Translations under genes and position numbers: made by a program
In this document: piece by piece, positions 1-64,000 of the stretch
How the letters are laid out: the number at the start of each line of letters is the position of its first letter
Numbering within the stretch: position 1 is the first letter of the stretch
Notes under the pieces: generated by a model
The model's database searches: none
Seen by the model: only the letters and a program-made list of their open reading frames with translations
What the model was told of the DNA's origin: nothing
From: Gammaproteobacteria bacterium
Lineage (GTDB): Bacteria; Pseudomonadota; Gammaproteobacteria; Enterobacterales; Permianibacteraceae
DNA length: 64,000 bases
NCBI GenBank assembly: GCA_016182845.1
Contig: JACPFT010000008.1
Location: 1 to 64,000, forward strand
Direction of reading: 5' to 3'

Positions 1-640
1 CCGGCTGCACCGCCGAGGCATCGTCCACCGGGCGCACGGTGATATCCAGGGTCGTCGAGGACCCGGTATTCAGGGTGTAGACCGCCTGGGGCATGACGCC
101 GTTCCAGTTGGCGGCCGGGGTGAAGACATAGCTCCCATCGGCATTGATCACCAGGCTGCCGATGCCATCGAGCACGGCGGTCTGGCCGGCCGTGTAGCTC
201 TGGCCATCGATGGTGAAGCTCACCACCGACAGGGTGCTGTCGATATCGGAATCGTTGGCCAGCACATTGCCGGTGGCCACCGTGTCCTCGTCGATGATCT
301 GGCTGTCCGGCTGCACCGCCGAGGCATCGTCCACCGGGCGCACGGTGATATCCAGGGTCGTCGAGGAGCCGGTATTCAGGGTGTAGACCGCCTGGGGCAT
401 CACCCCGTTCCAGTTGGCGGCCGGGGTGAAGCTGTAAGTGCCATCGGCATTGATGACCAGGGTGCCGATGCCGTCCAGCACCGCCGTCTGGCCGGCCGTG
501 TAGCTCTGGCCGTTGATCGTGAAGCTCACCACGCTGAGCGTGCTGTCGATATCGGAGTCATTGCCCAGCACATTGCCGGTCGCCACCGTGTCCTCGTCGA
601 TGATCTGGGCATCCGGCTGGACGATGGAGGGATCGTCCAC
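1..640 (-). repeat. 306-bp tandem repeats inside the adhesin gene
   Basis: Units begin at 1, 307 and 613 (each with CCGGCTG), an exact 306-bp period equal to 102 residues. The first two units are almost identical at DNA level; the third has diverged (ACGATGGAGG in place of CACCGCCGAGG). The array continues off the window edge and encodes VCBS/cadherin-like domains. Confidence 0.9.
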
Positions 641-1402
641 CGCAACCACGGTGATGGTCACGGTGCTGGTGGAGCTGCCGCCCTGGCCGTCGGTGATGGT
701 GTAGGTGATGACCACGGTGCCGCTGGTATTGGGCGCCGGCACGAAAGACAGCGTGCCGTCCGGGTTGATGGTGACCGTGCCTTCGCCCGAGGTCACGGCC
801 GCGCTCACCACGCTCAAGGGATCGCCTTCCGGGTCCGTGTCATTGCCCAGGACGTTAATGGTCAGGGGCGTGTCTTCGTCGGTGGTCACCGCGTCCGGGT
901 TGGCGGTAGGCGCGGTATTGGCTTCCGCGTCATTGCCACCCAGGAATTCGAAATCGGCCTCGCCGCCCTCGGCGCGCTCGCTGACCACGCCGCCGCTCAA
1001 GGTCTCGGCAATGCGCAGCAGGCGCACGAAATCATGGCCGGCATTGGCGCCGCCGCCACCCAGACCCGCCGCCGTGGCTTCCAGGTCGGTGCTCAGATCC
1101 CGGCCTTCGCGCAAGGCGGCCAGAACGGCCTCGGCATTGGCATCGCCCAGTACCGAGCCCTCGTCGGCCGCGATCTCGCCGCCCAGGAGATTGGCATCGA
1201 CCAGGAGCTCCTTGCCCGAGCCCAGGAGGAAGGGCTTGCCACCCTCCGGCGCCAGAACCACCTCGCCATCGCGGCCGGTCTGCACGGTCTCGCCGGCATA
1301 CAGGGCATCGCCGGCCTTGAGCAAACGGCGGTGACCGTCGGCGGCAACAGCGTAGACGGCATTTTTCACGGATTGCACGAGGGCGATGACGGCCAGGGCC
1401 AT
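1..1402 (-). CDS. Giant repeat adhesin of the LapA/BapA type, N-terminal 467 residues (gene continues past the window edge)
   Basis: Likely a very large surface adhesin exported by the type I system encoded just upstream. The start ATG is at 1402, with GGAG seven bases before it. Residues 1-125 resemble the retention module of LapA-type adhesins, the part that stays in the outer membrane channel. Residues 110-113 read TAAG, directly before a run of glycines, which is the form of the LapG protease site known in LapA. A cadherin/VCBS-like domain starts near residue 160 (NTAPTANPDAVTTDEDTPL), followed by 102-residue repeats with the DEDTVATGNVL motif. The C-terminal repeats and secretion signal lie outside the window. 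The periplasmic regulators LapD and LapG are not in the window, so cyclic-di-GMP control is inferred from the site alone. Confidence 0.9.
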   Translation of the reverse strand, partial: MALAVIALVQSVKNAVYAVAADGHRRLLKAGDALYAGETVQTGRDGEVVLAPEGGKPFLLGSGKELLVDANLLGGEIAADEGSVLGDANAEAVLAALREGRDLSTDLEATAAGLGGGGANAGHDFVRLLRIAETLSGGVVSERAEGGEADFEFLGGNDAEANTAPTANPDAVTTDEDTPLTINVLGNDTDPEGDPLSVVSAAVTSGEGTVTINPDGTLSFVPAPNTSGTVVITYTITDGQGGSSTSTVTITVVAVDDPSIVQPDAQIIDEDTVATGNVLGNDSDIDSTLSVVSFTINGQSYTAGQTAVLDGIGTLVINADGTYSFTPAANWNGVMPQAVYTLNTGSSTTLDITVRPVDDASAVQPDSQIIDEDTVATGNVLANDSDIDSTLSVVSFTIDGQSYTAGQTAVLDGIGSLVINADGSYVFTPAANWNGVMPQAVYTLNTGSSTTLDITVRPVDDASAVQP

Positions 1403-1499
1403 GGGGACACTCCATTGAATGGGATTTGTGGAGTGAGGAGACTAGGCGAGGGAAAGCGGGCTGGACATTGTCCTGTGGTACAGGGGAGGAAGAATGGGA

Positions 1500-1628
1500 T
1501 TAACCGCCAAGGCGCAGAGACGCCAAGGAAAAGCAGAAATGGAACCACATGGTCATGCCCAGGAACTTGTTTAGAAGGGCTAGTGCATCCCTCCTAACTT
1601 GGCGCCTTTGCGCCTTGGCGGTGAATTC
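1500..1628. repeat. Palindromic repeat pair, family A (REPIN-like)
   Basis: Two copies of an element with core ACCGCCAAGGCGC and CGCCAAG lie in inverted orientation at 1501-1529 and 1598-1628, between the LuxR-type gene and the adhesin gene. The same pair occurs at 18322-18552. This is the arrangement of REP doublets; no transposase is seen nearby. Confidence 0.75.
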
Positions 1629-1638
1629 TCTTCTCGAC

Positions 1639-2226
1639 TCACGCCCGCAACCTTAGCGCCAACTGTACCCGGTCTCTAACGCCCAGCTTGGCGAACACGC
1701 TGCTGAGATGGGCCTTGACCGTGCGCACCGTGATGTCCAGGCGGCTGGCGATTTCCTTGTTGACCAGGCCCTGGGCCGCGCATTCGGCGACGGCCTGTTC
1801 GCGTTCGGTGAGCGGTTCTCGCCAGGCCTCGCTCGGCGCCGGTAGGTTGGCGTTCAGCCCGCCCAGCAGGCGACTCAGCAACTCGCGGCCGACCCAGACC
1901 TCGCCGCTGGCAACCACCTCGAGGATCTGGCGCAGGGCGTCCGGCTCGGTGTAAGCATGGCAATAGCCGGCACAGCCGGACGCCAGGGCGGTCAGGCCGC
2001 GTTCCTGCTGGTGCAGGGGATCGGCCAGGACCAGGCGGCGGTTCTGCGTCAGCTCCGCCAGACGCTCGGGCATCAATAGCCCCGTCCCCAACAGGCTGGC
2101 GTCCAACAAGACCCAGCGCGCCTCCTCGCCCAGCTCGGCCAGGTCCGAGACGATTTCCGCGCCGCTCACGGCCTCCAACCAACGCGCCTTCAAGGCCTCA
2201 TCGGCGACGACAAACCACCAGTGCAT
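1639..2226 (-). CDS. LuxR-type transcriptional regulator with a degenerate receiver-like domain
   Basis: 195 residues. The C-terminal part (about 137-195) is a LuxR/GerE helix-turn-helix: LTEREQAVAECAAQG, then NKEIASRLDITVRTVKAHL. The N-terminal 120 residues have the length and rhythm of a receiver domain, with D9/E10 and a possible phosphoacceptor D42 (WVLLDAS). The usual Lys after strand 5 is not where expected (GYCHAYTEP). Phosphorylation is therefore uncertain and no kinase is adjacent. The ATG overlaps the TGA of the HlyD-like gene by one base, so it is translated from the secretion-system transcript. It lies between the secretion genes and the adhesin, so adhesin or biofilm control is the natural guess. 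Confidence 0.85.
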   Translation of the reverse strand: MHWWFVVADEALKARWLEAVSGAEIVSDLAELGEEARWVLLDASLLGTGLLMPERLAELTQNRRLVLADPLHQQERGLTALASGCAGYCHAYTEPDALRQILEVVASGEVWVGRELLSRLLGGLNANLPAPSEAWREPLTEREQAVAECAAQGLVNKEIASRLDITVRTVKAHLSSVFAKLGVRDRVQLALRLRA

Positions 2227-3644
2227 CAGGTTTCCCTCAAGGCGCCGGCCTTGGCGCGCAACAGCGGTTTCAGCAGATAGGACAGGATGCTGCGCTTGCC
2301 GGTCAGGATGTCCACCTCGGCGGTCATGCCCGGGATGATGGGCAGCTTGGCCTCGCCCAGGAAGGCGGCGCTGGTGCGCACCGTCACGATATAGAAGGCA
2401 TTGCCCTTCTCGTCGGTCACCGTGTCAGCGCCGATCTGCTCCACCTTGGCATCCAGGCCGCCGTAGACCGAGAAGTCGTAGGCGGTGAACTTGACCATGG
2501 CCGCCTGGCCCGGGCTGATGAAGGCGATGTCCTTGGGCAGGACCCGGGTCTCCAGCAGCAACGAATCCTCCAGGGGCACGATCTCCAGGATGTCCTTGCC
2601 CGGCTGGACCACGCCGCCCACGGTATTGGCGAAGAGCTGCTTGACGGTGCCGCGCACCGGCGAGCGCACGTCCGACTGCTTGACCCGATCCGCCAGGCCC
2701 ACCTGGCCTTCGGATAGGGCCTTCAACTTGGCGCTCACCTCGGACAGCTCGTTGCGGGTCTTGTTGCGCCAGGCGAAACCGACCTCGGCCAGCTTGCTCT
2801 CGGCCTCCTTGACCGCCGCCTCCAGGCCGGGAATGCGCGCCCGGGCGCCGTCGCGTTCGCCCAGCAGGCGCGCCACCTCGCGCTCCAGGCGCAGGAGTTC
2901 CACATCGGACACGGCGCCGCTGGCGACCAGGGGCTGGGTCAGCTTGAGTTCCTTCTGGACCAGGCCGTAGCTGGTACTGGCCTGGATCTCCTGGGCACGC
3001 ACCTGGGCCAGATCCTGGCTGCGCTGATTGACCTGCTCCTGGGCGCCGGTCAAGGCGGCCTGCAGCTCGGACTTGCTGGCATCGAAGAGGCGCAGCTCCT
3101 GGGCCACCAGTTCCGGGTCGGAGGCCAGCAACTCGGCCGGCGGCTCGAAGGCCTTGTCTTCGGCCACGGCGGCCAGGCGCAGGGCCTTGAGGCGCAGGGC
3201 ATCGACCTGGGCGACGTTCTCGCGCAGCGAGGAGGTGAAGCGGGTCGGGTCGATGCGCAGCAAGAGCTGGCCCTTGTCCACCACCGAGCCCTGGCGCACC
3301 AGCAACTCCTGGACGATGCCGCCGTCCAGGCTCTGGATCACCTGCACGGCGCTGGCCGGGACCACCTTGCCCTCGCCCTTGGCCATCTCGTCGATGCGCG
3401 AAAAGCCGGCCCAGACCAGGAGAGCGAGCACCAGGAACAGGGCGGTCCAGGACACGGCGCGCAGCCCCCGTGCGTCCTGCTCGATGATCTCCTGGGTCGC
3501 ATCCTCGACGAAGTCGATGTCGTCGCTTAAGGCCCGCCGCTCCCGCCAGTCCTCCAGGCTGTCGCCGACCAGGTGCGCCCAGGCCTGGAAATGCTGGAGG
3601 GCAAGCCGCCAACGCGGGGCGGGGGCGTTCATGGCCTCGTTCAT
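2226..3644 (-). CDS. Type I secretion membrane fusion protein (HlyD/LapC family)
   Basis: 472 residues, typical for the family. It has a cytoplasmic N-terminal tail, one membrane helix near residues 63-81 (AVSWTALFLVLALLVWAGF), a barrel/lipoyl segment (GGIVQELLVRQGSVVDKG), a long coiled-coil hairpin about 150-330, and the C-terminal beta part with PGMTAEVDILTGKRSILSYL typical of HlyD adaptors. It would bridge the inner-membrane ABC exporter and the TolC-like channel. The start overlaps the stop of the ABC gene by four bases (ATGA), and its stop overlaps the regulator start, so the three genes are translationally linked. Confidence 0.95.
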   Translation of the reverse strand: MNEAMNAPAPRWRLALQHFQAWAHLVGDSLEDWRERRALSDDIDFVEDATQEIIEQDARGLRAVSWTALFLVLALLVWAGFSRIDEMAKGEGKVVPASAVQVIQSLDGGIVQELLVRQGSVVDKGQLLLRIDPTRFTSSLRENVAQVDALRLKALRLAAVAEDKAFEPPAELLASDPELVAQELRLFDASKSELQAALTGAQEQVNQRSQDLAQVRAQEIQASTSYGLVQKELKLTQPLVASGAVSDVELLRLEREVARLLGERDGARARIPGLEAAVKEAESKLAEVGFAWRNKTRNELSEVSAKLKALSEGQVGLADRVKQSDVRSPVRGTVKQLFANTVGGVVQPGKDILEIVPLEDSLLLETRVLPKDIAFISPGQAAMVKFTAYDFSVYGGLDAKVEQIGADTVTDEKGNAFYIVTVRTSAAFLGEAKLPIIPGMTAEVDILTGKRSILSYLLKPLLRAKAGALRET

Positions 3645-5821
3645 GTCCCCGCCCCCTTGATCTTCCCCTCGCGCAGGGACTGCATGATCGCGTCACGCGG
3701 CCCGTCGGCGATGATCTGGCCCTGATCCAGGACGATCAGCCGGTCCACGCATTCCAGCAGGGCCGTGCGATGGGTCACGAGCAGCAGGGTGCGCTGGCCC
3801 AGGAAGGCCTTGAGGCGCTGCTTGAAGGCGGCCTCGGAGGCGAAATCCATGTGCGCGGTGGGTTCGTCCATTATCAGGATCGGCGGCTTGAGCAACAGGG
3901 CCCGGGCGATGACCACGGCCTGGCGCTGGCCGGTGGACAGGGACTCGCCGCGCTCGCCGATGGGCATGTCGAAGCCCAGGGGGTGGCGGTTGGCGAACTC
4001 GGTGACCCCGGCCAGGGCGGCGGCCTCCAGGATGCGCTTGTCGCCGATCTCCGGGGCGCCCAGGGTCAGGTTGTCGCGCAGGCTGCCGAAGAACAGGGTC
4101 GTGTCCTGGGGCACATAGCCCACGGCGCGGCGCAGCTCGGCCGGGTCCAGCTGGCGGGCATCGGCGCCGTCCAGGTAGACCGCGCCCTCGGTCGGCTGGT
4201 ACAGGCCCAGGATCAGGCGCTCCAGTGTGGTCTTGCCCGAGCCGACCCGGCCCAGGACGGCGACCTTCTCGCCGGGCTTGATACTGAAGCTCACCCGGCG
4301 CAGGGAGGGCTGTTCCCGGCCCGGGTAGGCGAAGCCGACCTCGCGGAACTCGATGCCGCCCTTGAATTCGTGGCGGGCCAGGAAGCTCTGCTCGGCGGGG
4401 CGCTCCACCGGCAGGCTCATCAGCTGGTCCATGGCGGCCAGGGCGGTGCGGGCGTTGTGGTACTGGGTGAGCAGGCCGGCGATGGCGCCCAAGGGCGCGA
4501 TGCCCCGCCCGGCCAGCATCATGGCGGCGATGAGTCCGCCCATGGAGGCCTCGCCGTCGGCCACCAGGTAGACGCCGGTGACCAGGACCGCCACCGAGGT
4601 CAGCTGCTGGATCAGGGCGGTGAAGCTTAAGGTCGTGCTCGACAGCAAGCGCAGCTTGCCGTTCACATGGGCGATGAAGCCGGTGGCATGCTCCCAGCGC
4701 CGCTGCATCTCCCCGCCGGCATTCAGGGCCTTGACCACTTCCAGGCCGGTCAGGCTCTCGATCAGGGTGGCATTGCGTAGAGAAGCCGCGCGCAGCGAGG
4801 AATCCGCCAGGGCCTCCATGCGCAGGCGCATCCACAACGAATAGCTCACCACGATGACGATGCTCACCAGGGCCGGGAGCACCAGGGGCCAGGCGATGAG
4901 GATCAAGACCAGGAGGAAGATCAGGATGAAGGGCACGTCGATCAGCGTGGTCACCGATGCCGAGGCGATAAAGTCGCGCACGCCCTCGAAGGCGCGCACG
5001 TTCGAGGCGAAGGAGCCCACCGAGGCCGGCCGTGCCTCCAGGCGCAGGCCCAGGATGCGCTCCATGATCAGGCTGGAGAGCTGGCCGTCGATGCGCTTGC
5101 TGGCCAGCTCCAGGACATAGGCGCGCAGGTTCTTGAGCAGGAAATCGAAGAGCAGGACCAGGAACACGCCAACGGCCAGGACCCAGAGCGTCTCGAAGGC
5201 CTTGTTGGGCACCACCCGGTCGTAGACGTTCATGGTGAACAAGGGCATGGCCAGGGCCAGGAGATTGACCAGGAAGGCCACCACCAGGACGTCGCGGTAC
5301 AGATGCCGCGCCTCGTAGAGCGCCCCCCAGAACCAGTGGCGCACGCGCAGCTTCCCGGTCTCCGGCGCCCGGGCGTCGAAGCGGAATTTGGGCCGCACGT
5401 AGATGGCGATGCCCGTATAGAGGTGCATCAGCTCGTCGCGGGTCAGGGGGATCTCGGTATCGCCGGTGCCCGGAAAGCGCAGCCGCGCCCGCCCGTCCTC
5501 GTCCCAGCCCATGAGCAAACAGGCACCCTTGTTGCGCAGCAGGAGGATGGCCGGCAAGAGCGGCGAGGGAATGGACTCCGGGGCGCGGCGCACCAGGCGC
5601 GTGTACAGCCCGGCACGCTTGGCGGCGCGCGGCAGCAGGGAGGGCGTGAGACGGTGATTGACCAGGGGCAGGCCGGCGGTCAGGCTTTCCCGGGATTGGG
5701 GGCGGCTATAGCGCCGCGACAGCAGGACCAGGCATTCCAGCAGCGGATCGTCGAGCAGGGGCGCCTCGTCGATGCCCCAGTCCTCGCGCTTGGCCCCGCC
5801 CTGCTCAACTGCCTGCGTCAT
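3641..5821 (-). CDS. Type I secretion ABC exporter with C39-like N-terminal domain (LapB/LssB family)
   Basis: 726 residues from the ATG at 5821; longer versions would need TTG or GTG starts, and the tail upstream of MTQAV looks non-conserved. Residues 30-150 form a C39 peptidase-like domain without the catalytic Cys, as expected for exporters of uncleaved adhesins. Six membrane helices follow (about 165-440). The ATPase has Walker A GRVGSGKTT near residue 525, signature LSTGQRQAV and Walker B ILIMDEPTAHMD. It powers export of the adhesin at the end of the operon. It lies 193 bases downstream of the TolC-like gene, with a palindromic repeat in between. Confidence 0.95.
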   Translation of the reverse strand: MTQAVEQGGAKREDWGIDEAPLLDDPLLECLVLLSRRYSRPQSRESLTAGLPLVNHRLTPSLLPRAAKRAGLYTRLVRRAPESIPSPLLPAILLLRNKGACLLMGWDEDGRARLRFPGTGDTEIPLTRDELMHLYTGIAIYVRPKFRFDARAPETGKLRVRHWFWGALYEARHLYRDVLVVAFLVNLLALAMPLFTMNVYDRVVPNKAFETLWVLAVGVFLVLLFDFLLKNLRAYVLELASKRIDGQLSSLIMERILGLRLEARPASVGSFASNVRAFEGVRDFIASASVTTLIDVPFILIFLLVLILIAWPLVLPALVSIVIVVSYSLWMRLRMEALADSSLRAASLRNATLIESLTGLEVVKALNAGGEMQRRWEHATGFIAHVNGKLRLLSSTTLSFTALIQQLTSVAVLVTGVYLVADGEASMGGLIAAMMLAGRGIAPLGAIAGLLTQYHNARTALAAMDQLMSLPVERPAEQSFLARHEFKGGIEFREVGFAYPGREQPSLRRVSFSIKPGEKVAVLGRVGSGKTTLERLILGLYQPTEGAVYLDGADARQLDPAELRRAVGYVPQDTTLFFGSLRDNLTLGAPEIGDKRILEAAALAGVTEFANRHPLGFDMPIGERGESLSTGQRQAVVIARALLLKPPILIMDEPTAHMDFASEAAFKQRLKAFLGQRTLLLVTHRTALLECVDRLIVLDQGQIIADGPRDAIMQSLREGKIKGAGT

Positions 5822-5898
5822 GCGTTTATCCCGAGCTCCGGTGGCCACCGAAAACAACGATAGTGCGGGAAAAAGACCAAATTTCCTAGTCGAAGAGT

Positions 5899-5993
5899 CC
5901 TTCGATACGGCCTCTTCGAGACCTACTCAGGACGAACGGTGTATAGGATACCCGTTCGTCCTGAGTAGCCCGCGCGAGCGGGCGTATCGAAGG
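5899..5993. repeat. Palindromic repeat pair, family B (REPIN-like)
   Basis: CCTTCGATACG with CTACTCAGGACGAACGG, then the inverted copy CCGTTCGTCCTGAGTAG with CGTATCGAAGG. It lies between the TolC-like gene and the ABC exporter. Other family B copies: 14842-14883, 24484-24512 (inside mksB), 41110-41197 and 58547-58640. Confidence 0.8.
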
Positions 5994-6014
5994 ACCGCGC
6001 CAGCACCTAAGGGC

Positions 6015-7433
6015 TCAGCGCAGGGCTGGCCCGCTGCTGAAGCCCGAGGGCATGGCGCCCGAGCCCGCCACCTGGGCGCAGCCGCTGGCATCCACCTCCG
6101 CCTCGCCGGCTTCCGCCGGGGCGTTCTTGGCCAGGCCGTTCAGGCCAAGGGTCGGCAGCAGCCGGCCCAGCGGCGCCAGGACGCGGGCGCGGGCCAGCTC
6201 CAGGTCGTAGCCGGCATTGGCCTGGGCGCGGCGCGAATCGAACAGCTCGTTCTCGGTGTCCAGCAAGTCCAGCAGGGTGCGCTGACCCAGGTCGAACTGC
6301 TGGCGATAGGCATCGCGCACCTTGCGGGTGGACAGCTCGTGCTGGCCCAGAAAGTCCAGCTGCTCGTTCAGGCGCAGGCCGTCGTTCCAGGCGATGCTCA
6401 CGGTCTGGCTGAGGTCGCGGCAGGCCTTGTCGCGCAGATCCTGGGCCTGGGACAGCAGATGGGCGGCGCGGGACACGCGGGCCCGATCGGCGCCGCCGTT
6501 GAACAGGTTGTAGCTGAAGGCGACTTCCACGGCCGAACTCCGGCTCTCACCGGTCAGGCCATTCTGGTTGCGGGTCAGATCCTCGCTGGCGCGCAGCTCC
6601 AGGGTCGGGTAGTAGCCGCTCTTGGCGGAATCCTGGCTGGCGCGGGCGGCGGCGGTGCCGGCCAGGGCGGCGCGCAGGGCCGGCGCCTGGGCCAGGCTAC
6701 CCTGCCACAGGGCTGCTTCGGCCGGCAACTTGGCGGCGAAAGACTCCACCGGTGCCAGGCTGTCGGCAGGCAGCTCGCCGACCAGGCGGCGGTAGCGGGC
6801 CGAAACATCATGCAGATTGGCCTGTTCGGTCAGCCAGTTGGACTTGGCCAGGGCCAGGCGGCCTGAGGCCTGCTCCAGGTCAACGCCCTTGCTGACCCCG
6901 GCCCGGGCGCGCTGCTCCAGCTGCTTGGTGATGGTCAGATGGGTCTCGTAATTGTCCTTGGCGAACTGGCTCAGCTGGCGATAGCGCAGCACGTCCAAAT
7001 AGGTGCGCACGACGTCCTGGGCGGTCTCCTCGGAGATCGCCACCAGCTCGTGGAAGCGAGCACGCTCTTCATGGCCCAGGCGGGAAATCTCGCCGGAAGT
7101 GGCGAAGCCGTCGAAAATCAGCTGGCGCACGGACAAGGCGGCGCCGTGGCGCTCGAACTCGCGCTCGGAGGTGAAATCCGGACGATCCAGGCGTTCCCGG
7201 GCATAGCCGGCATTCAGATCGACGCGCGGCAGCCAGCCGCTACGTCCGATGGCGGTCTCCTCGCCGGCACCCTGGAAGCGGTGCCAGGCGGCCAGGACCT
7301 CCGGGTTCTCCAGCACGGCCTTTTCCACCGCCTGGTTCAGGGTTTCCGCCGGCTGGGCGCAGGCCTGGCCCGACAACATGAGCATGCCCATCGTCAACGC
7401 GGAAACCCGCCCAGGCTTAATACGAACAACCAT
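6015..7433 (-). CDS. TolC-family outer membrane channel of the adhesin secretion system (LapE/AggA-like)
   Basis: 472 residues. Signal peptide with likely cleavage after QACA (about residue 26). Two outer-membrane-efflux repeats follow: ETLNQAVEKAVLENPEVLAAW opens the first helix pair, and RSSAVEVAFSYNLFNGG with SRAAHLLSQAQDLRDKACRD marks the second. It forms the trimeric outer membrane duct for the ABC/HlyD pair. The start has GGGAGAGGGAC directly upstream. It is the first gene of the cluster in transcription order. The C-terminal 45 residues are a Gly/Ala-rich tail without obvious structure. Confidence 0.93.
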   Translation of the reverse strand: MVVRIKPGRVSALTMGMLMLSGQACAQPAETLNQAVEKAVLENPEVLAAWHRFQGAGEETAIGRSGWLPRVDLNAGYARERLDRPDFTSEREFERHGAALSVRQLIFDGFATSGEISRLGHEERARFHELVAISEETAQDVVRTYLDVLRYRQLSQFAKDNYETHLTITKQLEQRARAGVSKGVDLEQASGRLALAKSNWLTEQANLHDVSARYRRLVGELPADSLAPVESFAAKLPAEAALWQGSLAQAPALRAALAGTAAARASQDSAKSGYYPTLELRASEDLTRNQNGLTGESRSSAVEVAFSYNLFNGGADRARVSRAAHLLSQAQDLRDKACRDLSQTVSIAWNDGLRLNEQLDFLGQHELSTRKVRDAYRQQFDLGQRTLLDLLDTENELFDSRRAQANAGYDLELARARVLAPLGRLLPTLGLNGLAKNAPAEAGEAEVDASGCAQVAGSGAMPSGFSSGPALR

Positions 7434-7772
7434 GTCCCTCTCCCTTTTTTGCGTTTTATCTGTCTATGCGATGCGTGCCGATTTCAGCATGCTTTGCTTC
7501 GATTCCGGTAAAAACCGGGGAAAACCCCTAGCCAACCCAGATAACACAGGCCCGTTTCGGCCAACCTGCGGCTATTCGGTCAAATGCAAGCCCAAAATAT
7601 TACTCGAAATGGTGCGAGTTATGTCAAAAAACGTGCGCTATGTCACGATTTCTCATGAACAGCGAATAGTATCCAGGGTTTCGCAGAGCGAACGCCCGGG
7701 AAGGAGGAAGACGGGATTAAGTCGCCGGCAAGCTGGGGGGTGAAAATGCCGCGCGCGCCGTCGCTTGGACCA
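7434..7772. other. Intergenic region upstream of the secretion cluster
   Basis: 339 bases without a gene, A/T-rich in its middle. It must hold the promoter of the TolC-like gene, but I see no convincing -35/-10 pair. TATGTCA occurs twice in direct orientation at 7620-7626 and 7639-7645, 19 bases apart, a possible regulator site. Nothing else is recognised. Confidence 0.4.
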
Positions 7773-9674
7773 TTAGGCCAGCAGCCGACGCAGCTCCGGC
7801 TGCTGCTCCAATAGGCCCCGGTAGCGGGCCATGCCGTGATCGGCGAAGGCGTCCCGGAGCTCGGACGCTAGCGTTTCGCGCTCGCCGTCCGCGAGATCCG
7901 TGCCCGGAATGGCCGTGTCCAGGAAGCGGAACCAGAAGCCCGGATCCCGCTGCAGGCTGCCCCGGCTGTCGAAGTACAGGGGCAGGCCGGCGTGCTCATA
8001 GCCAGCCGCCACGCCGGGACAGACTCGGGGCGGCACGCGGGTCACCGCGTCGCGGTGGTTGACGAAGCGGAACAGTCGATCCTTACACAACCGGTCCAGG
8101 GCCTGGACCAGGCCGGCATCGCCGCAACGGGGCGAGCCGAAGGTGTACAAGCCCATGACCTGCTGGCGATGCGCCGGCGCTTCGCGGCTGATGCGCGCCG
8201 CCGCCAGGGTCGCCAGGGCCGCGCCCAGGCTGTGCCCGGTCAGCCACAGGGCCGGCGCCAGCTCGGAGCCGGTACGGGCGCGCGCCCGCGCCAGTGCCGC
8301 GAGGATGTCGGCCCAGGCGGCGTCCAGGGCCTCGTGGAAACCCTTGTGCACGAGCTCCCCAACCGCCACCGGCCATGCGACCTGGGCGAAGCGCGCGTCG
8401 GTGAGGAAGTCCTGGGTTTCCTGGGTGCCGCGGAAGGCCAGGACCATGAACTCGCCAGCGTAGAACAAATAGGCTTCGGTGGAAGCCTGTTCCACCGCGA
8501 TGAATTCGACGCGCAGCCCCCAGGCGTCCGCCTGAGCCTGAACCTGGCTCCGGTCGGTCTCGTAGGCCAGCTCCGCCGCCCGCCCCAGCCAATAGGCGCT
8601 GACCAGGCTGAAGGCCGTAGCCGAGGGCCGGAAACCGCGCCAGCCGACAGTCAGTGCATCGACAGGCAAGAGCGGCGCCGAAACGGCGGGAGCCGGTGGC
8701 GCCGTCGCGGACGCCGGAGCCGCCGCCCCGCCCTCGACCGGCGTGGATGCGCCTTCCTGCTTGCGCAGCAGCTGGCGCGCCGCCAGGAGCTTCTGCAGAT
8801 TGTTGAACCAGAAATCGGCGCCCATGCAGATCGCCATGACCGTCAGGAACACCCCGAACAGCCAGTGCAGCCAGTTGCCCGCCAGCTCCAGGGCGCCGGC
8901 CGGGCGAGACTCGCCGCAATCGCCCGCATAAAACAGCGAGCCGAAGCGCTCGCACCAGGCCTTGCGATCCCAGCCGAACAAGGGCGCCGCCGCCAAGGCC
9001 AGGGACTTGTTGAGATTGCCCGTGGCCAAGTCCAGGGCGGCATTGGCCGCCGCCGACTTCTTCTCCTGGGCGGCGATGTATTCCTCGGCCTGCTGCACCA
9101 GGCCGCCGCGCAGATTGGCGTCGTTGTACAAGCGGTTGGCCAGGGAAAAGGTGTCGGTATTGGTTAAGACCACGACCACCGCGCCCAGCAGGGCCAGGCG
9201 CAGGGTCGCCCAGCGTTTGAAATGCCCGGACAGGCGCTCCATGGACTGGTCGTAATAGCCCGCCAACTCCTGGCGCACCCGCTCCGGCTTGTAGGCATTA
9301 CGTCTCAGCACGTCCTGGATGAATCCGCTCAGCTCGCCGCGCAGGCTGACCCCGGGGTCACGCTGCAGGGCCAGGACCGCATCGGCGAAGGCATCGCCCG
9401 GAATCGCCGTGGGCTTGCGCAAGCCGTCGTCGCCGCCCTTGCGCGCCCTGGGCCCCGAACTGGCCTGGCGCAGGGCCAGGATGCGCGGCTGGTTCTTGAA
9501 GGCGGACAGCGCGGCGGCATCGCCCAGCAGTTCCTGCAGCGTCGACTCCAGCATGTGCCCGCGCGACTGGCGCACCTGGGTCCACAGCTCCATCAAGGCC
9601 GAGCAGGCGATGCTCAGCACCAGATAGATGAAACTCAGGCCGATAGCCACGTCCAAGAGCGCCAAACCGAACAT
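7773..9674 (-). CDS. Membrane-anchored lipase of the class 3 (triacylglycerol lipase-like) family
   Basis: 633 residues from the ATG at 9674, chosen because GGAGGT lies six bases upstream; an upstream ATG adds nine unconserved residues. The N-terminal half is membrane-associated: hydrophobic segments near residues 5-30 (LLDVAIGLSFIYLVLSIACS), about 165-185 and about 265-285. The C-terminal half is a class 3 lipase: nucleophile elbow TGHSLGAALATL with Ser482, then NHRDAVTRVPP (probable catalytic Asp) and YEHAG (probable His). It is likely an inner-membrane esterase/lipase of unknown substrate. A Pro/Ala-rich linker joins the two halves. It stands alone. Confidence 0.85.
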   Translation of the reverse strand: MFGLALLDVAIGLSFIYLVLSIACSALMELWTQVRQSRGHMLESTLQELLGDAAALSAFKNQPRILALRQASSGPRARKGGDDGLRKPTAIPGDAFADAVLALQRDPGVSLRGELSGFIQDVLRRNAYKPERVRQELAGYYDQSMERLSGHFKRWATLRLALLGAVVVVLTNTDTFSLANRLYNDANLRGGLVQQAEEYIAAQEKKSAAANAALDLATGNLNKSLALAAAPLFGWDRKAWCERFGSLFYAGDCGESRPAGALELAGNWLHWLFGVFLTVMAICMGADFWFNNLQKLLAARQLLRKQEGASTPVEGGAAAPASATAPPAPAVSAPLLPVDALTVGWRGFRPSATAFSLVSAYWLGRAAELAYETDRSQVQAQADAWGLRVEFIAVEQASTEAYLFYAGEFMVLAFRGTQETQDFLTDARFAQVAWPVAVGELVHKGFHEALDAAWADILAALARARARTGSELAPALWLTGHSLGAALATLAAARISREAPAHRQQVMGLYTFGSPRCGDAGLVQALDRLCKDRLFRFVNHRDAVTRVPPRVCPGVAAGYEHAGLPLYFDSRGSLQRDPGFWFRFLDTAIPGTDLADGERETLASELRDAFADHGMARYRGLLEQQPELRRLLA

Positions 9675-9880
9675 CCCGCACCTCCCTGTCTCGAAACCCA
9701 TGCGCCCCGCCGACGCCAGGCGCTAACTTAGCCCAGGCCCAAGCCCGGCGCCAGCGCCTCCCGTGACGAAGCGGCGCCGACCGGGCCAGGCCGAAGCAAA
9801 CGGGCCGCCGCGCCCAGGCGCGACAAACGCGCCCGAATCCCGTAATTTGTAGCGCCCACCACCGCCGGCTCGAGGCCCTC

Positions 9881-10237
9881 ATGGAAGCACAGGAACTGCG
9901 CCGCAAGGCCCTGGTCAAGGAATTGCTCATCCTGCAAATCAAGCTGGGAGTCGATGCCCTCGTCGATTTCCTGCTCAGCCCCGTGGTTTTACTCTGCGGC
10001 GTGATCGACATCGTGCGCTGCAGCCCGCCCGAACAGAGCCTGCTCCCCAAGCTGAAGGCTTTCGGCCTGACCTACGAACACTGGCTAGGCCTGTTCGGCC
10101 CTGCCGCAGGGCCTGAATCCCGCCCGGGCGCCAATGCCGATCGGATCCTGCGCCACCTGGAACTGCGCGCCAAGCGCAAACTCCGCCAAAAGAGGTGCGG
10201 AACCGTGAATACGGGTCCCGACGAACCAGCACTTTGA
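9881..10237 (+). CDS. Small conserved-looking protein with one hydrophobic segment, function unknown
   Basis: 118 residues. Preceded by GAGG five bases before the ATG. It starts with a charged amphipathic helix (MEAQELRRKALVKELLILQ), then a hydrophobic stretch about residues 25-45 (LVDFLLSPVVLLCGVIDIV), an aromatic segment (FGLTYEHWLGLFG) and a basic tail (KRKLRQKR). This pattern suggests a peripheral or single-pass inner-membrane protein. Codon use matches the chromosome, unlike the island that follows. I do not recognise a named family. Confidence 0.65.
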   Translation: MEAQELRRKALVKELLILQIKLGVDALVDFLLSPVVLLCGVIDIVRCSPPEQSLLPKLKAFGLTYEHWLGLFGPAAGPESRPGANADRILRHLELRAKRKLRQKRCGTVNTGPDEPAL

Positions 10238-10532
10238 ACGCCTAGAGCACCAAACAGCTAACAGCATTGCAAGGGCAGGGCAATCGCATCTAATCTTTCT
10301 TGACGGCCGATCCCGACTCTGATCTATTGTGCCCTTTGCGTGCACAACTCCCATGAAAGCCGTCCAGCCTCTCTTGCAACACAGTGGTTCAGGGCGCTTC
10401 CATGGCCTTTTTCCGCTGTTTGAAGTGACAAGAGTGTCGGCCGGAATCAGGCTACCTCTGTCAATGTGGCAGAGCTGTTTCGCCAGATCGCCAGCTTTGC
10501 CGTGGGCCTTTTCCGTTTTTACTCTACCCGGG
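10238..10532. other. A/T-richer gap at the distal end of the restriction-modification island
   Basis: 295 bases with base composition like the island rather than the flanking chromosome. No reading frame, RNA gene or clear inverted repeat is recognised. It probably contains the left boundary of the transferred segment, but I cannot place a junction. Confidence 0.35.
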
Positions 10533-12830
10533 TTACGCCGGCTGCGTCTGTTCCAGGTCCAACAGCGAGTAAAGCGCGAGCTTTGGAACAGCGCCCGGCA
10601 CCCAGCCCCCGCTCTCCGTACGCATCAAGTTGTTGGCAATCAACTCCGCCAGCAGCGGAGGGAATGCATTGCCCACTTGGATGCACTGATCCTCGCGGGC
10701 ACCGATGAACTCGATTTCATCTGGGAATGTTTGAATTCGCGCGGCCTCACGCACTGTCAACGCCCGGTCAAGCCAGGGATGAATGGGGAAAGCGTTGTGT
10801 CCCGGAACCATCGTCGTTGCCGGCTTGTTCCGGTCGAGACGCTTGAACACGTGGCTGAAGTTCTTCACCTCGTTTGTCCGGTATCCCTTCCGCAGCTCTG
10901 GCGGTAAGGCCTCAACGTCCAGCTTCCCCCCTTCGGGGATGCGCTTGTATCGCTCGACCTGCAAAGGCTTGTGGTTCATCGGCACATGACAGGTCTGCCT
11001 GCGATAGCTCGCGTCGTCAGCCAAGTCTCCGATGGCCTCCCCGACGGTTCTGAATGGCTTCTGCCAGTCCTCGGGAGACTCGAAAAACTTGTGCTTGGGC
11101 CAGGGAATCACATGACCCGTACGGTTTGCGATGAGGACGAAGCGCTTGCGCCGCTGAGGCACACCGTAGTCCGCTGCGTCAAGGATGCGATGCTCGACGT
11201 TCGTGTATCCGGCAAGCTTGAGTTCCAGCACGACCTGCTCGACGAACCAGCCCCCGTCCAATGACGCAAAACCCGCGACGTTCTCCATTACAACCCATCG
11301 TGGGTTCAATTTCGCCACTGTGTCCACGAACGAGAAGACCAGGCGGTTCCTTGGGTCCGCGCGCGGATCGAGACCGAGGCCTTCGGCCATGCGCCTCTTT
11401 CCGAACATCGAGAAACCTTGGCATGGAGGGCCGCCCACGACGACAAAGGGCTCCTGGCTCCCAACGACACCAACCACCGATTGCTGAACCTCAGGCAGGC
11501 CGAGATCTCCAAGGATGAACGGGACACTGGGATAATTGTGCTGGTGAGTGGCGAACACCTTCTTACTGTTGTCGGCACAAAGTAGCGGCCGCAGGCCGGC
11601 GCGCGCAAACCCGATCTTGAACCCCCCTGCACCTGAGAAGAGGTCAACAAAGCCAGGGGCATCTTCAGAGATGTGCGCCGTTAAATGAAGCGAAGCCTTA
11701 CGAGGGATCGTAGGTTGCTTCGGCACAAGCGGCTCTCTTGCGTGCCGAAGCTCAGCCATTGCTCCCTTCAGTGGAAGAATGCGCTCCCAGATCGAGAGGG
11801 CAATGACCTTAGCGAGAAGAGGGGGCACTGCATTCCCAACTAGTATGCACTGCCTTCGACGATCCCCCGTGAAGAGGTAGTCGTCAGGGAAGGATTGGAT
11901 ACGTGCAGCCTCACGTGGCGTAAGGCTACGGTGCTGTGTCGGATGAACCGGCAACGCGTTGTTGCCAGGGACGATCGTCAGCGAAGGGGCCTTCCTGTCA
12001 AGTCGCTTGTATGTGCTTCCAAAGTTCTGCCTCCGAATTTCTTCGGGCAGTTCTGACGCTGGAGGCAACATCCCACCTTCCTTGATAAGCTTGTAGCGTG
12101 CGACGACCTTCTCGGAGTGATTCAGAATCTGATGGTTCGGGACTTTGTGCCTACGCCTCGCCAAGTCCATGATCGCCTTACCCACGGCCTCATAAGGAAG
12201 ACGGCCGTCACCATGAGTCGGTTCTGGGAACTCGTACTGGACGCGCGGGTCGGCAAATGCAACGAAGAACGCCCTTCTGCGCAGCTGCGGAACGCCATAG
12301 TCGGCAGCGTTGAGCACGGAAAAATGGACGTGGTAGCCAATGTCTCGTAGGCGACTGACAATGTAGTCGCGATAGCGCCCGTTGTACTCGGTGGTAATCG
12401 CGCGAACGTTCTCGATGACGACGGCCTGTGGACGAAGGCCGTCGATGATGCGTATAAATGCGTCAACCAAGTCGTTTCTGGGGTCCGCCGACAAGCGACT
12501 GCCAAGCGTCGAGAAGCCCTGACAGGGAGGTCCTCCAATAACGACATCCGGCCGCCGCCCCTGGATCACCTCAGAAATACGATCAACAGTCAGCTTACGT
12601 ATGTCCTCGAGGATGAATGGCACTCCTGGCCAGTTCAGCTGGTGCGTCGCTTCAGCTTCCGGCTCGAAGTCCGACGCGGCCAGTACTTTGAAGCCCGCTT
12701 GTCGAAAGCCGAGGTCGAGTCCGCCCGCACCGACGAACAGTCCGACGGCGGTAGGAACCCCTTTCACCGTTCGCGCACGATTTGCGCGGGCGGCACCTGT
12801 CTCGACCAGGAAATCTCTCTTGTTGCTCAT
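10533..12830 (-). CDS. Double cytosine-C5 DNA methyltransferase (two catalytic domains fused)
   Basis: 765 residues from the ATG at 12830, which has GAGG upstream overlapping the stop of the nuclease gene. Two complete C5 methyltransferase domains follow one another. Domain 1 (about 28-365): LFVGAGG, GGPPCQGFSTLGSR with nucleophile Cys103, VIENV, QLRRRAF, REAARIQSFPDDY and VGNAVPPLLA. Domain 2 (about 400-750): DLFSGAGG, GGPPCQGFSMFGKR with Cys470, VMENV, QRRKRF, REAARIQTFPDEI and VGNAFPPLLA. Both have a target-recognition region containing an RYKxIxEGG-like motif and an RLDRxxP block, so they look like diverged duplicates. It should protect the host site of the adjacent nuclease. Codon use is less GC-rich than the chromosome. 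Confidence 0.95.
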   Translation of the reverse strand: MSNKRDFLVETGAARANRARTVKGVPTAVGLFVGAGGLDLGFRQAGFKVLAASDFEPEAEATHQLNWPGVPFILEDIRKLTVDRISEVIQGRRPDVVIGGPPCQGFSTLGSRLSADPRNDLVDAFIRIIDGLRPQAVVIENVRAITTEYNGRYRDYIVSRLRDIGYHVHFSVLNAADYGVPQLRRRAFFVAFADPRVQYEFPEPTHGDGRLPYEAVGKAIMDLARRRHKVPNHQILNHSEKVVARYKLIKEGGMLPPASELPEEIRRQNFGSTYKRLDRKAPSLTIVPGNNALPVHPTQHRSLTPREAARIQSFPDDYLFTGDRRRQCILVGNAVPPLLAKVIALSIWERILPLKGAMAELRHAREPLVPKQPTIPRKASLHLTAHISEDAPGFVDLFSGAGGFKIGFARAGLRPLLCADNSKKVFATHQHNYPSVPFILGDLGLPEVQQSVVGVVGSQEPFVVVGGPPCQGFSMFGKRRMAEGLGLDPRADPRNRLVFSFVDTVAKLNPRWVVMENVAGFASLDGGWFVEQVVLELKLAGYTNVEHRILDAADYGVPQRRKRFVLIANRTGHVIPWPKHKFFESPEDWQKPFRTVGEAIGDLADDASYRRQTCHVPMNHKPLQVERYKRIPEGGKLDVEALPPELRKGYRTNEVKNFSHVFKRLDRNKPATTMVPGHNAFPIHPWLDRALTVREAARIQTFPDEIEFIGAREDQCIQVGNAFPPLLAELIANNLMRTESGGWVPGAVPKLALYSLLDLEQTQPA

Positions 12831-12840
12831 GTCCACTACC

Positions 12841-14373
12841 TCATAGCTCGACGTTGAGGGCCTGCACGACCTGCTCCCAATCAATGGGAACCCCAACACC
12901 CAGCCGGTGTCTGGCGGTGCTTACGAAGCCATAATTGCGCAGCAGCGTCAGTTCCACCTGAAAGGTAGTGCGCACGCGCGGGCGAGCACGCCCAGAAACC
13001 TTGCGCAGCACCCTCAGTTCATCGACGAGTTTTGTCTCAAGGTCTTGCAAGTACTCCCAATAAGAGTCTTCAGTGAACACCGGCTTTCCATCGGGTCCGG
13101 CCCGCGTGTATGCAAGTGGATCCTCGGCGAATGTTCGCTCGGAAAGCCGGTGGATATAGTGGAGAAAAGAGGCATAGCGTCCCGTCTGGATGAGCGTGGC
13201 CCCCATGTAGTCGATGGCTGCTTGAGAGTTTGCGCCGCCGTATCGCTCGCAGATGGTCATGTACCGATACCCATGGTCGGTGGGGATGCCGTCGTATTCG
13301 AGCCACTGCAGCTGCGCAAGGGCACTGTCAATGTCTTCGCGGTAGCTATGGGCACGGTCGCGTACCCCCTGCTTGTTCTGGCCTTCTCCTATAGCCTGAA
13401 TTCCTCCGATGAATAGTTCCCATCCCCTTGGCTCGTCAATTTCTTTCCGGTTCAGCATGGCCGAGAGCGTCTCTTTAAGACCGTTGGCGCGCCCTTCCCA
13501 CAATTGGCTGAAGCCGGCCCCGTCATCCCGCAGAATCCGTGTTTTGGCACCTGGCGGCGAGTACACCCCCGCCTCAAGTCTCCACGGCGTAAGCACTGTC
13601 GGCGTTGCAAGCCATTCGAGCCAGAAGTATTGCCAGACTCGCGTAAGGAACCTGTTGTCGGCCGTGTTCGTGATGTACTCCACCGGGTCCTTCCCCGGTG
13701 CGAGCCGGCCGATAGCCGCCACGATCTCCGGTCGAAGCGTTGGTGGTTCGGCGGTCGGGTCAGCCGACAACCGCTTAGCTACTTGCAGAAAGCGAAAGAA
13801 GGCATCACGAGTTGTGGACCCCTCCCGCATGTGCACCCACTGAGTCTTCGGCCCATGACTGGTCGGACGATGCCCCACTCTGCCGGGTGCAAAGATGAAC
13901 GGCCGGACGCACTTGATGCGCCCAGCGAATGGGATCGCGCTGGTGGTGTCGGGAGTTTCGTAGCTGAAGACACCAATGGAGCGGCTCTCGCTGATCTCAT
14001 CTAGCACGTCTCGGACATATTCGGCCGGCGAGACATGCGACGTGTATCGAACGGGAATAACTATCGCAGCTCCGCTGTAGCCCTTGTGCAAGTAGCCATG
14101 AGCTTGCCCAATCGCGGTCAACAACCCATGGATACCTTCTTGTGGGCGCTTGTACTCAAGCGCGATGTCGCGCTGAGTCGCCGTCCCCCCTTCAAGAATT
14201 GAGATGAGTCCATCCGCCTTTGGCCAGCCTGCCGACGACGGCTCGTAAGACGCAGACGCGCTTATAGTCGACGGGCGAGTTGCGACCTCGTAGCAAAGTC
14301 CCGGATCTGCCACAAGCATGCGAGCTACCTCGGACGCTGCAAAATCTGCTTCAGCGTTATGGTCGTAGCTCAT
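12841..14373 (-). CDS. Putative restriction endonuclease with a PD-(D/E)xK core
   Basis: 510 residues. Near the N-terminus, KADGLISI supplies an acidic residue (Asp54) and IALEYKRP supplies Glu73-x-Lys75, the spacing of a PD-(D/E)xK nuclease. The motif is followed by a helix rich in Gly/His (HGLLTAIGQAHGYLH), as in large type II-like restriction enzymes. The remaining 400 residues are unfamiliar. It overlaps the small regulator gene by four bases (ATGA) and ends ten bases before the methyltransferase gene. This operon position and the lack of any other partner make a restriction function likely. The specificity cannot be read from sequence. Confidence 0.8.
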   Translation of the reverse strand: MSYDHNAEADFAASEVARMLVADPGLCYEVATRPSTISASASYEPSSAGWPKADGLISILEGGTATQRDIALEYKRPQEGIHGLLTAIGQAHGYLHKGYSGAAIVIPVRYTSHVSPAEYVRDVLDEISESRSIGVFSYETPDTTSAIPFAGRIKCVRPFIFAPGRVGHRPTSHGPKTQWVHMREGSTTRDAFFRFLQVAKRLSADPTAEPPTLRPEIVAAIGRLAPGKDPVEYITNTADNRFLTRVWQYFWLEWLATPTVLTPWRLEAGVYSPPGAKTRILRDDGAGFSQLWEGRANGLKETLSAMLNRKEIDEPRGWELFIGGIQAIGEGQNKQGVRDRAHSYREDIDSALAQLQWLEYDGIPTDHGYRYMTICERYGGANSQAAIDYMGATLIQTGRYASFLHYIHRLSERTFAEDPLAYTRAGPDGKPVFTEDSYWEYLQDLETKLVDELRVLRKVSGRARPRVRTTFQVELTLLRNYGFVSTARHRLGVGVPIDWEQVVQALNVEL

Positions 14374-14588
14374 CTTGTGTGCGGCTCCACTGTGTTAGTG
14401 ATCGCCGCATCTGCCTCTTTTGGCTCCTCGAACAACCTGGCCTGGCGGACGTTGCCACAGTAGCTCTCAGCCGTAAGAACGAACCAGTCCTTCAACGTGC
14501 TACCGGACAACGCGAGCGCAGCGTAAAGCTCCCGCTTAAGCGTGGGGTCAACCTCTATGACGATCCTACCTGATTCACCTCTGGCCAT
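14370..14588 (-). CDS. Small ribbon-helix-helix-like protein, probable autoregulator of the restriction-modification operon
   Basis: 72 residues. The first half, GRIVIEVDPTLKRELYAAL then SGSTLKDWFVLTAE, fits a ribbon-helix-helix fold (one beta strand, two helices). The C-terminal tail is acidic and unstructured. It is the first gene of the operon and overlaps the nuclease start (ATGA). A palindrome covers its start codon, as expected for autorepression. It may act like the controller proteins of other restriction systems, which are usually helix-turn-helix proteins; the function is inferred from fold and position only. Confidence 0.7.
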   Translation of the reverse strand: MARGESGRIVIEVDPTLKRELYAALALSGSTLKDWFVLTAESYCGNVRQARLFEEPKEADAAITNTVEPHTR

Positions 14589-14605
14589 GATGTAATGTTA
14601 CATCA
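14588..14605. promoter_or_regulatory. Palindromic operator on the start codon of the restriction-modification operon
   Basis: TGATGTAATGTTACATCA has eight-base arms around a two-base centre and overlaps the ATG of the small regulator gene. On the coding strand TAACAT inside it could serve as a -10 box, with TTGTTA 18 bases upstream, which would give a leaderless or nearly leaderless transcript. A further half-site-like ATGTTATGT lies just upstream. Confidence 0.65.
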
Positions 14606-14906
14606 GGCACATAACATTTAACAATGGATAAACCTGCACATGTCCAGGGCGCGTAATCGCTACGCCAGTGATTGCCCCGGACGCAGCACGCTCGAGTTTC
14701 GCCCGCCGAGGCGAGACTCGGCCGTGCAAGCTAACCAAACTAGCCAAGGCTTTCCATTGCCGCCGACTGGAGCCCCGCCGAAGGCTGTTCCAAGCGTGTC
14801 GAAGGGCGGAGATGACGGAGCCTTGGCATTATCGGGGCCATCCTTCGATACGCCGCCTTCCGGCGGCTACTCAGGACGAACGGTAGTTTTACCCACGCCG
14901 GCTCGC
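14606..14906. other. Intergenic region between the island and yjdM, with family B repeat
   Basis: About 300 bases. 14842-14883 is a full family B unit (CCTTCGATACG to CTACTCAGGACGAACGG); a degenerate inverted mate spans about 14775-14806. The stretch 14606-14770 returns to chromosomal composition and holds no recognisable gene. Confidence 0.6.
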
Positions 14907-15248
14907 TTAGACCTTCTTCACGAATTCCGACTTCAGGCCCATGGCGCCGACGCCGTCGATCTTGCAGTCGATATCGTGATCGCCGTCGACCAGGCGGATG
15001 TTCTTGACCTTGGTGCCGACCTTCACGACCAGGGAAGAACCCTTGACCTTGAGGTCCTTGATCACGGTGACGGTGTCGCCGTCGGCGAGGACATTGCCCA
15101 CGGCGTCGCGCACGACGCGGACTTCCTCGGCGGCGGCTTCGGTAGCCTGTTGCGGCCATTCATGGGCGCATTCCGGGCAGACGTAGTTATCGCCATCGGC
15201 ATAGGTGTATTCGGAGTTGCATTGCGGGCAGGCGGGCAGAGTGCTCAT
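14907..15248 (-). CDS. yjdM: Zinc-ribbon protein YjdM (PhnA family)
   Basis: 113 residues, full length for the family. An N-terminal zinc ribbon [20 protein letters not shown] is followed by the compact beta domain with [17 protein letters not shown] and the ending KSEFVKKV typical of YjdM/PhnA. The old link to alkylphosphonate use is weak; the biochemical role is unknown. GAGAAA lies a few bases before the ATG. It stands alone between the restriction island and gcvP. Confidence 0.95.
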
Positions 15249-15340
15249 GGGGTTTCTCGGGTTGTTCGGAGCCGGTACGAATGCCGGGGTCCATAAAGCA
15301 TTCCCCCGCGCGAAGGCGGGGGAACGAGTTCGTTGCGTTT

Positions 15341-15380
15341 CCCCCTCTCCCCTAGCCCCTCTCCCGCAAGGGGAGAGGGG
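15341..15380. repeat. Family C palindromic repeat downstream of gcvP
   Basis: CCCCTCTCCC GCAA GGGGAGAGGGG forms a near-perfect hairpin, preceded by a second CCCCTCTCCCCTAG block. It lies 18 bases beyond the gcvP stop and could end or stabilise that transcript. Related copies lie around the recBCD genes and at the sensor kinase start (44520-44551). Confidence 0.75.
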
Positions 15381-15398
15381 AAGGAGGAGAGCTGGGGT

Positions 15399-18287
15399 TT
15401 ATTCCGCGTAGTCTTCCATGGGCGGGCAGACGCAGAACAGGTTGCGGTCGCCGTAGACGTTGTCGATACGGGAGACCGTGGGCCAGAACTTGGCGTCGCG
15501 GGTGGCGCTGGTGGGGAACACGGCTTCCTCGCGGCTGTAGGGGCGCTCCCACTCGGCGGCCAGGACCACGCCTTGCGGGTGGGGGGCATTCTTGAGGGGG
15601 TTGTTGTCGGCGGGCCAGACGCCGTCCTGGACCTTGGCGATCTCGGCGCGGATGGCGATCATGGCCTCGGCGAAGCGATCCAGCTCGTGCTTGGACTCGG
15701 ATTCGGTGGGCTCGATCATCAGGGTGCCGGCCACCGGGAAGCTCATGGTCGGGGCGTGGAAGCCGTAGTCCATCAGGCGCTTGGCGATATCTTCCTCGGA
15801 GATGCCGGAGGCTTCCTTGAGGGGGCGGATATCGATGATGCACTCGTGGGCGACGCGTTCGTGGCGGCCGGTGTAAAGGATCGGGTAGTGCTCGGAGAGG
15901 CGCTTGGCCAGGTAGTTGGCATTGAGGATGGCGTACTCGGTGGAACGCTTGAGACCCTCGCCGCCCAGCATGGTGACATAGGCCCAGGAGATGGCCAGGA
16001 TGCCGGCCGAGCCCCAGGGAGCGGCGGAGACCGCGCCATTGTTCTCGTCGGGACCTTCGATGTTGACGACCGCGTGGTTGGCGACGAAGCGGGCCAGATG
16101 CGCCTTGACGCCGATGGGGCCCATGCCCGGGCCGCCGCCGCCGTGGGGGATGGCGAAGGTCTTGTGCAGATTCATGTGCGAGACGTCGGCGCCGATGCGC
16201 GCCGGCTGGGACAGGCCGACCTGGGCATTGAGGTTGGCGCCGTCCATGTACACCTGGCCGCCGTGCTCGTGGACGATGGCGCAGATTTCCATGATGCGCT
16301 CTTCGTACACGCCGTGGGTGGACGGGTAGGTGATCATCAGACAGGCCAGGGCGGCGCCGTGCTCGGCGGCCTTGGCGCGCAGATCATCGACGTCGACATT
16401 GCCGTTCTTGTCGCAGGCGACGACCACGACGCGCAGGCCGATCATCTGGGCCGAGGCGGGGTTGGTGCCGTGGGCCGAGGACGGGATCAGGCAGATGTTG
16501 CGGTGGCTGTCACCGCGGCTGGCGTGGTAGCGCTGGATGGCCTTGAGGCCGGCGTATTCGCCCTGGGCGCCGGAGTTCGGCTGCATGCAGATGGCGTCGA
16601 AACCGGTGATGGCCTTGAGCTGGTGCTCCAGTTCCTTGATCAGATCCATGTAGCCCTGAGCTTGGACCAGCGGGGCGAAGGGATGGATGTTGGCGAATTC
16701 CGGCCAGGTCACCGGGATCATCTCGGCGGTGGCATTGAGCTTCATGGTGCAGGAACCCAGCGGGATCATGCCGTGGGCCAGGCTGAAGTCCTTGTTTTCC
16801 AAGCGCTTCAGGTAGCGCAGCATGTCGGTTTCGCTGTGGAAGCTGTTGAACACCGGGTGGCTCAGGAAGGCGGATTCGCGCTTCAGGGCAGCGGGGATGC
16901 CGGAGAGCTCACCGGCGGCGGCCTGTTCGTCGAGAGCGGCCAGGGACAGGTCGTGGTCCTTGTCGCCGAACACGACTTCCCAGAGGGCCTCGACGTCGGC
17001 CGGGGTGGACTTCTCGTTGAAGGAGAAGCCCAGGCGATGCTCGCCCACCAGGCGCAGGTTGAGCTTATGGGCCAGGGCGCGGTGGTAGATGGCTTCGCGG
17101 TGGGCGCCGACGTCGATGGTGACCGTGTCGAACCAGGAGTCGTTGAGCAGATGCACGCCCTTGGCCTTGAGGCCGGCGGCGAAGATCGTGGTCAGGCGCT
17201 GCACGCGCTCGGCGATGAGCGTGAGGCCCTTGGGGCCGTGGTAGATGGCGTAAAACGCCGCCATATTGGCCAGCAGCACCTGGGAGGTGCAGATATTGGA
17301 GTTGGCCTTCTCGCGGCGGATGTGCTGCTCGCGAGTCTGCATGGCCATGCGGTAGGCGCGCTTGCCGGTGGCGTCGATGGACACGCCGATGATGCGGCCC
17401 GGCATGGAGCGCTTGAATTCGTCTTTCGCGGCCATGAAGGCGGCGTGGGGGCCGCCGAAGCCCATGGGCACGCCGAAGCGCTGGGCGGTGCCGATGGCGA
17501 TGTCGGCGCCGAACAGGCCCGGCTCCTTGACCAGGACCAGGGCCAGTAGATCGGCCACTACGGCGACCACGGCCTTGTTGGCCTGGACGGCGGCGATGAC
17601 GTCCTTCAGGTCACGCAGGTCGCCATAGGTGCCCGGGTAGGCGAGCAGGGCGCCGAAGACCTCGTGCTTGGCGGCATCGGTCCAGGGTCCGGTGATGATC
17701 TCGAAGCCGAAGCCGCCGGCGCGTTCGCGGCAGACGTCGATGGTCTGCGGGTGGCAGTCCTCGTCGATGAAGAAGGCATTGGACTTGGCCTTGGCGGAGC
17801 GCTTGGCCATGGCCATGGCCTCGGCGGCGGCGGTGCCCTCGTCCAGCAGGGAGGCATTGGCGATGTCGAGGCCGGTCAGGTCCACGATCATCTGCTGGTA
17901 GTTCATCAGGGCTTCGAGACGGCCCTGGGCGATTTCCGGCTGGTAGGGCGTGTAGGCGGTGTACCAGCCCGGGTTTTCCAGGACATTGCGCAGGATGACA
18001 TTAGGCGTCACGGTGTCGTTGTAGCCCATGCCGATCATGGACTTATAGACCTTGTTCTTGTTGGCATAGCCGCGCAGCTTGGCCAGGGCCTCGTGTTCCG
18101 GCATGGCGCCAGGCAGCTTGATGGGCTCGGGCAGGCGGATGGCCTCCGGCACGGTCTGATCGATCAGCTCGGCGAGGTCGGCCACGCCCAGGGTCTGGAG
18201 CATGGCGGCGGTCTGGCCGGCATCCGGGCCGATATGGCGGCCGATGAAGTCATCGGTCTGGGTCAGGGCATCTAAGCGGAGGGTCAT
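15399..18287 (-). CDS. gcvP: Glycine dehydrogenase (decarboxylating), P protein of the glycine cleavage system
   Basis: 962 residues from the ATG at 18287 (AGGTG upstream), the usual length of a single-chain P protein. It decarboxylates glycine with pyridoxal phosphate and passes the aminomethyl group to the lipoyl arm of GcvH. The N-terminal [10 protein letters not shown], the MIGMGY motif, and the PLP-binding [19 protein letters not shown] with Lys near residue 707 are all present. It is last in the order gcvT-gcvH-gcvP. The 317-base gap to gcvH is filled by repeats, so coupling is transcriptional at best. Confidence 0.98.
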
Positions 18288-18604
18288 GGCTACACCTGTT
18301 AGAACAAGGGAAAACGAAAAAGAATTAACCGCCAAGGCGCAAAGGCGCCAAGAAAACCAGGAAACATGAGAAGCGCGATGAACGCCAGGCCTGCCAGGTA
18401 AGCAACTATTCGTCGTCCCCGCGAAGGTGGGGACCCAGCCGGTGGCTAGTGGCACTGACTGGATACCCGCCTTCGCGGGTATGACGGGTTGTTATCCGAG
18501 CGGCATTCGCCGCCTCTCAATCTTGGCGTTTTGGCGCCTTGGCGGTTAATTCCTCAAAAACCAAAAGCCCCAGTAAACGCTGGGGCTTGGGTCATGGACG
18601 GGAA
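18288..18604. repeat. Nested palindromic repeats between gcvH and gcvP
   Basis: A family A pair (18322-18357 and inverted 18522-18552) encloses another palindromic element, CGTCGTCCCCGCGAAGGTGG to CCGCCTTCGCGGGTATGACG (18411-18487). The gap holds no gene and no recognisable promoter. Confidence 0.75.
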
Positions 18605-18994
18605 TCACTCCGCGTCGCAAACCGCTTTATAGGCATCGGCATCCAGCAGGCCGTCGAATTCGGCGGCGTCGGACAGCTTGACGCGGATCATCCAGCCTTC
18701 GCCGTAGGGATCGCTGTTGATCACGCCCTCGTTGCCATTCAAGGCCTCGTTGACGGCCACGACCTCGCCGGAAACCGGGGAGTAGAGGTCGGAGGCGGCC
18801 TTCACCGATTCCACCACGCCGATTTCGCCGTGGGCTTCGACCGAGGCGCCGGCTTCCGGCAGCTGCACGAAGACGATGTCGCCCAGCAGTTCCTGGGCGT
18901 GGTCGGTGATGCCGACGGTGTACAGACCGTCCTCGTCCTTGCGGACCCATTCGTGGGAGGCGACGTATTTCAGATTGGCGGGGATGTTGCTCAT
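18605..18994 (-). CDS. gcvH: Glycine cleavage system H protein (lipoyl carrier)
   Basis: 129 residues, normal size. The lipoylation site is Lys65 in [19 protein letters not shown], and the N-terminal [12 protein letters not shown] is typical. It shuttles the methylamine group from GcvP to GcvT. It lies 173 bases after gcvT, separated by a palindromic repeat pair. Confidence 0.98.
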
Positions 18995-19025
18995 GGTGTT
19001 GTCCTCGATGTGAATTCTATTTTTT

Positions 19026-19140
19026 CGTAGCCTGGGTTAGGCCGAAGGCCGTAACCCGGGGGCTCGTAACCTATACCGCTGTGATCAACCGTTGACCGGA
19101 GTTCCCGGGTTACGCCGCTACGCGGCTAACCCAGGCTACG
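19026..19140. repeat. Palindromic repeat pair, family D, between gcvT and gcvH
   Basis: CGTAGCCTGGGTTAGGCC and CCGTAACCCGGG at 19026-19061 are matched in inverted orientation by CCCGGGTTACGCC and GGCTAACCCAGGCTACG at 19104-19140. Both arms are themselves imperfect palindromes. It occupies most of the gap between gcvT and gcvH. Confidence 0.75.
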
Positions 19141-19167
19141 ACCCAGCCTTCGTTAGCAAACGCTGCA

Positions 19168-20256
19168 TTACGCCAAAACGCTCTTGCCGAAGCGGACGAA
19201 GTTCGCCTTGACGACCTTGACCGGCATCAGCTTGCCGCGGATTTCCACCAGGGCGCGGTCGCCGCAGTCCTTGGGCACGCGCGCCAGGGCGATGCCCTGC
19301 TGCAGGGTCGGGGAGAAGCCGCCGGAGGTGGTCTCGCCTTCGCCAATGCCCTCGATCACGACCTTCATATGGCCGCGCAGCACGCCGCGTTCTTCCAGGA
19401 CCAGGCCCACCAGCTTGCGCTGGATGCCGGCGGCCTTCTGGGCCTCCAGGGCCTTGCGGCCGATGAAGTCGCGATCGCTAGGTTCCCAGGTCACGGTCCA
19501 GCCCATGTTGGCCTCCAGCGGGGAGATGGTCTCGTCCATCTCGTTGCCGTAGAGGTTCATACCGGCTTCCAGGCGCAGGGTGTCGCGGGCGCCCAGGCCG
19601 CAGGGACGCACGCCGGCGGCCAGCAGCTTGTGCCAGAAAGATTCGACTTCCGGCAGGGGCATCATGATCTCGAAGCCGTCCTCGCCGGTGTAGCCGGTGC
19701 GGGCGACGAACCAGCCCTCGGCATCGGCGCCGAAGAAGGCGCTTAAGCTCGCGGCGATGGCGGCCTGGCCGGGAGTCAGCACGGACATGGCCAGCTCGCG
19801 GGCCTTGGGGCCCTGGACGGCCAGCATGGCGAAATCGGCGCGGTGCTGGACCTTGACATTGAAGCCTTCGGCCACCTTGGCCAGCCAGGCCAGATCCTTC
19901 TCGCGGGTCGAGGCATTGACCACGACGCGGTAGAAGGTCTCGGTCAGGTAATAGGTGATCAGATCGTCGATGACGCCGCCGGCTTCGTTGAGCATGCCGC
20001 TGTACAGAGCCTTGCCCGGCACGGTCAGCTTGGCCACGTCGTGGGTCAGCAGCTTGCGCAGATAGGCCTTGGCGTCCGGGCCTTCCACGTCGACGATGGT
20101 CATGTGCGACACGTCGAACAAGCCGGCGTCGCGGCGCACGATGTGATGCTCGTCCAGCTGGGAACCGTAATGCAGGGGCATGTCCCAGCCGCCGAAATCG
20201 ACGATCTTGGCGCCGGCGGCGACGTGCAGTTCATAGAAAGGCGTGCGGTGACCCAT
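19168..20256 (-). CDS. gcvT: Aminomethyltransferase, T protein of the glycine cleavage system
   Basis: 362 residues from the ATG at 20256, with GGAG upstream; longer frames lack support. The start [20 protein letters not shown] and the folate-site block [14 protein letters not shown] are characteristic. It releases ammonia and loads the one-carbon unit on tetrahydrofolate. It is the first gene of the gcv set. I looked for a glycine riboswitch upstream and did not find its conserved core; TATACT (complement of 20299-20304) could be its -10 box. Confidence 0.97.
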
Positions 20257-20474
20257 ATCAGCTCCGGTGCTCAAGGCTGCTAGCGCGAAATGCGCAAAAG
20301 TATAGTCGCCACGGGGCTGGCTCGCTCCCTGGCTAAAAACCGCGCAAGAGTAGGGGATTTTCCGGCCCGGCGTCTTGTACCCATCCTTGGGTCGCCCGGG
20401 GAGAGAAGCCAAATCGGGCCGGGGGCATGGGCATCGCGCTGCCGGCGCCGGCCATGGTCGCCACAAGGCTAGGC

Positions 20475-20491
20475 TGTCGAAAATCCTTACA
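20475..20491 (+). promoter_or_regulatory. Possible activator site upstream of the PEP-CTERM-like gene
   Basis: TGTCGAAAATCCTTACA lies about 80 bases upstream of the sigma-54-type promoter, the usual position for an enhancer-binding protein. PEP-CTERM genes in other proteobacteria are often under PrsK/PrsR control; assignment of this box to PrsR is a guess. Confidence 0.35.
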
Positions 20492-20555
20492 CTCGGATGC
20501 CTTCTCGCCGCGAACTCTCGTCACAAACAGTTGAAGTACCGTGCATTTGTTCGGC

Positions 20556-20571
20556 TGGCTCGGCTTATGCA
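20556..20571 (+). promoter_or_regulatory. Sigma-54-type promoter (-24/-12) of the PEP-CTERM-like gene
   Basis: TGGCTCGGCTTATGCA matches the -24 GG and -12 GC elements with exactly ten bases between them (consensus TGGCACG-N4-TTGCA, two mismatches). Transcription would start near 20582, leaving a leader of about 34 bases that carries AAGGAGG. Confidence 0.6.
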
Positions 20572-20615
20572 GCCTTATTTACGGATCCATTCCCCGTCCT
20601 AGCAAGGAGGTTGCG

Positions 20616-21158
20616 ATGAATACTTGGCTTTCCCGTGTCCGGTTCTGGCTGCTCGGCGCGGTACTCGGTGGTTTCAGCATGGGCGCCCAGGCCACCCTGA
20701 TCGGCGACGATATCGACATCTGCCATTATTTTCCTGACATCGGCACCGTCTATAACTGTGTCAACGATGTCGTCGTTCAAGCCGGAGCCGGGGACGTGAC
20801 CAACCCGACCGGCGTTTGGTACAACGTGGACGTGGAGGATTCCAGCTTCTTTCTCGACTTCCTCGCCACAGCTACCTGGACCACGACCTCGTTCAACGGA
20901 CTGGTCTTGCAGGACCTGGACTGGGTGGGTATGGAAGGCCTGATCGTCGGTCTCATCATCGAAACCAACATGGCCGGTTGGGATGACAGCCGTGCCAGCT
21001 TCACGGCCGACTCGGTGGCCCTGAACATGAATGGCTTGTCTTTCGACGCTGACACCTTCTTCAACGTCATCCTCTTGACCCGTCACGGCATCCCGACCCC
21101 GGCGCCCCTGCTGTTGCTGGCCGCCGGCCTCCTGGCCCTGCGCCGCATCCGCCGCTAG
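20616..21158 (+). CDS. Secreted protein with a PEP-CTERM-like sorting signal
   Basis: 180 residues. The start is set by AAGGAGG five bases before the ATG. Signal peptide about 1-27 (ending MGAQA), then a 130-residue Asp/Thr/Val-rich exported domain of unknown function. The C-terminus is PTPAP followed by LLLLAAGLLALRR and a basic end, the three-part exosortase signal (Pro-rich motif, membrane helix, Arg cluster) in a PTPAP variant. It would be processed by an EpsH-type exosortase encoded elsewhere and probably released with extracellular polysaccharide. Two cysteines near the mature N-terminus (ICHYFPDIGTVYNC) may pair. It is monocistronic: own promoter and terminator. Confidence 0.85.
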   Translation: MNTWLSRVRFWLLGAVLGGFSMGAQATLIGDDIDICHYFPDIGTVYNCVNDVVVQAGAGDVTNPTGVWYNVDVEDSSFFLDFLATATWTTTSFNGLVLQDLDWVGMEGLIVGLIIETNMAGWDDSRASFTADSVALNMNGLSFDADTFFNVILLTRHGIPTPAPLLLLAAGLLALRRIRR

Positions 21159-21174
21159 GCCTTATGCCCGAACC

Positions 21175-21207
21175 CGACACCCCGCCCCGGCGGGGTTTGT
21201 CGTTTTT
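21175..21207 (+). terminator. Rho-independent terminator after the PEP-CTERM-like gene
   Basis: CGACACCCCGCC and GGCGGGGTTTGTCG pair into a long stem with a short loop (CC), directly followed by TTTTT. It starts 16 bases after the stop codon. Confidence 0.85.
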
Positions 21208-21275
21208 GGGCTGGCAGGGATCCGGCGCTGTGGCACAATGCCGCCTCGCCTCTTGCTCGTAGTACGCCCCGGCCC

Positions 21276-22712
21276 ATGCTGTTCTCCCGCCTGCCCGACA
21301 CGCTGTTCCTGCCGCTGGCCGGTCCCAACCGCGCCGTGTACCAGGCCGCCCTCTTGGCCCTGGGGGAGCTGTATTTCGACGAGCACCTGGCCGAGCTCTT
21401 CCCGCGCAAGGAGCTGGTCCGCTCCACCCTGTCCCATGCCCTGGAGCGCCTGGAGTCCCTGAGTTGGCAGGACGAGGGCGAGGAGCCGATCCTCGACGAG
21501 CAGGATCGCCAGGATCTGGTGGGCCGCATCTACCGCCGCCTCCTGGCCACGGGCTGGCTGGAGGAGGAGCCGGACGGCTACCGCATCCAGGTCCTGATGA
21601 ACCCGGCGGTGAGCCAGGTCCTGCGCACCCTGGTGGAGCTCAAGGACTTCGAGAAGAAGAGCTATGGCGGCGCCGTCCTGGCCGTGCTCAACAACCTGGA
21701 GCCGGCCATCCGCGAGCCCGGCGAGTTCGGACAAGGGCTCGCCGAGGCCGCCGCCAAGGCCCACGAGTTCAACAAACACCTGGGGCTGATGATTCACGGC
21801 CTGCGCGAGATCCTCAAGGCCATGACCGAGGACCAGAGCCCCGACGCCGTGCTGGCCCAGTTCTTCGAGCGTTTCGTGGCCGGCATCCTGGTCGCCGACT
21901 ACAAGACCCTGAAGACCCAGAACAACCCCTTCCGTTTCCGGCGGCGCATCCTGGAGCTCCTGGGAACCTTGCGCGCCGACACCGACAAGCAGCAGGCCAT
22001 CGCCGGCCATTACCGGGACAATTTCGGCCTGGACGCCTACGAGGCGCTCTTACGCGTGCAGCGCCAGATCGGCTATCTCGTCGAGGTCTTCGAGCACCTG
22101 GACGAGCGCCTGGACCGGGTCGACGAGTTCCGCTACCGCCTGGAGAAGCGCGTCGCCGAGGCGGTGCGCTACATGGACAAGACCCGCGCCGGCTCGACGA
22201 CGCGCCTGGCGCGACTGCTGGAACGTCTGGGCGGGCAGGTGCCCGATGCGGAGGGCGATCCGGCCTATCCGCTCACTTCGCTGCTGCACCGTCCCCTGCC
22301 CCTGGGTCCCCACGGCCTGCCCTATCCGCAAGTCCGGCGCACGCCCCCGCCGCCGCGCGTCCTGCAGAACCGCGAGGTCAGCGCCGAGGCCCTGCGCCGT
22401 CGCGAGGCCATCAAGGCCTACGAGACCCGGCGCCGCATCCAGCCCGCCCTGGTGGAGGCCTATGTGGAACGGGCCCTGGCTGGGCGCGAGGCTCTGAACG
22501 CCGCCGATTTCCCCATCCTGGGCATCGAGGACTTCCTGGCCTTCAACACCCTGCGCCGCCTGCCGCGCCTGTCCGGCGCCTACGCGCGCCTGGCGCGGCG
22601 TTTTGCCGTGGAGTCGGGGGACGGCCTGGTGGAAATCCAAAACCTTTTGATGTGCAAAGACTTTTCTGTGAAACGCGTTACCCGGGTGGAAGGCGAATGC
22701 TCAGCGATCTGA
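21276..22712 (+). CDS. mksF: MksF/JetA, kleisin-like subunit of an MksBEF (Wadjet-like) SMC complex
   Basis: 478 residues. The N-terminus LFSRLPDTLFLPLAGPNRA and the following winged-helix-rich region match the JetA/MksF family. Helical segments KSYGGAVLAVLNNLEPAI and the Pro-rich stretch RRTPPPPRV near residue 355 are family-like. It would link the MksB heads and bind MksE. The ribosome site is weak. Its end overlaps mksE by 16 bases, and the three genes form one operon. Whether it serves chromosome organisation or plasmid defence is discussed in the findings: no JetD is adjacent. Confidence 0.88.
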   Translation: MLFSRLPDTLFLPLAGPNRAVYQAALLALGELYFDEHLAELFPRKELVRSTLSHALERLESLSWQDEGEEPILDEQDRQDLVGRIYRRLLATGWLEEEPDGYRIQVLMNPAVSQVLRTLVELKDFEKKSYGGAVLAVLNNLEPAIREPGEFGQGLAEAAAKAHEFNKHLGLMIHGLREILKAMTEDQSPDAVLAQFFERFVAGILVADYKTLKTQNNPFRFRRRILELLGTLRADTDKQQAIAGHYRDNFGLDAYEALLRVQRQIGYLVEVFEHLDERLDRVDEFRYRLEKRVAEAVRYMDKTRAGSTTRLARLLERLGGQVPDAEGDPAYPLTSLLHRPLPLGPHGLPYPQVRRTPPPPRVLQNREVSAEALRRREAIKAYETRRRIQPALVEAYVERALAGREALNAADFPILGIEDFLAFNTLRRLPRLSGAYARLARRFAVESGDGLVEIQNLLMCKDFSVKRVTRVEGECSAI

Positions 22713-23335
22713 AAAAAGCCGCCGACAAAAGCGAGCTCTACGAGCCCGAGGATTTCCAGCGCGCCGCCGGCGAGCTCCTGGCCCGGCAATTCCTCTACGC
22801 CGATCATCCGCGCCAGCGCGGCCATTACCTCCTGGTGACCCGCGAGCTGGAGTATTTCCGCAAGCTCTTCGAGGCCCTGAACTGGGTGCTGCGCCACGAT
22901 CCGGACCTGCTCTATGTGGGCATCCTGCCCCGCGACGGCGAGGCCTCCCTGCGCCTCAAGCACGAGGAAGCCCTGCTCCTGCTCACCCTGCGCCTGCTTT
23001 ACGAGGAGGCACTGGAACGCTACGACATGGACCAGGGCTCGGCCTGGACCGATACCGAGACCTGGCTGATGCGCTACGAGGTCCTGACCCGGCGCGAGCG
23101 CCCGAATCTCTCCCGCTTACGCGAGATCGTCGCCTTGTTCGCCCGCCACGGCATCGTCCAGCGCGGCGAGGAAGACGGCGAGGCACGCATCCTGCGCCTC
23201 AAGATCCGCCCGGCCGTGCGCCTGGTGGCCGGCGATGCCTGGCTTTCGCGCCTGGAGGCCTTCCTGGACGGCGATGAAGCCATGCCCGAAGACGAGCTTC
23301 TTACACATGACGATGTCGAGGAGACCGCCCTGTGA
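22697..23335 (+). CDS. mksE: MksE/JetB, accessory subunit of the SMC complex (DUF4194)
   Basis: 212 residues from the ATG at 22697, which has GGAAGG upstream. DUF4194-type sequence: FQRAAGELLARQFLYADHP, then YFRKLFEALNWVL, LRLKHEEALLLLTLRLLYEE, and LREIVALFARHGIVQR. It is a winged-helix dimer that binds the kleisin. Both ends overlap its neighbours (16 bases with mksF, GTGA with mksB), consistent with fixed-ratio assembly. Confidence 0.9.
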   Translation: MLSDLKKAADKSELYEPEDFQRAAGELLARQFLYADHPRQRGHYLLVTRELEYFRKLFEALNWVLRHDPDLLYVGILPRDGEASLRLKHEEALLLLTLRLLYEEALERYDMDQGSAWTDTETWLMRYEVLTRRERPNLSRLREIVALFARHGIVQRGEEDGEARILRLKIRPAVRLVAGDAWLSRLEAFLDGDEAMPEDELLTHDDVEETAL

Positions 23336-26300
23336 AACGCCTGAACCGCATCCTCCTGGTCAACTGGTATCTCTGCGAAGTGGAGCAGATCGAGATCCGC
23401 GGGCACTGCGCCATCGTCGGCCCCAACGGTTCGGGCAAGTCCTCGCTGCTGGACGCCATCCAGACCGTGCTCACCGGCGGCGACAAGCGCTTCCTGGCCC
23501 TCAACGCCGGGGCCGGCGAGCGCGGCACGCGCACCGTGCGCGAGTACTGCCTGGGCCATGTCTACGACCCGGGCGAAGGCGCGGGGGTGAGCGCCGTGCA
23601 GCCGCGCCGCGAGGCCCTGAGCTATCTGGTGCTCTGCTTCGACGACGCCCAGGCCCAGAAGGAAATGGCCGTGGGCCTCTGCCTCTCGGCTTCCCAGAGC
23701 AGTGCCGAGGAAACCATTGAGGGTCGCTTCATCCTCAGCGACGCCGGCCTGTTCAAATACGATCTGCTGAAAGACGGCGAGGGCGGGCAGGTGCCCAAGC
23801 CCTGGCGCGAGCTGCGCCTGGAGCTGGAGCGGCGCTTCGGCGAGGGCTTCAAGACCTATCCGCGCCCGGAACGCTTCGTGGAAGGCCTGTCCCGCGAGCT
23901 GGCGGCCAACCCGGCCTCGCCCTTCAACTTCAAGAAATTCCTCAAGAATTTCAACAACGCCATCTGCTTCAAGCCCATCGCCAACCCCACCGAGTTCGTG
24001 CGCCGCTATGTGCTGGAACCCAAGGACGTGCGCGTCGGCCAGTTCCGCCGCTCCCTGGAGAACTACCGTTTCCTGAAAGAGCGGGCCGATGCCCTGGTGG
24101 GCCGCATCGCCGATCTGGAGGCCGTGGACGCCAATGCCGAGGAGCTGTCCCGCCACCAGGCCGCCCTGGCCGATTACGCCTGGATCGCCGAGGAGCTGCG
24201 CTGTCAGGCCCTGGAGGCCGAGCGCGAGCCCCTGGAAGACCGGGCCGAGGAAGTCGCCCGCGAGGCGAAGCGCCTGGACAAGCTGATCGCCCAACAGGAC
24301 GCCGAGCGCGGCGAGGCCCAGGAGAAGCTGGCTTCCTTGCGCGCCGAGCTGGCCGGCAGCTCCGGCGAGCTGGGCCTGCGCAATGCCAAGCTGGAAAAAG
24401 CCGAGAAGGAGCAGGCGCGGGGCGCCGCGACCCGGCGGCTGCACGAGCTGGCGCTCTTGCTGCGCAAGGCCTTAGGGCTGGCGCCTTCGACAAGCTCAGG
24501 ACAGGCTACGGTCGGCGCCCCCGAGGCCCTGGCGCCGCTGCTGGCCGAGACCGGCGAGCTCCTGGCCGGCAGCGAGGGCCTGCTCTCCGGCGACTGGCCG
24601 GCCGAGCCGGCCCGGGTCGATGCCCATGCCGCCGCCCTGGAAGCCGCCATCGCCCAGGCCCTGCCGGGCCTGAACCGCGAGTTCGAGACCGCCGTCGCCG
24701 CTCAGCAGGCCGCCGAGCAGGAGCTGACCCGGTTGGACAGCCGCTTGAAGGCCGCCGCCGGTGGCAAGCTGGTGCTGCGCGACAATACCCGTGCGCTCAT
24801 CGCCCTCCTGGGCCGCCACGGCATCGCCGCCACGCCGCTCTGCGAGCTGGCGGAAGTGCCCGAGGAGCATGCCCCCTGGCGCGCCGCCATCGAATCCTAC
24901 CTGGGCGGCCTGCGCGAGGCCTTGATCGTGGCGCCCGAGGCCGCCGAGGCGGCGATCCGCGCCTACCGGCGCGAGGGCCGTGCCCTCAAGGGCTGCCGCA
25001 TCATCAACACCACGAAGTCCCGGGACTGGCTGAAGAAGAAGGGCGAGACCGGCCTCGCCGCCTTCGTGCGCACCGAGGACGAGCATGCCCGCGCCTATCT
25101 GAACCGGACCCTGGCCCATGTGCGACCGGTGGAGTCGGAGGCCGAGCTCCTGGCCCAGGATTGCGCCGTGACCGCCGACGGCATGCTGCACAAGGACGGC
25201 TCGACCACGGCCATGGTGGACGTGGAGCCCATGCTGGGCCGCGCCTCCCGGGCCGCCGGCCTCGCCTACCAGACCGAGCGCAAGGCCGAGCTGATGGAGC
25301 GCCTGCGCGAGCTGCAGCAGGCCAAGCGCCTGGCGGCGAGCCGTGCCCAGCTGGCAGCGGTCCTGGCCGAGCACCTGCCCCATCGACCCGATGCCGCCGA
25401 GCTCTGCGCCGAGCGGGAGGCTTATGGCTCCGCCATCGCCGACAGCGAGGCCCGGATCGCCCATCTGGAAGGCCAGCGCGACGCGGGCATGAAGTCCCGG
25501 CTGGACCAGGAGGCCGCGATCCTGGCGCGCCTGGATGCCGCCCTGCCCCAGAGCCGCAAGGCCCTGGACGAATGCAAGGCCGAGGGCTTCCGCCTGGCGG
25601 CCGAGATCCAGCGCCTGGCCGCCGAACAGACCCTGGCGGAGGCCCGCCGCCGCGAGGCCGCCGCCGACCCCTTGTATTTCGGCCAACGCGCCAACGAGAA
25701 ACTCGATGCCCTGGATGCCGAGATCCCGGATATTCCCTCGCGCCTGTTGCGTGCCGAAACCGCCCGCGAGCGGGAACGGAAACGCGGTGAACATCTCAGC
25801 CTGAAATTCCTCGACGCCGTGCGCCAGCACCAGGCGAAATTCTCCGGCATCGGCGATATCGATGAGATCCTGGCCGAAGAAGGCCTGAACCTGCCGGCGC
25901 TACGCCTGGCCGTGCAGAAGACCCTCTTGGAGCTGCGGGGCAACCGCCTGTCCCAGTACCAACAACAGGCCGAAGGGGCGCTGCTGGAAGCGGAGAAAAC
26001 CTTCCGCTCCGATTTCGTCGCCCAGTTGCAGCAGGGCCTGGAGGAAATCGCCGCGCGCATCGACGAGCTCAACAACCACTTGAAGAAGCGCCCCTTCAAC
26101 GGCGAGTTTTATTATTTCCGCAAGAAGCCCAATGCCGAGCTGGCCGACGTCCTGGACCTGGTCAAGTCCTATAGCGAGGCCGATATGAAGAATGTCGGCT
26201 CCCTGTTCGATGAGGCCTATGGCGAGGGCGCGCGCCATGCCCAGGCCCTAGCCAAGATCCATGCCGCCATCGCCACGGAAGCGGATGTGCGCCTGCTGGA

Positions 26301-26766
26301 GGACTACCGCAATTACTACAGCTTCGAGGTGATGATGAAGGACGCGGAAGGCCGGGATCTGGCCTCCCTGTCCCATCGCATCGAGAAGGGCTCGGGCGGC
26401 GAAAACCAGGCGCCCTTCTATGTCGCCATCGGCGCCGCCCTAGCCTCCACCTACCAGATCGTCAAGCGCGGCGAGGAGCTGGTGGGCGGCATGGGCCTGG
26501 CCGTCTTCGACGAGGCCTTCAACAAGCTGGACGTGGAAAACACCCTGAACTGCGCCGGCTTCATGAAGGATCTGGGCCTGCAGATCATCCTGGCCGCGCC
26601 CAACGAGAAATACAGCCTGATGACCGAGATGATGGACACCATCATCTACGTCACCCGCGAGCGCGGCGCCGTCTACCTGGATTGCGAGTATCTGACCCCG
26701 GCGGCGCGGGCGCTGATGGGTTCGGACAGCCCTTATGGGCGCAAGGCGGAGGCCTTGGTGGAATAG
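23332..26766 (+). CDS. mksB: MksB/JetC, SMC-like ATPase of the complex
   Basis: 1144 residues from a GTG start overlapping the mksE stop (GTGA). Walker A GPNGSGKSSLLDAI near residues 31-44; long coiled coils about 260-470 and 640-860 around a hinge; signature SGGENQAPFYVAIGAAL near 1020; Walker B GLAVFDEAFNKLD near 1056. This is the JetC/MksB branch of MukB-like proteins. Residues about 384-395 (APSTSSGQATVG) are encoded by a family B palindromic repeat, apparently an in-frame insertion in the coiled coil. A JetD/MksG nuclease gene does not follow; the next gene is convergent. Confidence 0.93.
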   Translation: MKRLNRILLVNWYLCEVEQIEIRGHCAIVGPNGSGKSSLLDAIQTVLTGGDKRFLALNAGAGERGTRTVREYCLGHVYDPGEGAGVSAVQPRREALSYLVLCFDDAQAQKEMAVGLCLSASQSSAEETIEGRFILSDAGLFKYDLLKDGEGGQVPKPWRELRLELERRFGEGFKTYPRPERFVEGLSRELAANPASPFNFKKFLKNFNNAICFKPIANPTEFVRRYVLEPKDVRVGQFRRSLENYRFLKERADALVGRIADLEAVDANAEELSRHQAALADYAWIAEELRCQALEAEREPLEDRAEEVAREAKRLDKLIAQQDAERGEAQEKLASLRAELAGSSGELGLRNAKLEKAEKEQARGAATRRLHELALLLRKALGLAPSTSSGQATVGAPEALAPLLAETGELLAGSEGLLSGDWPAEPARVDAHAAALEAAIAQALPGLNREFETAVAAQQAAEQELTRLDSRLKAAAGGKLVLRDNTRALIALLGRHGIAATPLCELAEVPEEHAPWRAAIESYLGGLREALIVAPEAAEAAIRAYRREGRALKGCRIINTTKSRDWLKKKGETGLAAFVRTEDEHARAYLNRTLAHVRPVESEAELLAQDCAVTADGMLHKDGSTTAMVDVEPMLGRASRAAGLAYQTERKAELMERLRELQQAKRLAASRAQLAAVLAEHLPHRPDAAELCAEREAYGSAIADSEARIAHLEGQRDAGMKSRLDQEAAILARLDAALPQSRKALDECKAEGFRLAAEIQRLAAEQTLAEARRREAAADPLYFGQRANEKLDALDAEIPDIPSRLLRAETARERERKRGEHLSLKFLDAVRQHQAKFSGIGDIDEILAEEGLNLPALRLAVQKTLLELRGNRLSQYQQQAEGALLEAEKTFRSDFVAQLQQGLEEIAARIDELNNHLKKRPFNGEFYYFRKKPNAELADVLDLVKSYSEADMKNVGSLFDEAYGEGARHAQALAKIHAAIATEADVRLLEDYRNYYSFEVMMKDAEGRDLASLSHRIEKGSGGENQAPFYVAIGAALASTYQIVKRGEELVGGMGLAVFDEAFNKLDVENTLNCAGFMKDLGLQIILAAPNEKYSLMTEMMDTIIYVTRERGAVYLDCEYLTPAARALMGSDSPYGRKAEALVE
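24484..24512. repeat. Family B repeat unit inside mksB
   Basis: CCTTCGACAAGCTCAGGACA is the same unit seen between genes at 41173-41197. It is in frame and encodes STSSGQ within an otherwise Ala/Leu/Glu-rich coiled coil. Confidence 0.75.
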
Positions 26767-26778
26767 ATTGGAAATCTC

Positions 26779-26808
26779 CCGTCATCCCCGCGCAAGCGCG
26801 GACGACGG
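26779..26808. repeat. Short palindromic element between convergent mksB and the rluA-like gene
   Basis: CCGTCATCCCCGCGC and GCGCGGACGACGG pair across AA, between two converging stops. It may act as a two-way terminator, though without T tracts. Similar CCCCGCG elements lie at 18411-18487 and 15304-15325. Confidence 0.55.
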
Positions 26809-26811
26809 ATT

Positions 26812-27711
26812 TTAATCCGATAGACCCAAACGCATCCTGCTTTGGAACTCGAGTTCCCGCCCGCTTACCGGGCAGCGGAAACGCAGGGATTTCGCCAGCA
26901 GCTGCAGCGGCGCCGAATAATCGTCCTCGGCGTCGTCCTGTAATTCGGGATAGAACCGGTCGTTGAGGATGGGCGTGCCCAGGGCCGCCAAGTGTACGCG
27001 CAGCTGGTGCTTCTTGCCGGTCGTGGGCTTCAAGCGGTAGTGCCAGTGCCCTTCGCCCCTTTCCAGGATGTCCAGGCGGGTTTCCGTATTCGGCTCGCCG
27101 GGAATTTCCTGCATGCGGAAGAACGGCTCGCCGGCCGCCATCCGGCTGCGGTAAATCTCGGGAATTTCCCGGCCATTTCCCGGCCGCGTCAGGGCCTCGT
27201 AGGTCTTCTCGATCTTCCGCTCGGCGAACAGCGGCCCGAACAGGCCCCGGCTCTCCGGATTGAGGGAAAACAGCACCAGGCCGGCCGTCTCCCGGTCGAT
27301 GCGATGCAGGGGCACCAGCTCGTTCAGGCCGGTTTCCTGGCGCAGACGCACCAAGAGGGTTTCCCTGAGGAATTTGCCGGCGGGCGCCACCGGCAGGAAA
27401 TGGGGCTTGTCGGCGACCAGGATGTGCTCGTCCCGGTAGAGGATCCTGGCCTCGAAGGGCACGAGCGCCTCGGCCTCCAGTTCCCGGTAATACCATAGGC
27501 AGACGCCGCCGCGAAACGGAGCCTCGGGGCCGAGCGCCAAGCCGTTCTCGTCGACGATATCGCCGCGCACCAGCCTCGCGCGCAGCACGTCCGCCGCCAC
27601 GCGCGGGAAGGCCTCGACGAGGTAGTCGTACATCGTGGCCCAGGGGCCGGTCAGGGGCAGGCGCTTGTAACTGGGGCCGACGCCGTCGACGAAGGGCAGG
27701 GGCGCGTTCAC
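26812..27711 (-). CDS. RluA-family RNA pseudouridine synthase
   Basis: 299 residues from a GTG start overlapping the previous stop (GTGA). The catalytic motif HRIDRETAGLVLF places Asp near residue 137; KTTGKKHQLRVHLAALGTPI-type sequence (TTGKKHQLRVHLA) is the conserved C-terminal block. It isomerises uridine in rRNA or tRNA; the target position cannot be told. Co-transcribed with the Ubi hydroxylase. Confidence 0.93.
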   Translation of the reverse strand: MNAPLPFVDGVGPSYKRLPLTGPWATMYDYLVEAFPRVAADVLRARLVRGDIVDENGLALGPEAPFRGGVCLWYYRELEAEALVPFEARILYRDEHILVADKPHFLPVAPAGKFLRETLLVRLRQETGLNELVPLHRIDRETAGLVLFSLNPESRGLFGPLFAERKIEKTYEALTRPGNGREIPEIYRSRMAAGEPFFRMQEIPGEPNTETRLDILERGEGHWHYRLKPTTGKKHQLRVHLAALGTPILNDRFYPELQDDAEDDYSAPLQLLAKSLRFRCPVSGRELEFQSRMRLGLSD

Positions 27712-28925
27712 CGCGCCAGCTCGGGCAGATCGCCGGTCAGGCCCATGGCGCGCTTGATGGCCAGGGCCTTGAGCGGGGCCGCCTTGTCGAACAGGGACAG
27801 GCCGATATTGCGCGCCAACTGCAGCGGGAACAGGGACGAGCCGAACAGCGCCTTGAAGCCGTCCATGGCGGCGAGCATGGCGGTATTCTCGCCGCGCCGC
27901 CAGCGTTCGTAGGGGCGCAGGCTGGTTTCGAGACCGATGTCGCGGCCCATGGCATGGGCTTTCAACACGACCTCGGCGAGGCTGGCGGCGTCCATCAGGC
28001 CCAGGTTCACCCCCTGGCCGGCCAGGGGATGGATGGTGTGGGCCGCGTCGCCGGCCAGGGCCACACGCTCGGCGATATAGCGCGCCGCGTGGCGCATGGT
28101 GAGGGGAAAGCTGGCGCGCGGACCGGTGAGCTCGACTCGTCCGAGGCGATGTTCGAAGGCGTGGCCCAGCTCCTTGTTGAAGCCGTCGGAATCCAAGGTC
28201 TTGAGTTCGGCGGCCCGCTCCGGCGGAACCGACCAGACGATGGAGCAGAGATTCGGATCGGACAGGGGCAGGAAGGCCAGGACGCCGTCGCTCTGGAAAC
28301 GCTGCCAGGCCGTGTGCTCATGGGCATGCTCGGTGCGGATGGTGGCCACCAGACCGTGATGGCCGTAGTCGCTCTCGCGGTGGTCTATGCCCGCCGCCTC
28401 GCGCAGCCAGGAGCGCGCGCCGTCGGCCCCCACCACCAAACGGGCCTTGAGCACGCGCCCGTCGTCCAGGCTCAAACGGGCCAGCTCGCCGCCCCGCTCC
28501 AGGCGTTCCGCCGCCGCCGGGCTGAGCCAGTCCACGCCCAGGCGCTGGCAGGCCTGGTAAAGCCCCAGGCGCAGCACCCGGTTCTCGACGATATGCCCGA
28601 GGTCGGGCTCGCCGATCTCGGCCGCCGAGAAGCCGATCTCGCCGCCGCCGGCGGCGTCCCAGACGCGCATGCGCTGGTAGGGGCTGAGCCGCAGTGCCGC
28701 CATGGCCTCCCAGGCGCCTAGGCGCGCGAACAGCCGCTGGGAGGCGCGGGTGATGGCCGAGACGCGCAGGTCCCGGCTGTCCTCGCTCCAGCCCGCCTCG
28801 ATGAGCTCCTTGTCCACGACGCCGACCTTGAGGCCGCCTTGGGCCAGGGCACCGGCCAGGGCCAAGCCGACCACGCCGCCGCCGAGGACCAGAGCGTCGT
28901 ATTGGGAAGCGCGGGAACGGTGCAT
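27708..28925 (-). CDS. FAD-dependent hydroxylase of the UbiH/UbiF/UbiI (VisC/Coq6) family
   Basis: 405 residues, full length. FAD-binding GGGVVGLALAGALAQGG, the DG-type motif VVGADGARSWLRE, and the second FAD motif GDAAHTIHPLAGQGVNLG. These enzymes hydroxylate the ubiquinone ring at the inner membrane. Which ring position is used cannot be decided from this sequence, so no symbol is given. GAGG lies upstream of the ATG. It overlaps the RluA-type gene by four bases. Confidence 0.92.
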   Translation of the reverse strand: MHRSRASQYDALVLGGGVVGLALAGALAQGGLKVGVVDKELIEAGWSEDSRDLRVSAITRASQRLFARLGAWEAMAALRLSPYQRMRVWDAAGGGEIGFSAAEIGEPDLGHIVENRVLRLGLYQACQRLGVDWLSPAAAERLERGGELARLSLDDGRVLKARLVVGADGARSWLREAAGIDHRESDYGHHGLVATIRTEHAHEHTAWQRFQSDGVLAFLPLSDPNLCSIVWSVPPERAAELKTLDSDGFNKELGHAFEHRLGRVELTGPRASFPLTMRHAARYIAERVALAGDAAHTIHPLAGQGVNLGLMDAASLAEVVLKAHAMGRDIGLETSLRPYERWRRGENTAMLAAMDGFKALFGSSLFPLQLARNIGLSLFDKAAPLKALAIKRAMGLTGDLPELAR

Positions 28926-28994
28926 GGGCTGGCCTCGGGCGGAAACGGGGGGCGGATATGATAGCGCGCGGGGCGGATGCGCGCCTGTTCGCGC

Positions 28995-30254
28995 TCAATC
29001 CACCTTCAGCCTCAGGCCCTCGCGCACCAGGGCCTGGACGTCGATGCCGTGGGCGCCGGGCGGCAGCATGCGCGCGATGCCCAGCTCGGGTCGCGCGGCC
29101 AGGTCGAGGATGCGCTGGGGGCAGGGTTGGCCGGCCGCGTCGCGCAGCACCAGGACCCGGGGCCGCTCGGGGCGCTGGCGGCTGCTGACGATGACCAGGG
29201 CCACTTCGCCGCCCGCCAGTTCCACCAGGCTGCCCACCGGGTAGTCGCCGATAAGCTCGGCGAATTCCCGAACCAGGCGGGCGTCGAACTGACCGGTGGC
29301 CGCGCGCAGCCGGTCCAGGGCCTCGTCCGAGGCTTGGGCATCGCTGTAATAGTGATTGCTGGTCATGGCCTCGAAGGCATCCACCAGGCTGACGATGCGC
29401 ACCGTCTGGGTCAGGAATTCGCCGGTCAGGCCGCGCGGGTAACCGCCGCCGTCCAGGCGTTCGTGATGGCCGTAGGCCACGTCGATGACCTTGTCGGGCA
29501 GGCCCCGGGTGTTCATCAGGATCTGCCGGCCGAATTCGCAGTGCCGGCGCAGAAAGGCCTCGTCCTCGGCATTGAGCTCGGCCTGGCGATGCAGCAGCGG
29601 CGTGGGCAGCAGGGTCTTGCCGATATCGTGCAGCAGGGCGGCCAGGCCCAGGGTCTCCAGCTCGGCGACGCCCAGGCCCAGGTGGCGGCCGAAGGCGGCG
29701 GCGAGTATGCACACGTTCAGGCTGTGGCTGGCGCTACGCTCGTCCTTGGCCTTGAGCTGGGCCAGCCACATCATGGCATCGGGGTTTTCCAGGACATTGG
29801 CCACGCACTCGCGAACCTGCAGGCGCACGCTGGTGGTGTTGATGGCATTGCCCAGGCGCACCTCGTCCATCAGGCTGCGAACCAGGCGGCTGGCTTGGAC
29901 ATGGCCGGGCGCCGCGTCCTTGAGCTGGCGCGATACCGGCTTGGGCGGCGCCTCCCCGGACTGGCCGGCCTCGGCCTTGCGGAACAGGCGCAGCAGGCTC
30001 CAGGACTTGGAAGGGGGCTGCGGGGCCGCACGGGACTTGCGCGCGCCGCCGCCGTCCGGATCCACGACCCGGGGATAGGCCTGGGACAGTTCGATCCAGA
30101 CATGACGGCAATACTGGCGCACGGCCTGGACATCGGCGTCCGCGTGCAGGGTGAAGCCCTGGAGCAGGAAGGGCGTCTCCTCCCAGGGCCGATCCAGCTC
30201 CACGACGTGCATGCCGAGTTCCAGCTCGGCGACCGGAATGCGCAGCTTATGCAC
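28995..30254 (-). CDS. HD-GYP domain protein, probable cyclic-di-GMP phosphodiesterase
   Basis: 419 residues. N-terminal DUF3391-like domain (LRIPVAELELGMHVVELDRP), a basic Pro-rich linker, then HD-GYP: HSLNVCILAAAFGRH, LLHDIGKTLLP near residue 207 and HHERLDGGGYPRG near 268, with metal-binding residues intact. It should hydrolyse cyclic-di-GMP in the cytoplasm. It lies 106 bases downstream of the borosin precursor on the same strand, probably by chance. A link to the LapA-type adhesin at the other end of the window is possible but unproven. Confidence 0.93.
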   Translation of the reverse strand: MHKLRIPVAELELGMHVVELDRPWEETPFLLQGFTLHADADVQAVRQYCRHVWIELSQAYPRVVDPDGGGARKSRAAPQPPSKSWSLLRLFRKAEAGQSGEAPPKPVSRQLKDAAPGHVQASRLVRSLMDEVRLGNAINTTSVRLQVRECVANVLENPDAMMWLAQLKAKDERSASHSLNVCILAAAFGRHLGLGVAELETLGLAALLHDIGKTLLPTPLLHRQAELNAEDEAFLRRHCEFGRQILMNTRGLPDKVIDVAYGHHERLDGGGYPRGLTGEFLTQTVRIVSLVDAFEAMTSNHYYSDAQASDEALDRLRAATGQFDARLVREFAELIGDYPVGSLVELAGGEVALVIVSSRQRPERPRVLVLRDAAGQPCPQRILDLAARPELGIARMLPPGAHGIDVQALVREGLRLKVD

Positions 30255-30360
30255 GTCGGTGCTTCCTTAGGAGGCTTATCGACAGTATGGCTCAGGGCGG
30301 GGGCGATGGACCGCAGGGAGGATCGCCGACTACGCGGTCCTCCCCCGGTGTCAGGCGGAC

Positions 30361-30900
30361 TCAGCTGTGCCGGGAATCCCGATGATGGGTGGAATGGGTC
30401 TTGCTGTCTTGGGCGGCGAAGCCGTGGATGATCGCGGTATCGGGCTTGTAGCTCTTGATGATCGCCGCGTCCTGCGCGTAACCCTTGATGATCGCCGCGT
30501 CCGGGGCATAGCCCCTGATGATCGCGGCATCGGCCGCATAGCCCTTGATAATCGCCGCGTCCGGCGCATAACCCTTGATGATCGCGGCATCGGCCGCATA
30601 GCCCTTGATAATCGCCGCGTCCGGCGCGTAGCCCTTGATGATCGCGGCATCGGCCGCATAACCCTTGATGATCGCCGCGTCCGGGGCATAACCCTTGATG
30701 ATCGCGGCATCGGCCGCGTTCGCCTCGCTCATCAGCCGCTTCAGGCCATCCCAGTCCTGCCCAAGGATTAACTCGCAGTGCGCCGCGTCCAGACCGAATT
30801 GCTCCAGGGTGGCGCGGGGATTTTCCTCATAGGCGCGACGGAATGCCGGGTCCTGGGCCAGGCTCTTCATCAGCGCATTCAACTTGCTGCTATCGCTCAT
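30361..30900 (-). CDS. Split-borosin precursor peptide with ten tandem core repeats
   Basis: 179 residues. Start at 30900 with GGAG six bases upstream. Residues 1-63 form a helical leader resembling the LigA-like borosin-binding domain of split borosin precursors such as SonA: DPAFRRAYEENPRATLEQFG, then GLDAAHCELILGQDWDGLKR. Residues 64-163 are ten 10-residue repeats, DAAIIKGYAP alternating with DAAIIKGYAA; the last three diverge (ending GYAQ, DAAIIKSYKP, DTAIIHGFAA). A His/Ser-rich tail of 16 residues ends the protein. It follows the borosin methyltransferase by 83 bases on the same strand. The repeats are the likely substrate for backbone N-methylation. No protease or exporter gene is adjacent. 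Confidence 0.88.
   Translation of the reverse strand: MSDSSKLNALMKSLAQDPAFRRAYEENPRATLEQFGLDAAHCELILGQDWDGLKRLMSEANAADAAIIKGYAPDAAIIKGYAADAAIIKGYAPDAAIIKGYAADAAIIKGYAPDAAIIKGYAADAAIIRGYAPDAAIIKGYAQDAAIIKSYKPDTAIIHGFAAQDSKTHSTHHRDSRHS
30412..30711 (-). repeat. Ten 30-bp coding repeats arranged as 60-bp dimers
   Basis: The array encodes the ten core units of the precursor. Neighbouring units use different codons (ATCGCCGCGTCC versus ATCGCGGCATCGG on the plus strand), and the pattern recurs every 60 bases at 30481-30720 with few changes. The dimer nearest the C-terminus (30421-30480) has diverged most. Confidence 0.95.
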
Positions 30901-30954
30901 GTCGTTCTCCGTACTGGCGGGGAGGGGATACTCCCCGGCGTGGGTGGTGGGTCG

Positions 30955-30984
30955 AGGACGGCCTGCCGCGCGGGCAGGCCTCCT
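30955..30984 (-). other. Intercistronic hairpin between the borosin methyltransferase and precursor
   Basis: GGCCTGCC and GGCAGGCC pair across GCGCG at 30960-30980, extended by AGGA/TCCT after a one-base bulge, up to the methyltransferase stop codon. No T tract follows. It could block 3' decay or partly terminate, so setting the enzyme:precursor ratio. Confidence 0.6.
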
Positions 30985-31814
30985 TACCCGACGAGTTGCT
31001 CGGGACTCAGACCGAAATCGCGCAGAGCGGCAAGGTCCAATTCCAAGCGTCCCAAGGGCGGGATAAACAGGGTCGAGGCCAGGCCGACGCGGGCGCCGGC
31101 CAGGGCGGAGAGGGGCATCCAGTCGATGCGCGGCGAGGCGACCGGCAGGGTGGCGGCCTCGTAGACGGCGACCGGATGCTCGGCGGGATAGTGGCGGCGC
31201 AGCCGCGCGGTCAATGCCTCCAGGCCACCGGCGGCGGGGCGCAGGCGCTGTAGCGTGTGATCGCCCACCACGCCTATCTGCCAGAGGATCACGGCGGAGG
31301 CGGTATTGAGGGGAATCTTGTAGAACAAGAACGTCGATGCCTCGAACTGGGCGCAGCCGGTGTCGCCGGGATCCACGCCCAGATCGGCATACAGGCAGTC
31401 CTCCGCCGAGATCCCCGGCAGCATGCGCGCCGAATAACCCAGGGCGCGCAGGCGGCGGATGGCCTCGTGGGGCGGGAAGGCGAAGACGCCCGGATGGCCG
31501 TAGAAGATGGCCACCACGTTCTGGCCTTCCTGCACCGCGCCCACCACGGCCTGGACCATGGCCTCGTAGGAATCGGCGCGGGAGCGGCGCAGCTCGTAGT
31601 CGTCGCCCTCCTGGGCGCCGAACTGGTAATAGGGCATCAGGCTCACGACCCGGGGATTCAGCTCCTGGATCCAGGCCTGGCCGGCGACATCCGAGACCAG
31701 GGAATAGACCTTGTCGGCCTGTTCGATATAGGCCTTGGTCTCCAGACTGCAATGGGCAAGGGTGTTGATACCCGTGCCGACGACGGTGAGAGACCCCTGC
31801 TTGTCTGTGCTCAT
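30984..31814 (-). CDS. Borosin peptide alpha-N-methyltransferase (tetrapyrrole methylase fold), stand-alone
   Basis: 276 residues from the ATG at 31814 (GGGAGGA upstream). N-terminal LTVVGTGINTLAHCSLETKA is the SAM-binding methylase start. Three blocks match the fungal OphMA/bacterial borosin enzymes: YYQFG followed by RADSYEAMV (Arg79-x3-Tyr83, plus Tyr62/63, equivalent to the catalytic Tyr/Arg set); FYGHPGVFAFPPHEAI at 104-119; and MLPGISAEDCLYADLGVDPG at 131-150. It should transfer methyl groups from SAM to backbone amides of the separate precursor, repeatedly. Unlike OphMA it has no fused core peptide: the frame stops after GLSPEQLVG. It has its own promoter. Confidence 0.92.
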   Translation of the reverse strand: MSTDKQGSLTVVGTGINTLAHCSLETKAYIEQADKVYSLVSDVAGQAWIQELNPRVVSLMPYYQFGAQEGDDYELRRSRADSYEAMVQAVVGAVQEGQNVVAIFYGHPGVFAFPPHEAIRRLRALGYSARMLPGISAEDCLYADLGVDPGDTGCAQFEASTFLFYKIPLNTASAVILWQIGVVGDHTLQRLRPAAGGLEALTARLRRHYPAEHPVAVYEAATLPVASPRIDWMPLSALAGARVGLASTLFIPPLGRLELDLAALRDFGLSPEQLVG

Positions 31815-31891
31815 GAGCCATTCCTCCCAAGGAACGGGAAAGGGGAATGCGATGGCATCACGAAGCAGGGGTTGGGCCGGATTGCCGAGAC

Positions 31892-31913
31892 GGGGCCGCG
31901 TTGGGGCGGCCCC
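31892..31913 (-). other. Hairpin in the leader of the borosin methyltransferase transcript
   Basis: GGGGCCG and CGGCCCC pair perfectly across eight bases, about 10 to 30 bases after the predicted transcription start. Without a T tract it is not a simple terminator; it may stabilise the RNA. Confidence 0.5.
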
Positions 31914-31922
31914 TGTTCGAGA

Positions 31923-31953
31923 ACTATAGACCCGGATTGGCAATCCGCCAATC
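31923..31953 (-). promoter_or_regulatory. Sigma-70 promoter and overlapping palindrome of the borosin operon
   Basis: On the minus strand TTGGCG, 17 bases, then TATAGT form a good -35/-10 pair. A perfect inverted repeat GATTGGC-N5-GCCAATC (31935-31953) covers the -35 box, the position for a repressor. It lies just after the stop of the AraC-type gene, so the operon is independently transcribed. Confidence 0.7.
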
Positions 31954-31958
31954 GCGAA

Positions 31959-32924
31959 TTACGCCTGCGCGAACTGCCGTCTATAGGCGCCCGGCGGCAG
32001 GCCGCGCAGGCGGCGGAAGTGGTGGCGGAAGCTTTCCTCCGAGGCGAAGCCGGAGGCTTCGGCGACCTGGGTCATGCTCAGGTCCGGGTTCTCCAGGAGC
32101 TCGGCGGCCCGCGCCACGCGCTGGGCCAGGAGCCAGTCGTAGGGCGCGCTGCCGGAGGCCTCGCGGAACTGGCGCTGGAAGCTGCGCGGACTCATGCAGG
32201 CGCGTTTCGCCAGGGATTCGATGCTCAGGGGCTCATGGAGATGGACGGCCATCCAATCCAGCAACTCGCTCAGCCGGTTCCTGCCCTCGGGCATCAGCGG
32301 CGCCGGCAGGAACTGGGCCTGGCCGCCTTCCCGGTGGGGCGGGATCACCAGGCGCTGGGCGACGCTGCGGCCCACGGCGGGACCGTGGTCGCGGCGCACC
32401 AGATGCAAGAGCATGTCCAGGCCGGCCGCCGAACCGGCGGAACTCAGGATCTGGCCCTCGTCCACATAGAGCACGTCCGGCTCGACGCGGATGGCCGGGT
32501 AGCGCGCCGCCAGGCGCTCGGCGTAGCGCCAGTGGGTGGTGGCCCGGCGGCCGTCCAGGAGGCCCGCCGCCGCCAACAGGAAGACCCCGGAGCAGATGGA
32601 GGCGAGGCGCGTGCCCCGCCCATGGGCCTGACGCAGGGCCTCCAGCAGATCCTCGGGCGGCGCCTCGTCGGCATCGCGCCAGCCGGGCAGGACGATGGTG
32701 TCGGCTTCGGCCAGGGCTTCCAAGCCCCGATCGACTTGTACGCTCAAGCCCCCCTGGGCGCGCAGGGGCCCGGCCTCCAGGGCGGCGACGCTGAAGCGAT
32801 ACCAGGGCCGATCCAGCTCCGGCCGCTCCAGGCTGAAGACCTCGACCGCGCAGCCGAATTCGAAGGTGCAGAGGCCGTCGTAGACCAGGGCCACGACATG
32901 GTGGCGAGGCGTGGATATGCTCAT
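31959..32924 (-). CDS. GlxA/FtrA-type transcriptional regulator (DJ-1/PfpI domain plus AraC helix-turn-helix)
   Basis: 321 residues. Residues 8-180 form a DJ-1/PfpI-like domain with the conserved LASICSGVFLLAAAGLLDG. Residues 215-320 hold two AraC-type helix-turn-helix motifs: SIESLAKRACMSPRSFQRQF and MTQVAEASGFASEESFRHHF. It is divergent from a rhodanese gene, a pairing common for FtrA-like regulators, so it probably controls that gene. It ends just before the borosin promoter; a role there is possible but not indicated. Confidence 0.93.
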   Translation of the reverse strand: MSISTPRHHVVALVYDGLCTFEFGCAVEVFSLERPELDRPWYRFSVAALEAGPLRAQGGLSVQVDRGLEALAEADTIVLPGWRDADEAPPEDLLEALRQAHGRGTRLASICSGVFLLAAAGLLDGRRATTHWRYAERLAARYPAIRVEPDVLYVDEGQILSSAGSAAGLDMLLHLVRRDHGPAVGRSVAQRLVIPPHREGGQAQFLPAPLMPEGRNRLSELLDWMAVHLHEPLSIESLAKRACMSPRSFQRQFREASGSAPYDWLLAQRVARAAELLENPDLSMTQVAEASGFASEESFRHHFRRLRGLPPGAYRRQFAQA

Positions 32925-33017
32925 GGCAGGATCTTAACAGAAGCTGGCATTTGCGCCAGGGCCGGCGACGATGGCCATGCCTATGATGGAGCCATCCCCA
33001 GCCAACGGAGCCCAAAT

Positions 33018-33416
33018 ATGACCAGCCCTGTGAATCGGTTCCCCACCGCCGCCAGCGCCGATGCCGCCGCCCATTTCGCCGCCGCCTTGAGCTTCGAGAC
33101 CGATTGCTGGGACGTCCATGCCAGCTTCGCGAACAGCTGCGTGGACTTCGTCCTGGTGGACGTGCGCGGCCCGGATCTCTTCGCCGCCGGCCATGTGCCC
33201 GGCGCCATCAACATCCCCCACGGCAAGCTCGTCGCCGGCTACCTCAAGGACTACCCGATGGACACGCTGTTCGTGGTCTATTGCGCCGGGCCGCACTGCA
33301 ACGGCGGCCACAAGGGGGCTGTGCGCCTCGCCCAGCTGGGGCGGCCGGTGAAGCTGATGATCGGCGGCGCCACCGGCTGGCTGGACGAGGGCTTTTCCCT
33401 AGTGACTGGGGACTAA
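33018..33416 (+). CDS. Rhodanese-domain protein divergent from the FtrA-type regulator
   Basis: 132 residues from the ATG at 33018 (ACGGAG upstream). FVLVDVRGPDLFAAGHVPGA and the active-site loop YCAGPHCNGGHKGA (Cys persulfide carrier) are present. It is likely a sulfurtransferase. Its stop overlaps the creA stop by four bases on the other strand. Confidence 0.92.
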   Translation: MTSPVNRFPTAASADAAAHFAAALSFETDCWDVHASFANSCVDFVLVDVRGPDLFAAGHVPGAINIPHGKLVAGYLKDYPMDTLFVVYCAGPHCNGGHKGAVRLAQLGRPVKLMIGGATGWLDEGFSLVTGD

Positions 33417-33877
33417 TCTTCCAGCGGGATCTTCTGCCCCTGCACGGCGAAGGCGGTCACCGAGTTCTCCGGGCTGCCTTCGATCACTCGGTCGGAATAA
33501 GTCAGGTAGATCAGGGCATTGCGCCGCGCGTCCACCATGCGCACGACCTGCACGTGCTTGAAGATGAAGGAAGCGCCCTCCTTGAACACCGACTGGCGTT
33601 CCGGGAGTTTTCCCAGGAATTTCAACGGCCCGGTCTGGGCGCAGCTCACCGAGAACTTGGACGGATCCTCGGCCAGGCCCAGGGCGCCCTTGACGCCGCC
33701 GGTCTTGGCCCGGGAGACGTAGCAGGAGATGCCCTGGACCAGGGGATCGTCGAAGGCTTCCACGACGATCTTGTGATCCGGACCTATCCACTTGAACACC
33801 GTGTCCACATGGCCGATCTGCTCGGCACTGGCCAGGTCGGTGGCGAGGATCGCTGCGAATGCCAGGATGTGCTTCAT
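33413..33877 (-). CDS. creA: CreA family periplasmic protein
   Basis: 154 residues, typical. Signal peptide about 1-18 (ILAFAAILATDLASA), then the CreA signature KIVVEAFDDPLVQGISCYVS, GLAEDPSKFSVSC and IYLTYSDRVIEGSPENS. The function is unknown in all bacteria. It overlaps the downstream start of the flavoprotein gene reading frame by four bases (ATGA), so the two are co-transcribed. Confidence 0.95.
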   Translation of the reverse strand: MKHILAFAAILATDLASAEQIGHVDTVFKWIGPDHKIVVEAFDDPLVQGISCYVSRAKTGGVKGALGLAEDPSKFSVSCAQTGPLKFLGKLPERQSVFKEGASFIFKHVQVVRMVDARRNALIYLTYSDRVIEGSPENSVTAFAVQGQKIPLED

Positions 33878-35118
33878 TCCAATCTCCCTTGTTTCAAATA
33901 GGCCGCCAGCCCCAAGCCGGCCGCGCGGCCGGTGGCGAAGCAGGCGGTCAAGAGATAACCGCCGGTGGGCGCCTCCCAGTCCAGCATCTCCCCGGCGCAG
34001 AACAGCCCCGGGCATTTCTTCAGCATCAGCTTGTCGTCCAGTTCGCCCAGGAGCACGCCGCCGGCGCTGCTGATGGCCTCAGGCAAAGGTCGGGTGGCGG
34101 TCAGGCGCAGGGGCAGGTTCTTGATGCCGGCCGCCAGGGCCTCGGCATTCTCGCAATCGGCCTTGCTCAGGCATTCGCGCAACAGGGCCATCTTCACGCC
34201 CTTGAGGTTCAGGCGGCTCTGCAGCTGGCTGGACAGGGAGCGGGCGCCGCGCGGATGGCGGCATTCGGCGAGCACCTGCTCCGCCGTCTTGCCCGGCAGT
34301 AGATCCAGGCTCAGCCAGGCCTCGCCGTCCCGCTCCAGCTGGCGGCGCAGGGGGGCCGAGAGGGCGTAGATCAGCCCGCCCTCGATACCGGTCCCGGTGA
34401 GCACGAACTCGCCCTGCTGCTCCCAGATCCGGCCGTCGGTGTCGCGGCAGCGTGCCAGGACCGGCTTGACCGGCTGCCCGGCGTGGCGGGATTTCAGATG
34501 CTCGCTCCAGGCCGCTTCGAAGCCGCAATTGGCGGGCACCAGGGGCGCGATCGACACGCCCTGTTTGCGCAGGATGCCCTGCCAGGCGCCGTCGCTGCCA
34601 AGTTTAGGCCAGGAACCGCCCCCTAAGGCCAGGAGTACGGCTCGCGCCTGGACCCGGGTCTCGCCCTCGGGCGTCGCAAAGCGCAAGGCCCCATCCTCGG
34701 CGAAACCCAGCCAGCGGTGGCGGGGCATCAAGACCACGCCCTGCTCGCGCAACCGGCGCAGCCAGGCGCGCAGGAGCGGCGCGGCCTTCATTTCCTTGGG
34801 GAAGACCCGACCCGAGGAACCGACGAAGGTCTCTATGCCCAGGCCATGCACCCAGTCGCGCAGAGCCGATGCGCCGAAGGCTTCCAGATGAGGCGCCAGC
34901 CAGGCGCTGGCCTCGGCGTAACGGGCCAGGAAACGTTCCGGGCTCTCGGCATGGGTGATGTTCATCCCGCCCACCCCGGCCAGGAGGAACTTGCGTCCCG
35001 GCGAGGGCATGGCGTCGTAGACCGCGACGGCATGGCCGCGAAGGCTGAGGACCTCGGCGGCCATCAGACCGGCGGGACCGGCGCCGATGATGGCGATGGG
35101 GGCGTTGTCAGGAGTCAT
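33874..35118 (-). CDS. HI0933/BaiN-like NAD(P)/FAD-dependent flavoprotein (TIGR03862-like)
   Basis: 414 residues. FAD motif IIGAGPAGLMAAEVLSLRG, then GRKFLLAGVGGMNITHAE, LALGGGSWPKLGSDG and the C-terminal GLFCAGEMLDWEAPTGGYL. These identify the HI0933/BaiN flavoprotein family, whose physiological substrates are mostly unknown. It comes immediately before creA in transcription order. Confidence 0.92.
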   Translation of the reverse strand: MTPDNAPIAIIGAGPAGLMAAEVLSLRGHAVAVYDAMPSPGRKFLLAGVGGMNITHAESPERFLARYAEASAWLAPHLEAFGASALRDWVHGLGIETFVGSSGRVFPKEMKAAPLLRAWLRRLREQGVVLMPRHRWLGFAEDGALRFATPEGETRVQARAVLLALGGGSWPKLGSDGAWQGILRKQGVSIAPLVPANCGFEAAWSEHLKSRHAGQPVKPVLARCRDTDGRIWEQQGEFVLTGTGIEGGLIYALSAPLRRQLERDGEAWLSLDLLPGKTAEQVLAECRHPRGARSLSSQLQSRLNLKGVKMALLRECLSKADCENAEALAAGIKNLPLRLTATRPLPEAISSAGGVLLGELDDKLMLKKCPGLFCAGEMLDWEAPTGGYLLTACFATGRAAGLGLAAYLKQGRLE

Positions 35119-35187
35119 GGGGCGCGGTCGTCATGAGGTAGGGAGTGAGCAGCGAGGGCGTCATGATAACGCCCTCGCTGCCGCGGC

Positions 35188-37071
35188 TCACAGCCAATCG
35201 CCGCGCAGGGCCGCGACTTTCTCCTGCAAGACCGCCGCCGTGACCTGTTCCGGCGGTATCGGCGCGCCGGCGACGATGCCGATGCGCGACCAGAAGCGGG
35301 TCGGCAGTTTCTGCATGGCGGCGCCGTGGCGGCGCGAGAAGAAGCTGCCCCAGAGGCCTTGCAGGGCCATGGGAATGACCGGGACGGGCGTGCGCGAGAT
35401 GATCTCTTCCACGCCCGGCTTGAAGGGGGCGAGCTGGCCGTCGTAGCTGATCTGTCCCTCGGGGAAGATGCACACCAGCTCGCCCTCGCCCAGGGCTTCC
35501 TGGACCTGGTAGAAGGCGCGGGTCTTCATCTCCGCGTCCTCCTTGGCCGGCGCGATGGGTATGGCCTTGGCGGTCTTGAAGATGAAGGACAGGACCGGGA
35601 TCTTGAAGATCTTGTGGTACATGACGAAGCGCACCGGTCGGCGGCAGCAGCCGGCGATCACCAGGGCATCGACGAAGCTGACGTGGTTGCAGACCAGGAC
35701 CGCCGGGCCCTCTTCCGGGATCTGCTGCAGGTTCTCGTGGCGCACGCGGTACAGGGTATGGATCAGCATCCACACCAGGAAGCGCATGAGGAATTCCGGC
35801 ACCAGGGTGTAGATGTAGAGCGCCACGCAGGCATTGAGCACGGCGGCCAGCAGGAAGAATTGCGGGATGCTCCAGCCCAGCATGCCCAGCAGCACGGCGC
35901 CCAGGATCGAGGACAGGACCACGGCCAGGGAATTGAGGATGTTGTTGCCGGCGATGACCCGCGAGCGGTATTCCGGATCGGAACGCGACTGGATCAGGGC
36001 ATACAAGGGCACGATGAAGAAGCCGCCGAACACGCCGATCAGGAAGAGATCCGAGAGGGTCCGGTAGTGGCTGGCGTCCTTGAGGAATTCCCAGGCCGCA
36101 CTGGGCGTGCCGGCGAAAGGCGCGCCGATATGCAGGTAGAGATCCAGGGCGAAGATGCTCATGCCGATGGAGCCGAAGGGCACCAGGCCGATCTCCACCT
36201 TATGCCCGGACAAGCGCTCGCAGAGCAGGGAGCCGGTGCCTATGCCTAAGGAGAAAATGGTCAGCACCACCGGGATCACCGAGGCGTCGCCGCCTAAATA
36301 CTGGGTCGTGAAATTGGGCACCTGCGTGGTGAAGGCCGCGCCGTAGAACCAGAACCAGGAATTGCCCAGGACCGAGAGGAAGACCACGCGCTTGCGCCGG
36401 GTATAGCCCAGGTTCTTCCAGGTCTCCGAGAAGATATTCCAGTTGATCTTCAGGTGGGGCGCGGCGGCCTCGGCGCGGGGAATGAAGAAGGCGCAGGCCA
36501 GGCCTAAGCAGGCCACGACAATGGTCAGCGCCGAGGAAACCAGGGCGCCGCCCTCGCGGACGATGATGAGGCCGCCGAAGATCGAGCCCACCAGGATGGC
36601 GACGAAGGTGCCCATCTCCACCAGGCCGTTGCCGCCCACCAGCTCGGTCTCGCGTAAGTGCGCCGGGATGATGGAGTATTTCACCGGCCCGAACAGGGCC
36701 GATTGGGTGCCGCCGATGAACAGCGAGGCCAGGAGGATCGGCAGGTTGCTGGTGAGAAAGCCCACCGCTCCCAGGCTCATGGCGGCGATCTCCATGGCCA
36801 CGGTGATGCGGATCAGCTTCGATTTCTCATACTTGTCGGCGATCTGGCCGGCGGTCGCCGAGAACAGGAAATAAGGCAGGATGAACAAGAGCTGGCAGGC
36901 ATTGATCAGGATGTCGCTCTTGACCTCGCCCAGGCTCAGGATGCCGCTGGCCAGGAGGATGATGATGGCCTGCTTGTGGACGTTGTCATTGAAGGCGCCG
37001 AGAAACTGCGTGCCGAAAAACGGCAGGAAGCGGCGGGTCTTGAGGAGTTCGAAGGCGGAGTGCTTGGACAT
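35188..37071 (-). CDS. LplT-like transporter fused to a PlsC-type acyltransferase
   Basis: 627 residues. Residues 1-420 are an MFS transporter (FGTQFLGAFNDNVHKQAII at the N-terminus, about 12 helices) of the lysophospholipid-flippase type. Residues 435-620 are a glycerolipid acyltransferase with VCNHVSFVDALVI (NHx4D-type motif) and IFPEGQISYDG. Together they would bring lysophospholipids in from the periplasmic leaflet and reacylate them. Related proteins often carry a third acyl-ACP synthetase domain; that domain is absent here and the frame ends after the acyltransferase. Confidence 0.92.
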   Translation of the reverse strand: MSKHSAFELLKTRRFLPFFGTQFLGAFNDNVHKQAIIILLASGILSLGEVKSDILINACQLLFILPYFLFSATAGQIADKYEKSKLIRITVAMEIAAMSLGAVGFLTSNLPILLASLFIGGTQSALFGPVKYSIIPAHLRETELVGGNGLVEMGTFVAILVGSIFGGLIIVREGGALVSSALTIVVACLGLACAFFIPRAEAAAPHLKINWNIFSETWKNLGYTRRKRVVFLSVLGNSWFWFYGAAFTTQVPNFTTQYLGGDASVIPVVLTIFSLGIGTGSLLCERLSGHKVEIGLVPFGSIGMSIFALDLYLHIGAPFAGTPSAAWEFLKDASHYRTLSDLFLIGVFGGFFIVPLYALIQSRSDPEYRSRVIAGNNILNSLAVVLSSILGAVLLGMLGWSIPQFFLLAAVLNACVALYIYTLVPEFLMRFLVWMLIHTLYRVRHENLQQIPEEGPAVLVCNHVSFVDALVIAGCCRRPVRFVMYHKIFKIPVLSFIFKTAKAIPIAPAKEDAEMKTRAFYQVQEALGEGELVCIFPEGQISYDGQLAPFKPGVEEIISRTPVPVIPMALQGLWGSFFSRRHGAAMQKLPTRFWSRIGIVAGAPIPPEQVTAAVLQEKVAALRGDWL

Positions 37072-37151
37072 GCTCTTCCTTGATTAGCGCGATTCTTCGG
37101 CGGGGCCAGGCTGCACTTTCCCTCAAAAGCGCGCCGGAAGACAAGCCGCGC

Positions 37152-38330
37152 TTAGGGTCGCACCGCGCAGGCATCGCCTAGGCAGGGGCGGCGCCTTAGC
37201 TTGGCCAGCCAGATCTCGTCGCTGTCCTCGGCAGCGCTCGGCGCTTCGGGGCGCAGGCCCAGGACCCGGTACAGGTCCTCCACCTCGCGGCGAAACAGCG
37301 CCAACTGCACCGGATTGTACAAATCGTCGTTGAGCCGGCGCAGGTCGTACATGGCCTGGGCCAGGCTCAGGGCCAGCTGCTCCTGGGCATGGGCGTCGCC
37401 GGGTCGCTGCGCCTCGTCCAGGTCCTGTTTGCGCGCCCGGTGCCGTGCCTCGCGGAGCATCACCGCCTCGCGCAGGGCCTCGGCGGCGTCGCGCGTGTCC
37501 CGGTCCAAGACCGCCAGGTTCTGGGCATCGAAATACAGGGCCAGGGACAGGGCCAGGTAAAGGCTGCTGCGCGCCAGCTCCGGCGGCGGCCGCGAGGCCG
37601 CGACGCCGACGATATCGCGGCTCAGCTGCAACAGGTCGGCACCGGAATCGCATTCGCCCGGCAGGCCGGCGCGCCAGGCTCGCAGCGCGGCCAGGGCCGG
37701 CAGGCTGTAATGGCTGGTGTCGCCCTCGGCCAGGGCCAGCAGCCGGCTCAAGACCTGGCGCGGCAGGGCCTCGCCGTCCGGACCATCCTCGCAGGCCAGG
37801 ACCAGCATGGCGAAGACATCGGCGAAGGCCTCGGAGCGCGGGCCGGACTCGGTCTCGAAACAATGACCCAGCTCGTGGTAGAGCACCATGCGCGTGTACA
37901 GCGCAGGCCGGCCGCGATAGGCCTGGTAGGGATAGTCGCCCAGCAGGTCGACGAAATGCGGTGCCAAGGCCCGCTCGTCGTAGCTGCCCTCCACGGCCAA
38001 GAGGCAGGGCAGATCCGCCGCCAGGGGCCTGAGCATGAAGCCGGCATTGCCGGCCCGCGCCAGGGCGCGGCGGTAGCGTTCGCGTGGTGCGGATGCCAGA
38101 CCCAGGGCGTCCAACAAGCGCTCGCGGCGCGCCGGCTCGCGGTAGTCGGCGGGAGCCAGCAGCAGCACGGGTGCGCCAATCCAGGCCGAGAGCCGGCGGG
38201 ATTCTGCCGAGACCAGGGTCGGCTCGGCCAGCGCCCGCTCCAGGGGATTGGGGCCCGCCAGGACCGGTCCTGCCGCCAGGCAGAAACAGACGCTGAGCAG
38301 AGAGCTCCAGGACAGGCAGGTTCTGGCCAT
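37152..38330 (-). CDS. Secreted protein with a zinc-metallopeptidase signature, function unknown
   Basis: 392 residues from the ATG at 38330 (GGAG six bases upstream). Signal peptide about 1-25 ending VLAG. YHELGHCFETES contains HExxH, and SEAFADVFAML 11 residues on could give the third zinc ligand, a gluzincin-like arrangement. The rest is helical and Leu/Arg-rich, ending in a possible disulfide pair (RRPCLGDACAV). I do not know a named family. It stands alone. Confidence 0.75.
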   Translation of the reverse strand: MARTCLSWSSLLSVCFCLAAGPVLAGPNPLERALAEPTLVSAESRRLSAWIGAPVLLLAPADYREPARRERLLDALGLASAPRERYRRALARAGNAGFMLRPLAADLPCLLAVEGSYDERALAPHFVDLLGDYPYQAYRGRPALYTRMVLYHELGHCFETESGPRSEAFADVFAMLVLACEDGPDGEALPRQVLSRLLALAEGDTSHYSLPALAALRAWRAGLPGECDSGADLLQLSRDIVGVAASRPPPELARSSLYLALSLALYFDAQNLAVLDRDTRDAAEALREAVMLREARHRARKQDLDEAQRPGDAHAQEQLALSLAQAMYDLRRLNDDLYNPVQLALFRREVEDLYRVLGLRPEAPSAAEDSDEIWLAKLRRRPCLGDACAVRP

Positions 38331-38392
38331 GGCGGACTCCGGCGGCGACAACCTTCTCCTGAGCCTAGTCCATTCCGGAGCCTGCGGCCGGC

Positions 38393-38746
38393 TCAGCCCA
38401 AGGCCGGCCGCCCCGCCGCCTCCCAGGCCAGGTAGCCGCCGGCCAGGGACCAGACTTTGGCGTAGCCCAGGCCCTGCAGGCTGTCGGCGGCCAGGGCCGA
38501 GCGCCGGCCGGAGCGGCAATAGAGCAGGATGGGCTGTTCGGGCATCCCGAGCTTGCCGATCTCGAATTCCAGGATGCCGCGCGGCACCAGCCGGTCGCCG
38601 GGGATGGCGCCGGCGGCGTGCTCGCTTTCCTCGCGCACGTCGATAAGCAGGGCGCCCTCGGCGAGCAGGCGGCGGGCACCTGGGAAATCGGTCTCCTGGA
38701 TGCGCTCCAGGCTCTGCTGCACCAGGCCATCGGGGGAAAGGCTCAT
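38393..38746 (-). CDS. Single-domain rhodanese
   Basis: 117 residues. LIDVREESEHAAGAIPGDRL and the active loop YCRSGRRSALAA with the catalytic Cys. Probably a cytoplasmic sulfur carrier; no signal peptide. AGAGGA precedes the ATG. Confidence 0.93.
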   Translation of the reverse strand: MSLSPDGLVQQSLERIQETDFPGARRLLAEGALLIDVREESEHAAGAIPGDRLVPRGILEFEIGKLGMPEQPILLYCRSGRRSALAADSLQGLGYAKVWSLAGGYLAWEAAGRPALG

Positions 38747-38829
38747 GGCGTTTGTCCTCTAGGGATGGGGATGGCATCACCCTACGGCGCCTTCCGGCAA
38801 GACGCTAATAGCCCCGGGATCTATTTTCA

Positions 38830-38884
38830 GCCGAATTAGATATAGCTTGCGCGGTGCGCCGTCGGCATAATGCCGAATTATATA
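38830..38884 (+). promoter_or_regulatory. Direct repeats upstream of the PLP enzyme gene
   Basis: GCCGAATTAGATATA (38830) and GCCGAATTATATACA (38872) are 42 bases apart, four helical turns, in an A/T-rich island 40-90 bases before the start. They may be regulator sites or contain the promoter. Confidence 0.45.
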
Positions 38885-38920
38885 CATAACCTGGCCATAA
38901 ACCTGGCCCCGGGAGCCCCC

Positions 38921-40153
38921 ATGAGCGGTTTCACCACCAGCATCCTGCACTCGGCGCGCCGCGCCCGCCCCGAGCACGGCGCCGTGCACACGCCGATCCA
39001 CACCTCGGTGGCCTATGGCTATGACAGCGCCGAGGCCCTGGCGGCGGTGTTCCAGAACCGCGCGCCGGGCTTCTCCTATGCCCGCCAGGGCAACCCCACC
39101 GCCGCCGCCCTGGAGCGCCTGGTGACCACGCTGGAGGGCGGCGTCGAGTCCCTGTCCTTCGCCTCGGGCATGGCGGCGATCCATGCGCTCTGTCTGTCCC
39201 TGTTGAAAGCCGGCGACCACATCGTGGCCTCGCGCTTTTTGTTCGGCAACACGGTGAGCCTGTTCAACACCCTGGCCGCCTTCGGCGTGACGGTCAGCTT
39301 CGTGGACGCCACGGACGCGGCGGAAGTGCGCGCGGCCATCACGCCGGCCACGCGCCTGGTGTTCGTGGAGACCATCGCCAACCCGGTGACCCAGGTGGCC
39401 GATCTGGCGGCCATAGGCGCACTCTGCGCCGAGCGGGGCCTGGTCTATGTGGTGGACAATACCCTGACCGGGCCCTGGCTGTTCCAGCCCAGGACCGTGG
39501 GCGCCAGCCTCGTGATCAATGCCCTAACCAAGAGCTTCGCCGGCCACGGCGATGCCCTGGGCGGCATGCTCACCGACACCGGGCTCTACGACTGGGCGCG
39601 CTTTCCCAACATCCTGGAGCTCTACAAGCTGGGCGAACCCAAGCGCTGGGCCCTGATCCAGGTCCGCAAGAAGGGCCTGCGCGATCTGGGCGCCAGCCTG
39701 GATGCCGAGGCCGCTCACCGCATCCTCCTGGGCGCCGAAACCCTGGCACTGCGCCAGGCGCGCACCGCCAGCAATGCCCAGGCCCTGGCCGAGTTCCTGG
39801 AGGCCCACCCGGCCGTGGAGAAGGTCAATTACCCGGGCCTCAAGAGCCATGCCCAGCACGGCCGCGCCGCCGAGCTGTTCCGCCTGCCCGGCTCCCTGCT
39901 CAGCTTCAGCCTCAAAGCCGGCCTCGAACCTTTTCCGGTCCTGGATCGTCTACGCATAGCGATCATCTCCAGCAACCTGGGCGACAACCGGACCCTGGTG
40001 ATCCCGGTCGCGCAGACCATCTTCTTCGAACTGGGCGCCGAGCGGCGCGCCGCCATGGGCATCCCCGAGTCCCTGATCCGCGTGTCGGTGGGCATCGAGG
40101 AACCGGAGGATCTCCTGGCGGACTTTGCCCAGGCGCTGACGGCGGTGAGCTGA
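38921..40153 (+). CDS. Cys/Met-metabolism PLP enzyme (cystathionine gamma-synthase / O-acetylhomoserine sulfhydrylase type)
   Basis: 410 residues from the ATG at 38921 (GGGAG upstream). GFSYARQGNPTAAALE, SFASGMAAIHALCLSLLKAG, VVDNTLTGPWLFQP and the PLP lysine in INALTKSFAGHGDALGG define the family. It probably adds a sulfur nucleophile to an activated homoserine. Exact substrate is uncertain because gamma-synthases, sulfhydrylases and lyases share these motifs. Confidence 0.9.
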   Translation: MSGFTTSILHSARRARPEHGAVHTPIHTSVAYGYDSAEALAAVFQNRAPGFSYARQGNPTAAALERLVTTLEGGVESLSFASGMAAIHALCLSLLKAGDHIVASRFLFGNTVSLFNTLAAFGVTVSFVDATDAAEVRAAITPATRLVFVETIANPVTQVADLAAIGALCAERGLVYVVDNTLTGPWLFQPRTVGASLVINALTKSFAGHGDALGGMLTDTGLYDWARFPNILELYKLGEPKRWALIQVRKKGLRDLGASLDAEAAHRILLGAETLALRQARTASNAQALAEFLEAHPAVEKVNYPGLKSHAQHGRAAELFRLPGSLLSFSLKAGLEPFPVLDRLRIAIISSNLGDNRTLVIPVAQTIFFELGAERRAAMGIPESLIRVSVGIEEPEDLLADFAQALTAVS

Positions 40154-40253
40154 GGCCGGAACGGCCTTCACCCCCGGTTCAGGCCCAAGTCAGGCGGAGC
40201 TGCTCAGAATGCGCGACTGTTTTTTGTCGCCCCATAAGCAAGAACCCTTAGCC

Positions 40254-41051
40254 ATGAAATCCATCGCACCCGTCCTGCTGCTCGCCAGCCTCCTGCCTCT
40301 CGCCGCCCAGGCCGGCGAAATCGGCCCCTCGTCCACCCCGCGCTTCCCCGGCCGCGAGGCCATCAAGAACGAGAAACTGACCCTGCCGGAACAGAAACTG
40401 AGCCCGGACAATTCCTGGTACAACGAGCTGGAGCTGGGCTATCTGACCACCTCGGGCAATTCCGATACCGAGGTCCTCAACGCCAAGGCCAAGACCCTGT
40501 ACGAGAACGGCAGCTGGCGTAACCGCCTGGAGCTGACGGCCCTGAACGCCGCCACCGACGACAAGCGCACCGACGAACGCTACAACGCCCTGGGCAAGTC
40601 CGACTTCAAGATCACCGAGAAGGACTATTCCTTCCTGCGCGCCGAATACGAACAGGACCGCTTCAGCGGCTTCGACTACCAGGGCTCCGGCGCCTTCGGT
40701 CTGGGCCGCCGCTTCATCGACGCCGACAACATGCTCTTCGAACTGGAAGCCGGCCCGGGTTACCGCGAGGCCAAGGAAAGCGAGTCCCACGAGCGCCGCA
40801 ACGACACCATCCTCTACGCGGGCGAACGCTTCTCCTGGCAGTTCACCGAGAATGCCCAGCTGGTCCAGCAGCTGACCTCCGAATCCGGCAGCGAGAACCG
40901 CATCACCGAGGCCCTGGTAGCCCTCAAGCTGGGTATCAACGAGCATTTCGCCATGAAGCTGTCCTGGCGCGGCGAGCACACCAGCGAAGTCCCCGAGGGC
41001 GTGAAGAAGCTGGACAGCGAGACCGGCGTGAACCTGGTGTACGGGTTCTAA
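40254..41051 (+). CDS. DUF481 (YdiY-like) outer membrane protein
   Basis: 265 residues from MKSIAP, with a signal peptide ending AAQA. The mature part opens with SWYNELELGYLTTSGNSDTE, the DUF481 hallmark, and continues as alternating beta strands ending in VNLVYGF, a terminal Phe typical of outer membrane barrels. Function unknown. Confidence 0.9.
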   Translation: MKSIAPVLLLASLLPLAAQAGEIGPSSTPRFPGREAIKNEKLTLPEQKLSPDNSWYNELELGYLTTSGNSDTEVLNAKAKTLYENGSWRNRLELTALNAATDDKRTDERYNALGKSDFKITEKDYSFLRAEYEQDRFSGFDYQGSGAFGLGRRFIDADNMLFELEAGPGYREAKESESHERRNDTILYAGERFSWQFTENAQLVQQLTSESGSENRITEALVALKLGINEHFAMKLSWRGEHTSEVPEGVKKLDSETGVNLVYGF

Positions 41052-41109
41052 AAGCAGTCTCTGCGCTCTCGAAATAACGCCGCTTGCGAGGTAATGTCCG
41101 TCAGTTAAG

Positions 41110-41197
41110 CCGTTCGTGGTGAGCCTGTCGAACCATGAACGGCTGGTAACGACGGAGAAAATGCCCCTTCATCCTTCGACAAGCTCAGGACGAACGG
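41110..41197. repeat. Family B repeat pair before the GGDEF gene
   Basis: CCGTTCGTGGTGAGCCTGTC (inverted) at 41110 and CCTTCGACAAGCTCAGGACG at 41173-41197, in a 279-base gap without genes. Confidence 0.75.
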
Positions 41198-41330
41198 ACT
41201 TTTTCTCCTTCACTGACTGGCATTGCCGCTCGCGGCGTTTTTTCATGCCCGCCCCCAACCGGCAACCGGCCCTCACCTCAACTAGACTGATGCTCAAGGG
41301 GTTTTAAGCCCTGGAACGAGCACGCCGCCC

Positions 41331-43196
41331 ATGCGCCACCTGCCTTTCTTGCTTGCCCTCTGCCTGGGACTGGCGGCACCGTCCCGGGCTCCGGCCGAGC
41401 ACACGGCGCCCGATTGGCTGGCCCTGGAATACCGGATCATCGACGATCCCCAGGCGGTGATGGCCCAATTGGAGCGCCTGCCGCCCGGTGGCGCGGAACA
41501 GGCGGTGATGATCTCGCTGCTCAAGGCTTCGGCCCTGGCCAGCCTGGAGCGTTACCCGGAGCTCCTGCCCGTGGTCGAGACCGGGCTACGCCAGGCCCAG
41601 GTCCTCAAGCGCCCGGACCTGGAAGTGCGGCTGCTGACCTTCCGGGCCGAGAGCCAGACCCTGGGCGGGGACCAGGCCGGTGCGGAAGCGACTCTCAAAC
41701 AGGCCAGCGCGCTCCTGATCGGGACCCAGGACGGGCGCGCCATGGCCGATCTGGAGATGCAGTACGGCCGCCATTTCGAGCTGCAGAACCGCCTCGCCGA
41801 GGCCATGCAGCACTACAGCTCCGCCTACGACCGCTACGCCCAGCTGGAGCGAAAGGATCTGATGGGCGCCGTCCAGTCCTCCATCGGCTCCATCTACGAC
41901 CGCATGGGCGAGTCGGCCAAGGCCATCGAGGCCTATGAGCGCACCCTGGCGCTGCAGGCCGGCAGCAATCGCCTGAACCGCGCCATAACCCTGTACAACC
42001 TGGGCGTCAGCTACCGGGATTTGCAGCGCTATGACCGCGCCGAGGCCAGCCTGCGCGAGGCCCGCGGCTTGAGCCGGGAGCTGGGCGACACGGTGGGCGT
42101 GGCCTATGCGGACTACCAGTTGGGCTATCTGCTGATCGCCCGGGATGGCCGCCGGGCGCGCGAGGCCTTGCCCCTGCTCATGGCCGCCCTGCCGGTGTTC
42201 CAGGAGAGCAAGAACCTGCCCATGAGCTTCCTGGTCCAGCTGGGCCTGGCCCGGGCCCATGCCCTTCTGGGCGACAAGAAGGCCCTGGAGCACCTGGCCG
42301 AGGCGGACAAGAGCCGCGCCGGCCTGTCCGAGGAGCGGGACCTGAATTTCCTGCACCGGGCCTCGGAGATTCATGCCGCCCTGGGGGACGCGGGCAAGGC
42401 CTACGCGACCCTGGCCCAGGCCTGGGAGCTCAACGAGAAGCTGCAGAAGACCAGCAACCGCAAGCTCACCGAGGAGATCCAGGCGCGTTTCGAGGTGGAC
42501 CGCCGGGAAAAGGAAAACCAGCTGTTGCGCGCCGAGCAGGCCCTGCAACAGGCTTTGCAACAGGCTCAGTGGGACCAGCAGGCCTCGGAGCGCTGGCTCT
42601 GGGGCCTGGCCCTGAGCCTGGCCCTCTTCCTCCTGGCCGGCGGCGCTCTGTTCCTGCGCGCGCAGATGCGCCAGAAGCGGCTGTTCGCCGATCTGGCCCT
42701 GCGCGACGAGCTGACCGGCGCCCACAACCGACGCGCGATCCTGGAATACGCCCAGCGCCGCTTCGACGAGGCGGCCCAGGGCGGCGGGCAGCTGTGCCTG
42801 GCCCTATTGGATCTCGACCACTTCAAGTCCATCAATGACCGCTACGGGCACGAGGGCGGCGACGCCGTGCTCAAGGCCTTCGCCGAACTGGCCCTGGCTG
42901 CCTTGCGCGAGAGCGATTGGCTGGGCCGCTTCGGGGGCGAGGAATGGCTCTTGGTCATGCCCGGCGCCGGCGCCGAGCAGGCGGAGAAGGTCTTCGCCCG
43001 GTTGCGCGAGCGCCTGCAGGCGGCCCAGCTCCTGGCCCAGGCCCCGGAGTTCCGCCTGGCCTTCTCCATGGGCATCGCCGAGCTCAAGCCCGGCGACCGC
43101 CAGCTCAAGCCGGTCCTGGCGCGGGCCGACGCGGCGCTCTATGCCGCCAAGCGCGCCGGCCGGGACCGTTATGTCCGCGCCGGCAAGGGCCAGTAG
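41331..43196 (+). CDS. TPR sensor diguanylate cyclase (GGDEF)
   Basis: 621 residues. Signal peptide about 1-22, then periplasmic TPR-type helical repeats (about 60-400; SSIGSIYDRMGESAKAIEAY, YNLGVSYRDLQRYDRAEASL), a membrane helix near 423-442 (WGLALSLALFLLAGGALFL), and a GGDEF domain with active site GGEEW at 535-539 in place of GGDEF. An RxxD inhibitory site (RESD) precedes it by five residues. It should make cyclic-di-GMP under feedback control in response to a periplasmic signal. Its last 28 bases overlap the converging kinase gene. Confidence 0.93.
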   Translation: MRHLPFLLALCLGLAAPSRAPAEHTAPDWLALEYRIIDDPQAVMAQLERLPPGGAEQAVMISLLKASALASLERYPELLPVVETGLRQAQVLKRPDLEVRLLTFRAESQTLGGDQAGAEATLKQASALLIGTQDGRAMADLEMQYGRHFELQNRLAEAMQHYSSAYDRYAQLERKDLMGAVQSSIGSIYDRMGESAKAIEAYERTLALQAGSNRLNRAITLYNLGVSYRDLQRYDRAEASLREARGLSRELGDTVGVAYADYQLGYLLIARDGRRAREALPLLMAALPVFQESKNLPMSFLVQLGLARAHALLGDKKALEHLAEADKSRAGLSEERDLNFLHRASEIHAALGDAGKAYATLAQAWELNEKLQKTSNRKLTEEIQARFEVDRREKENQLLRAEQALQQALQQAQWDQQASERWLWGLALSLALFLLAGGALFLRAQMRQKRLFADLALRDELTGAHNRRAILEYAQRRFDEAAQGGGQLCLALLDLDHFKSINDRYGHEGGDAVLKAFAELALAALRESDWLGRFGGEEWLLVMPGAGAEQAEKVFARLRERLQAAQLLAQAPEFRLAFSMGIAELKPGDRQLKPVLARADAALYAAKRAGRDRYVRAGKGQ

Positions 43197-44551
43197 AGGC
43201 TAGCGAGGAGACCTCCCTCCGGGTGATTGGCAAGGTCCAGGCGGCCACCCGCCTGTTCGGCGATGGCCCGGGCGATGGTCAGACCCAGGCCGGTGCCGCC
43301 GGTGTGGCGGGAGCGGGACGCCTCCAGGCGAACGAAGGGCTGGAACACCCGTTCCAGCTCGGCCTCGGGGATGCCGGGGCCGTGGTCGCGGATGGCGATG
43401 CACACCGCATTTCCCTGTGTTTCCACGTCTATCTCCGCGCTTTCCCCGTAGTTCAACGCATTATCCAGCAGGTTGCTCAGGGCCCGGCGCAGGCCCAGGG
43501 GCCGGGCCTGGACCGGCTGGTCCAGGCGTCCGGCTAGGCTGACGGCCTGACCCAGCTCGACGGCATCGGCCACCAGGCTGTCCAGCAGGGCATCGAGATC
43601 CACGGCCTGAACCGGATCGCCGGCGTCGAAGCCGCGTGCCAGCTCCAGACCCTCGGTGATCAAGGCCTGGACCTGGGCCAGGTCGCCCAGCAGCTTGTCC
43701 TTGAGCCCGGCCTCGTCCACCTGCTCCAGGCGCAGGCGCAGCCGGGTCAGGGGGGTCTGCAGATCGTGGGTGATGGCGGCCAGCATGCGCGTGCGCTCGG
43801 CCACATGCGCCTTGAGCCGGGCCTGCATGGTGTTGAAGGCGGCGCTGGCCTCGCGCACTTCCGCCGGGCCGGTCTCGGCCAGGGGCTCGCGCTCGATGTT
43901 CTCGCCCAGGCTTCGGGCGGCGCGCGCCAGGCCCGCCAGGGGCCGGGTCACCATGCGCGCCACGGCCCAGGCCAGGGCGGCGATGCAGCCGAAGAACAGC
44001 AGGGCATAGACGCTCAGGGCCGGCCGCTCCGGCGGCGGGCCGAGATGTTGGATACGGCCGCGCAAGGCGACTTGCACGATCTCGCCATCCTTCAGCCGCA
44101 GGCGCACGGCGAAGCAGGGATCGGCGGGATGCATGACGGCATGACGGCCGGCGGCCGGGCAGCGCTCCGGCGGCAACAGCCGGGCGCGGGCGTCATAGCC
44201 CGGATCCAGGCGTTCCTTCAACAGGGCCTCCAGGCTGGGCAGGGGCATGCCGTCCAGGGCTTCGTCCTCGCGCAACTCGCCGCGTACCCCCATGCGCCGT
44301 AGTTTCTTGAACTGCGCGGCCCGTTCTTGCGGGGGCGATTCTTCCAGGAGATCCACCAGATGGCTGACCACTTCGGCGAGGTATGTGCCCTGGGCCTCGG
44401 CCAGAACCCGCTCCCGGTCCAGGTGGGCCAGGTAGAAGCTCAAGGCCGCCGAACCCAGGATGCCGGCCACCAGGGCGGCGAAGATCCGGCTCTGCATGGC
44501 GGAAAACAGGCGCGTCACAGACCCCCTCTCCCGGCGCTGCGCGCCGCTCAT
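43169..44551 (-). CDS. Sensor histidine kinase of a two-component system
   Basis: 460 residues. Membrane helices near 20-45 and 190-212 enclose a periplasmic sensor; HAMP follows; the phosphorylated His is in AAITHDLQTPLTRLRLRLEQ and the ATPase has DHGPGIPEAELERVF and [14 protein letters not shown]. Overlaps the response regulator stop by four bases. The first 11 residues (MSGAQRRERGS) are encoded by a family C repeat unit, so translation may really begin at MQSRIF (residue 19). Likely partner: the regulator just upstream. Confidence 0.93.
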   Translation of the reverse strand: MSGAQRRERGSVTRLFSAMQSRIFAALVAGILGSAALSFYLAHLDRERVLAEAQGTYLAEVVSHLVDLLEESPPQERAAQFKKLRRMGVRGELREDEALDGMPLPSLEALLKERLDPGYDARARLLPPERCPAAGRHAVMHPADPCFAVRLRLKDGEIVQVALRGRIQHLGPPPERPALSVYALLFFGCIAALAWAVARMVTRPLAGLARAARSLGENIEREPLAETGPAEVREASAAFNTMQARLKAHVAERTRMLAAITHDLQTPLTRLRLRLEQVDEAGLKDKLLGDLAQVQALITEGLELARGFDAGDPVQAVDLDALLDSLVADAVELGQAVSLAGRLDQPVQARPLGLRRALSNLLDNALNYGESAEIDVETQGNAVCIAIRDHGPGIPEAELERVFQPFVRLEASRSRHTGGTGLGLTIARAIAEQAGGRLDLANHPEGGLLASLYWPLPART

Positions 44552-45270
44552 GGCAGGACCTCCACCTCGGCCGCCAGGCTATAGCCTTCGTTGCGCACGG
44601 TCTTGAGCAGGGCCGGGGCGCGGGCGTCGTCACGCAGCTTCTGGCGCAGCCGGCTGACCAGGATGTCGATGGAGCGGTCCAGGGGCTCGGCGTCGCGACC
44701 GGCGGTCAGGTTGAGCAGCTGATCGCGGTTGAGCACGCGGCGCGGGTGCTCGACGAAGGCGTTGAGCAGGCGCAGCTCCGCCGAGGACAGGGCGACTAGC
44801 ACGCCATCCGGCGCGCGCAGCTGGCGTGCCGCCCGATCCAGGGTCCAGCCGGCGAAGCGCAGGCGGCGCCGGGGTTCCGGCTCCAGGTTGGCGGGCAGGG
44901 CCTGGGTCCGGCGCAGCACGCTCTTGATGCGCGCCAGGAGCTCGCGGGGCTCGAAGGGCTTGGTGAGGTAGTCGTCGGCGCCCATCTCCAGGCCCAGGAT
45001 GCGGTCTATGGCCTCGCCCCGGGCGGTGAGCAGGATGACCGGCAGGCGCGAGCCGACGCGCAGGCGCCGGCACAGGGACAGGCCGTCCTCGCCGGGCATC
45101 ATGATGTCGAGGACCACCAGGTCCACGCGCAGCCGCTCCAGCTGGCGCGCCATCTCGATACCGTCGGCGGCCAGGGCCGTGCGCAGGCCGTTCTTGTTCA
45201 GGTAGTCGGCGGTCAGCTCGCGGATGTCGCGGTCATCGTCGACGATGAGGATGAGAGGGTTCGTGTCCAT
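44548..45270 (-). CDS. OmpR-family response regulator
   Basis: 240 residues from MDTNPL (45270); a TTG start would add ten residues. Receiver: LILIVDDDRDI, phosphoacceptor Asp55 in VVLDIMMPGEDG, LTKPFEP. C-terminal winged helix: LLNAFVEHPRRVLNRDQLL and SRLRQKLRDD. With the overlapping kinase it probably controls the divergent Spy-like gene. Confidence 0.94.
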   Translation of the reverse strand: MDTNPLILIVDDDRDIRELTADYLNKNGLRTALAADGIEMARQLERLRVDLVVLDIMMPGEDGLSLCRRLRVGSRLPVILLTARGEAIDRILGLEMGADDYLTKPFEPRELLARIKSVLRRTQALPANLEPEPRRRLRFAGWTLDRAARQLRAPDGVLVALSSAELRLLNAFVEHPRRVLNRDQLLNLTAGRDAEPLDRSIDILVSRLRQKLRDDARAPALLKTVRNEGYSLAAEVEVLP

Positions 45271-45325
45271 GTGGTCTTTATACGAAAGTTCGCGCACCAA
45301 CGCAGCGCCCGGAATGTAGCGCCAA

Positions 45326-45421
45326 GTAACAAGCGCCGCCGCTGTTACACCGGCCTACACGGCGTCCGGGCGCGGATACAAACTGCCAACAATTGCGTCG
45401 CTTGGGGACAAACTTCCGACA
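45326..45421. promoter_or_regulatory. Repeats in the divergent region between the response regulator and the Spy-like gene
   Basis: GTAACA and TGTTAC form an inverted repeat (45326-45348). ACAAACTGCCAACA (45378) and ACAAACTTCCGACA (45408) are direct repeats 30 bases apart, three helical turns. Both are candidate sites for the OmpR-type regulator. Confidence 0.5.
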
Positions 45422-45481
45422 TGGTCCGGTGGTGTCATGGGGCCGTGGAATCCGCCACCCCCTAGACCAACGAGGTCCATC

Positions 45482-46006
45482 ATGCGTCTTATCCCCTCCC
45501 TAGCCATCGCCGCCCTGTCCCTGGGTCTCTCCGCCGCCGCCCTGGCCCACGACAAGGAAACCAAGGGCATGCCCTTCGGCCATGATCGCGAGGCCATGCA
45601 CGCCTATATGCAATCCCCGGAAGGCCAGGCCCAGATGCAGCAGCGCCTGGACAACCACCTGGACAAGGTTCGCGAAGCCCTCAAGCTCAGCGAGGCTCAG
45701 GACAAGGACTGGCAGGCCTTCACCACCAGCCTCAAGGCCGATCTGGCCCAGCTGCGCCAGCTGCACAGCCAAGCCCGCCCCGCCGACGGCGAGCAGCCGG
45801 CCCTGACCACCCGCTTGCAGCAGCGTCTGGACGGCATGCGCGCCGCCCTGCCGGTCCTGGAACACGCCCTGGACGGCCTCAAGGGCTTCTACGCCGGCCT
45901 GAGCCCGGAGCAGCAAGCCGTCCTGGACCGCCAGCTGCGGCTGCGCGCCCTGGTGGGCCATGGCTTCGGCCATGGCGGGCATGAGGCTCACGACAAACAG
46001 CGCTAA
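45482..46006 (+). CDS. Spy/CpxP-like periplasmic protein
   Basis: 174 residues from the ATG at 45482 (GAGGTC upstream). Signal peptide ending AAALA. The all-helical mature part carries LTxxQ-type motifs (LKLSEAQDKDW, LSPEQQAVLD) and a His/Gly-rich C-terminus (VGHGFGHGGHEAH) that could bind metal. Likely a periplasmic chaperone or stress sensor controlled by the divergent two-component system. Confidence 0.88.
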   Translation: MRLIPSLAIAALSLGLSAAALAHDKETKGMPFGHDREAMHAYMQSPEGQAQMQQRLDNHLDKVREALKLSEAQDKDWQAFTTSLKADLAQLRQLHSQARPADGEQPALTTRLQQRLDGMRAALPVLEHALDGLKGFYAGLSPEQQAVLDRQLRLRALVGHGFGHGGHEAHDKQR

Positions 46007-47961
46007 ACGGCGCCGCCCAGCTGCTCCCTCAGCCCGCTGGCCCGGCGCGTCCGGGCCGCGACGGCGGCGGGCAGGACGGACGGCTCGGCCAGGACCAGGC
46101 TGAAGCGGGTCTTGGCGCGGGTGATCCCGGTATAGATCAGCTCGCGGGTCAGGACCGGGCTCATGCGCTCCGGCAGGACCAGGGCGCAGTGGCCGAATTC
46201 CGAGCCCTGGGACTTGTGCACGGTCATGGCGTAGACGGTCTCCGCCTCGGCCAGCCGGCTGGGCAGCACGGCCTTCACGCCGGCTTCGGCGGGAAAGAAC
46301 ACGCGCAGGGCCAGGGCCTCGCCCCCTTTCCCTCCCTCATCCCGCCGCTTGGGCACGCTCAGGGCGATGCCGATATCGCCGTTCATCAGCCCTAAGCCGT
46401 AGTCGTTGCGGCTCAGCATCACCGGCCGGCCCTCGTACCAGGTCTCGCCGGCGCCTAGCAGGCCGGCCCCGCGCAGGGCCGCGGCGATGCGCCGATTCAG
46501 ACTCTCCACGCCCTGGGGCCCGGCGCGCAGGGCGCAGAGCAGGCGGAAGCCGTCGAAGGCGGCCAGGACCGCCGCCGCCCAGGCTTCGTAGTCCGTCCAG
46601 GGCGAGCCGGGCGCCGGGCGCAGGCGCTCAAGCTCCCGCAAGTAAGCCCCATAGCCTTCCAGGGCCAGGGCCTCCAGACGCCCGTCCTCGGCGCCGGCCA
46701 GGCGCAGGACCGAGAGATCCGCCGGCGGCGCGTCCAGCAGGTCCAGGACCGCCCCGACCTCGCCCCGGTTCACCGCCCCCGCCAACCGGCCTATGCCGCT
46801 GCCGGCGCCGAAGCGCCGGCTGTGGCGCAGCATGACGCGCTGGGCGGCCAGCGAGCCGCCCGCGCCGGCGAACTCGGCGAGCCTCGTGCCCGCCAGTTCC
46901 TCCAGCCAGGCCAGGGTTCCGGCTCCGTAGCCGCCGGCCTCGGCGCCCTCGCAGAGATCGCCCAGGACCGAGCCGGCCTCCACCGAGGCCAGCTGATCCT
47001 TGTCGCCCAGGAGCACCAGGCGCGCGTTCTCGGGCAGGGCGGCGAGCAGGGCGGCCATCAGCTCCAGATCCACCATGGAGGCCTCGTCCACGATCAGGAC
47101 GTCCAGGTGCAGGGGGTTCCCGCCATGGTGGACGAAGCGCCGGCTGTCCGGGCGGCTGCCCAGGAGGCGGTGCAGGGTCGAGGCCGCGAGCGCCGCGCCG
47201 CCCAGGTCCATGCCCGCCGGCAGCCTGGCCACGGCGCCGGCGATGGATTCGGTCAGGCGGGCGGCGGCCTTGCCCGTGGGGGCGGCGAGGCGGATGCGTA
47301 AGCTCCGGCCCTCCCGTTCCCGGGCCAGATCCTGCAAGAGGGCGAGCAGGCGCACCACGGTGGTGGTCTTGCCGGTGCCCGGCCCGCCGGTGATGAGCGT
47401 GAAGGCGCCGCGCGCCGCCAGGGCGCAGGCCAGCTTCTGCCAATCGGGCGCGGGCGGGTCGCTCGGGGCTAGGCCGGCCGGGAACAGGCGCTCCAGGCGC
47501 GGGCCGAAGTCCGCCGGCAGCTCCCGGGGCGGCAGGGCCAGGCGCCGGTCTATGGCCGCCGCCACCTCGCGCTCGTAGCGCCAGTAACGGCGCAGGTAGA
47601 GGCGGGCGCCTTGCCGCACCAGGGGCGCCGAACCCGTGCCAAGCGCGTCCACCAGGGGCGAGGCGTCCAGGACCGCCAGCCAGTCCGGCAGGTCCAAGCC
47701 GGCCAGCAAGCCATGCAGGAGGGTATCGGCCTCGCGCAGACCCAGGGCCGCCAGGGGCTGTTCCAGGGCCTGGTCCAGTTCCAGGCAGATATGGCCGCGC
47801 CCCAGGTTCTGGCTGGCCAGGAGGCCGGCCAAGAGGACCTCGACCGGCGAGTCCGGCGCCAGCGCGTGCAGGAAACCGGCGAAGGCCCGGTCCAGGGGCC
47901 GCAGCCAGCCTTCGGCCACGCCGGCGGCCAGGGCGGAGTGCCAACTCGTTTGCGAATTCAT
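46003..47961 (-). CDS. recD: Exonuclease V alpha subunit RecD
   Basis: 652 residues from the ATG at 47961 (GGGAGGA upstream). Superfamily 1B 5'-3' helicase of RecBCD: Walker A ITGGPGTGKTTTVVRLLALL, RLAAPTGKAAARLTESI, Walker B VLIVDEASMVDLELM, and the C-terminal YAMTVHKSQGSEFGHCALVL. Last of recC-recB-recD. A family C repeat separates it from recB; the frame is open upstream through the repeat but the ribosome site supports this start. Confidence 0.97.
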   Translation of the reverse strand: MNSQTSWHSALAAGVAEGWLRPLDRAFAGFLHALAPDSPVEVLLAGLLASQNLGRGHICLELDQALEQPLAALGLREADTLLHGLLAGLDLPDWLAVLDASPLVDALGTGSAPLVRQGARLYLRRYWRYEREVAAAIDRRLALPPRELPADFGPRLERLFPAGLAPSDPPAPDWQKLACALAARGAFTLITGGPGTGKTTTVVRLLALLQDLAREREGRSLRIRLAAPTGKAAARLTESIAGAVARLPAGMDLGGAALAASTLHRLLGSRPDSRRFVHHGGNPLHLDVLIVDEASMVDLELMAALLAALPENARLVLLGDKDQLASVEAGSVLGDLCEGAEAGGYGAGTLAWLEELAGTRLAEFAGAGGSLAAQRVMLRHSRRFGAGSGIGRLAGAVNRGEVGAVLDLLDAPPADLSVLRLAGAEDGRLEALALEGYGAYLRELERLRPAPGSPWTDYEAWAAAVLAAFDGFRLLCALRAGPQGVESLNRRIAAALRGAGLLGAGETWYEGRPVMLSRNDYGLGLMNGDIGIALSVPKRRDEGGKGGEALALRVFFPAEAGVKAVLPSRLAEAETVYAMTVHKSQGSEFGHCALVLPERMSPVLTRELIYTGITRAKTRFSLVLAEPSVLPAAVAARTRRASGLREQLGGAV

Positions 47962-47993
47962 ACGCCGTCCTCCCGGCCTTGCCGGCTCAAAAG

Positions 47994-48115
47994 CCCCTGC
48001 CCCCTCGCGGGGGAGGGGTTGGGGAGAGGGGGAAACTTGCAACGCTGCGCGACGTTCATTTCCCCCTCTCCCGGCGCTGCGCGCCACCCTCCCCCGCGAG
48101 GGGGGAGGGTTGGAG
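47994..48115. repeat. Family C repeats at the recB-recD junction
   Basis: CCCCCTCGCGGGGGAGGGGT at 47999 and CCCCCTCTCCCGGCGCTGCG with CCCTCCCCCGCGAGGGG at 48060-48110. The second unit encodes the last 18 residues of RecB. Confidence 0.8.
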
Positions 48116-51100
48116 CTCGCCGGCCATCAGGGCGTCCAGGGCCTCAATGAACTGGCGGGAGGGCCGCTCGTGCAAGACCCCCGCGCCCTCGGCCAGGCCG
48201 CGCAGGAACAGATACACCGCGCCGCCGCAATGGCGCTCGTAGTCGTAATCCGGCAGGCGATTCTTGAGCAGGCGGTGCAGGGCCAATAAATAAAGCGCGT
48301 ACTGCATGTCGTATCGGGCCTCGGCCATGGCGGCCAGCAGGGTCGGGCGCGCATAGAAGCTCGCATCCGGGCCCAGGTAATTGGATTTGTAGTCGGCCAG
48401 GTAGTAGCGGCCCTCGAACTCGAAGACCAGGTCGATGTAACCCTTGAGCATGCCGTTGAGCCGGGCCGGGGCGTAGGCCGGGCGGGCGATGCCGTCCAGG
48501 GTATGGGCGCTGACCAGGGCATCCAGGGCCGCCAGGTCCACGGTCTCGGTGGCGAACCAGAATTCCAGCTCGGGCCGGGCGATGGCCAGCTCGGCCAGGC
48601 TGGGGCTCGCCTCGCCCAAGGCCAGGGGCACGGTCAAGGCCTGGCCCAGCCAGTCGGTCAAGAGCGGGATCCGGCCCTCCCAGTCCCGGCGGTTGCAGCG
48701 CCGGGCGATGGCGTCCCGGCGCGCATCGGCATCCGCCGCCGCCCGGGCGAAGCCTTGTTCGGCGGCCCACTCGAACAGGCCGTGCAGGAAGACCCCGGCC
48801 TCGGCGCCGCGCGGAAAGGCGTGCATGCCGACCGGTTCGGTCCCTTCCTCGCGGCGGGCCGGTTCGGCGGCTTCCGCCAGGCGCAGCGCCGAGAAGCTGG
48901 CGATCCACCAGGGCGCGGCGCGCTTGCCTGTATACACCCGGGCCGGTTCCAGCTCGGCCTCGGTCTCCGCCACCAGCCAGGCATCCTCGCGCGGCGCCGG
49001 GGGCGGGACGATGGCGATGCCCGGCTCGGCGCCCTTGAGTGCTTCCAGGGCGGCGCGCAAGCCCCCGGCCGGCAGCGGCGACTCAGGCCTAGCGCCCAAG
49101 AGGTAGCCGAAGGCGCTCTTGTGCAGATGGGTGTCCTTGGCCCGGCCCGAGGCCACGGGCGCCGCGCCCAGCCAGAGGGCATGGCGGGCGCGGGTCAGGG
49201 CGACATAGAGCAGGCGCAGATCCTCCTGCAGGCGCTCGCGATCGGCGGCGGCCCTAGCCTCCGGCGCCCCCGACAGCTCCAGCAGGGCCCGACCCTCGCC
49301 GTCGTGATAGGCATAGGCGTCCGCCTTGGCGTCCACCTCGCGGAAGGCGCAGGCGAAGGGCAGGAAGACCAGGGGGTATTCCAGACCCTTGGATTTGTGG
49401 ATGGTGACCAGCTTGATGCGCCCGGCGTCGCTCTCCAGGCGCAGCACTTGCTCCTCGCCAACCGGCAGGGTGCCCGCCACCCGCTCGGCCAAGTGGCGCA
49501 AGAGGGCGCTCTCCCCATCCAGCTCGCCGGCGGCCTTCTGCAAGAGCTCGGCCAGGTGCAGGAAATTGGTCAGCCGGCGCTCGCCGCCCGGCTCGGCCAG
49601 CCAGCGCCCGGGCAGGCCGAAATCGGCCAGCAACCGGTGCACCAGGGGCAGGACCCCCTGGCGCCGCCAGAGCTCGCCGTAGGCGCGGAACTGCTCGACC
49701 CGCGCCTCCCAGACGAGCTCGTCTCGGTTCAGGGCGTCGAGTTCGCCCCAGGCCTGGCCCAGGCTGGCGCAGGCCAAGGCAGCGCGCAGCCGCCGGTCCC
49801 GCGCCGGCTCGGCGGCGGCGCGCAGCAGCAAGAGCAGGTCCGCCGCTTCCGGCGAGTCATACACCGACTCCTTGTCGGACAGATAGACCGAGGGCAGGCC
49901 CCGCCGCGCCAAGGCCTGACGCACCAGGGCGGCCTCGGTGCCGGTACGCACCAACACGGCGATATCGGCGGGCGCCACGGCCTTGAAGCCGCCCTCGCCG
50001 TCGCAAAAGCCGGCTCGGGTATCCGGGTCCAGCAGGGCGCGGATCGCGGAGGCACAGTGCTCGGCCATCCGCCGCCGGTACTCGCTTAAGGAAACGGGTT
50101 CCTCCGCCGCATCCAGCCAGAGGTTCAAGGCCGGCACCGGCGCGCCGCCCAGCTCGAAGCGCTCGCGCCGGCCCTGGGCCGCCACGGACAGGAAGGGCAG
50201 GGGCCGGCCGCCCGCCGCATCCTCGAACAAAAAGGCCCCGCCGGGCCGGTCCTCGGCCTGGGCGAAGACCCGGTTCACCGCCGACACCAGGGCGGCGGTG
50301 GACCGGTAATTGCGCTCCAGGGTGTAGTGCCGGCCGGCGGTGGCCCGGCGCGCCGCCAGATAGGTGTGGATATCGGCGCCGCGGAAGGCGTAGATGGCCT
50401 GTTTCGGATCGCCGATCAACAGGAGCGCGCGCTCGCGGGCCTCGTCCTCGGGCCGGTAGACCCGGGCGAAGATGCGGTATTGCAGGGGATCGGTGTCCTG
50501 GAACTCGTCGATCAAGGCCACCGGGAACTGGCCGGCGACCAGCTCGGCCAGGCGCGGGCCATTGGCCCCGCCCAGGGCCCGGTCCAGGCGCTTCAAGAGA
50601 TCGTCGAAGCCCAGCTCGGCCCGGCGGGTGAGCCGCGCCTCGGCCTCGGCGGCTATCCAGCGGGCGGCATGGGCCAGGAGCCCGGCCCGGCAGTCCGGCT
50701 CCTCGTCGGCCAGTTCGCGCAGGACGTCCAGGGCGGCGAAGGCCGGTTCCTGCAAGGCCCCGGCCGGCGCCGATTTCTTCAGGCCCTTGCCAGGACTGAG
50801 CTTGGCCTGGCCGTATTTCTCCAGGAGCTTGTCGGCTAGACCTCCGCCATCGGCCCAGAGGGCCAGGGCCGCCAGGTCCTCGGCGAAGCCGGCCGGCTTA
50901 TAGCTCACGCCGTTCAGCCAGCCGGCGGCCAGGGCCTCGGCCAGACGCGCCTCCAGGCTCTCCCGATCGGCGCGCCAGCGGGCGCGGGCCGCGCTCTCGG
51001 CGGCCGCATGGCGCTCCGCCCAGCGGCACCAGTCCGCCAAGAGCGCCTCCGGCGGCCGCTCGTCCAGGGCCGCGCCGCCGCTCAAGGCCCGCGCCTCGGG

Positions 51101-51727
51101 CTGGGCCAGGAGCGGACGCGATGCCGCCAGCAAGTCCTCGGGCGAGCCGAACTGGCGGCGCACGGCCTTCAGGCCCAAGGCCGGCAGGGGATAGTAATGG
51201 CAGCGCCAGTAATCCCGCACGGCCTCTAGAAGCAACTCGCCGGTGTCGGTGATGAGCTCCTGGCGGAACAGGGTCCCGCAGTCGAAGGCATGCTCGCGCA
51301 GCATGCGCTGGCACCAGCCGTGGATGGTGTGCACGGCCGCCTCGTCCATGCCCTGGGCCGCCAGCTCCAGGCGCCGGGCGCAGCCGGCCCAGTGCTCGGG
51401 CCCGTAGTCGTCGCGCAGCTCCTGCAAGAACGGATCGCCTGCTTCCTGGTCCCGGAACACCCGTGCCGCCTCGGCCAGGCGCGAACGGATACGCTCGCGC
51501 AGCTCCTCGGTGGCCGCCTCGGTGAAGGTCACCACTAGGATCTCCGGCGGCAGTAGCGGACGCGAATAGCCCGCCTCCCCGCCATGGCCCGAACCCCCAT
51601 GACCGAGGATCAGGCGCAAGTAGAGGGCGGCGATGGTGAAGGTCTTGCCGGTCCCGGCGCTGGCCTCGATCAGCCGGCTGCCCCGCAGGGGGAAACGTAA
51701 GGGCTCCAGGGTCTGGGCCATGCTCAT
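48056..51727 (-). CDS. recB: Exonuclease V beta subunit RecB
   Basis: 1223 residues from the ATG at 51727. 3'-5' helicase and nuclease of RecBCD: Walker A IEASAGTGKTFTIAALYLRL, Walker B VALIDEFQDTDPLQYRIF, LLIGDPKQAIYAFRGADIHT, TIHKSKGLEYPLVFLPFA, and the nuclease core FEFEGRYYLADYKSNYLG near residue 1120. The last 18 residues (ending GGAQRRERGK) come from a palindromic repeat and are not part of the family. An internal repeat also precedes the start codon. Confidence 0.97.
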   Translation of the reverse strand: MSMAQTLEPLRFPLRGSRLIEASAGTGKTFTIAALYLRLILGHGGSGHGGEAGYSRPLLPPEILVVTFTEAATEELRERIRSRLAEAARVFRDQEAGDPFLQELRDDYGPEHWAGCARRLELAAQGMDEAAVHTIHGWCQRMLREHAFDCGTLFRQELITDTGELLLEAVRDYWRCHYYPLPALGLKAVRRQFGSPEDLLAASRPLLAQPEARALSGGAALDERPPEALLADWCRWAERHAAAESAARARWRADRESLEARLAEALAAGWLNGVSYKPAGFAEDLAALALWADGGGLADKLLEKYGQAKLSPGKGLKKSAPAGALQEPAFAALDVLRELADEEPDCRAGLLAHAARWIAAEAEARLTRRAELGFDDLLKRLDRALGGANGPRLAELVAGQFPVALIDEFQDTDPLQYRIFARVYRPEDEARERALLLIGDPKQAIYAFRGADIHTYLAARRATAGRHYTLERNYRSTAALVSAVNRVFAQAEDRPGGAFLFEDAAGGRPLPFLSVAAQGRRERFELGGAPVPALNLWLDAAEEPVSLSEYRRRMAEHCASAIRALLDPDTRAGFCDGEGGFKAVAPADIAVLVRTGTEAALVRQALARRGLPSVYLSDKESVYDSPEAADLLLLLRAAAEPARDRRLRAALACASLGQAWGELDALNRDELVWEARVEQFRAYGELWRRQGVLPLVHRLLADFGLPGRWLAEPGGERRLTNFLHLAELLQKAAGELDGESALLRHLAERVAGTLPVGEEQVLRLESDAGRIKLVTIHKSKGLEYPLVFLPFACAFREVDAKADAYAYHDGEGRALLELSGAPEARAAADRERLQEDLRLLYVALTRARHALWLGAAPVASGRAKDTHLHKSAFGYLLGARPESPLPAGGLRAALEALKGAEPGIAIVPPPAPREDAWLVAETEAELEPARVYTGKRAAPWWIASFSALRLAEAAEPARREEGTEPVGMHAFPRGAEAGVFLHGLFEWAAEQGFARAAADADARRDAIARRCNRRDWEGRIPLLTDWLGQALTVPLALGEASPSLAELAIARPELEFWFATETVDLAALDALVSAHTLDGIARPAYAPARLNGMLKGYIDLVFEFEGRYYLADYKSNYLGPDASFYARPTLLAAMAEARYDMQYALYLLALHRLLKNRLPDYDYERHCGGAVYLFLRGLAEGAGVLHERPSRQFIEALDALMAGELQPSPLAGEGGAQRRERGK

Positions 51728-51744
51728 ATCGCCCGCTCCCCGCT

Positions 51745-51792
51745 TGAAGGCCCCTCCCCCCTCGCGGGGGAGGGGTTGGGGAGAGGGGGAAA
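51745..51792. repeat. Family C repeat at the recC-recB junction
   Basis: CCCCTCCCCCCTCGCGGGGG followed by AGGGGTTGGGGAGAGGGGG, between the recC stop and the recB start. It shares the core with 47994-48115 and 15341-15380. Confidence 0.75.
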
Positions 51793-51806
51793 AACCAATG
51801 CCGCGT

Positions 51807-54800
51807 TCATTCCTGCTCACTCCTCTCCCATTCCGGCATAAACGCCGCCAGCAACGGCCCATACAGCCGCTCGGCCCAGGCCGCGAAATCCCGCCCGCCG
51901 GCCTGGCCGGCCGTCAGCGTCTCGAAATCCGGCCAGGCCCGGGCCAAATAGGCATTGCCATCGCGCTCGCCGCTAGCCATGAAGCCACCCGAGTAGGCAG
52001 CCAGGGCCCCGGCCTCGCCCGATTCCAGGAAGGCGCAGGCCGTGCGACAGGCCAGGGGCAGGGGCTCGCACAAGCCGGCGCGCCGTGCCGCCGCCAGCTC
52101 GTTCAGGATGGCGAGCGCCCGCTCCCGGGCCACCGGCGCCAGGGCCAGGACACCGTCGCTGGCGCTGAGCCGGGTGGTGAAACAGAGGCCGGCGGCATGG
52201 CCGGCCAGGTGCTCGACCCAGGCTTGGATCAAGCGCGGCCATTTCAGGGAGTCCCCGGCGCGCAGGCCGTTGGCGCTGGCCAGGATCCGCGCCAGCGCCC
52301 CGCCCGGTCCCCGGCGCAGGCCCGGCAGCCAGTCCTCCAGGGCCTCGCCCCCCAGATCCAGCAGAACCTCTTCGGCCGGCAGCGCCTCCGCCCAGAGCGC
52401 GCGCTCGGCGGCGAGAGTGGCGGCGGCGGTCTGGACCGGCCCCATCAGCTCGGCCAGGGCCGGCGCCGCGAAACCCGCCAGGGGCAGCTCGCCGCGCCGG
52501 GCCAGGCGCGCCTCCCACTGAGCGCGCACCGCCTCGCGGTCCTCCTCGCCGGCGGCGGCCAGGGGCTCCAGGAGCTCGGCCCCCAGGCGCCAGTGATCCA
52601 GGGCGTCCAGGGCGAAGGGCTCGGCCTCGTCCAAACCGGCGGCCTCGGGCTCGAACCAGACATTAAGCCGACGATTGAAGAAATACGCTACGGGATTGCG
52701 TAAGAAGGCCGCCAGTTCGGCGAGGTTCAGCGCCGGCCCGCCGGCCAGGGGCGGCAAGGCCTCGGCGGGGGCGGAGTCCATGCCCCCCTCGTGGGCGGCC
52801 CGCCACTCCCGGGCATAGCTGAACAGCCGGGCATCGCGGCCCGGCTCGAAGTAGCGCCGGCTGAAGGGCTGTAGCGGGTGCTCGACGGTGAGCCCTTCCA
52901 GCAGGTCCCCGCCGTCGGCGCTGCGCCAGCCGGCGGCGATATGGTCGCGCAACTGGCCCACCAGGACCGAGGGCGGGCAGGGGCTGTTGTCGCGCACGCT
53001 GCGTCCGACCCAGGAGATATGCAGCTGCTCCCGGGCCGAGAGCAAGGCCTCCAGGAACAAATAGCGGTCGTCCTCGCGCCGCGAGCGGTCGCCGGGGCGG
53101 TACTGGCCGGGCCGGCCCATCAGGTCGAAGTCCTCCGGCGGCCGGCTGCGCGGGTAGGCGCCGTCGTTGAGCCCTAAGAGGCAGACCACCCGGAAGGGAA
53201 TGGCACGCATGGGCATGAGCGTGCAGAAATTCACCGCCCCGGCCAGGAAGCGCTGGCCCGGACCCGGCGGTTCCAGGGCGGCCAGCCAGGCGGCACGCAC
53301 GGCCGCCAGGGGCAGGACGTCGCCGAAACCGGCGGCCTCGGCGCCCTCCAGCCAATCGGCTAACACCTGTTCCACCAAGGTAAGGAGCTCCTGTTCCGCC
53401 TCGTCCTCGGCCAGGAAGCAGTCGGCCAGGAGCGCGCGCAGCCGCGATGCCCAGGCGGCCGGCGCCGCCGGCTCGGCCAGGGCCGCCCAGTGGCGCTCCA
53501 GGGTCTCGGTCAGCTCGGCCAGGGGTCCCAGGAGGGCCGATTCCAGGCCGCCCAGCTCGCCATAGGGTTCGATGCCGGCGAAGGCCTCGCCCTCACCCTG
53601 GGCATAGCCCAGGAGCAGGCGCTTCAGGCCGAAGTCCCAGCTGTTCTGGGCCAGCCCGGCGGGCAGCCCCAGGCCCTCCCGATGCCCGGCATTCAGGCCC
53701 CAGCGCACCCCCGCGCCGGCCAGCCAGCGCTGCAGCAGGGGCAGATCCGCCTCGCCGATGCCGAAACGCCGGGCGAAGGCCGGCACTTCCAGCAGATCCA
53801 GGACCTCGCCGACGGGAAGCCGCGATTCGGGCAGGCGCAGCAGCCGCTCCAAGGCGGCCAGCACCGGCGCCTCGGCGCGCAGGCTGCGGTCGGCGAGGGT
53901 GAATGGAATATGCCGGGCATCCTCCGGGCCGTACTGCCCGAACACCGCCTGGATGGAGGGCGCATAGGCCTCGATGTCCGGCAGCATGACCAGTACGTCC
54001 CGGGGCCGCAGCGGCGTCGTGCGCAGGCCTTGCGCCGGTGCGTCGAACAGGGCCAGGAGCCGGTCGCGCAGGACCTCCACCTCGCGCTGGGCGCTGTGGG
54101 CGATGGCGAAGCTTAGGGATTCATCGCCCTCGGCCACCACCGCCCGCGCCTCGGGCGCCGGCAGCGGCTCCAGATCGAGTACGCCCTGCTGCAGCTGGTG
54201 CAGCAGGCTATCCCCGCCGTGCTCGTCGAAGACATCGACGCGCAGGCCGGATGCGCCCTCGCCCTGATCATACTCATCCAGCAGGCGGATATAGTCGCGG
54301 CCCTGCTTGCCCCAGGCGGCGAGCAGGGGATTGGCGTGCAGGTGCAGGGCCTCCTCGCTCAAGACCTCGGGCATGCCCGGCTTGGCCTTTTGGCGCCGGC
54401 GCGCCGCGCGCAGCAGCTCCTTGTGCTCGATGATATCGGCCCAGTAATGGCGGCAGGGATTGTGCACCGCCAGAAGCACCTGGCAATGCCGACCCAGGGC
54501 CGCCAGGGCCTCCAGGCTCTGCTGGGGCAGGGAGGAAATGCCGAAGACCAGGATGCGCCGGGGCAGGCGCCCGGCCATGGACCCCGCGGCCAGGGCGGAC
54601 AGGAAACGGCCGTGCAGGCCCGACCGGCTCAGGTCCCGCTCGCCCTCCGGCAGCTCGGCGCAGACCGCCCGCCAGAGCAGGGCCTGCCAGCGCTGACTCT
54701 CGGGCAGGGGCTGCACCGCCCCGCGCCCATCGCGCCGGCCGTCCCCGCCGGCCAGCCAGTCCGCCAGCCAATCGGCCCGGTACATCTGGTATTGGTCGAA

Positions 54801-55232
54801 GAGATCCGCCAGGCGCTCCGCCAGCTGCTGGCGCTTGCGCCCGTCGGCATCGTCCTCCAGGAAATACGCCAGGGGCCGGAAGGCCGGATCGGCCAAGAGC
54901 TCCGGCAGCAGCCGCATCAGCCGCCAGGCCAGGCGGTCCTTGTCGAAAGGCGACACCTTGGGCACCGCCTCCGCCCCCAGCACGGCCCGATAAGCCTCCC
55001 AGAGAAACTGCGAGGGCAACTCCATGCGCAGGCTCGCCGCGATCCCGCCCCCGGAGCGCTCCGCCAGCGCCAGCTTCAGCCACTGCGCCATGCCCTGGCT
55101 CTGCACCAGAACGAGCTCGTCCTCCAGCGGCGCCAGCGGATGGGACCGCAGCCAGTCCACCACCAGGGCGCGCAGATCCTCCAGGCGGTTGCCGTGGAGG
55201 ACCAGAAATCCGGGGGAGAGCGCCTCGGCCAT
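51807..55232 (-). CDS. recC: Exonuclease V gamma subunit RecC
   Basis: 1141 residues, full length. N-terminal FLVLHGNRLEDLRALVVDWL, then LVLVQSQGMAQWLKLALAER, LVFGISSLPQQSLEALAALG-type block (ILVFGISSLPQQSLEAL), VLVMLPDIEAYAPSIQAVFG and LLGLNDGAYPRSRPPEDFDL. It recognises Chi-type sequences in the RecBCD complex. First gene of the operon; AAGGA upstream of the ATG. Confidence 0.97.
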   Translation of the reverse strand: MAEALSPGFLVLHGNRLEDLRALVVDWLRSHPLAPLEDELVLVQSQGMAQWLKLALAERSGGGIAASLRMELPSQFLWEAYRAVLGAEAVPKVSPFDKDRLAWRLMRLLPELLADPAFRPLAYFLEDDADGRKRQQLAERLADLFDQYQMYRADWLADWLAGGDGRRDGRGAVQPLPESQRWQALLWRAVCAELPEGERDLSRSGLHGRFLSALAAGSMAGRLPRRILVFGISSLPQQSLEALAALGRHCQVLLAVHNPCRHYWADIIEHKELLRAARRRQKAKPGMPEVLSEEALHLHANPLLAAWGKQGRDYIRLLDEYDQGEGASGLRVDVFDEHGGDSLLHQLQQGVLDLEPLPAPEARAVVAEGDESLSFAIAHSAQREVEVLRDRLLALFDAPAQGLRTTPLRPRDVLVMLPDIEAYAPSIQAVFGQYGPEDARHIPFTLADRSLRAEAPVLAALERLLRLPESRLPVGEVLDLLEVPAFARRFGIGEADLPLLQRWLAGAGVRWGLNAGHREGLGLPAGLAQNSWDFGLKRLLLGYAQGEGEAFAGIEPYGELGGLESALLGPLAELTETLERHWAALAEPAAPAAWASRLRALLADCFLAEDEAEQELLTLVEQVLADWLEGAEAAGFGDVLPLAAVRAAWLAALEPPGPGQRFLAGAVNFCTLMPMRAIPFRVVCLLGLNDGAYPRSRPPEDFDLMGRPGQYRPGDRSRREDDRYLFLEALLSAREQLHISWVGRSVRDNSPCPPSVLVGQLRDHIAAGWRSADGGDLLEGLTVEHPLQPFSRRYFEPGRDARLFSYAREWRAAHEGGMDSAPAEALPPLAGGPALNLAELAAFLRNPVAYFFNRRLNVWFEPEAAGLDEAEPFALDALDHWRLGAELLEPLAAAGEEDREAVRAQWEARLARRGELPLAGFAAPALAELMGPVQTAAATLAAERALWAEALPAEEVLLDLGGEALEDWLPGLRRGPGGALARILASANGLRAGDSLKWPRLIQAWVEHLAGHAAGLCFTTRLSASDGVLALAPVARERALAILNELAAARRAGLCEPLPLACRTACAFLESGEAGALAAYSGGFMASGERDGNAYLARAWPDFETLTAGQAGGRDFAAWAERLYGPLLAAFMPEWERSEQE

Positions 55233-55559
55233 GCCGTGTATCCTTGCCAGCGGGGAAAGCGGCTATGGTAGCCGGGCGGGACGGCTCTTGGCGATGCGGC
55301 CATGCCCTGGCTCTGCACCAGGACGATCTCGTCCTCCAGGGGCGCCAACGAAGGGTCAAAGGGGTCAGAGCCATTGATTTCGCAGCCAGCGTCGCCTGGA
55401 TGGCGTGAAACGGAATCCGGGTTCTTTATACGACGCCCCGTCACCGTGGCGGCGGTGACCCCGCCCCGGATCCCCGGCGCGGCGCGCCTTCATCCGTATG
55501 ACCCCTTGGGCGGCGGAGTCCGGGTGAGGCCATCGCCCGGCCTCCGCTTTCCCGCCGCG
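55233..55559. other. Gap upstream of recC with a duplicated recC fragment
   Basis: 327 bases without a gene. 55301-55350 repeats recC 55089-55138 with about five mismatches (CATGCCCTGGCTCTGCACCA in both). It is followed by AAGGGTCAAAGGGGTCAGAG and CCATTGATTT, a wording often seen in dispersed repeats. The remainder is G/C-rich and unassigned. Confidence 0.6.
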
Positions 55560-57653
55560 CTAAAAATCCACCACCAACTGCAGCCGGAAATTCCTCGGCG
55601 CCTGCTGGAACTGGATCGGCGAGGTGCCGCGCGCATTGGCGTGGTAGTAGGTCCGGTCGGTGAGGTTTTCCGCGTACACGGCCCAGTGCAGGCGCGCGTC
55701 GCCGATGGCGTAGGGTCCGAAGCGGGCGTTGAGGCTCAGCGTGGTCCAGGCCGGGACGGCGAGGATTTCCTTGCCGGTATTGTCGACGTTGTTGGCGAGG
55801 GTGTAGGTCGTGCTCCAGTGATCGGCGAACAGGGCGAGACTGGTTTTGGCGAAGCCCTGGTAGGCGATGCCGGCTTTCAGTTTCAGGCGCGGCACGTCGG
55901 CGATGTAGTCGCGGCCCATGAATTCGGCCTTGTCCGGGTCCAGGTAGCGACCGCCTAGGCTGACCAGCCAGTCTCCGCCCTGCCATTGCACCAGCTCCTC
56001 GATGCCGCGCACGCGGTGCTCGCCGCTGACCTGGGTCAGCCAGCGTCCGATGGAACCGGATTCGCCGGGAATGAAGATGCGCTCGTAGAAGTTCACTGCG
56101 GTCATCTCGTACAGTGCGGCGCTGTGGTTGATCAGGCCGCCCCAGAGCGGGCGTTGCAGGCTGTGGTTCAGCTCCCACATCAACATCTCCTGGGATTCGA
56201 TGCTCTCGTCGTTGGTGCCCTCGAATTCTAAGGAGGTCGGCGGGCGAAACGCCTCGCCATAGGTCAGTTTGAAGGCTTGATCGGGATCGGGTTTGAACAC
56301 CAGGCCGACGCGCGGAAGCAGGGCGTTGTTGGTGTAGCTCTGGCTGTGGTGGCGCAGGCCGGCAACCAGGGTCAGCGTGCGCTCGTCGTCCCAGGGATTC
56401 CACTGCTGGCTGTATTGCACGAAGGCCGCGTTGACCTCGGAGGACGACTTGTCGGCACGCCAACCGGCGGTGCGCTCGTACTGGAATACGCCATCGCCGC
56501 GATCGCGCAGCACCACGCTGTCGCCCATCTTCTGGCGCCAGCCGTCGTAGCCGGCGATCAGGCTGCGCTGGGCGTCGAAGCTGTAGTTCCAGCGCGTCTT
56601 CAGCGTGGTTCGGGTCGAGGGCAGGATCTCGCTGTATTCCACGGCCGAGACCACCTCGTCGTAGGTCCGTGCCGCACGGTTGAGGTTGATCTGCGCCCAC
56701 TTGCGGTTGAGCTCGCGCAGGCGCACGGCCTCGACGAAACCGTTGATGCCGCTCTCGAAGGCGAAGTTGCGCCCGGCGAACCATTGCGTGTAGGCACGCC
56801 GGGCGAGGTCGCCGCCGCCGAAGTCGGTGCGCGCCTTTTCCATGCCCTTGTCGGAGGTGAAGCTCCGGTAGTTGACGCCGGCATACCAGTCGCCGTAGCG
56901 CAGCCGGCCGTTCAGCGTGCGATTGGTCTCGCGGTTGACGTAGTGATCGGGATCGAGATTGCGCAGGGCATCGCGCTTGGGATCGCGGGAGAAGCGTTCG
57001 GTGTCGACCGCGAATTCGCGCAGTTCGCGCCAGTCCTGGTCGCTGCCGAAGGCCGAACCGGCGAGGCCTAGCACCAGCTCGCCGTAGCGGCGCTTGGCAT
57101 TGAACGCGAACTGCCGGGTATCGGCTTCGCCGGCAATGAATTCCGCATCGCCGAGCTCCTCCGGTCCGGCCTCGATACGCGTGACGACGTTGATCACGCC
57201 TTGGGCCGCGTTGCCGCCATACAGGGTGGAGTTCGGCCCTTGCAGCACTTCGACGCGCTCGATGGTATGGCTGGGGAAGTCGTTGACGATGAAGGTCTCG
57301 TTGGCCAACAGGTTCTGTACCTCGTGGCCGTCGATAAGCAGCAGGGTGCCGGCGAAGTTGCCGGTAAATCCGCGCTGGCCGCCCGGCAGCCAATGCCAGT
57401 GCCAGAAATAGTCCAGGTTGGGAATCGCGGCGAGGATCTCCTTGAGATCGCGCCAGCCGTAGCGGCGGATGTCCTCGCGCGAGATGACGTAGACTGTGCC
57501 GGGGGCGTCGATGGTGCGCTGCGGAGTGAACGCGGCGATGGTGATCGGGAGTTGGACCAGCTCCTCCAGGCTCAGTTCGAACAGATCGGCGCCCTCGGCC
57601 ATGGCGGCCGAGGCGGCGAAGGTCATCAGTATTCCCGCGGACCAGGTCTTCAT
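55560..57653 (-). CDS. TonB-dependent outer membrane receptor (first of two)
   Basis: 697 residues from MKTWSAG (57653). Signal peptide ending AAMA. Plug domain: APGTVYVISREDIRRYGWRD, IERVEVLQGPNSTLYGGNAA, GVINVVTR; then a 22-strand-type barrel with PRVGLVFKPDPDQAFKLTYG and the C-terminal NFRLQLVVDF ending in Phe. The ligand is unknown; no iron-specific signature is seen. It follows a YfiR gene on the same strand after 122 bases, a pairing repeated at 61.5-64 kb. Confidence 0.93.
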   Translation of the reverse strand: MKTWSAGILMTFAASAAMAEGADLFELSLEELVQLPITIAAFTPQRTIDAPGTVYVISREDIRRYGWRDLKEILAAIPNLDYFWHWHWLPGGQRGFTGNFAGTLLLIDGHEVQNLLANETFIVNDFPSHTIERVEVLQGPNSTLYGGNAAQGVINVVTRIEAGPEELGDAEFIAGEADTRQFAFNAKRRYGELVLGLAGSAFGSDQDWRELREFAVDTERFSRDPKRDALRNLDPDHYVNRETNRTLNGRLRYGDWYAGVNYRSFTSDKGMEKARTDFGGGDLARRAYTQWFAGRNFAFESGINGFVEAVRLRELNRKWAQINLNRAARTYDEVVSAVEYSEILPSTRTTLKTRWNYSFDAQRSLIAGYDGWRQKMGDSVVLRDRGDGVFQYERTAGWRADKSSSEVNAAFVQYSQQWNPWDDERTLTLVAGLRHHSQSYTNNALLPRVGLVFKPDPDQAFKLTYGEAFRPPTSLEFEGTNDESIESQEMLMWELNHSLQRPLWGGLINHSAALYEMTAVNFYERIFIPGESGSIGRWLTQVSGEHRVRGIEELVQWQGGDWLVSLGGRYLDPDKAEFMGRDYIADVPRLKLKAGIAYQGFAKTSLALFADHWSTTYTLANNVDNTGKEILAVPAWTTLSLNARFGPYAIGDARLHWAVYAENLTDRTYYHANARGTSPIQFQQAPRNFRLQLVVDF

Positions 57654-57775
57654 GTCCAGGACTCGTGTTGATGACGGCGGCCGCGACAAACAGGCCGCCC
57701 ACCCTTGCTAACTGTAGCAGCGCTAGTTGAGGTCGCGGGGAAACCACCCTGACGGGCATTGCCCGCTTGCCGTCG

Positions 57776-58342
57776 CTATTTTCCGCGTACTTCCCGCGCC
57801 AGCTTCAGCAACTTGGCGGAGAACTTGAGGCCGGCTCGTTCGGCGGCATCCACATCGATATCAAAGCGGATGCGGTTGTTGTCGGTGGTCAGGCGGATCA
57901 TGCCACCCTCGTCCAGGAAGCCATTGCTGTCGCCCACCAGGAGGCAGGCGCGCAGGCCGGCCTGCCTCAGGGCCTGGGGTTCCAGGGCCTGGGCGCCGAT
58001 GAACAGGATGTGCACGCCCTGAGCGTCGTCCAGGGAGCCCAGGCGGCGCACTTGCATGGCCGGACCGCGCGCGCTTTCCTCGCGGGCGCGCTGGCGCAGG
58101 AGATCGATGAAGGACGCACGGCCGAGAACGCCAATGACCAGGGGCCGGTCGGGCCCCGGGGCCCGGTCGGCGGGCCAGCTGACGTAATGCCCGAACTTGG
58201 CGAGGAAGGCGGCCTTGACCTCGTCCTCGCCGACCGCCAGGACCGGCGGCGCCAGCAGCAGGGCCAAGAGCCAGGCGCAGAGCCGCCGCCCGGGGCCAGA
58301 CCCGAGTCGCTTGAGACTCCACCACGAACGACTGAGGCCCAT
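57776..58342 (-). CDS. YfiR-family periplasmic protein (first copy)
   Basis: 188 residues from MGLSRSW (58342, GGAG upstream); an earlier ATG would add 20 residues. A signal-type helix (LCAWLLALLLAPPVLA) precedes the YfiR domain: DEVKAAFLAKFGHYVSWP, HILFIGAQAL, GLRACLLVGDSNGFLDEGG and RIRFDIDVDAAERAGLKFSA. YfiR proteins are periplasmic ligand/redox sensors that restrain a membrane partner, in Pseudomonas a GGDEF protein. Here the TonB receptor follows. Confidence 0.9.
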   Translation of the reverse strand: MGLSRSWWSLKRLGSGPGRRLCAWLLALLLAPPVLAVGEDEVKAAFLAKFGHYVSWPADRAPGPDRPLVIGVLGRASFIDLLRQRAREESARGPAMQVRRLGSLDDAQGVHILFIGAQALEPQALRQAGLRACLLVGDSNGFLDEGGMIRLTTDNNRIRFDIDVDAAERAGLKFSAKLLKLAREVRGK

Positions 58343-58704
58343 CGCGCTCCGCCTGGCCACACCTGAATACGGCGCAGTTTGCGTCGGAAGCCGGGGAGGC
58401 ATGGCGCACTCCCGGCCCGCGTCTCACTCACGTCACAGGTTTTCATTTCGGTTTCATGAAGATAGCACGCGCATTCCGGGCTCGCCGGACGCCACGGCTT
58501 CCGCCCGGGGGCAAGAGCATCTTGAAGCGAAACCTGCGTGAAGAGCCCTTCGATACGGCGCTACGCGCCTACTCAGGGCGAACGGTGCTGGAGGAGGCAG
58601 TTCGTGCTGAGTAGCGGGCCGTAGGCTTGCGTATCGAAGCACTCAAAATGGCACGGCTCATATCATGCTCGCGCCACAGCCCCCGCCCGGCCCCGGGCAG
58701 GGCC
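58343..58704. repeat. Intergenic region with family B repeat pair
   Basis: 362 bases. 58547-58640 is a REPIN-like doublet: CCCTTCGATACGG, CTACTCAGGGCGAACGG, then inverted TTCGTGCTGAGTAG and CGTATCGAAG. The segment nearest yfiR (58343-58470) must contain its promoter; TTTCATTTCGG-type A/T-rich sequence lies there but no clear box pair. Confidence 0.65.
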
Positions 58705-61530
58705 TCAATTGATGCCTCGCGGCGCGGCCATGCCCTCGACGGGATTGACGCCATGCTGGGCCAGCCACTCCACGGCGGCATAGGCCTGGTCGAATTGCCG
58801 GGTCAGCTTGCCCCAGCTCTGCGGCAGGGTCTCCAGGCTACCCCGGCGGCCCTGGTCCTCGATATCGCGGCACAGGCGCGAGAGGGCGGTGGCGCCGACG
58901 GCGGCGCTGCAGGATTTCAGGGAATGGGCGGCGACCCACACGGCCTGGGCATCGCCCCGCTCCAGGCCGGCGCGCATGTCGGCCAGGTAGTCCGGCGCCT
59001 CGTTCAGATAGAGCTTGGCCATGCGCTGCAAGAGGCCGGCGCCCTTGGCCTTTTTCACCTGCTGGTAATCCCGTAGCACGCCTTCGTCCAGATAGGCCAG
59101 GGCCTGGGCCGCCGTCATGGCCGTGGGCTTGGGTGCCGTCTCGGCCTCGGGCGCTTGCGAGGCCTCCGGGCCGGCGGCCTGGACCGGCAACCAGCGGCTT
59201 ATGACCTCGGCCATGTCGCTCAAGCGGTAGGGCTTGGCCAGATAATCGTCCATGCCGGCGGCGATGCAGGCTTCCCGGTCGCCGGCCACGGCATGGGCGG
59301 TGACCGCGATGATGGGCGGCAGTCGCCCGGCCAGGGGCATGGGCTCCTGGGCGGCCAGCTCGCGCAGGCGGCGGGTGGCGGCGAAACCGTCCATGATGGG
59401 CATCTGACAGTCCATGAGCACCAGGTCGAAGGCGCTGCGCTCCATGGCCCGCAGGGCCTCCGCGCCGTTATTGGCCACCTGGGTCGTGCAACCCAGCTGG
59501 CTGAGCATGGTCACGGCGACTTCCTGGTTGAGGGCGGTGTCCTCGGCCAAGAGGACCTTGGCACCGAACTGGGGATAGTCCTCGCCCTCCGCGCCGGCCT
59601 CGGACTGGCTCAGGGCCAGATCCATGGGGACCTCGCCGTTCACCAGCTTGAGCACGGCGTTGTAGAGCGCCGAGCGGCGCACGGGCTTGAGCAGGATGCA
59701 GATCGGCGCGTCCAGGACTGGCAGGGCCGGGGCCGGATCGTCGTGCTGGCGGAGGATCACCAGGCCTTGGCGGATCTCGAGCCGGCGCAGACCCTCGAGC
59801 AGCTCGGCGCCCTGCCCGTCCGGCGCGGCGTTGAGGATGGCGATGTCGCAGCCGGTCTCGGCCTCGGCCGCCTTCGGGTCCAGCACGCGGGCGGCGATAC
59901 CCCAGGAACGCAGGGTGTTTTCCAGGGCGGCGCGGCTTTCCGGCTTGGGATCGGCGATCAGCACCGCCAGGTCGCGCAGGCGCTCGTGGGGCTCCAGTTC
60001 CAGCAGGGGCCCGGCCTCCAGGGTGATGGTGAAGCTGAATACCGAGCCCCGGCCGGGGCTGCTGCTGACCTCCAGCTCGCCGCCCATGAGCCGGATCAGA
60101 TCGCGACTGATGGTGAGGCCTAGGCCGGTGCCGCCGAATTGGCGGGTGGTTGAGGTGTCGGCCTGAGTGAAGGCCTCGAAGATCCGCGACCTGGCCTCCT
60201 CGCCTATGCCCGTGTCCGCCACCTCGAAGCGCAGGCGCTGCACGTCGCCGGCATCGCCGTTCACGCGGCCGAGGCGCAGGCTGACGCTGCCGGCCTGGGT
60301 GAACTTCGCGGCATTGCCCATGAGGTTGATGAGGATCTGGCGCAGGCGCAAGGGGTCGCCGTAATACTGGCGGTTGATCCGGGCGTCGACCGAGACGATC
60401 AGCTCGATGCCGCGCTGGCTCAGGCTCAGGGCGAAGATCTCGCCCACGTCCTCCACCAGCTCGCCCAGGCGCATGAGCTCGCGGCCCAGCTCCAGCTTGC
60501 CGGCCTCGATCTTGGACAGGTCGAGGATATTGCTGATGAGGCCCAGGAGGCTCTCGCCGGAATGGCGGATGGCGTTGCAGTAATGCCTCTGGGGCTCGGA
60601 CAGGGGCGTGGTGAACAGGATCTCGATCATGCCCAGCACGCCGTTCATGGGTGTGCGCAGCTCGTGGCTCATATTGGCCAGGAACTGCGACTTGGCGCGG
60701 CTAGCGGCCTCGGCGCGATTCTTGGACGCTTCCAGGGCCTCCACCGTCATGCGCAGTTCCTGATTGCTGGCCGACAGGGCCTCGGTACGCTCGGCCACTT
60801 GCAGCTCCAGGTCCTGGCGATGGCGCGCCAGGGCGGCGTCCCGCTCGGCCAGCTCGCCCAGCATGGTGTTGAAGTCGCGCACCAGCTGGCCCACCTCGTC
60901 CTCGGTACTGGGGGTCAGGCGCAGATCGAAATTCTTGGTCTGGGTCACCGCGTTCATGGCCGAGGTGAGGGCGGCGATGGGCCGGGTGATGATGCGCTGC
61001 AGGCGGTTGCCCAGGACCAGGGTGGCCACGATGCCCAGCACCAGGAAGCCCCCGGCGTAGAGCAGGAGCTCGCGCTGGCGCTGGGCCAGGGAGCCGGTGT
61101 CGGCATAGAGACTCAGGCGGCCCAGGGGCGCGCCGTTCTGGGTCAGGTCCACCGAGATCAGTTGCAGGGTCGGGTTGGCTTTAGCACCGGCGGAGGCCTT
61201 GCGCTCGTAGCGCACGAAGCGACTGCCGTCCGGCAGATCCAGCTCGGCGCGCAGGATCGTGCTCTTGGCGGCCAGGGCGTCCAAGAGCTCCCGGGCGCCG
61301 TCCTGATCGCGGAAAGCCACCGCGGCGGTGATATTGCGTCCCAGCATGCCGGCGATGAGATTGAGCTGGGCCCGCTCTTCGCCGGCCATGTCCTCGAACT
61401 CCTTGGTCACGTAGACCAGGAGGGTGCCGACGAAGATCAGCAGGGTGGTGCCCAGGGTGATCACGTGCAGCTTGCCGCCTATGGACAGGCCGCCGATAAA
61501 GCGCCGCAGTCTTTCGGTCAGGCCGTTCAT
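58705..61530 (-). CDS. Hybrid sensor histidine kinase with receiver and HPt domains
   Basis: 941 residues from MNGLTER (61530), overlapping the YfiR stop by four bases. Membrane helix 20-42, a periplasmic CHASE8-like sensor, second helix about 155-180, HAMP, then HisKA with [19 protein letters not shown] (His near 289), HATPase with [20 protein letters not shown], a degenerate receiver (about 525-640, no clear phosphoacceptor), an intact receiver with [13 protein letters not shown] (Asp near 706), and a C-terminal HPt with [13 protein letters not shown] (His near 865). It is a BarA-like phosphorelay kinase. Co-transcribed after the TonB receptor and YfiR genes, so YfiR may tune its sensor. 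Confidence 0.94.
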
Positions 61531-62066
61531 GGCGTCACGATCTCGGCCAGGTTGAGCAGCTTGGAACTGATCTTCAGCTGCTGGTCCCGCATGGCCCGGG
61601 TGTTGATCTTCATGCGCAGCCGGTCGTCCACCCGGGCGAACTCCACCACGCCGCCGGCGGCGGCGAAGCCCGGCGCGGTGCTCAAGGTCAGGGTCGGCGA
61701 GCCGCGGGTGCGCGCCAGGATGCCCTCGCGCAGGCTGGCGCTGCGGTAATCGATGAACAGGGCATGGCATTGCTCGAACGAGGCCGAGGGGGTCATGCGC
61801 AGGATGCGCAAGGTCTTGTCGCCGGCCATCTGCCCGTCGATGGACTCGATATCGGGATTGATCTGGGTGTCGCCCAACAAGCAGAGGTTGGCGAAGCCGC
61901 CGCTGGCCGTCAGGCCATGGCCCTCCGGCCAGCGGGTGAAATTGAAGAAATGGTAGAGATAGGCCGCCAGGGCCTTGTTCAGGTCGATGGCAAGCGCCGG
62001 CGAGGCCGCCAGCACGATCAGCCCTGCCAGGACCAGGGAGGGCACGCGGGGTGGCTGTAGCGACAT
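61527..62066 (-). CDS. YfiR-family periplasmic protein (second copy)
   Basis: 179 residues. Signal peptide ending SPALA; then LNKALAAYLYHFFNFTRWP, NLCLLGDTQI, CHALFIDYRSASLREGIL and RLRMKINTRAMRDQQLKISS, the YfiR fold. Its start is ten bases after the TonB receptor stop and it overlaps the hybrid kinase (ATGA). It is only distantly similar to the first copy, so the two pairs were probably acquired or diverged long ago. Confidence 0.92.
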   Translation of the reverse strand: MSLQPPRVPSLVLAGLIVLAASPALAIDLNKALAAYLYHFFNFTRWPEGHGLTASGGFANLCLLGDTQINPDIESIDGQMAGDKTLRILRMTPSASFEQCHALFIDYRSASLREGILARTRGSPTLTLSTAPGFAAAGGVVEFARVDDRLRMKINTRAMRDQQLKISSKLLNLAEIVTP

Positions 62067-62076
62067 CGTGGCGCCC

Positions 62077-64000
62077 TCAGAACTCGTAACGCGCGGTGAG
62101 GTAGAGGCTGCGCTCGATGCGGATCTGTCCGCCCAGCACGTCCGGCTCGTCGTTGTCGCTGAGGTTGCGGCCCGAAAGGCCCAGGTGCAGCTGCTCGGCG
62201 GCCTGCCAGCCCAGGTTGAGCTCCAGGTCGGTGCGCGAGGGCAGGCTGCGCGTGCTGCTGCTCAGGCCGTCCCGGTGACGCAGGATCAGGGCCAGCTCCC
62301 AGTCCTCGGCCAGTTGGAAGCTGTTTTGCAGCCAGGCCTGCTCGCGCGGCGTGCCGCCTTCCAGGCTGGCCTCCTGGCTGGCCTCCTGGCTGGCAGTGGG
62401 CAGATCCGCGCGCAGGCTGATGCGCGCATAATTGAGACTCAGCGACCACCAGTCCAGGGGTAACCAATGCAGGGCCAGCTCCAGGCCTTGGGCCGTCGCC
62501 TCGCCGGTATTGGTGGGAAAGAAGTCCTGGCGCAGGATACCCTGGGCCGGGTCGACGAACTGGGGCCCCAGGGTCGACACCACCAGGTCCTCGTAGCGGT
62601 TCTGGAACAGGGCCAGATCGATGGACAGCTTGTCCGAGGCCAGCCAGCGCAGGCCCAGCTCGCTGGCCTTCATGCGCTCCGGCTCCAGGCCGGGGTTGCC
62701 CGTAATATAGAACCCCAGAAGCGCCGGGCTTGGCCGTCCGCTGGGCAGGGACAGGGCCAGGAGGGCCACGTCCAGCTCGGAGCGCGCCGGCGTGCGCACG
62801 GCCTTGCCCCACGCCGCCCAGAGGGACCAGTCTTCATTCACGGCCCGATTGACGCGGATATTGGGCTGGACTGTCTCGCCCACCAGCTCGTGATCCTCCC
62901 ATTTGACGCCCAGAGTCAGCTGCAGGGCGTCGTCCCAGAAGCTGAGCTGGTCCGAGACGAAGAGGCTCGTCACGTCGAAGGGCTCGTCGCCGCGCACGGT
63001 CGTCAGATTCGGGCCGCTGATCGCGCTCTGGATGCGCCGGTAACCCAGGCCCCAGGTCAGTTCCTGGCCCGGGCTCAGGGCGAGGCGGTGCTGGGCATCC
63101 AGATCGAAGGTGTCGGAATCCACGCCATAGACCAGCTCGCTGTGGTGGGTGGAATCCTGGAAGACCTGGACGGTCCATTCGCCGGCGCCCCGATCCCGGT
63201 GGACCCAGCGGCCCAGCAGGTTCTGGCCGTAGAAATGGGTGGCGTCGTGGCTGGGGATGCGCGCCGGCGGATCGAGCTGGATGCGCAGGCTGCTCTGATC
63301 GGCCTTGAGATCGTAGCTGTCGCCCTGCAGGCTCAGGGTATCGTCGGCGGAAAGCTGCCAGTCCAGGTGGAAGCCGCCGGCCTGCTGCTCCCAATCGTCA
63401 TCGGCCTCGCCGCCGCTCACCCGCTCGGATTCGTCGCGGTTGCGGGCGCGCAGATAGATGCGGCCGAAGGCGTTCTCGCCCAGGGCCATGCCGTGGCGGG
63501 CCGTGGCGAAACCCTTCTCGACCCTGCCCACCCCGGCCCGGACCAGGCCGCCCAGGGTATCGGTGGCCGGCCGGGTGATGATGTTGATCACGCCATTGAC
63601 CGCATTGGCGCCCCAGAGCGCGCCGCCCGGGCCCCGGATCACCTCGATGCGCTCGATCTCGTCCAGGGGCAGGGCCACGGCCTCCCAGTAGACGCCGGAC
63701 AGGGTGTGGTCATAGACCGGCCGGCCGTCGATGAGGACCAAGAGCTTGTTGTTCAATCGGGAGTTGAAGCCGCGGATGGACACGGCCCATTTGCTGGCGT
63801 CGAGCTGCTGGACCTGGACGCCCGGCACCCGGCGCAAGAGCTCGGGGATGCTGGTGGCGCCGGAATCGCGGATCGTCTCCCGGGAGATGACATAGACCGC
63901 CGCCGAGGTCTTGGACAGGGGCTGGGCCTTGCGCGCCGCCGTGGTGACTTGCGCATTGGCCAGCTCGTCCAGGCTCAGTTCGGTGGGATTCTGGTCCAGG
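62077..64000 (-). CDS. TonB-dependent outer membrane receptor (second), N-terminus outside the window
   Basis: About 640 residues visible. Plug: AVYVISRETIRDSGATSIPE, LLRRVPGVQVQQLDAS, IERIEVIRGPGGALWGANAV, GVINIITRPATDTLGGLVRA; barrel with many aromatic beta strands; C-terminus SLYLTARYEF ends in Phe. The reading frame is open to 64000, where it enters from LDQNPTELSLDELANAQVTT. First gene of a TonB receptor-YfiR-hybrid kinase operon; substrate unknown. Confidence 0.93.
   Translation of the reverse strand, partial: LDQNPTELSLDELANAQVTTAARKAQPLSKTSAAVYVISRETIRDSGATSIPELLRRVPGVQVQQLDASKWAVSIRGFNSRLNNKLLVLIDGRPVYDHTLSGVYWEAVALPLDEIERIEVIRGPGGALWGANAVNGVINIITRPATDTLGGLVRAGVGRVEKGFATARHGMALGENAFGRIYLRARNRDESERVSGGEADDDWEQQAGGFHLDWQLSADDTLSLQGDSYDLKADQSSLRIQLDPPARIPSHDATHFYGQNLLGRWVHRDRGAGEWTVQVFQDSTHHSELVYGVDSDTFDLDAQHRLALSPGQELTWGLGYRRIQSAISGPNLTTVRGDEPFDVTSLFVSDQLSFWDDALQLTLGVKWEDHELVGETVQPNIRVNRAVNEDWSLWAAWGKAVRTPARSELDVALLALSLPSGRPSPALLGFYITGNPGLEPERMKASELGLRWLASDKLSIDLALFQNRYEDLVVSTLGPQFVDPAQGILRQDFFPTNTGEATAQGLELALHWLPLDWWSLSLNYARISLRADLPTASQEASQEASLEGGTPREQAWLQNSFQLAEDWELALILRHRDGLSSSTRSLPSRTDLELNLGWQAAEQLHLGLSGRNLSDNDEPDVLGGQIRIERSLYLTARYEF

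Follow-up and report, generated by a model that had tools for sequence, protein, structure and literature searches.

In split borosins, the methyltransferase and its precursor are encoded on separate genes (PMC8429565). The closest described system is SonM/SonA from Shewanella oneidensis, a type IV split pathway in which, according to PMC8429565, SonM uses Y58, R67 and Y71, with SonM residues 58-67 forming the side clamp, and methylates SonA Leu63 and Ile65 in N-to-C order. The iterative model in that paper has the register shifted by refolding of helix 5, for two nearby sites; as of 2021, it linked no type IV pathway to a final product. The fungal OphMA carries its leader and core fused to the enzyme (PMC8429565). 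Types 0-X of the borosins are given in PMC11395268, which adds type XI and whose main text is without any "repeat-" word; PMC11285071 names types IV-X, and repeats go unmentioned in the passages of it used here. Several imperfect core repeats per precursor are described for the dikaritins and epichloecyclins (PMC9233826), with other enzymes and chemistry and with Kex2-type release in fungi.

Here, we report a gene pair on contig JACPFT010000008.1 of a Gammaproteobacteria bacterium (assembly GCA_016182845.1), in a stretch of 64,000 nucleotides (positions 1 to 64,000, hereafter the window), that is best labelled, from its sequence, a multi-core split borosin, rare among the loci examined. It resembles SonM/SonA in its separate enzyme and precursor, its Tyr/Arg/Tyr set, its predicted five-helix binding domain and its hydrophobic core at equal spacing; it differs in having ten tandem units where SonA has one core, and a side clamp of 15 residues where SonM has 8. 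With OphMA it shares the enzyme fold and the catalytic set, and with the dikaritins and epichloecyclins the several imperfect core repeats on one precursor. A multi-core split borosin is unannounced in the titles and abstract openings that we searched, a scope that leaves aside the type V-X papers (Imani 2022, Cho 2022); the kind is known, and priority for a multi-core split borosin is uncertain.

Organization of the locus

Both genes lie on the reverse strand, methyltransferase (P0002) first and precursor (P0001) second, with the following features.

31923 to 31951, reverse strand: single, weak sigma-70-like promoter match (9 of 12 positions) 5' of the methyltransferase gene
30984 to 31814, reverse strand: methyltransferase gene (P0002), 276 amino acids, GGAGG 8 bases 5' of the ATG
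31626 to 31628, reverse strand: Tyr63 codon (SonM Tyr58), from the alignment of homologues
31581 to 31625, reverse strand: enlarged side-clamp loop, 15 residues, Tyr63 to Arg79, from comparison of 216 homologues
31578 to 31580, reverse strand: Arg79 codon (SonM Arg67), from the alignment of homologues
31566 to 31568, reverse strand: Tyr83 codon (SonM Tyr71), from the alignment of homologues
30901 to 30983: intergenic gap of 83 bases
30960 to 30980, reverse strand: perfect 8-bp hairpin GGCCTGCC-CGCGC-GGCAGGCC between both genes, from the fold z-score
30361 to 30900, reverse strand: precursor gene (P0001), 179 amino acids, GGAG 6 bases 5' of the ATG
30712 to 30900, reverse strand: leader, residues 1-63, predicted five-helix LigA-like borosin binding domain, from profiles and AlphaFold
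30412 to 30711, reverse strand: ten 10-residue core-like units, residues 64-163, from Tandem Repeats Finder and translation
30364 to 30411, reverse strand: C-terminal tail, residues 164-179, with four His, from translation

A first-pass annotation, made from the letters of the window, had described a 276-residue methylase with FYGHPGVFAF, MLPGISAEDCLYADLG and RADSYEAM and, 83 bases beyond it, a 179-residue protein with a His-rich tail. Translation of 30984-31814 and 30361-30900 on the reverse strand reproduced both proteins, and the tail of the latter, QDSKTHSTHHRDSRHS, consists of its final 16 residues, four of them His.

The 101-nt region that holds the hairpin folds with z = -2.78, and 2 of 200 shuffles fold equally well. 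The hairpin is strong but is not listed as a terminator by the scan; it may be an mRNA-processing or attenuating element that sets the precursor:enzyme ratio. One sigma-70-like match was seen against 0.3 expected in shuffles. The G+C content of the gene pair is 62-67%, compared with 67% for the window, and there is no sign of a phage or plasmid origin: none of 50,697 phage records matched, and relatives of the enzyme occur in 13 of 72,556 plasmid records, all below 60% identity.

The family scan of the neighbourhood covered seven stretches between 27.7 and 37.1 kb. They hold an FAD-binding protein, an HD-domain/DUF3391 protein, an AraC-type/DJ-1 regulator, CreA, an HI0933-like flavoprotein and an MFS/acyltransferase fusion; the stretch 32990-33413, for which a poor frame was used, gave no family. 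None of these seven stretches evidently encodes a protease, a dedicated exporter or a further tailoring enzyme, and a route of release is therefore not visible there. At the start of the window, 1-1402 on the reverse strand encodes part of a large protein that runs off the window; its 306-base repeats are about 89% identical and look, by eye, VCBS/cadherin-like, a type found in repeat adhesins.

The methyltransferase belongs with SonM and OphMA

The best solved relative of P0002 is SonM (E = 9.5e-71, residues 7-274), with OphMA (9.9e-52) and MroMA (5.6e-42) as other solved borosin enzymes. SonM Y58, R67 and Y71 correspond to Y63, R79 and Y83, and these positions are kept in 215, 214 and 215, respectively, of 216 distinct homologues, P0002 included. 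The AlphaFold model of P0002, built with a 12-row alignment, has a pLDDT of 81 and a pTM of 0.60, and a structural search with it returns SonM first (E 3.7e-33); at an rmsd of 6-7 Å and a TM-score of about 0.6, this is a fair but imprecise fold match. By sequence and predicted fold, then, P0002 is confirmed as a borosin-type methyltransferase of the SonM/OphMA group, in agreement with the first-pass claim of a borosin N-methyltransferase.

The loop between Tyr63 and Arg79, at 15 residues, is the longest of the 216 homologues, among which 163 have 5 residues, 41 have 8 and five have 11. We considered a large side clamp as a general mark of multi-core loci and dropped this rule, because the enzymes next to the other arrays described below (L074, L202 and L084) carry the usual 5-residue loop.

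The leader and the register of the first repeat

Pfam LigA matches P0001 at residues 7-53 with 26.6 bits, barely over its cut-off of 25.3, and the SonA PDB entries likewise bear the LigA name. A binding-domain profile grown from 163 ORFs adjoining other methyltransferases, with P0001 left out, finds P0001 at E 2.8e-13. It gives the leader by itself 48.2 bits, compared with 7.0 bits for the best of 1000 leader shuffles. AlphaFold predicts helices at residues 3-16, 18-26, 28-35, 39-46 and 50-60 (block pLDDT 75-95), and this model of the leader fits the closest SonA chains to within 0.7-0.9 Å across 47-54 columns; several other SonA chains give 1.7 to 11.5 Å, mostly where the alignment extends into the core. 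By sequence alone the match of P0001 to SonA chains is weak (phmmer, best E 0.022). Foldseek with the P0001 model returned nothing at E 0.001, SonA being best at 0.069 with a probability of 1.00; the E-values are weak because the array makes up two thirds of the query. Pfam, the independent profile and the predicted structure thus agree on a LigA-like identity for the helical leader that had been read from the letters, and support its assignment as a SonA-like five-helix borosin binding domain. Enzyme and precursor are encoded separately, which fits the split-borosin definition.

In the ungapped phmmer alignment (E 0.022), AAII of repeat 1 lies over SonA residues 62-65, which read ALVI in the aligned chain; by its title this chain is the Y62A variant, so the wild-type residue 62 is Tyr. 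The distance from the conserved Asp to the first hydrophobic tetrad is 16 residues in P0001 and 15-16 in L059 and L008 (four sequences); in L003, the nearest single-core relative, the tetrad starts at 13-14, unlike in P0001. The MAFFT alignment moves the core by one residue relative to the phmmer alignment. Taken together, the alignments and spacing support repeat 1 as occupying the SonA core position. The first-pass annotation had taken Ile-Ile-Lys-Gly-Tyr as the modified part; by position relative to SonA, AAII is the better guess.

A conserved repeat peptide

Ten 10-residue repeats had been read from the sequence as identical cores. The ten units are there, in register over residues 64-163, but they are near-identical, with two of them degenerate. 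Units 1-6 and 8 share DAAIIKGYA and end in P, A or Q; unit 7, DAAIIRGYAP, replaces Lys with Arg; the degenerate ones are unit 9 (DAAIIKSYKP) and unit 10 (DTAIIHGFAA). At the protein level the array has a tandem score of 65, and none of 1000 residue shuffles scored above 7. Tandem Repeats Finder reports periods of 30, 60 and 90 bases in the array, with scores of 332, 419 and 411, and the first two codons alternate across units 1-8 (GAT GCC, GAC GCG). The higher score of the 60-base over the 30-base period, together with the alternating codons, suggests that the array grew in two-unit duplications.

Over all pairs of units 1-8, 84 codon differences are synonymous and 26 non-synonymous. With a pS of 0.478 and a pN of 0.048 in these units, the repeat peptide is conserved while its codons differ, although the ratio is indicative only, since the inherited two-unit codon alternation inflates pS. 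Over all ten units, pS is 0.485 and pN 0.106.

P0001 lacks the usual single short core, and a single core lies outside the published definition of a split borosin; it resembles a multi-core RiPP precursor in that a single leader is followed by near-identical core units in tandem. It has 120 residues beyond the binding-domain profile match, where the median over 164 such matches is 4. L115 alone exceeds it in that length (127), and the start of the L115 ORF was read too early.

Distribution and origin of the array

P0002 has matches at E 0.001 in 31 of 99 relatives, its own genome included and no other genome of its genus among the 99; four of the 31 match only at 3.5e-4 to 9.7e-4. At 1e-20, the order-level draw has matches in 94 of its 394 genomes, the class-level draw in 10 of 369 and the phylum-level draw in 15 of 398; these draws overlap, and each includes the own genome. 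Loci for comparison came from 80 named loci (the best 80 of 488 matches from an alignment query of genome contigs), from the genome searches, and from regions fetched for most other order-level places (by our count, all but two). A single-protein query of the same genome contigs gave no match. In total, 247 methyltransferase ORFs were collected, 216 of them distinct, and two further ones added later bring these to 218.

Only four of the 218 methyltransferase genes, that of the window included, have a same-strand neighbour, within approximately 0.7 to 1.5 kb, whose tandem units number at least four and measure at least 10 residues each: ten units in the window, seven in L202 (genome G731), five in L074 (Colwellia psychrerythraea GAB14E) and four in L084 (Tahibacter aquaticus). 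Please note that the tandem filter with longest starts misses the window's own array; a stop-to-stop rerun spanning all 277 loci, with 218 distinct frames, left the four arrays unchanged and added frame-shifted readings of arrays. Low-complexity frames at L056, L091 and L221 in this rerun stand outside the array count. Neither are L206, L221 and L225 counted, which passed the filter only via short-period acidic or Glu/Pro tails, nor L066, L091, L196 and L218, which passed it through small upstream frames. The first-pass statement that known split precursors have a short single core thus fits the vast majority of these loci; the exceptions include three loci besides the window whose arrays run to four or more units. 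Among all loci examined, none has a longer array than the ten units that follow the full SonA-type leader of P0001.

The tandem proteins beside the other borosin-type methyltransferases lie at 6880-7320 in L074, 2028-2462 (reverse strand) in L202 and 7352-7777 in L084. L202, from the same order, and L074 resemble the window in that a borosin-type methyltransferase is followed by a protein with hydrophobic units, SHKALIITPK in 13-residue units in L202 and THKAFFVAND in 22-residue units in L074, compared with 10-residue units in the window. Their leaders, in contrast, are short, with binding-domain profile E-values of 0.11 and 0.0055 (neither below 0.001), and their enzymes sit on another branch of the tree than P0002. 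The L084 array is acidic (DKDEEEIRFAAVSGG), in 15-residue units, and may be a follower, not a core.

Of 215 enzymes placed on a quick tree, that of L003 (genome G002), from the same family, is closest to P0002 (SH-aLRT 97; 52-55% identical). L003 has a related leader and a core that starts with Asp and contains Gly-Tyr; it differs in having one core, ending DTVCITHINGYKK, and only the methyltransferase, of nine window proteins compared, matches its surrounding 15 kb. Since this nearest enzyme has a single-core precursor, the window array is probably an amplified core, and the amplification probably came after the split from the single-core relative, although repeats may instead have been lost in L003. 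L074 and L202 are sisters on the quick tree (support 91, under the starred level). A single origin of tandem arrays is unsupported, as the quick tree needs at least 4 label changes for five loci, L240 included; shuffled labels need 5.0 changes on average, and 15 of 500 shuffles as few as 4. Core amplification appears, on this tree, to have recurred.

The L240 precursor has two units. The Kangiella-type loci L047, L159, L162 and L163 have two imperfect copies (SKLLLLEP.NGQ / DHKLLLLTP) that the filter did not flag; such two-copy precursors are possibly a step between a single core and arrays. In Rheinheimera and relatives (L048, L049, L051, L055, L057, L060, L088 and others), the ORF directly 3' of many of the methyltransferases resembles, by eye, a GNAT-type acetyltransferase and not a short precursor.

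No second genome with a ten-unit array was found among the 369 genomes of the class. The P0001 query at E 0.01 matched 12 of these, including its own, the other 11 with best E-values of 2.6e-8 to 0.008. Seven of the 11 matched loci encode proteins of visibly repetitive sequence, and, judged collectively, none of the 11 was counted as a homologue of the array. In one of them, G384 (L036), the match is confined to the leader (residues 5-64) and lies approximately 3 kb from a borosin-type methyltransferase of that genome, so that this is probably an ordinary precursor.

The genome of the window holds a second borosin-type methyltransferase at G000:C10:329444-330169 (L002, L277), 45% identical to P0002. 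It is followed by a single-core precursor with an Asn-rich end (SNTSNTNVNISRVQKA), and this pair sits, by eye, shortly beyond a ruvC/ruvA-like pair.

Proposed mechanism and alternatives

We consider it likely, by analogy with SonM/SonA, that the locus is a split borosin pair with an amplified core and that several of the repeats are methylated. The five-helix leader would dock onto the methyltransferase dimer as SonA does onto SonM, with two precursors per dimer if the pair is type IV-like, and the enzyme would move methyl groups from SAM to backbone nitrogens inside AAII of the repeats. Repeat 1, being at the SonA distance from the leader, would come first and later repeats afterwards. Positional equivalence to SonA Leu63 and Ile65 points to Ala66 and Ile68 of repeat 1 as the likely sites, recurring each ten residues, a prediction good to approximately one residue because the alignments and the tetrad spacing differ slightly. 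Docking of the leader and methylation of repeat 1 would follow closely on the SonM/SonA analogy. Reaching repeats 2-10, which are another 10 to 90 residues away, would take more than helix-5 refolding, most simply a looping back of the flexible array, or else rebinding. The SonM model offers no support for a reach of 90 residues further, which counts against the multi-site reading. The units may then be excised, or the array may stay whole. In its most far-reaching form, one docking would lead to methylation of most of the ten repeats, up to approximately 100 residues from the leader, the long side clamp would help to feed distant repeats, and the long, regularly N-methylated protein would work whole and not as short peptides set free from it; we regard this form as rather improbable.

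Several other explanations have to be weighed against an amplified core with several methylated repeats. Methylation could be confined to repeat 1, or to the first one or two, with the remainder an extension that has its own role or is a neutral expansion. Repeat 1 alone holds the SonA spacing, and the published SonM register shift via helix 5 is short in range (PMC8429565); the near-constant peptide of units 1-8 (pN 0.05 against a pS of 0.48 that the codon alternation inflates) is unlike a neutral expansion, and drift is confined to units 9-10, and we take this explanation to be doubtful. To be taken somewhat seriously, if still unlikely, is that the array is a structural repeat, a beta-solenoid or amyloid-like, in which N-methylation, if any, controls assembly and does not lead to a small product. 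AlphaFold draws one strand per unit over residues 67-162, and Foldseek gives weak matches to bactofilin and to fibrils of CsgA/FapC, with E-values of 0.65-1.5 and probabilities no higher than 0.21. These matches are not significant, however, the block pLDDT of the array is about 61-74, and solenoid models often arise from perfect repeats; we do not trust the strand-per-unit model as a structure. Such an array could coexist with methylation, and because the readings overlap in this way, our estimates for them are not meant to sum to certainty.

The degenerate end units 9 and 10, and a 60-base super-period that points to growth by duplication, would also be expected of a functionless array that is decaying or has expanded recently. 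Both frames are open, however, with GGAG(G) motifs resembling ribosome sites, the catalytic residues are intact and units 1-8 differ mainly synonymously, so that we judge a functionless locus very improbable. That the enzyme is a cobalamin-type tetrapyrrole methylase beside an unrelated repeat protein we have rejected as having next to no probability. It has in its favour the Pfam fold name TP_methylase, which P0002 matches at 1.3e-21, but this fold spans cobalamin-type and borosin groups. P0002 scores no more than 21 bits with any of the NCBIfam precorrin models listed, whose cut-offs are 163-391, with no equivalog cut-off for a precorrin/cobalamin methyltransferase reached, solved borosin enzymes match it at 9.5e-71 (SonM) to 5.6e-42 (MroMA), and its neighbour carries the cognate docking domain. 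The first-pass annotation had named membership of the cobalamin branch, without the Tyr/Arg set, as the outcome that would overturn it; P0002 lies outside that branch, with Tyr/Arg/Tyr intact.

The precursor is a natural substrate that offers almost the same unit at ten distances, in fixed 10-residue steps, so that distance is separated from sequence. It is in this respect a natural test of how such enzymes gain access to multiple sites from a single docking point, and methylation per repeat would tell a distance-limited from a processive or a distributive enzyme. If the array were fully methylated, it would be a scaffold for bulk backbone-methylated peptides, with a hint of a repeat-protein product.
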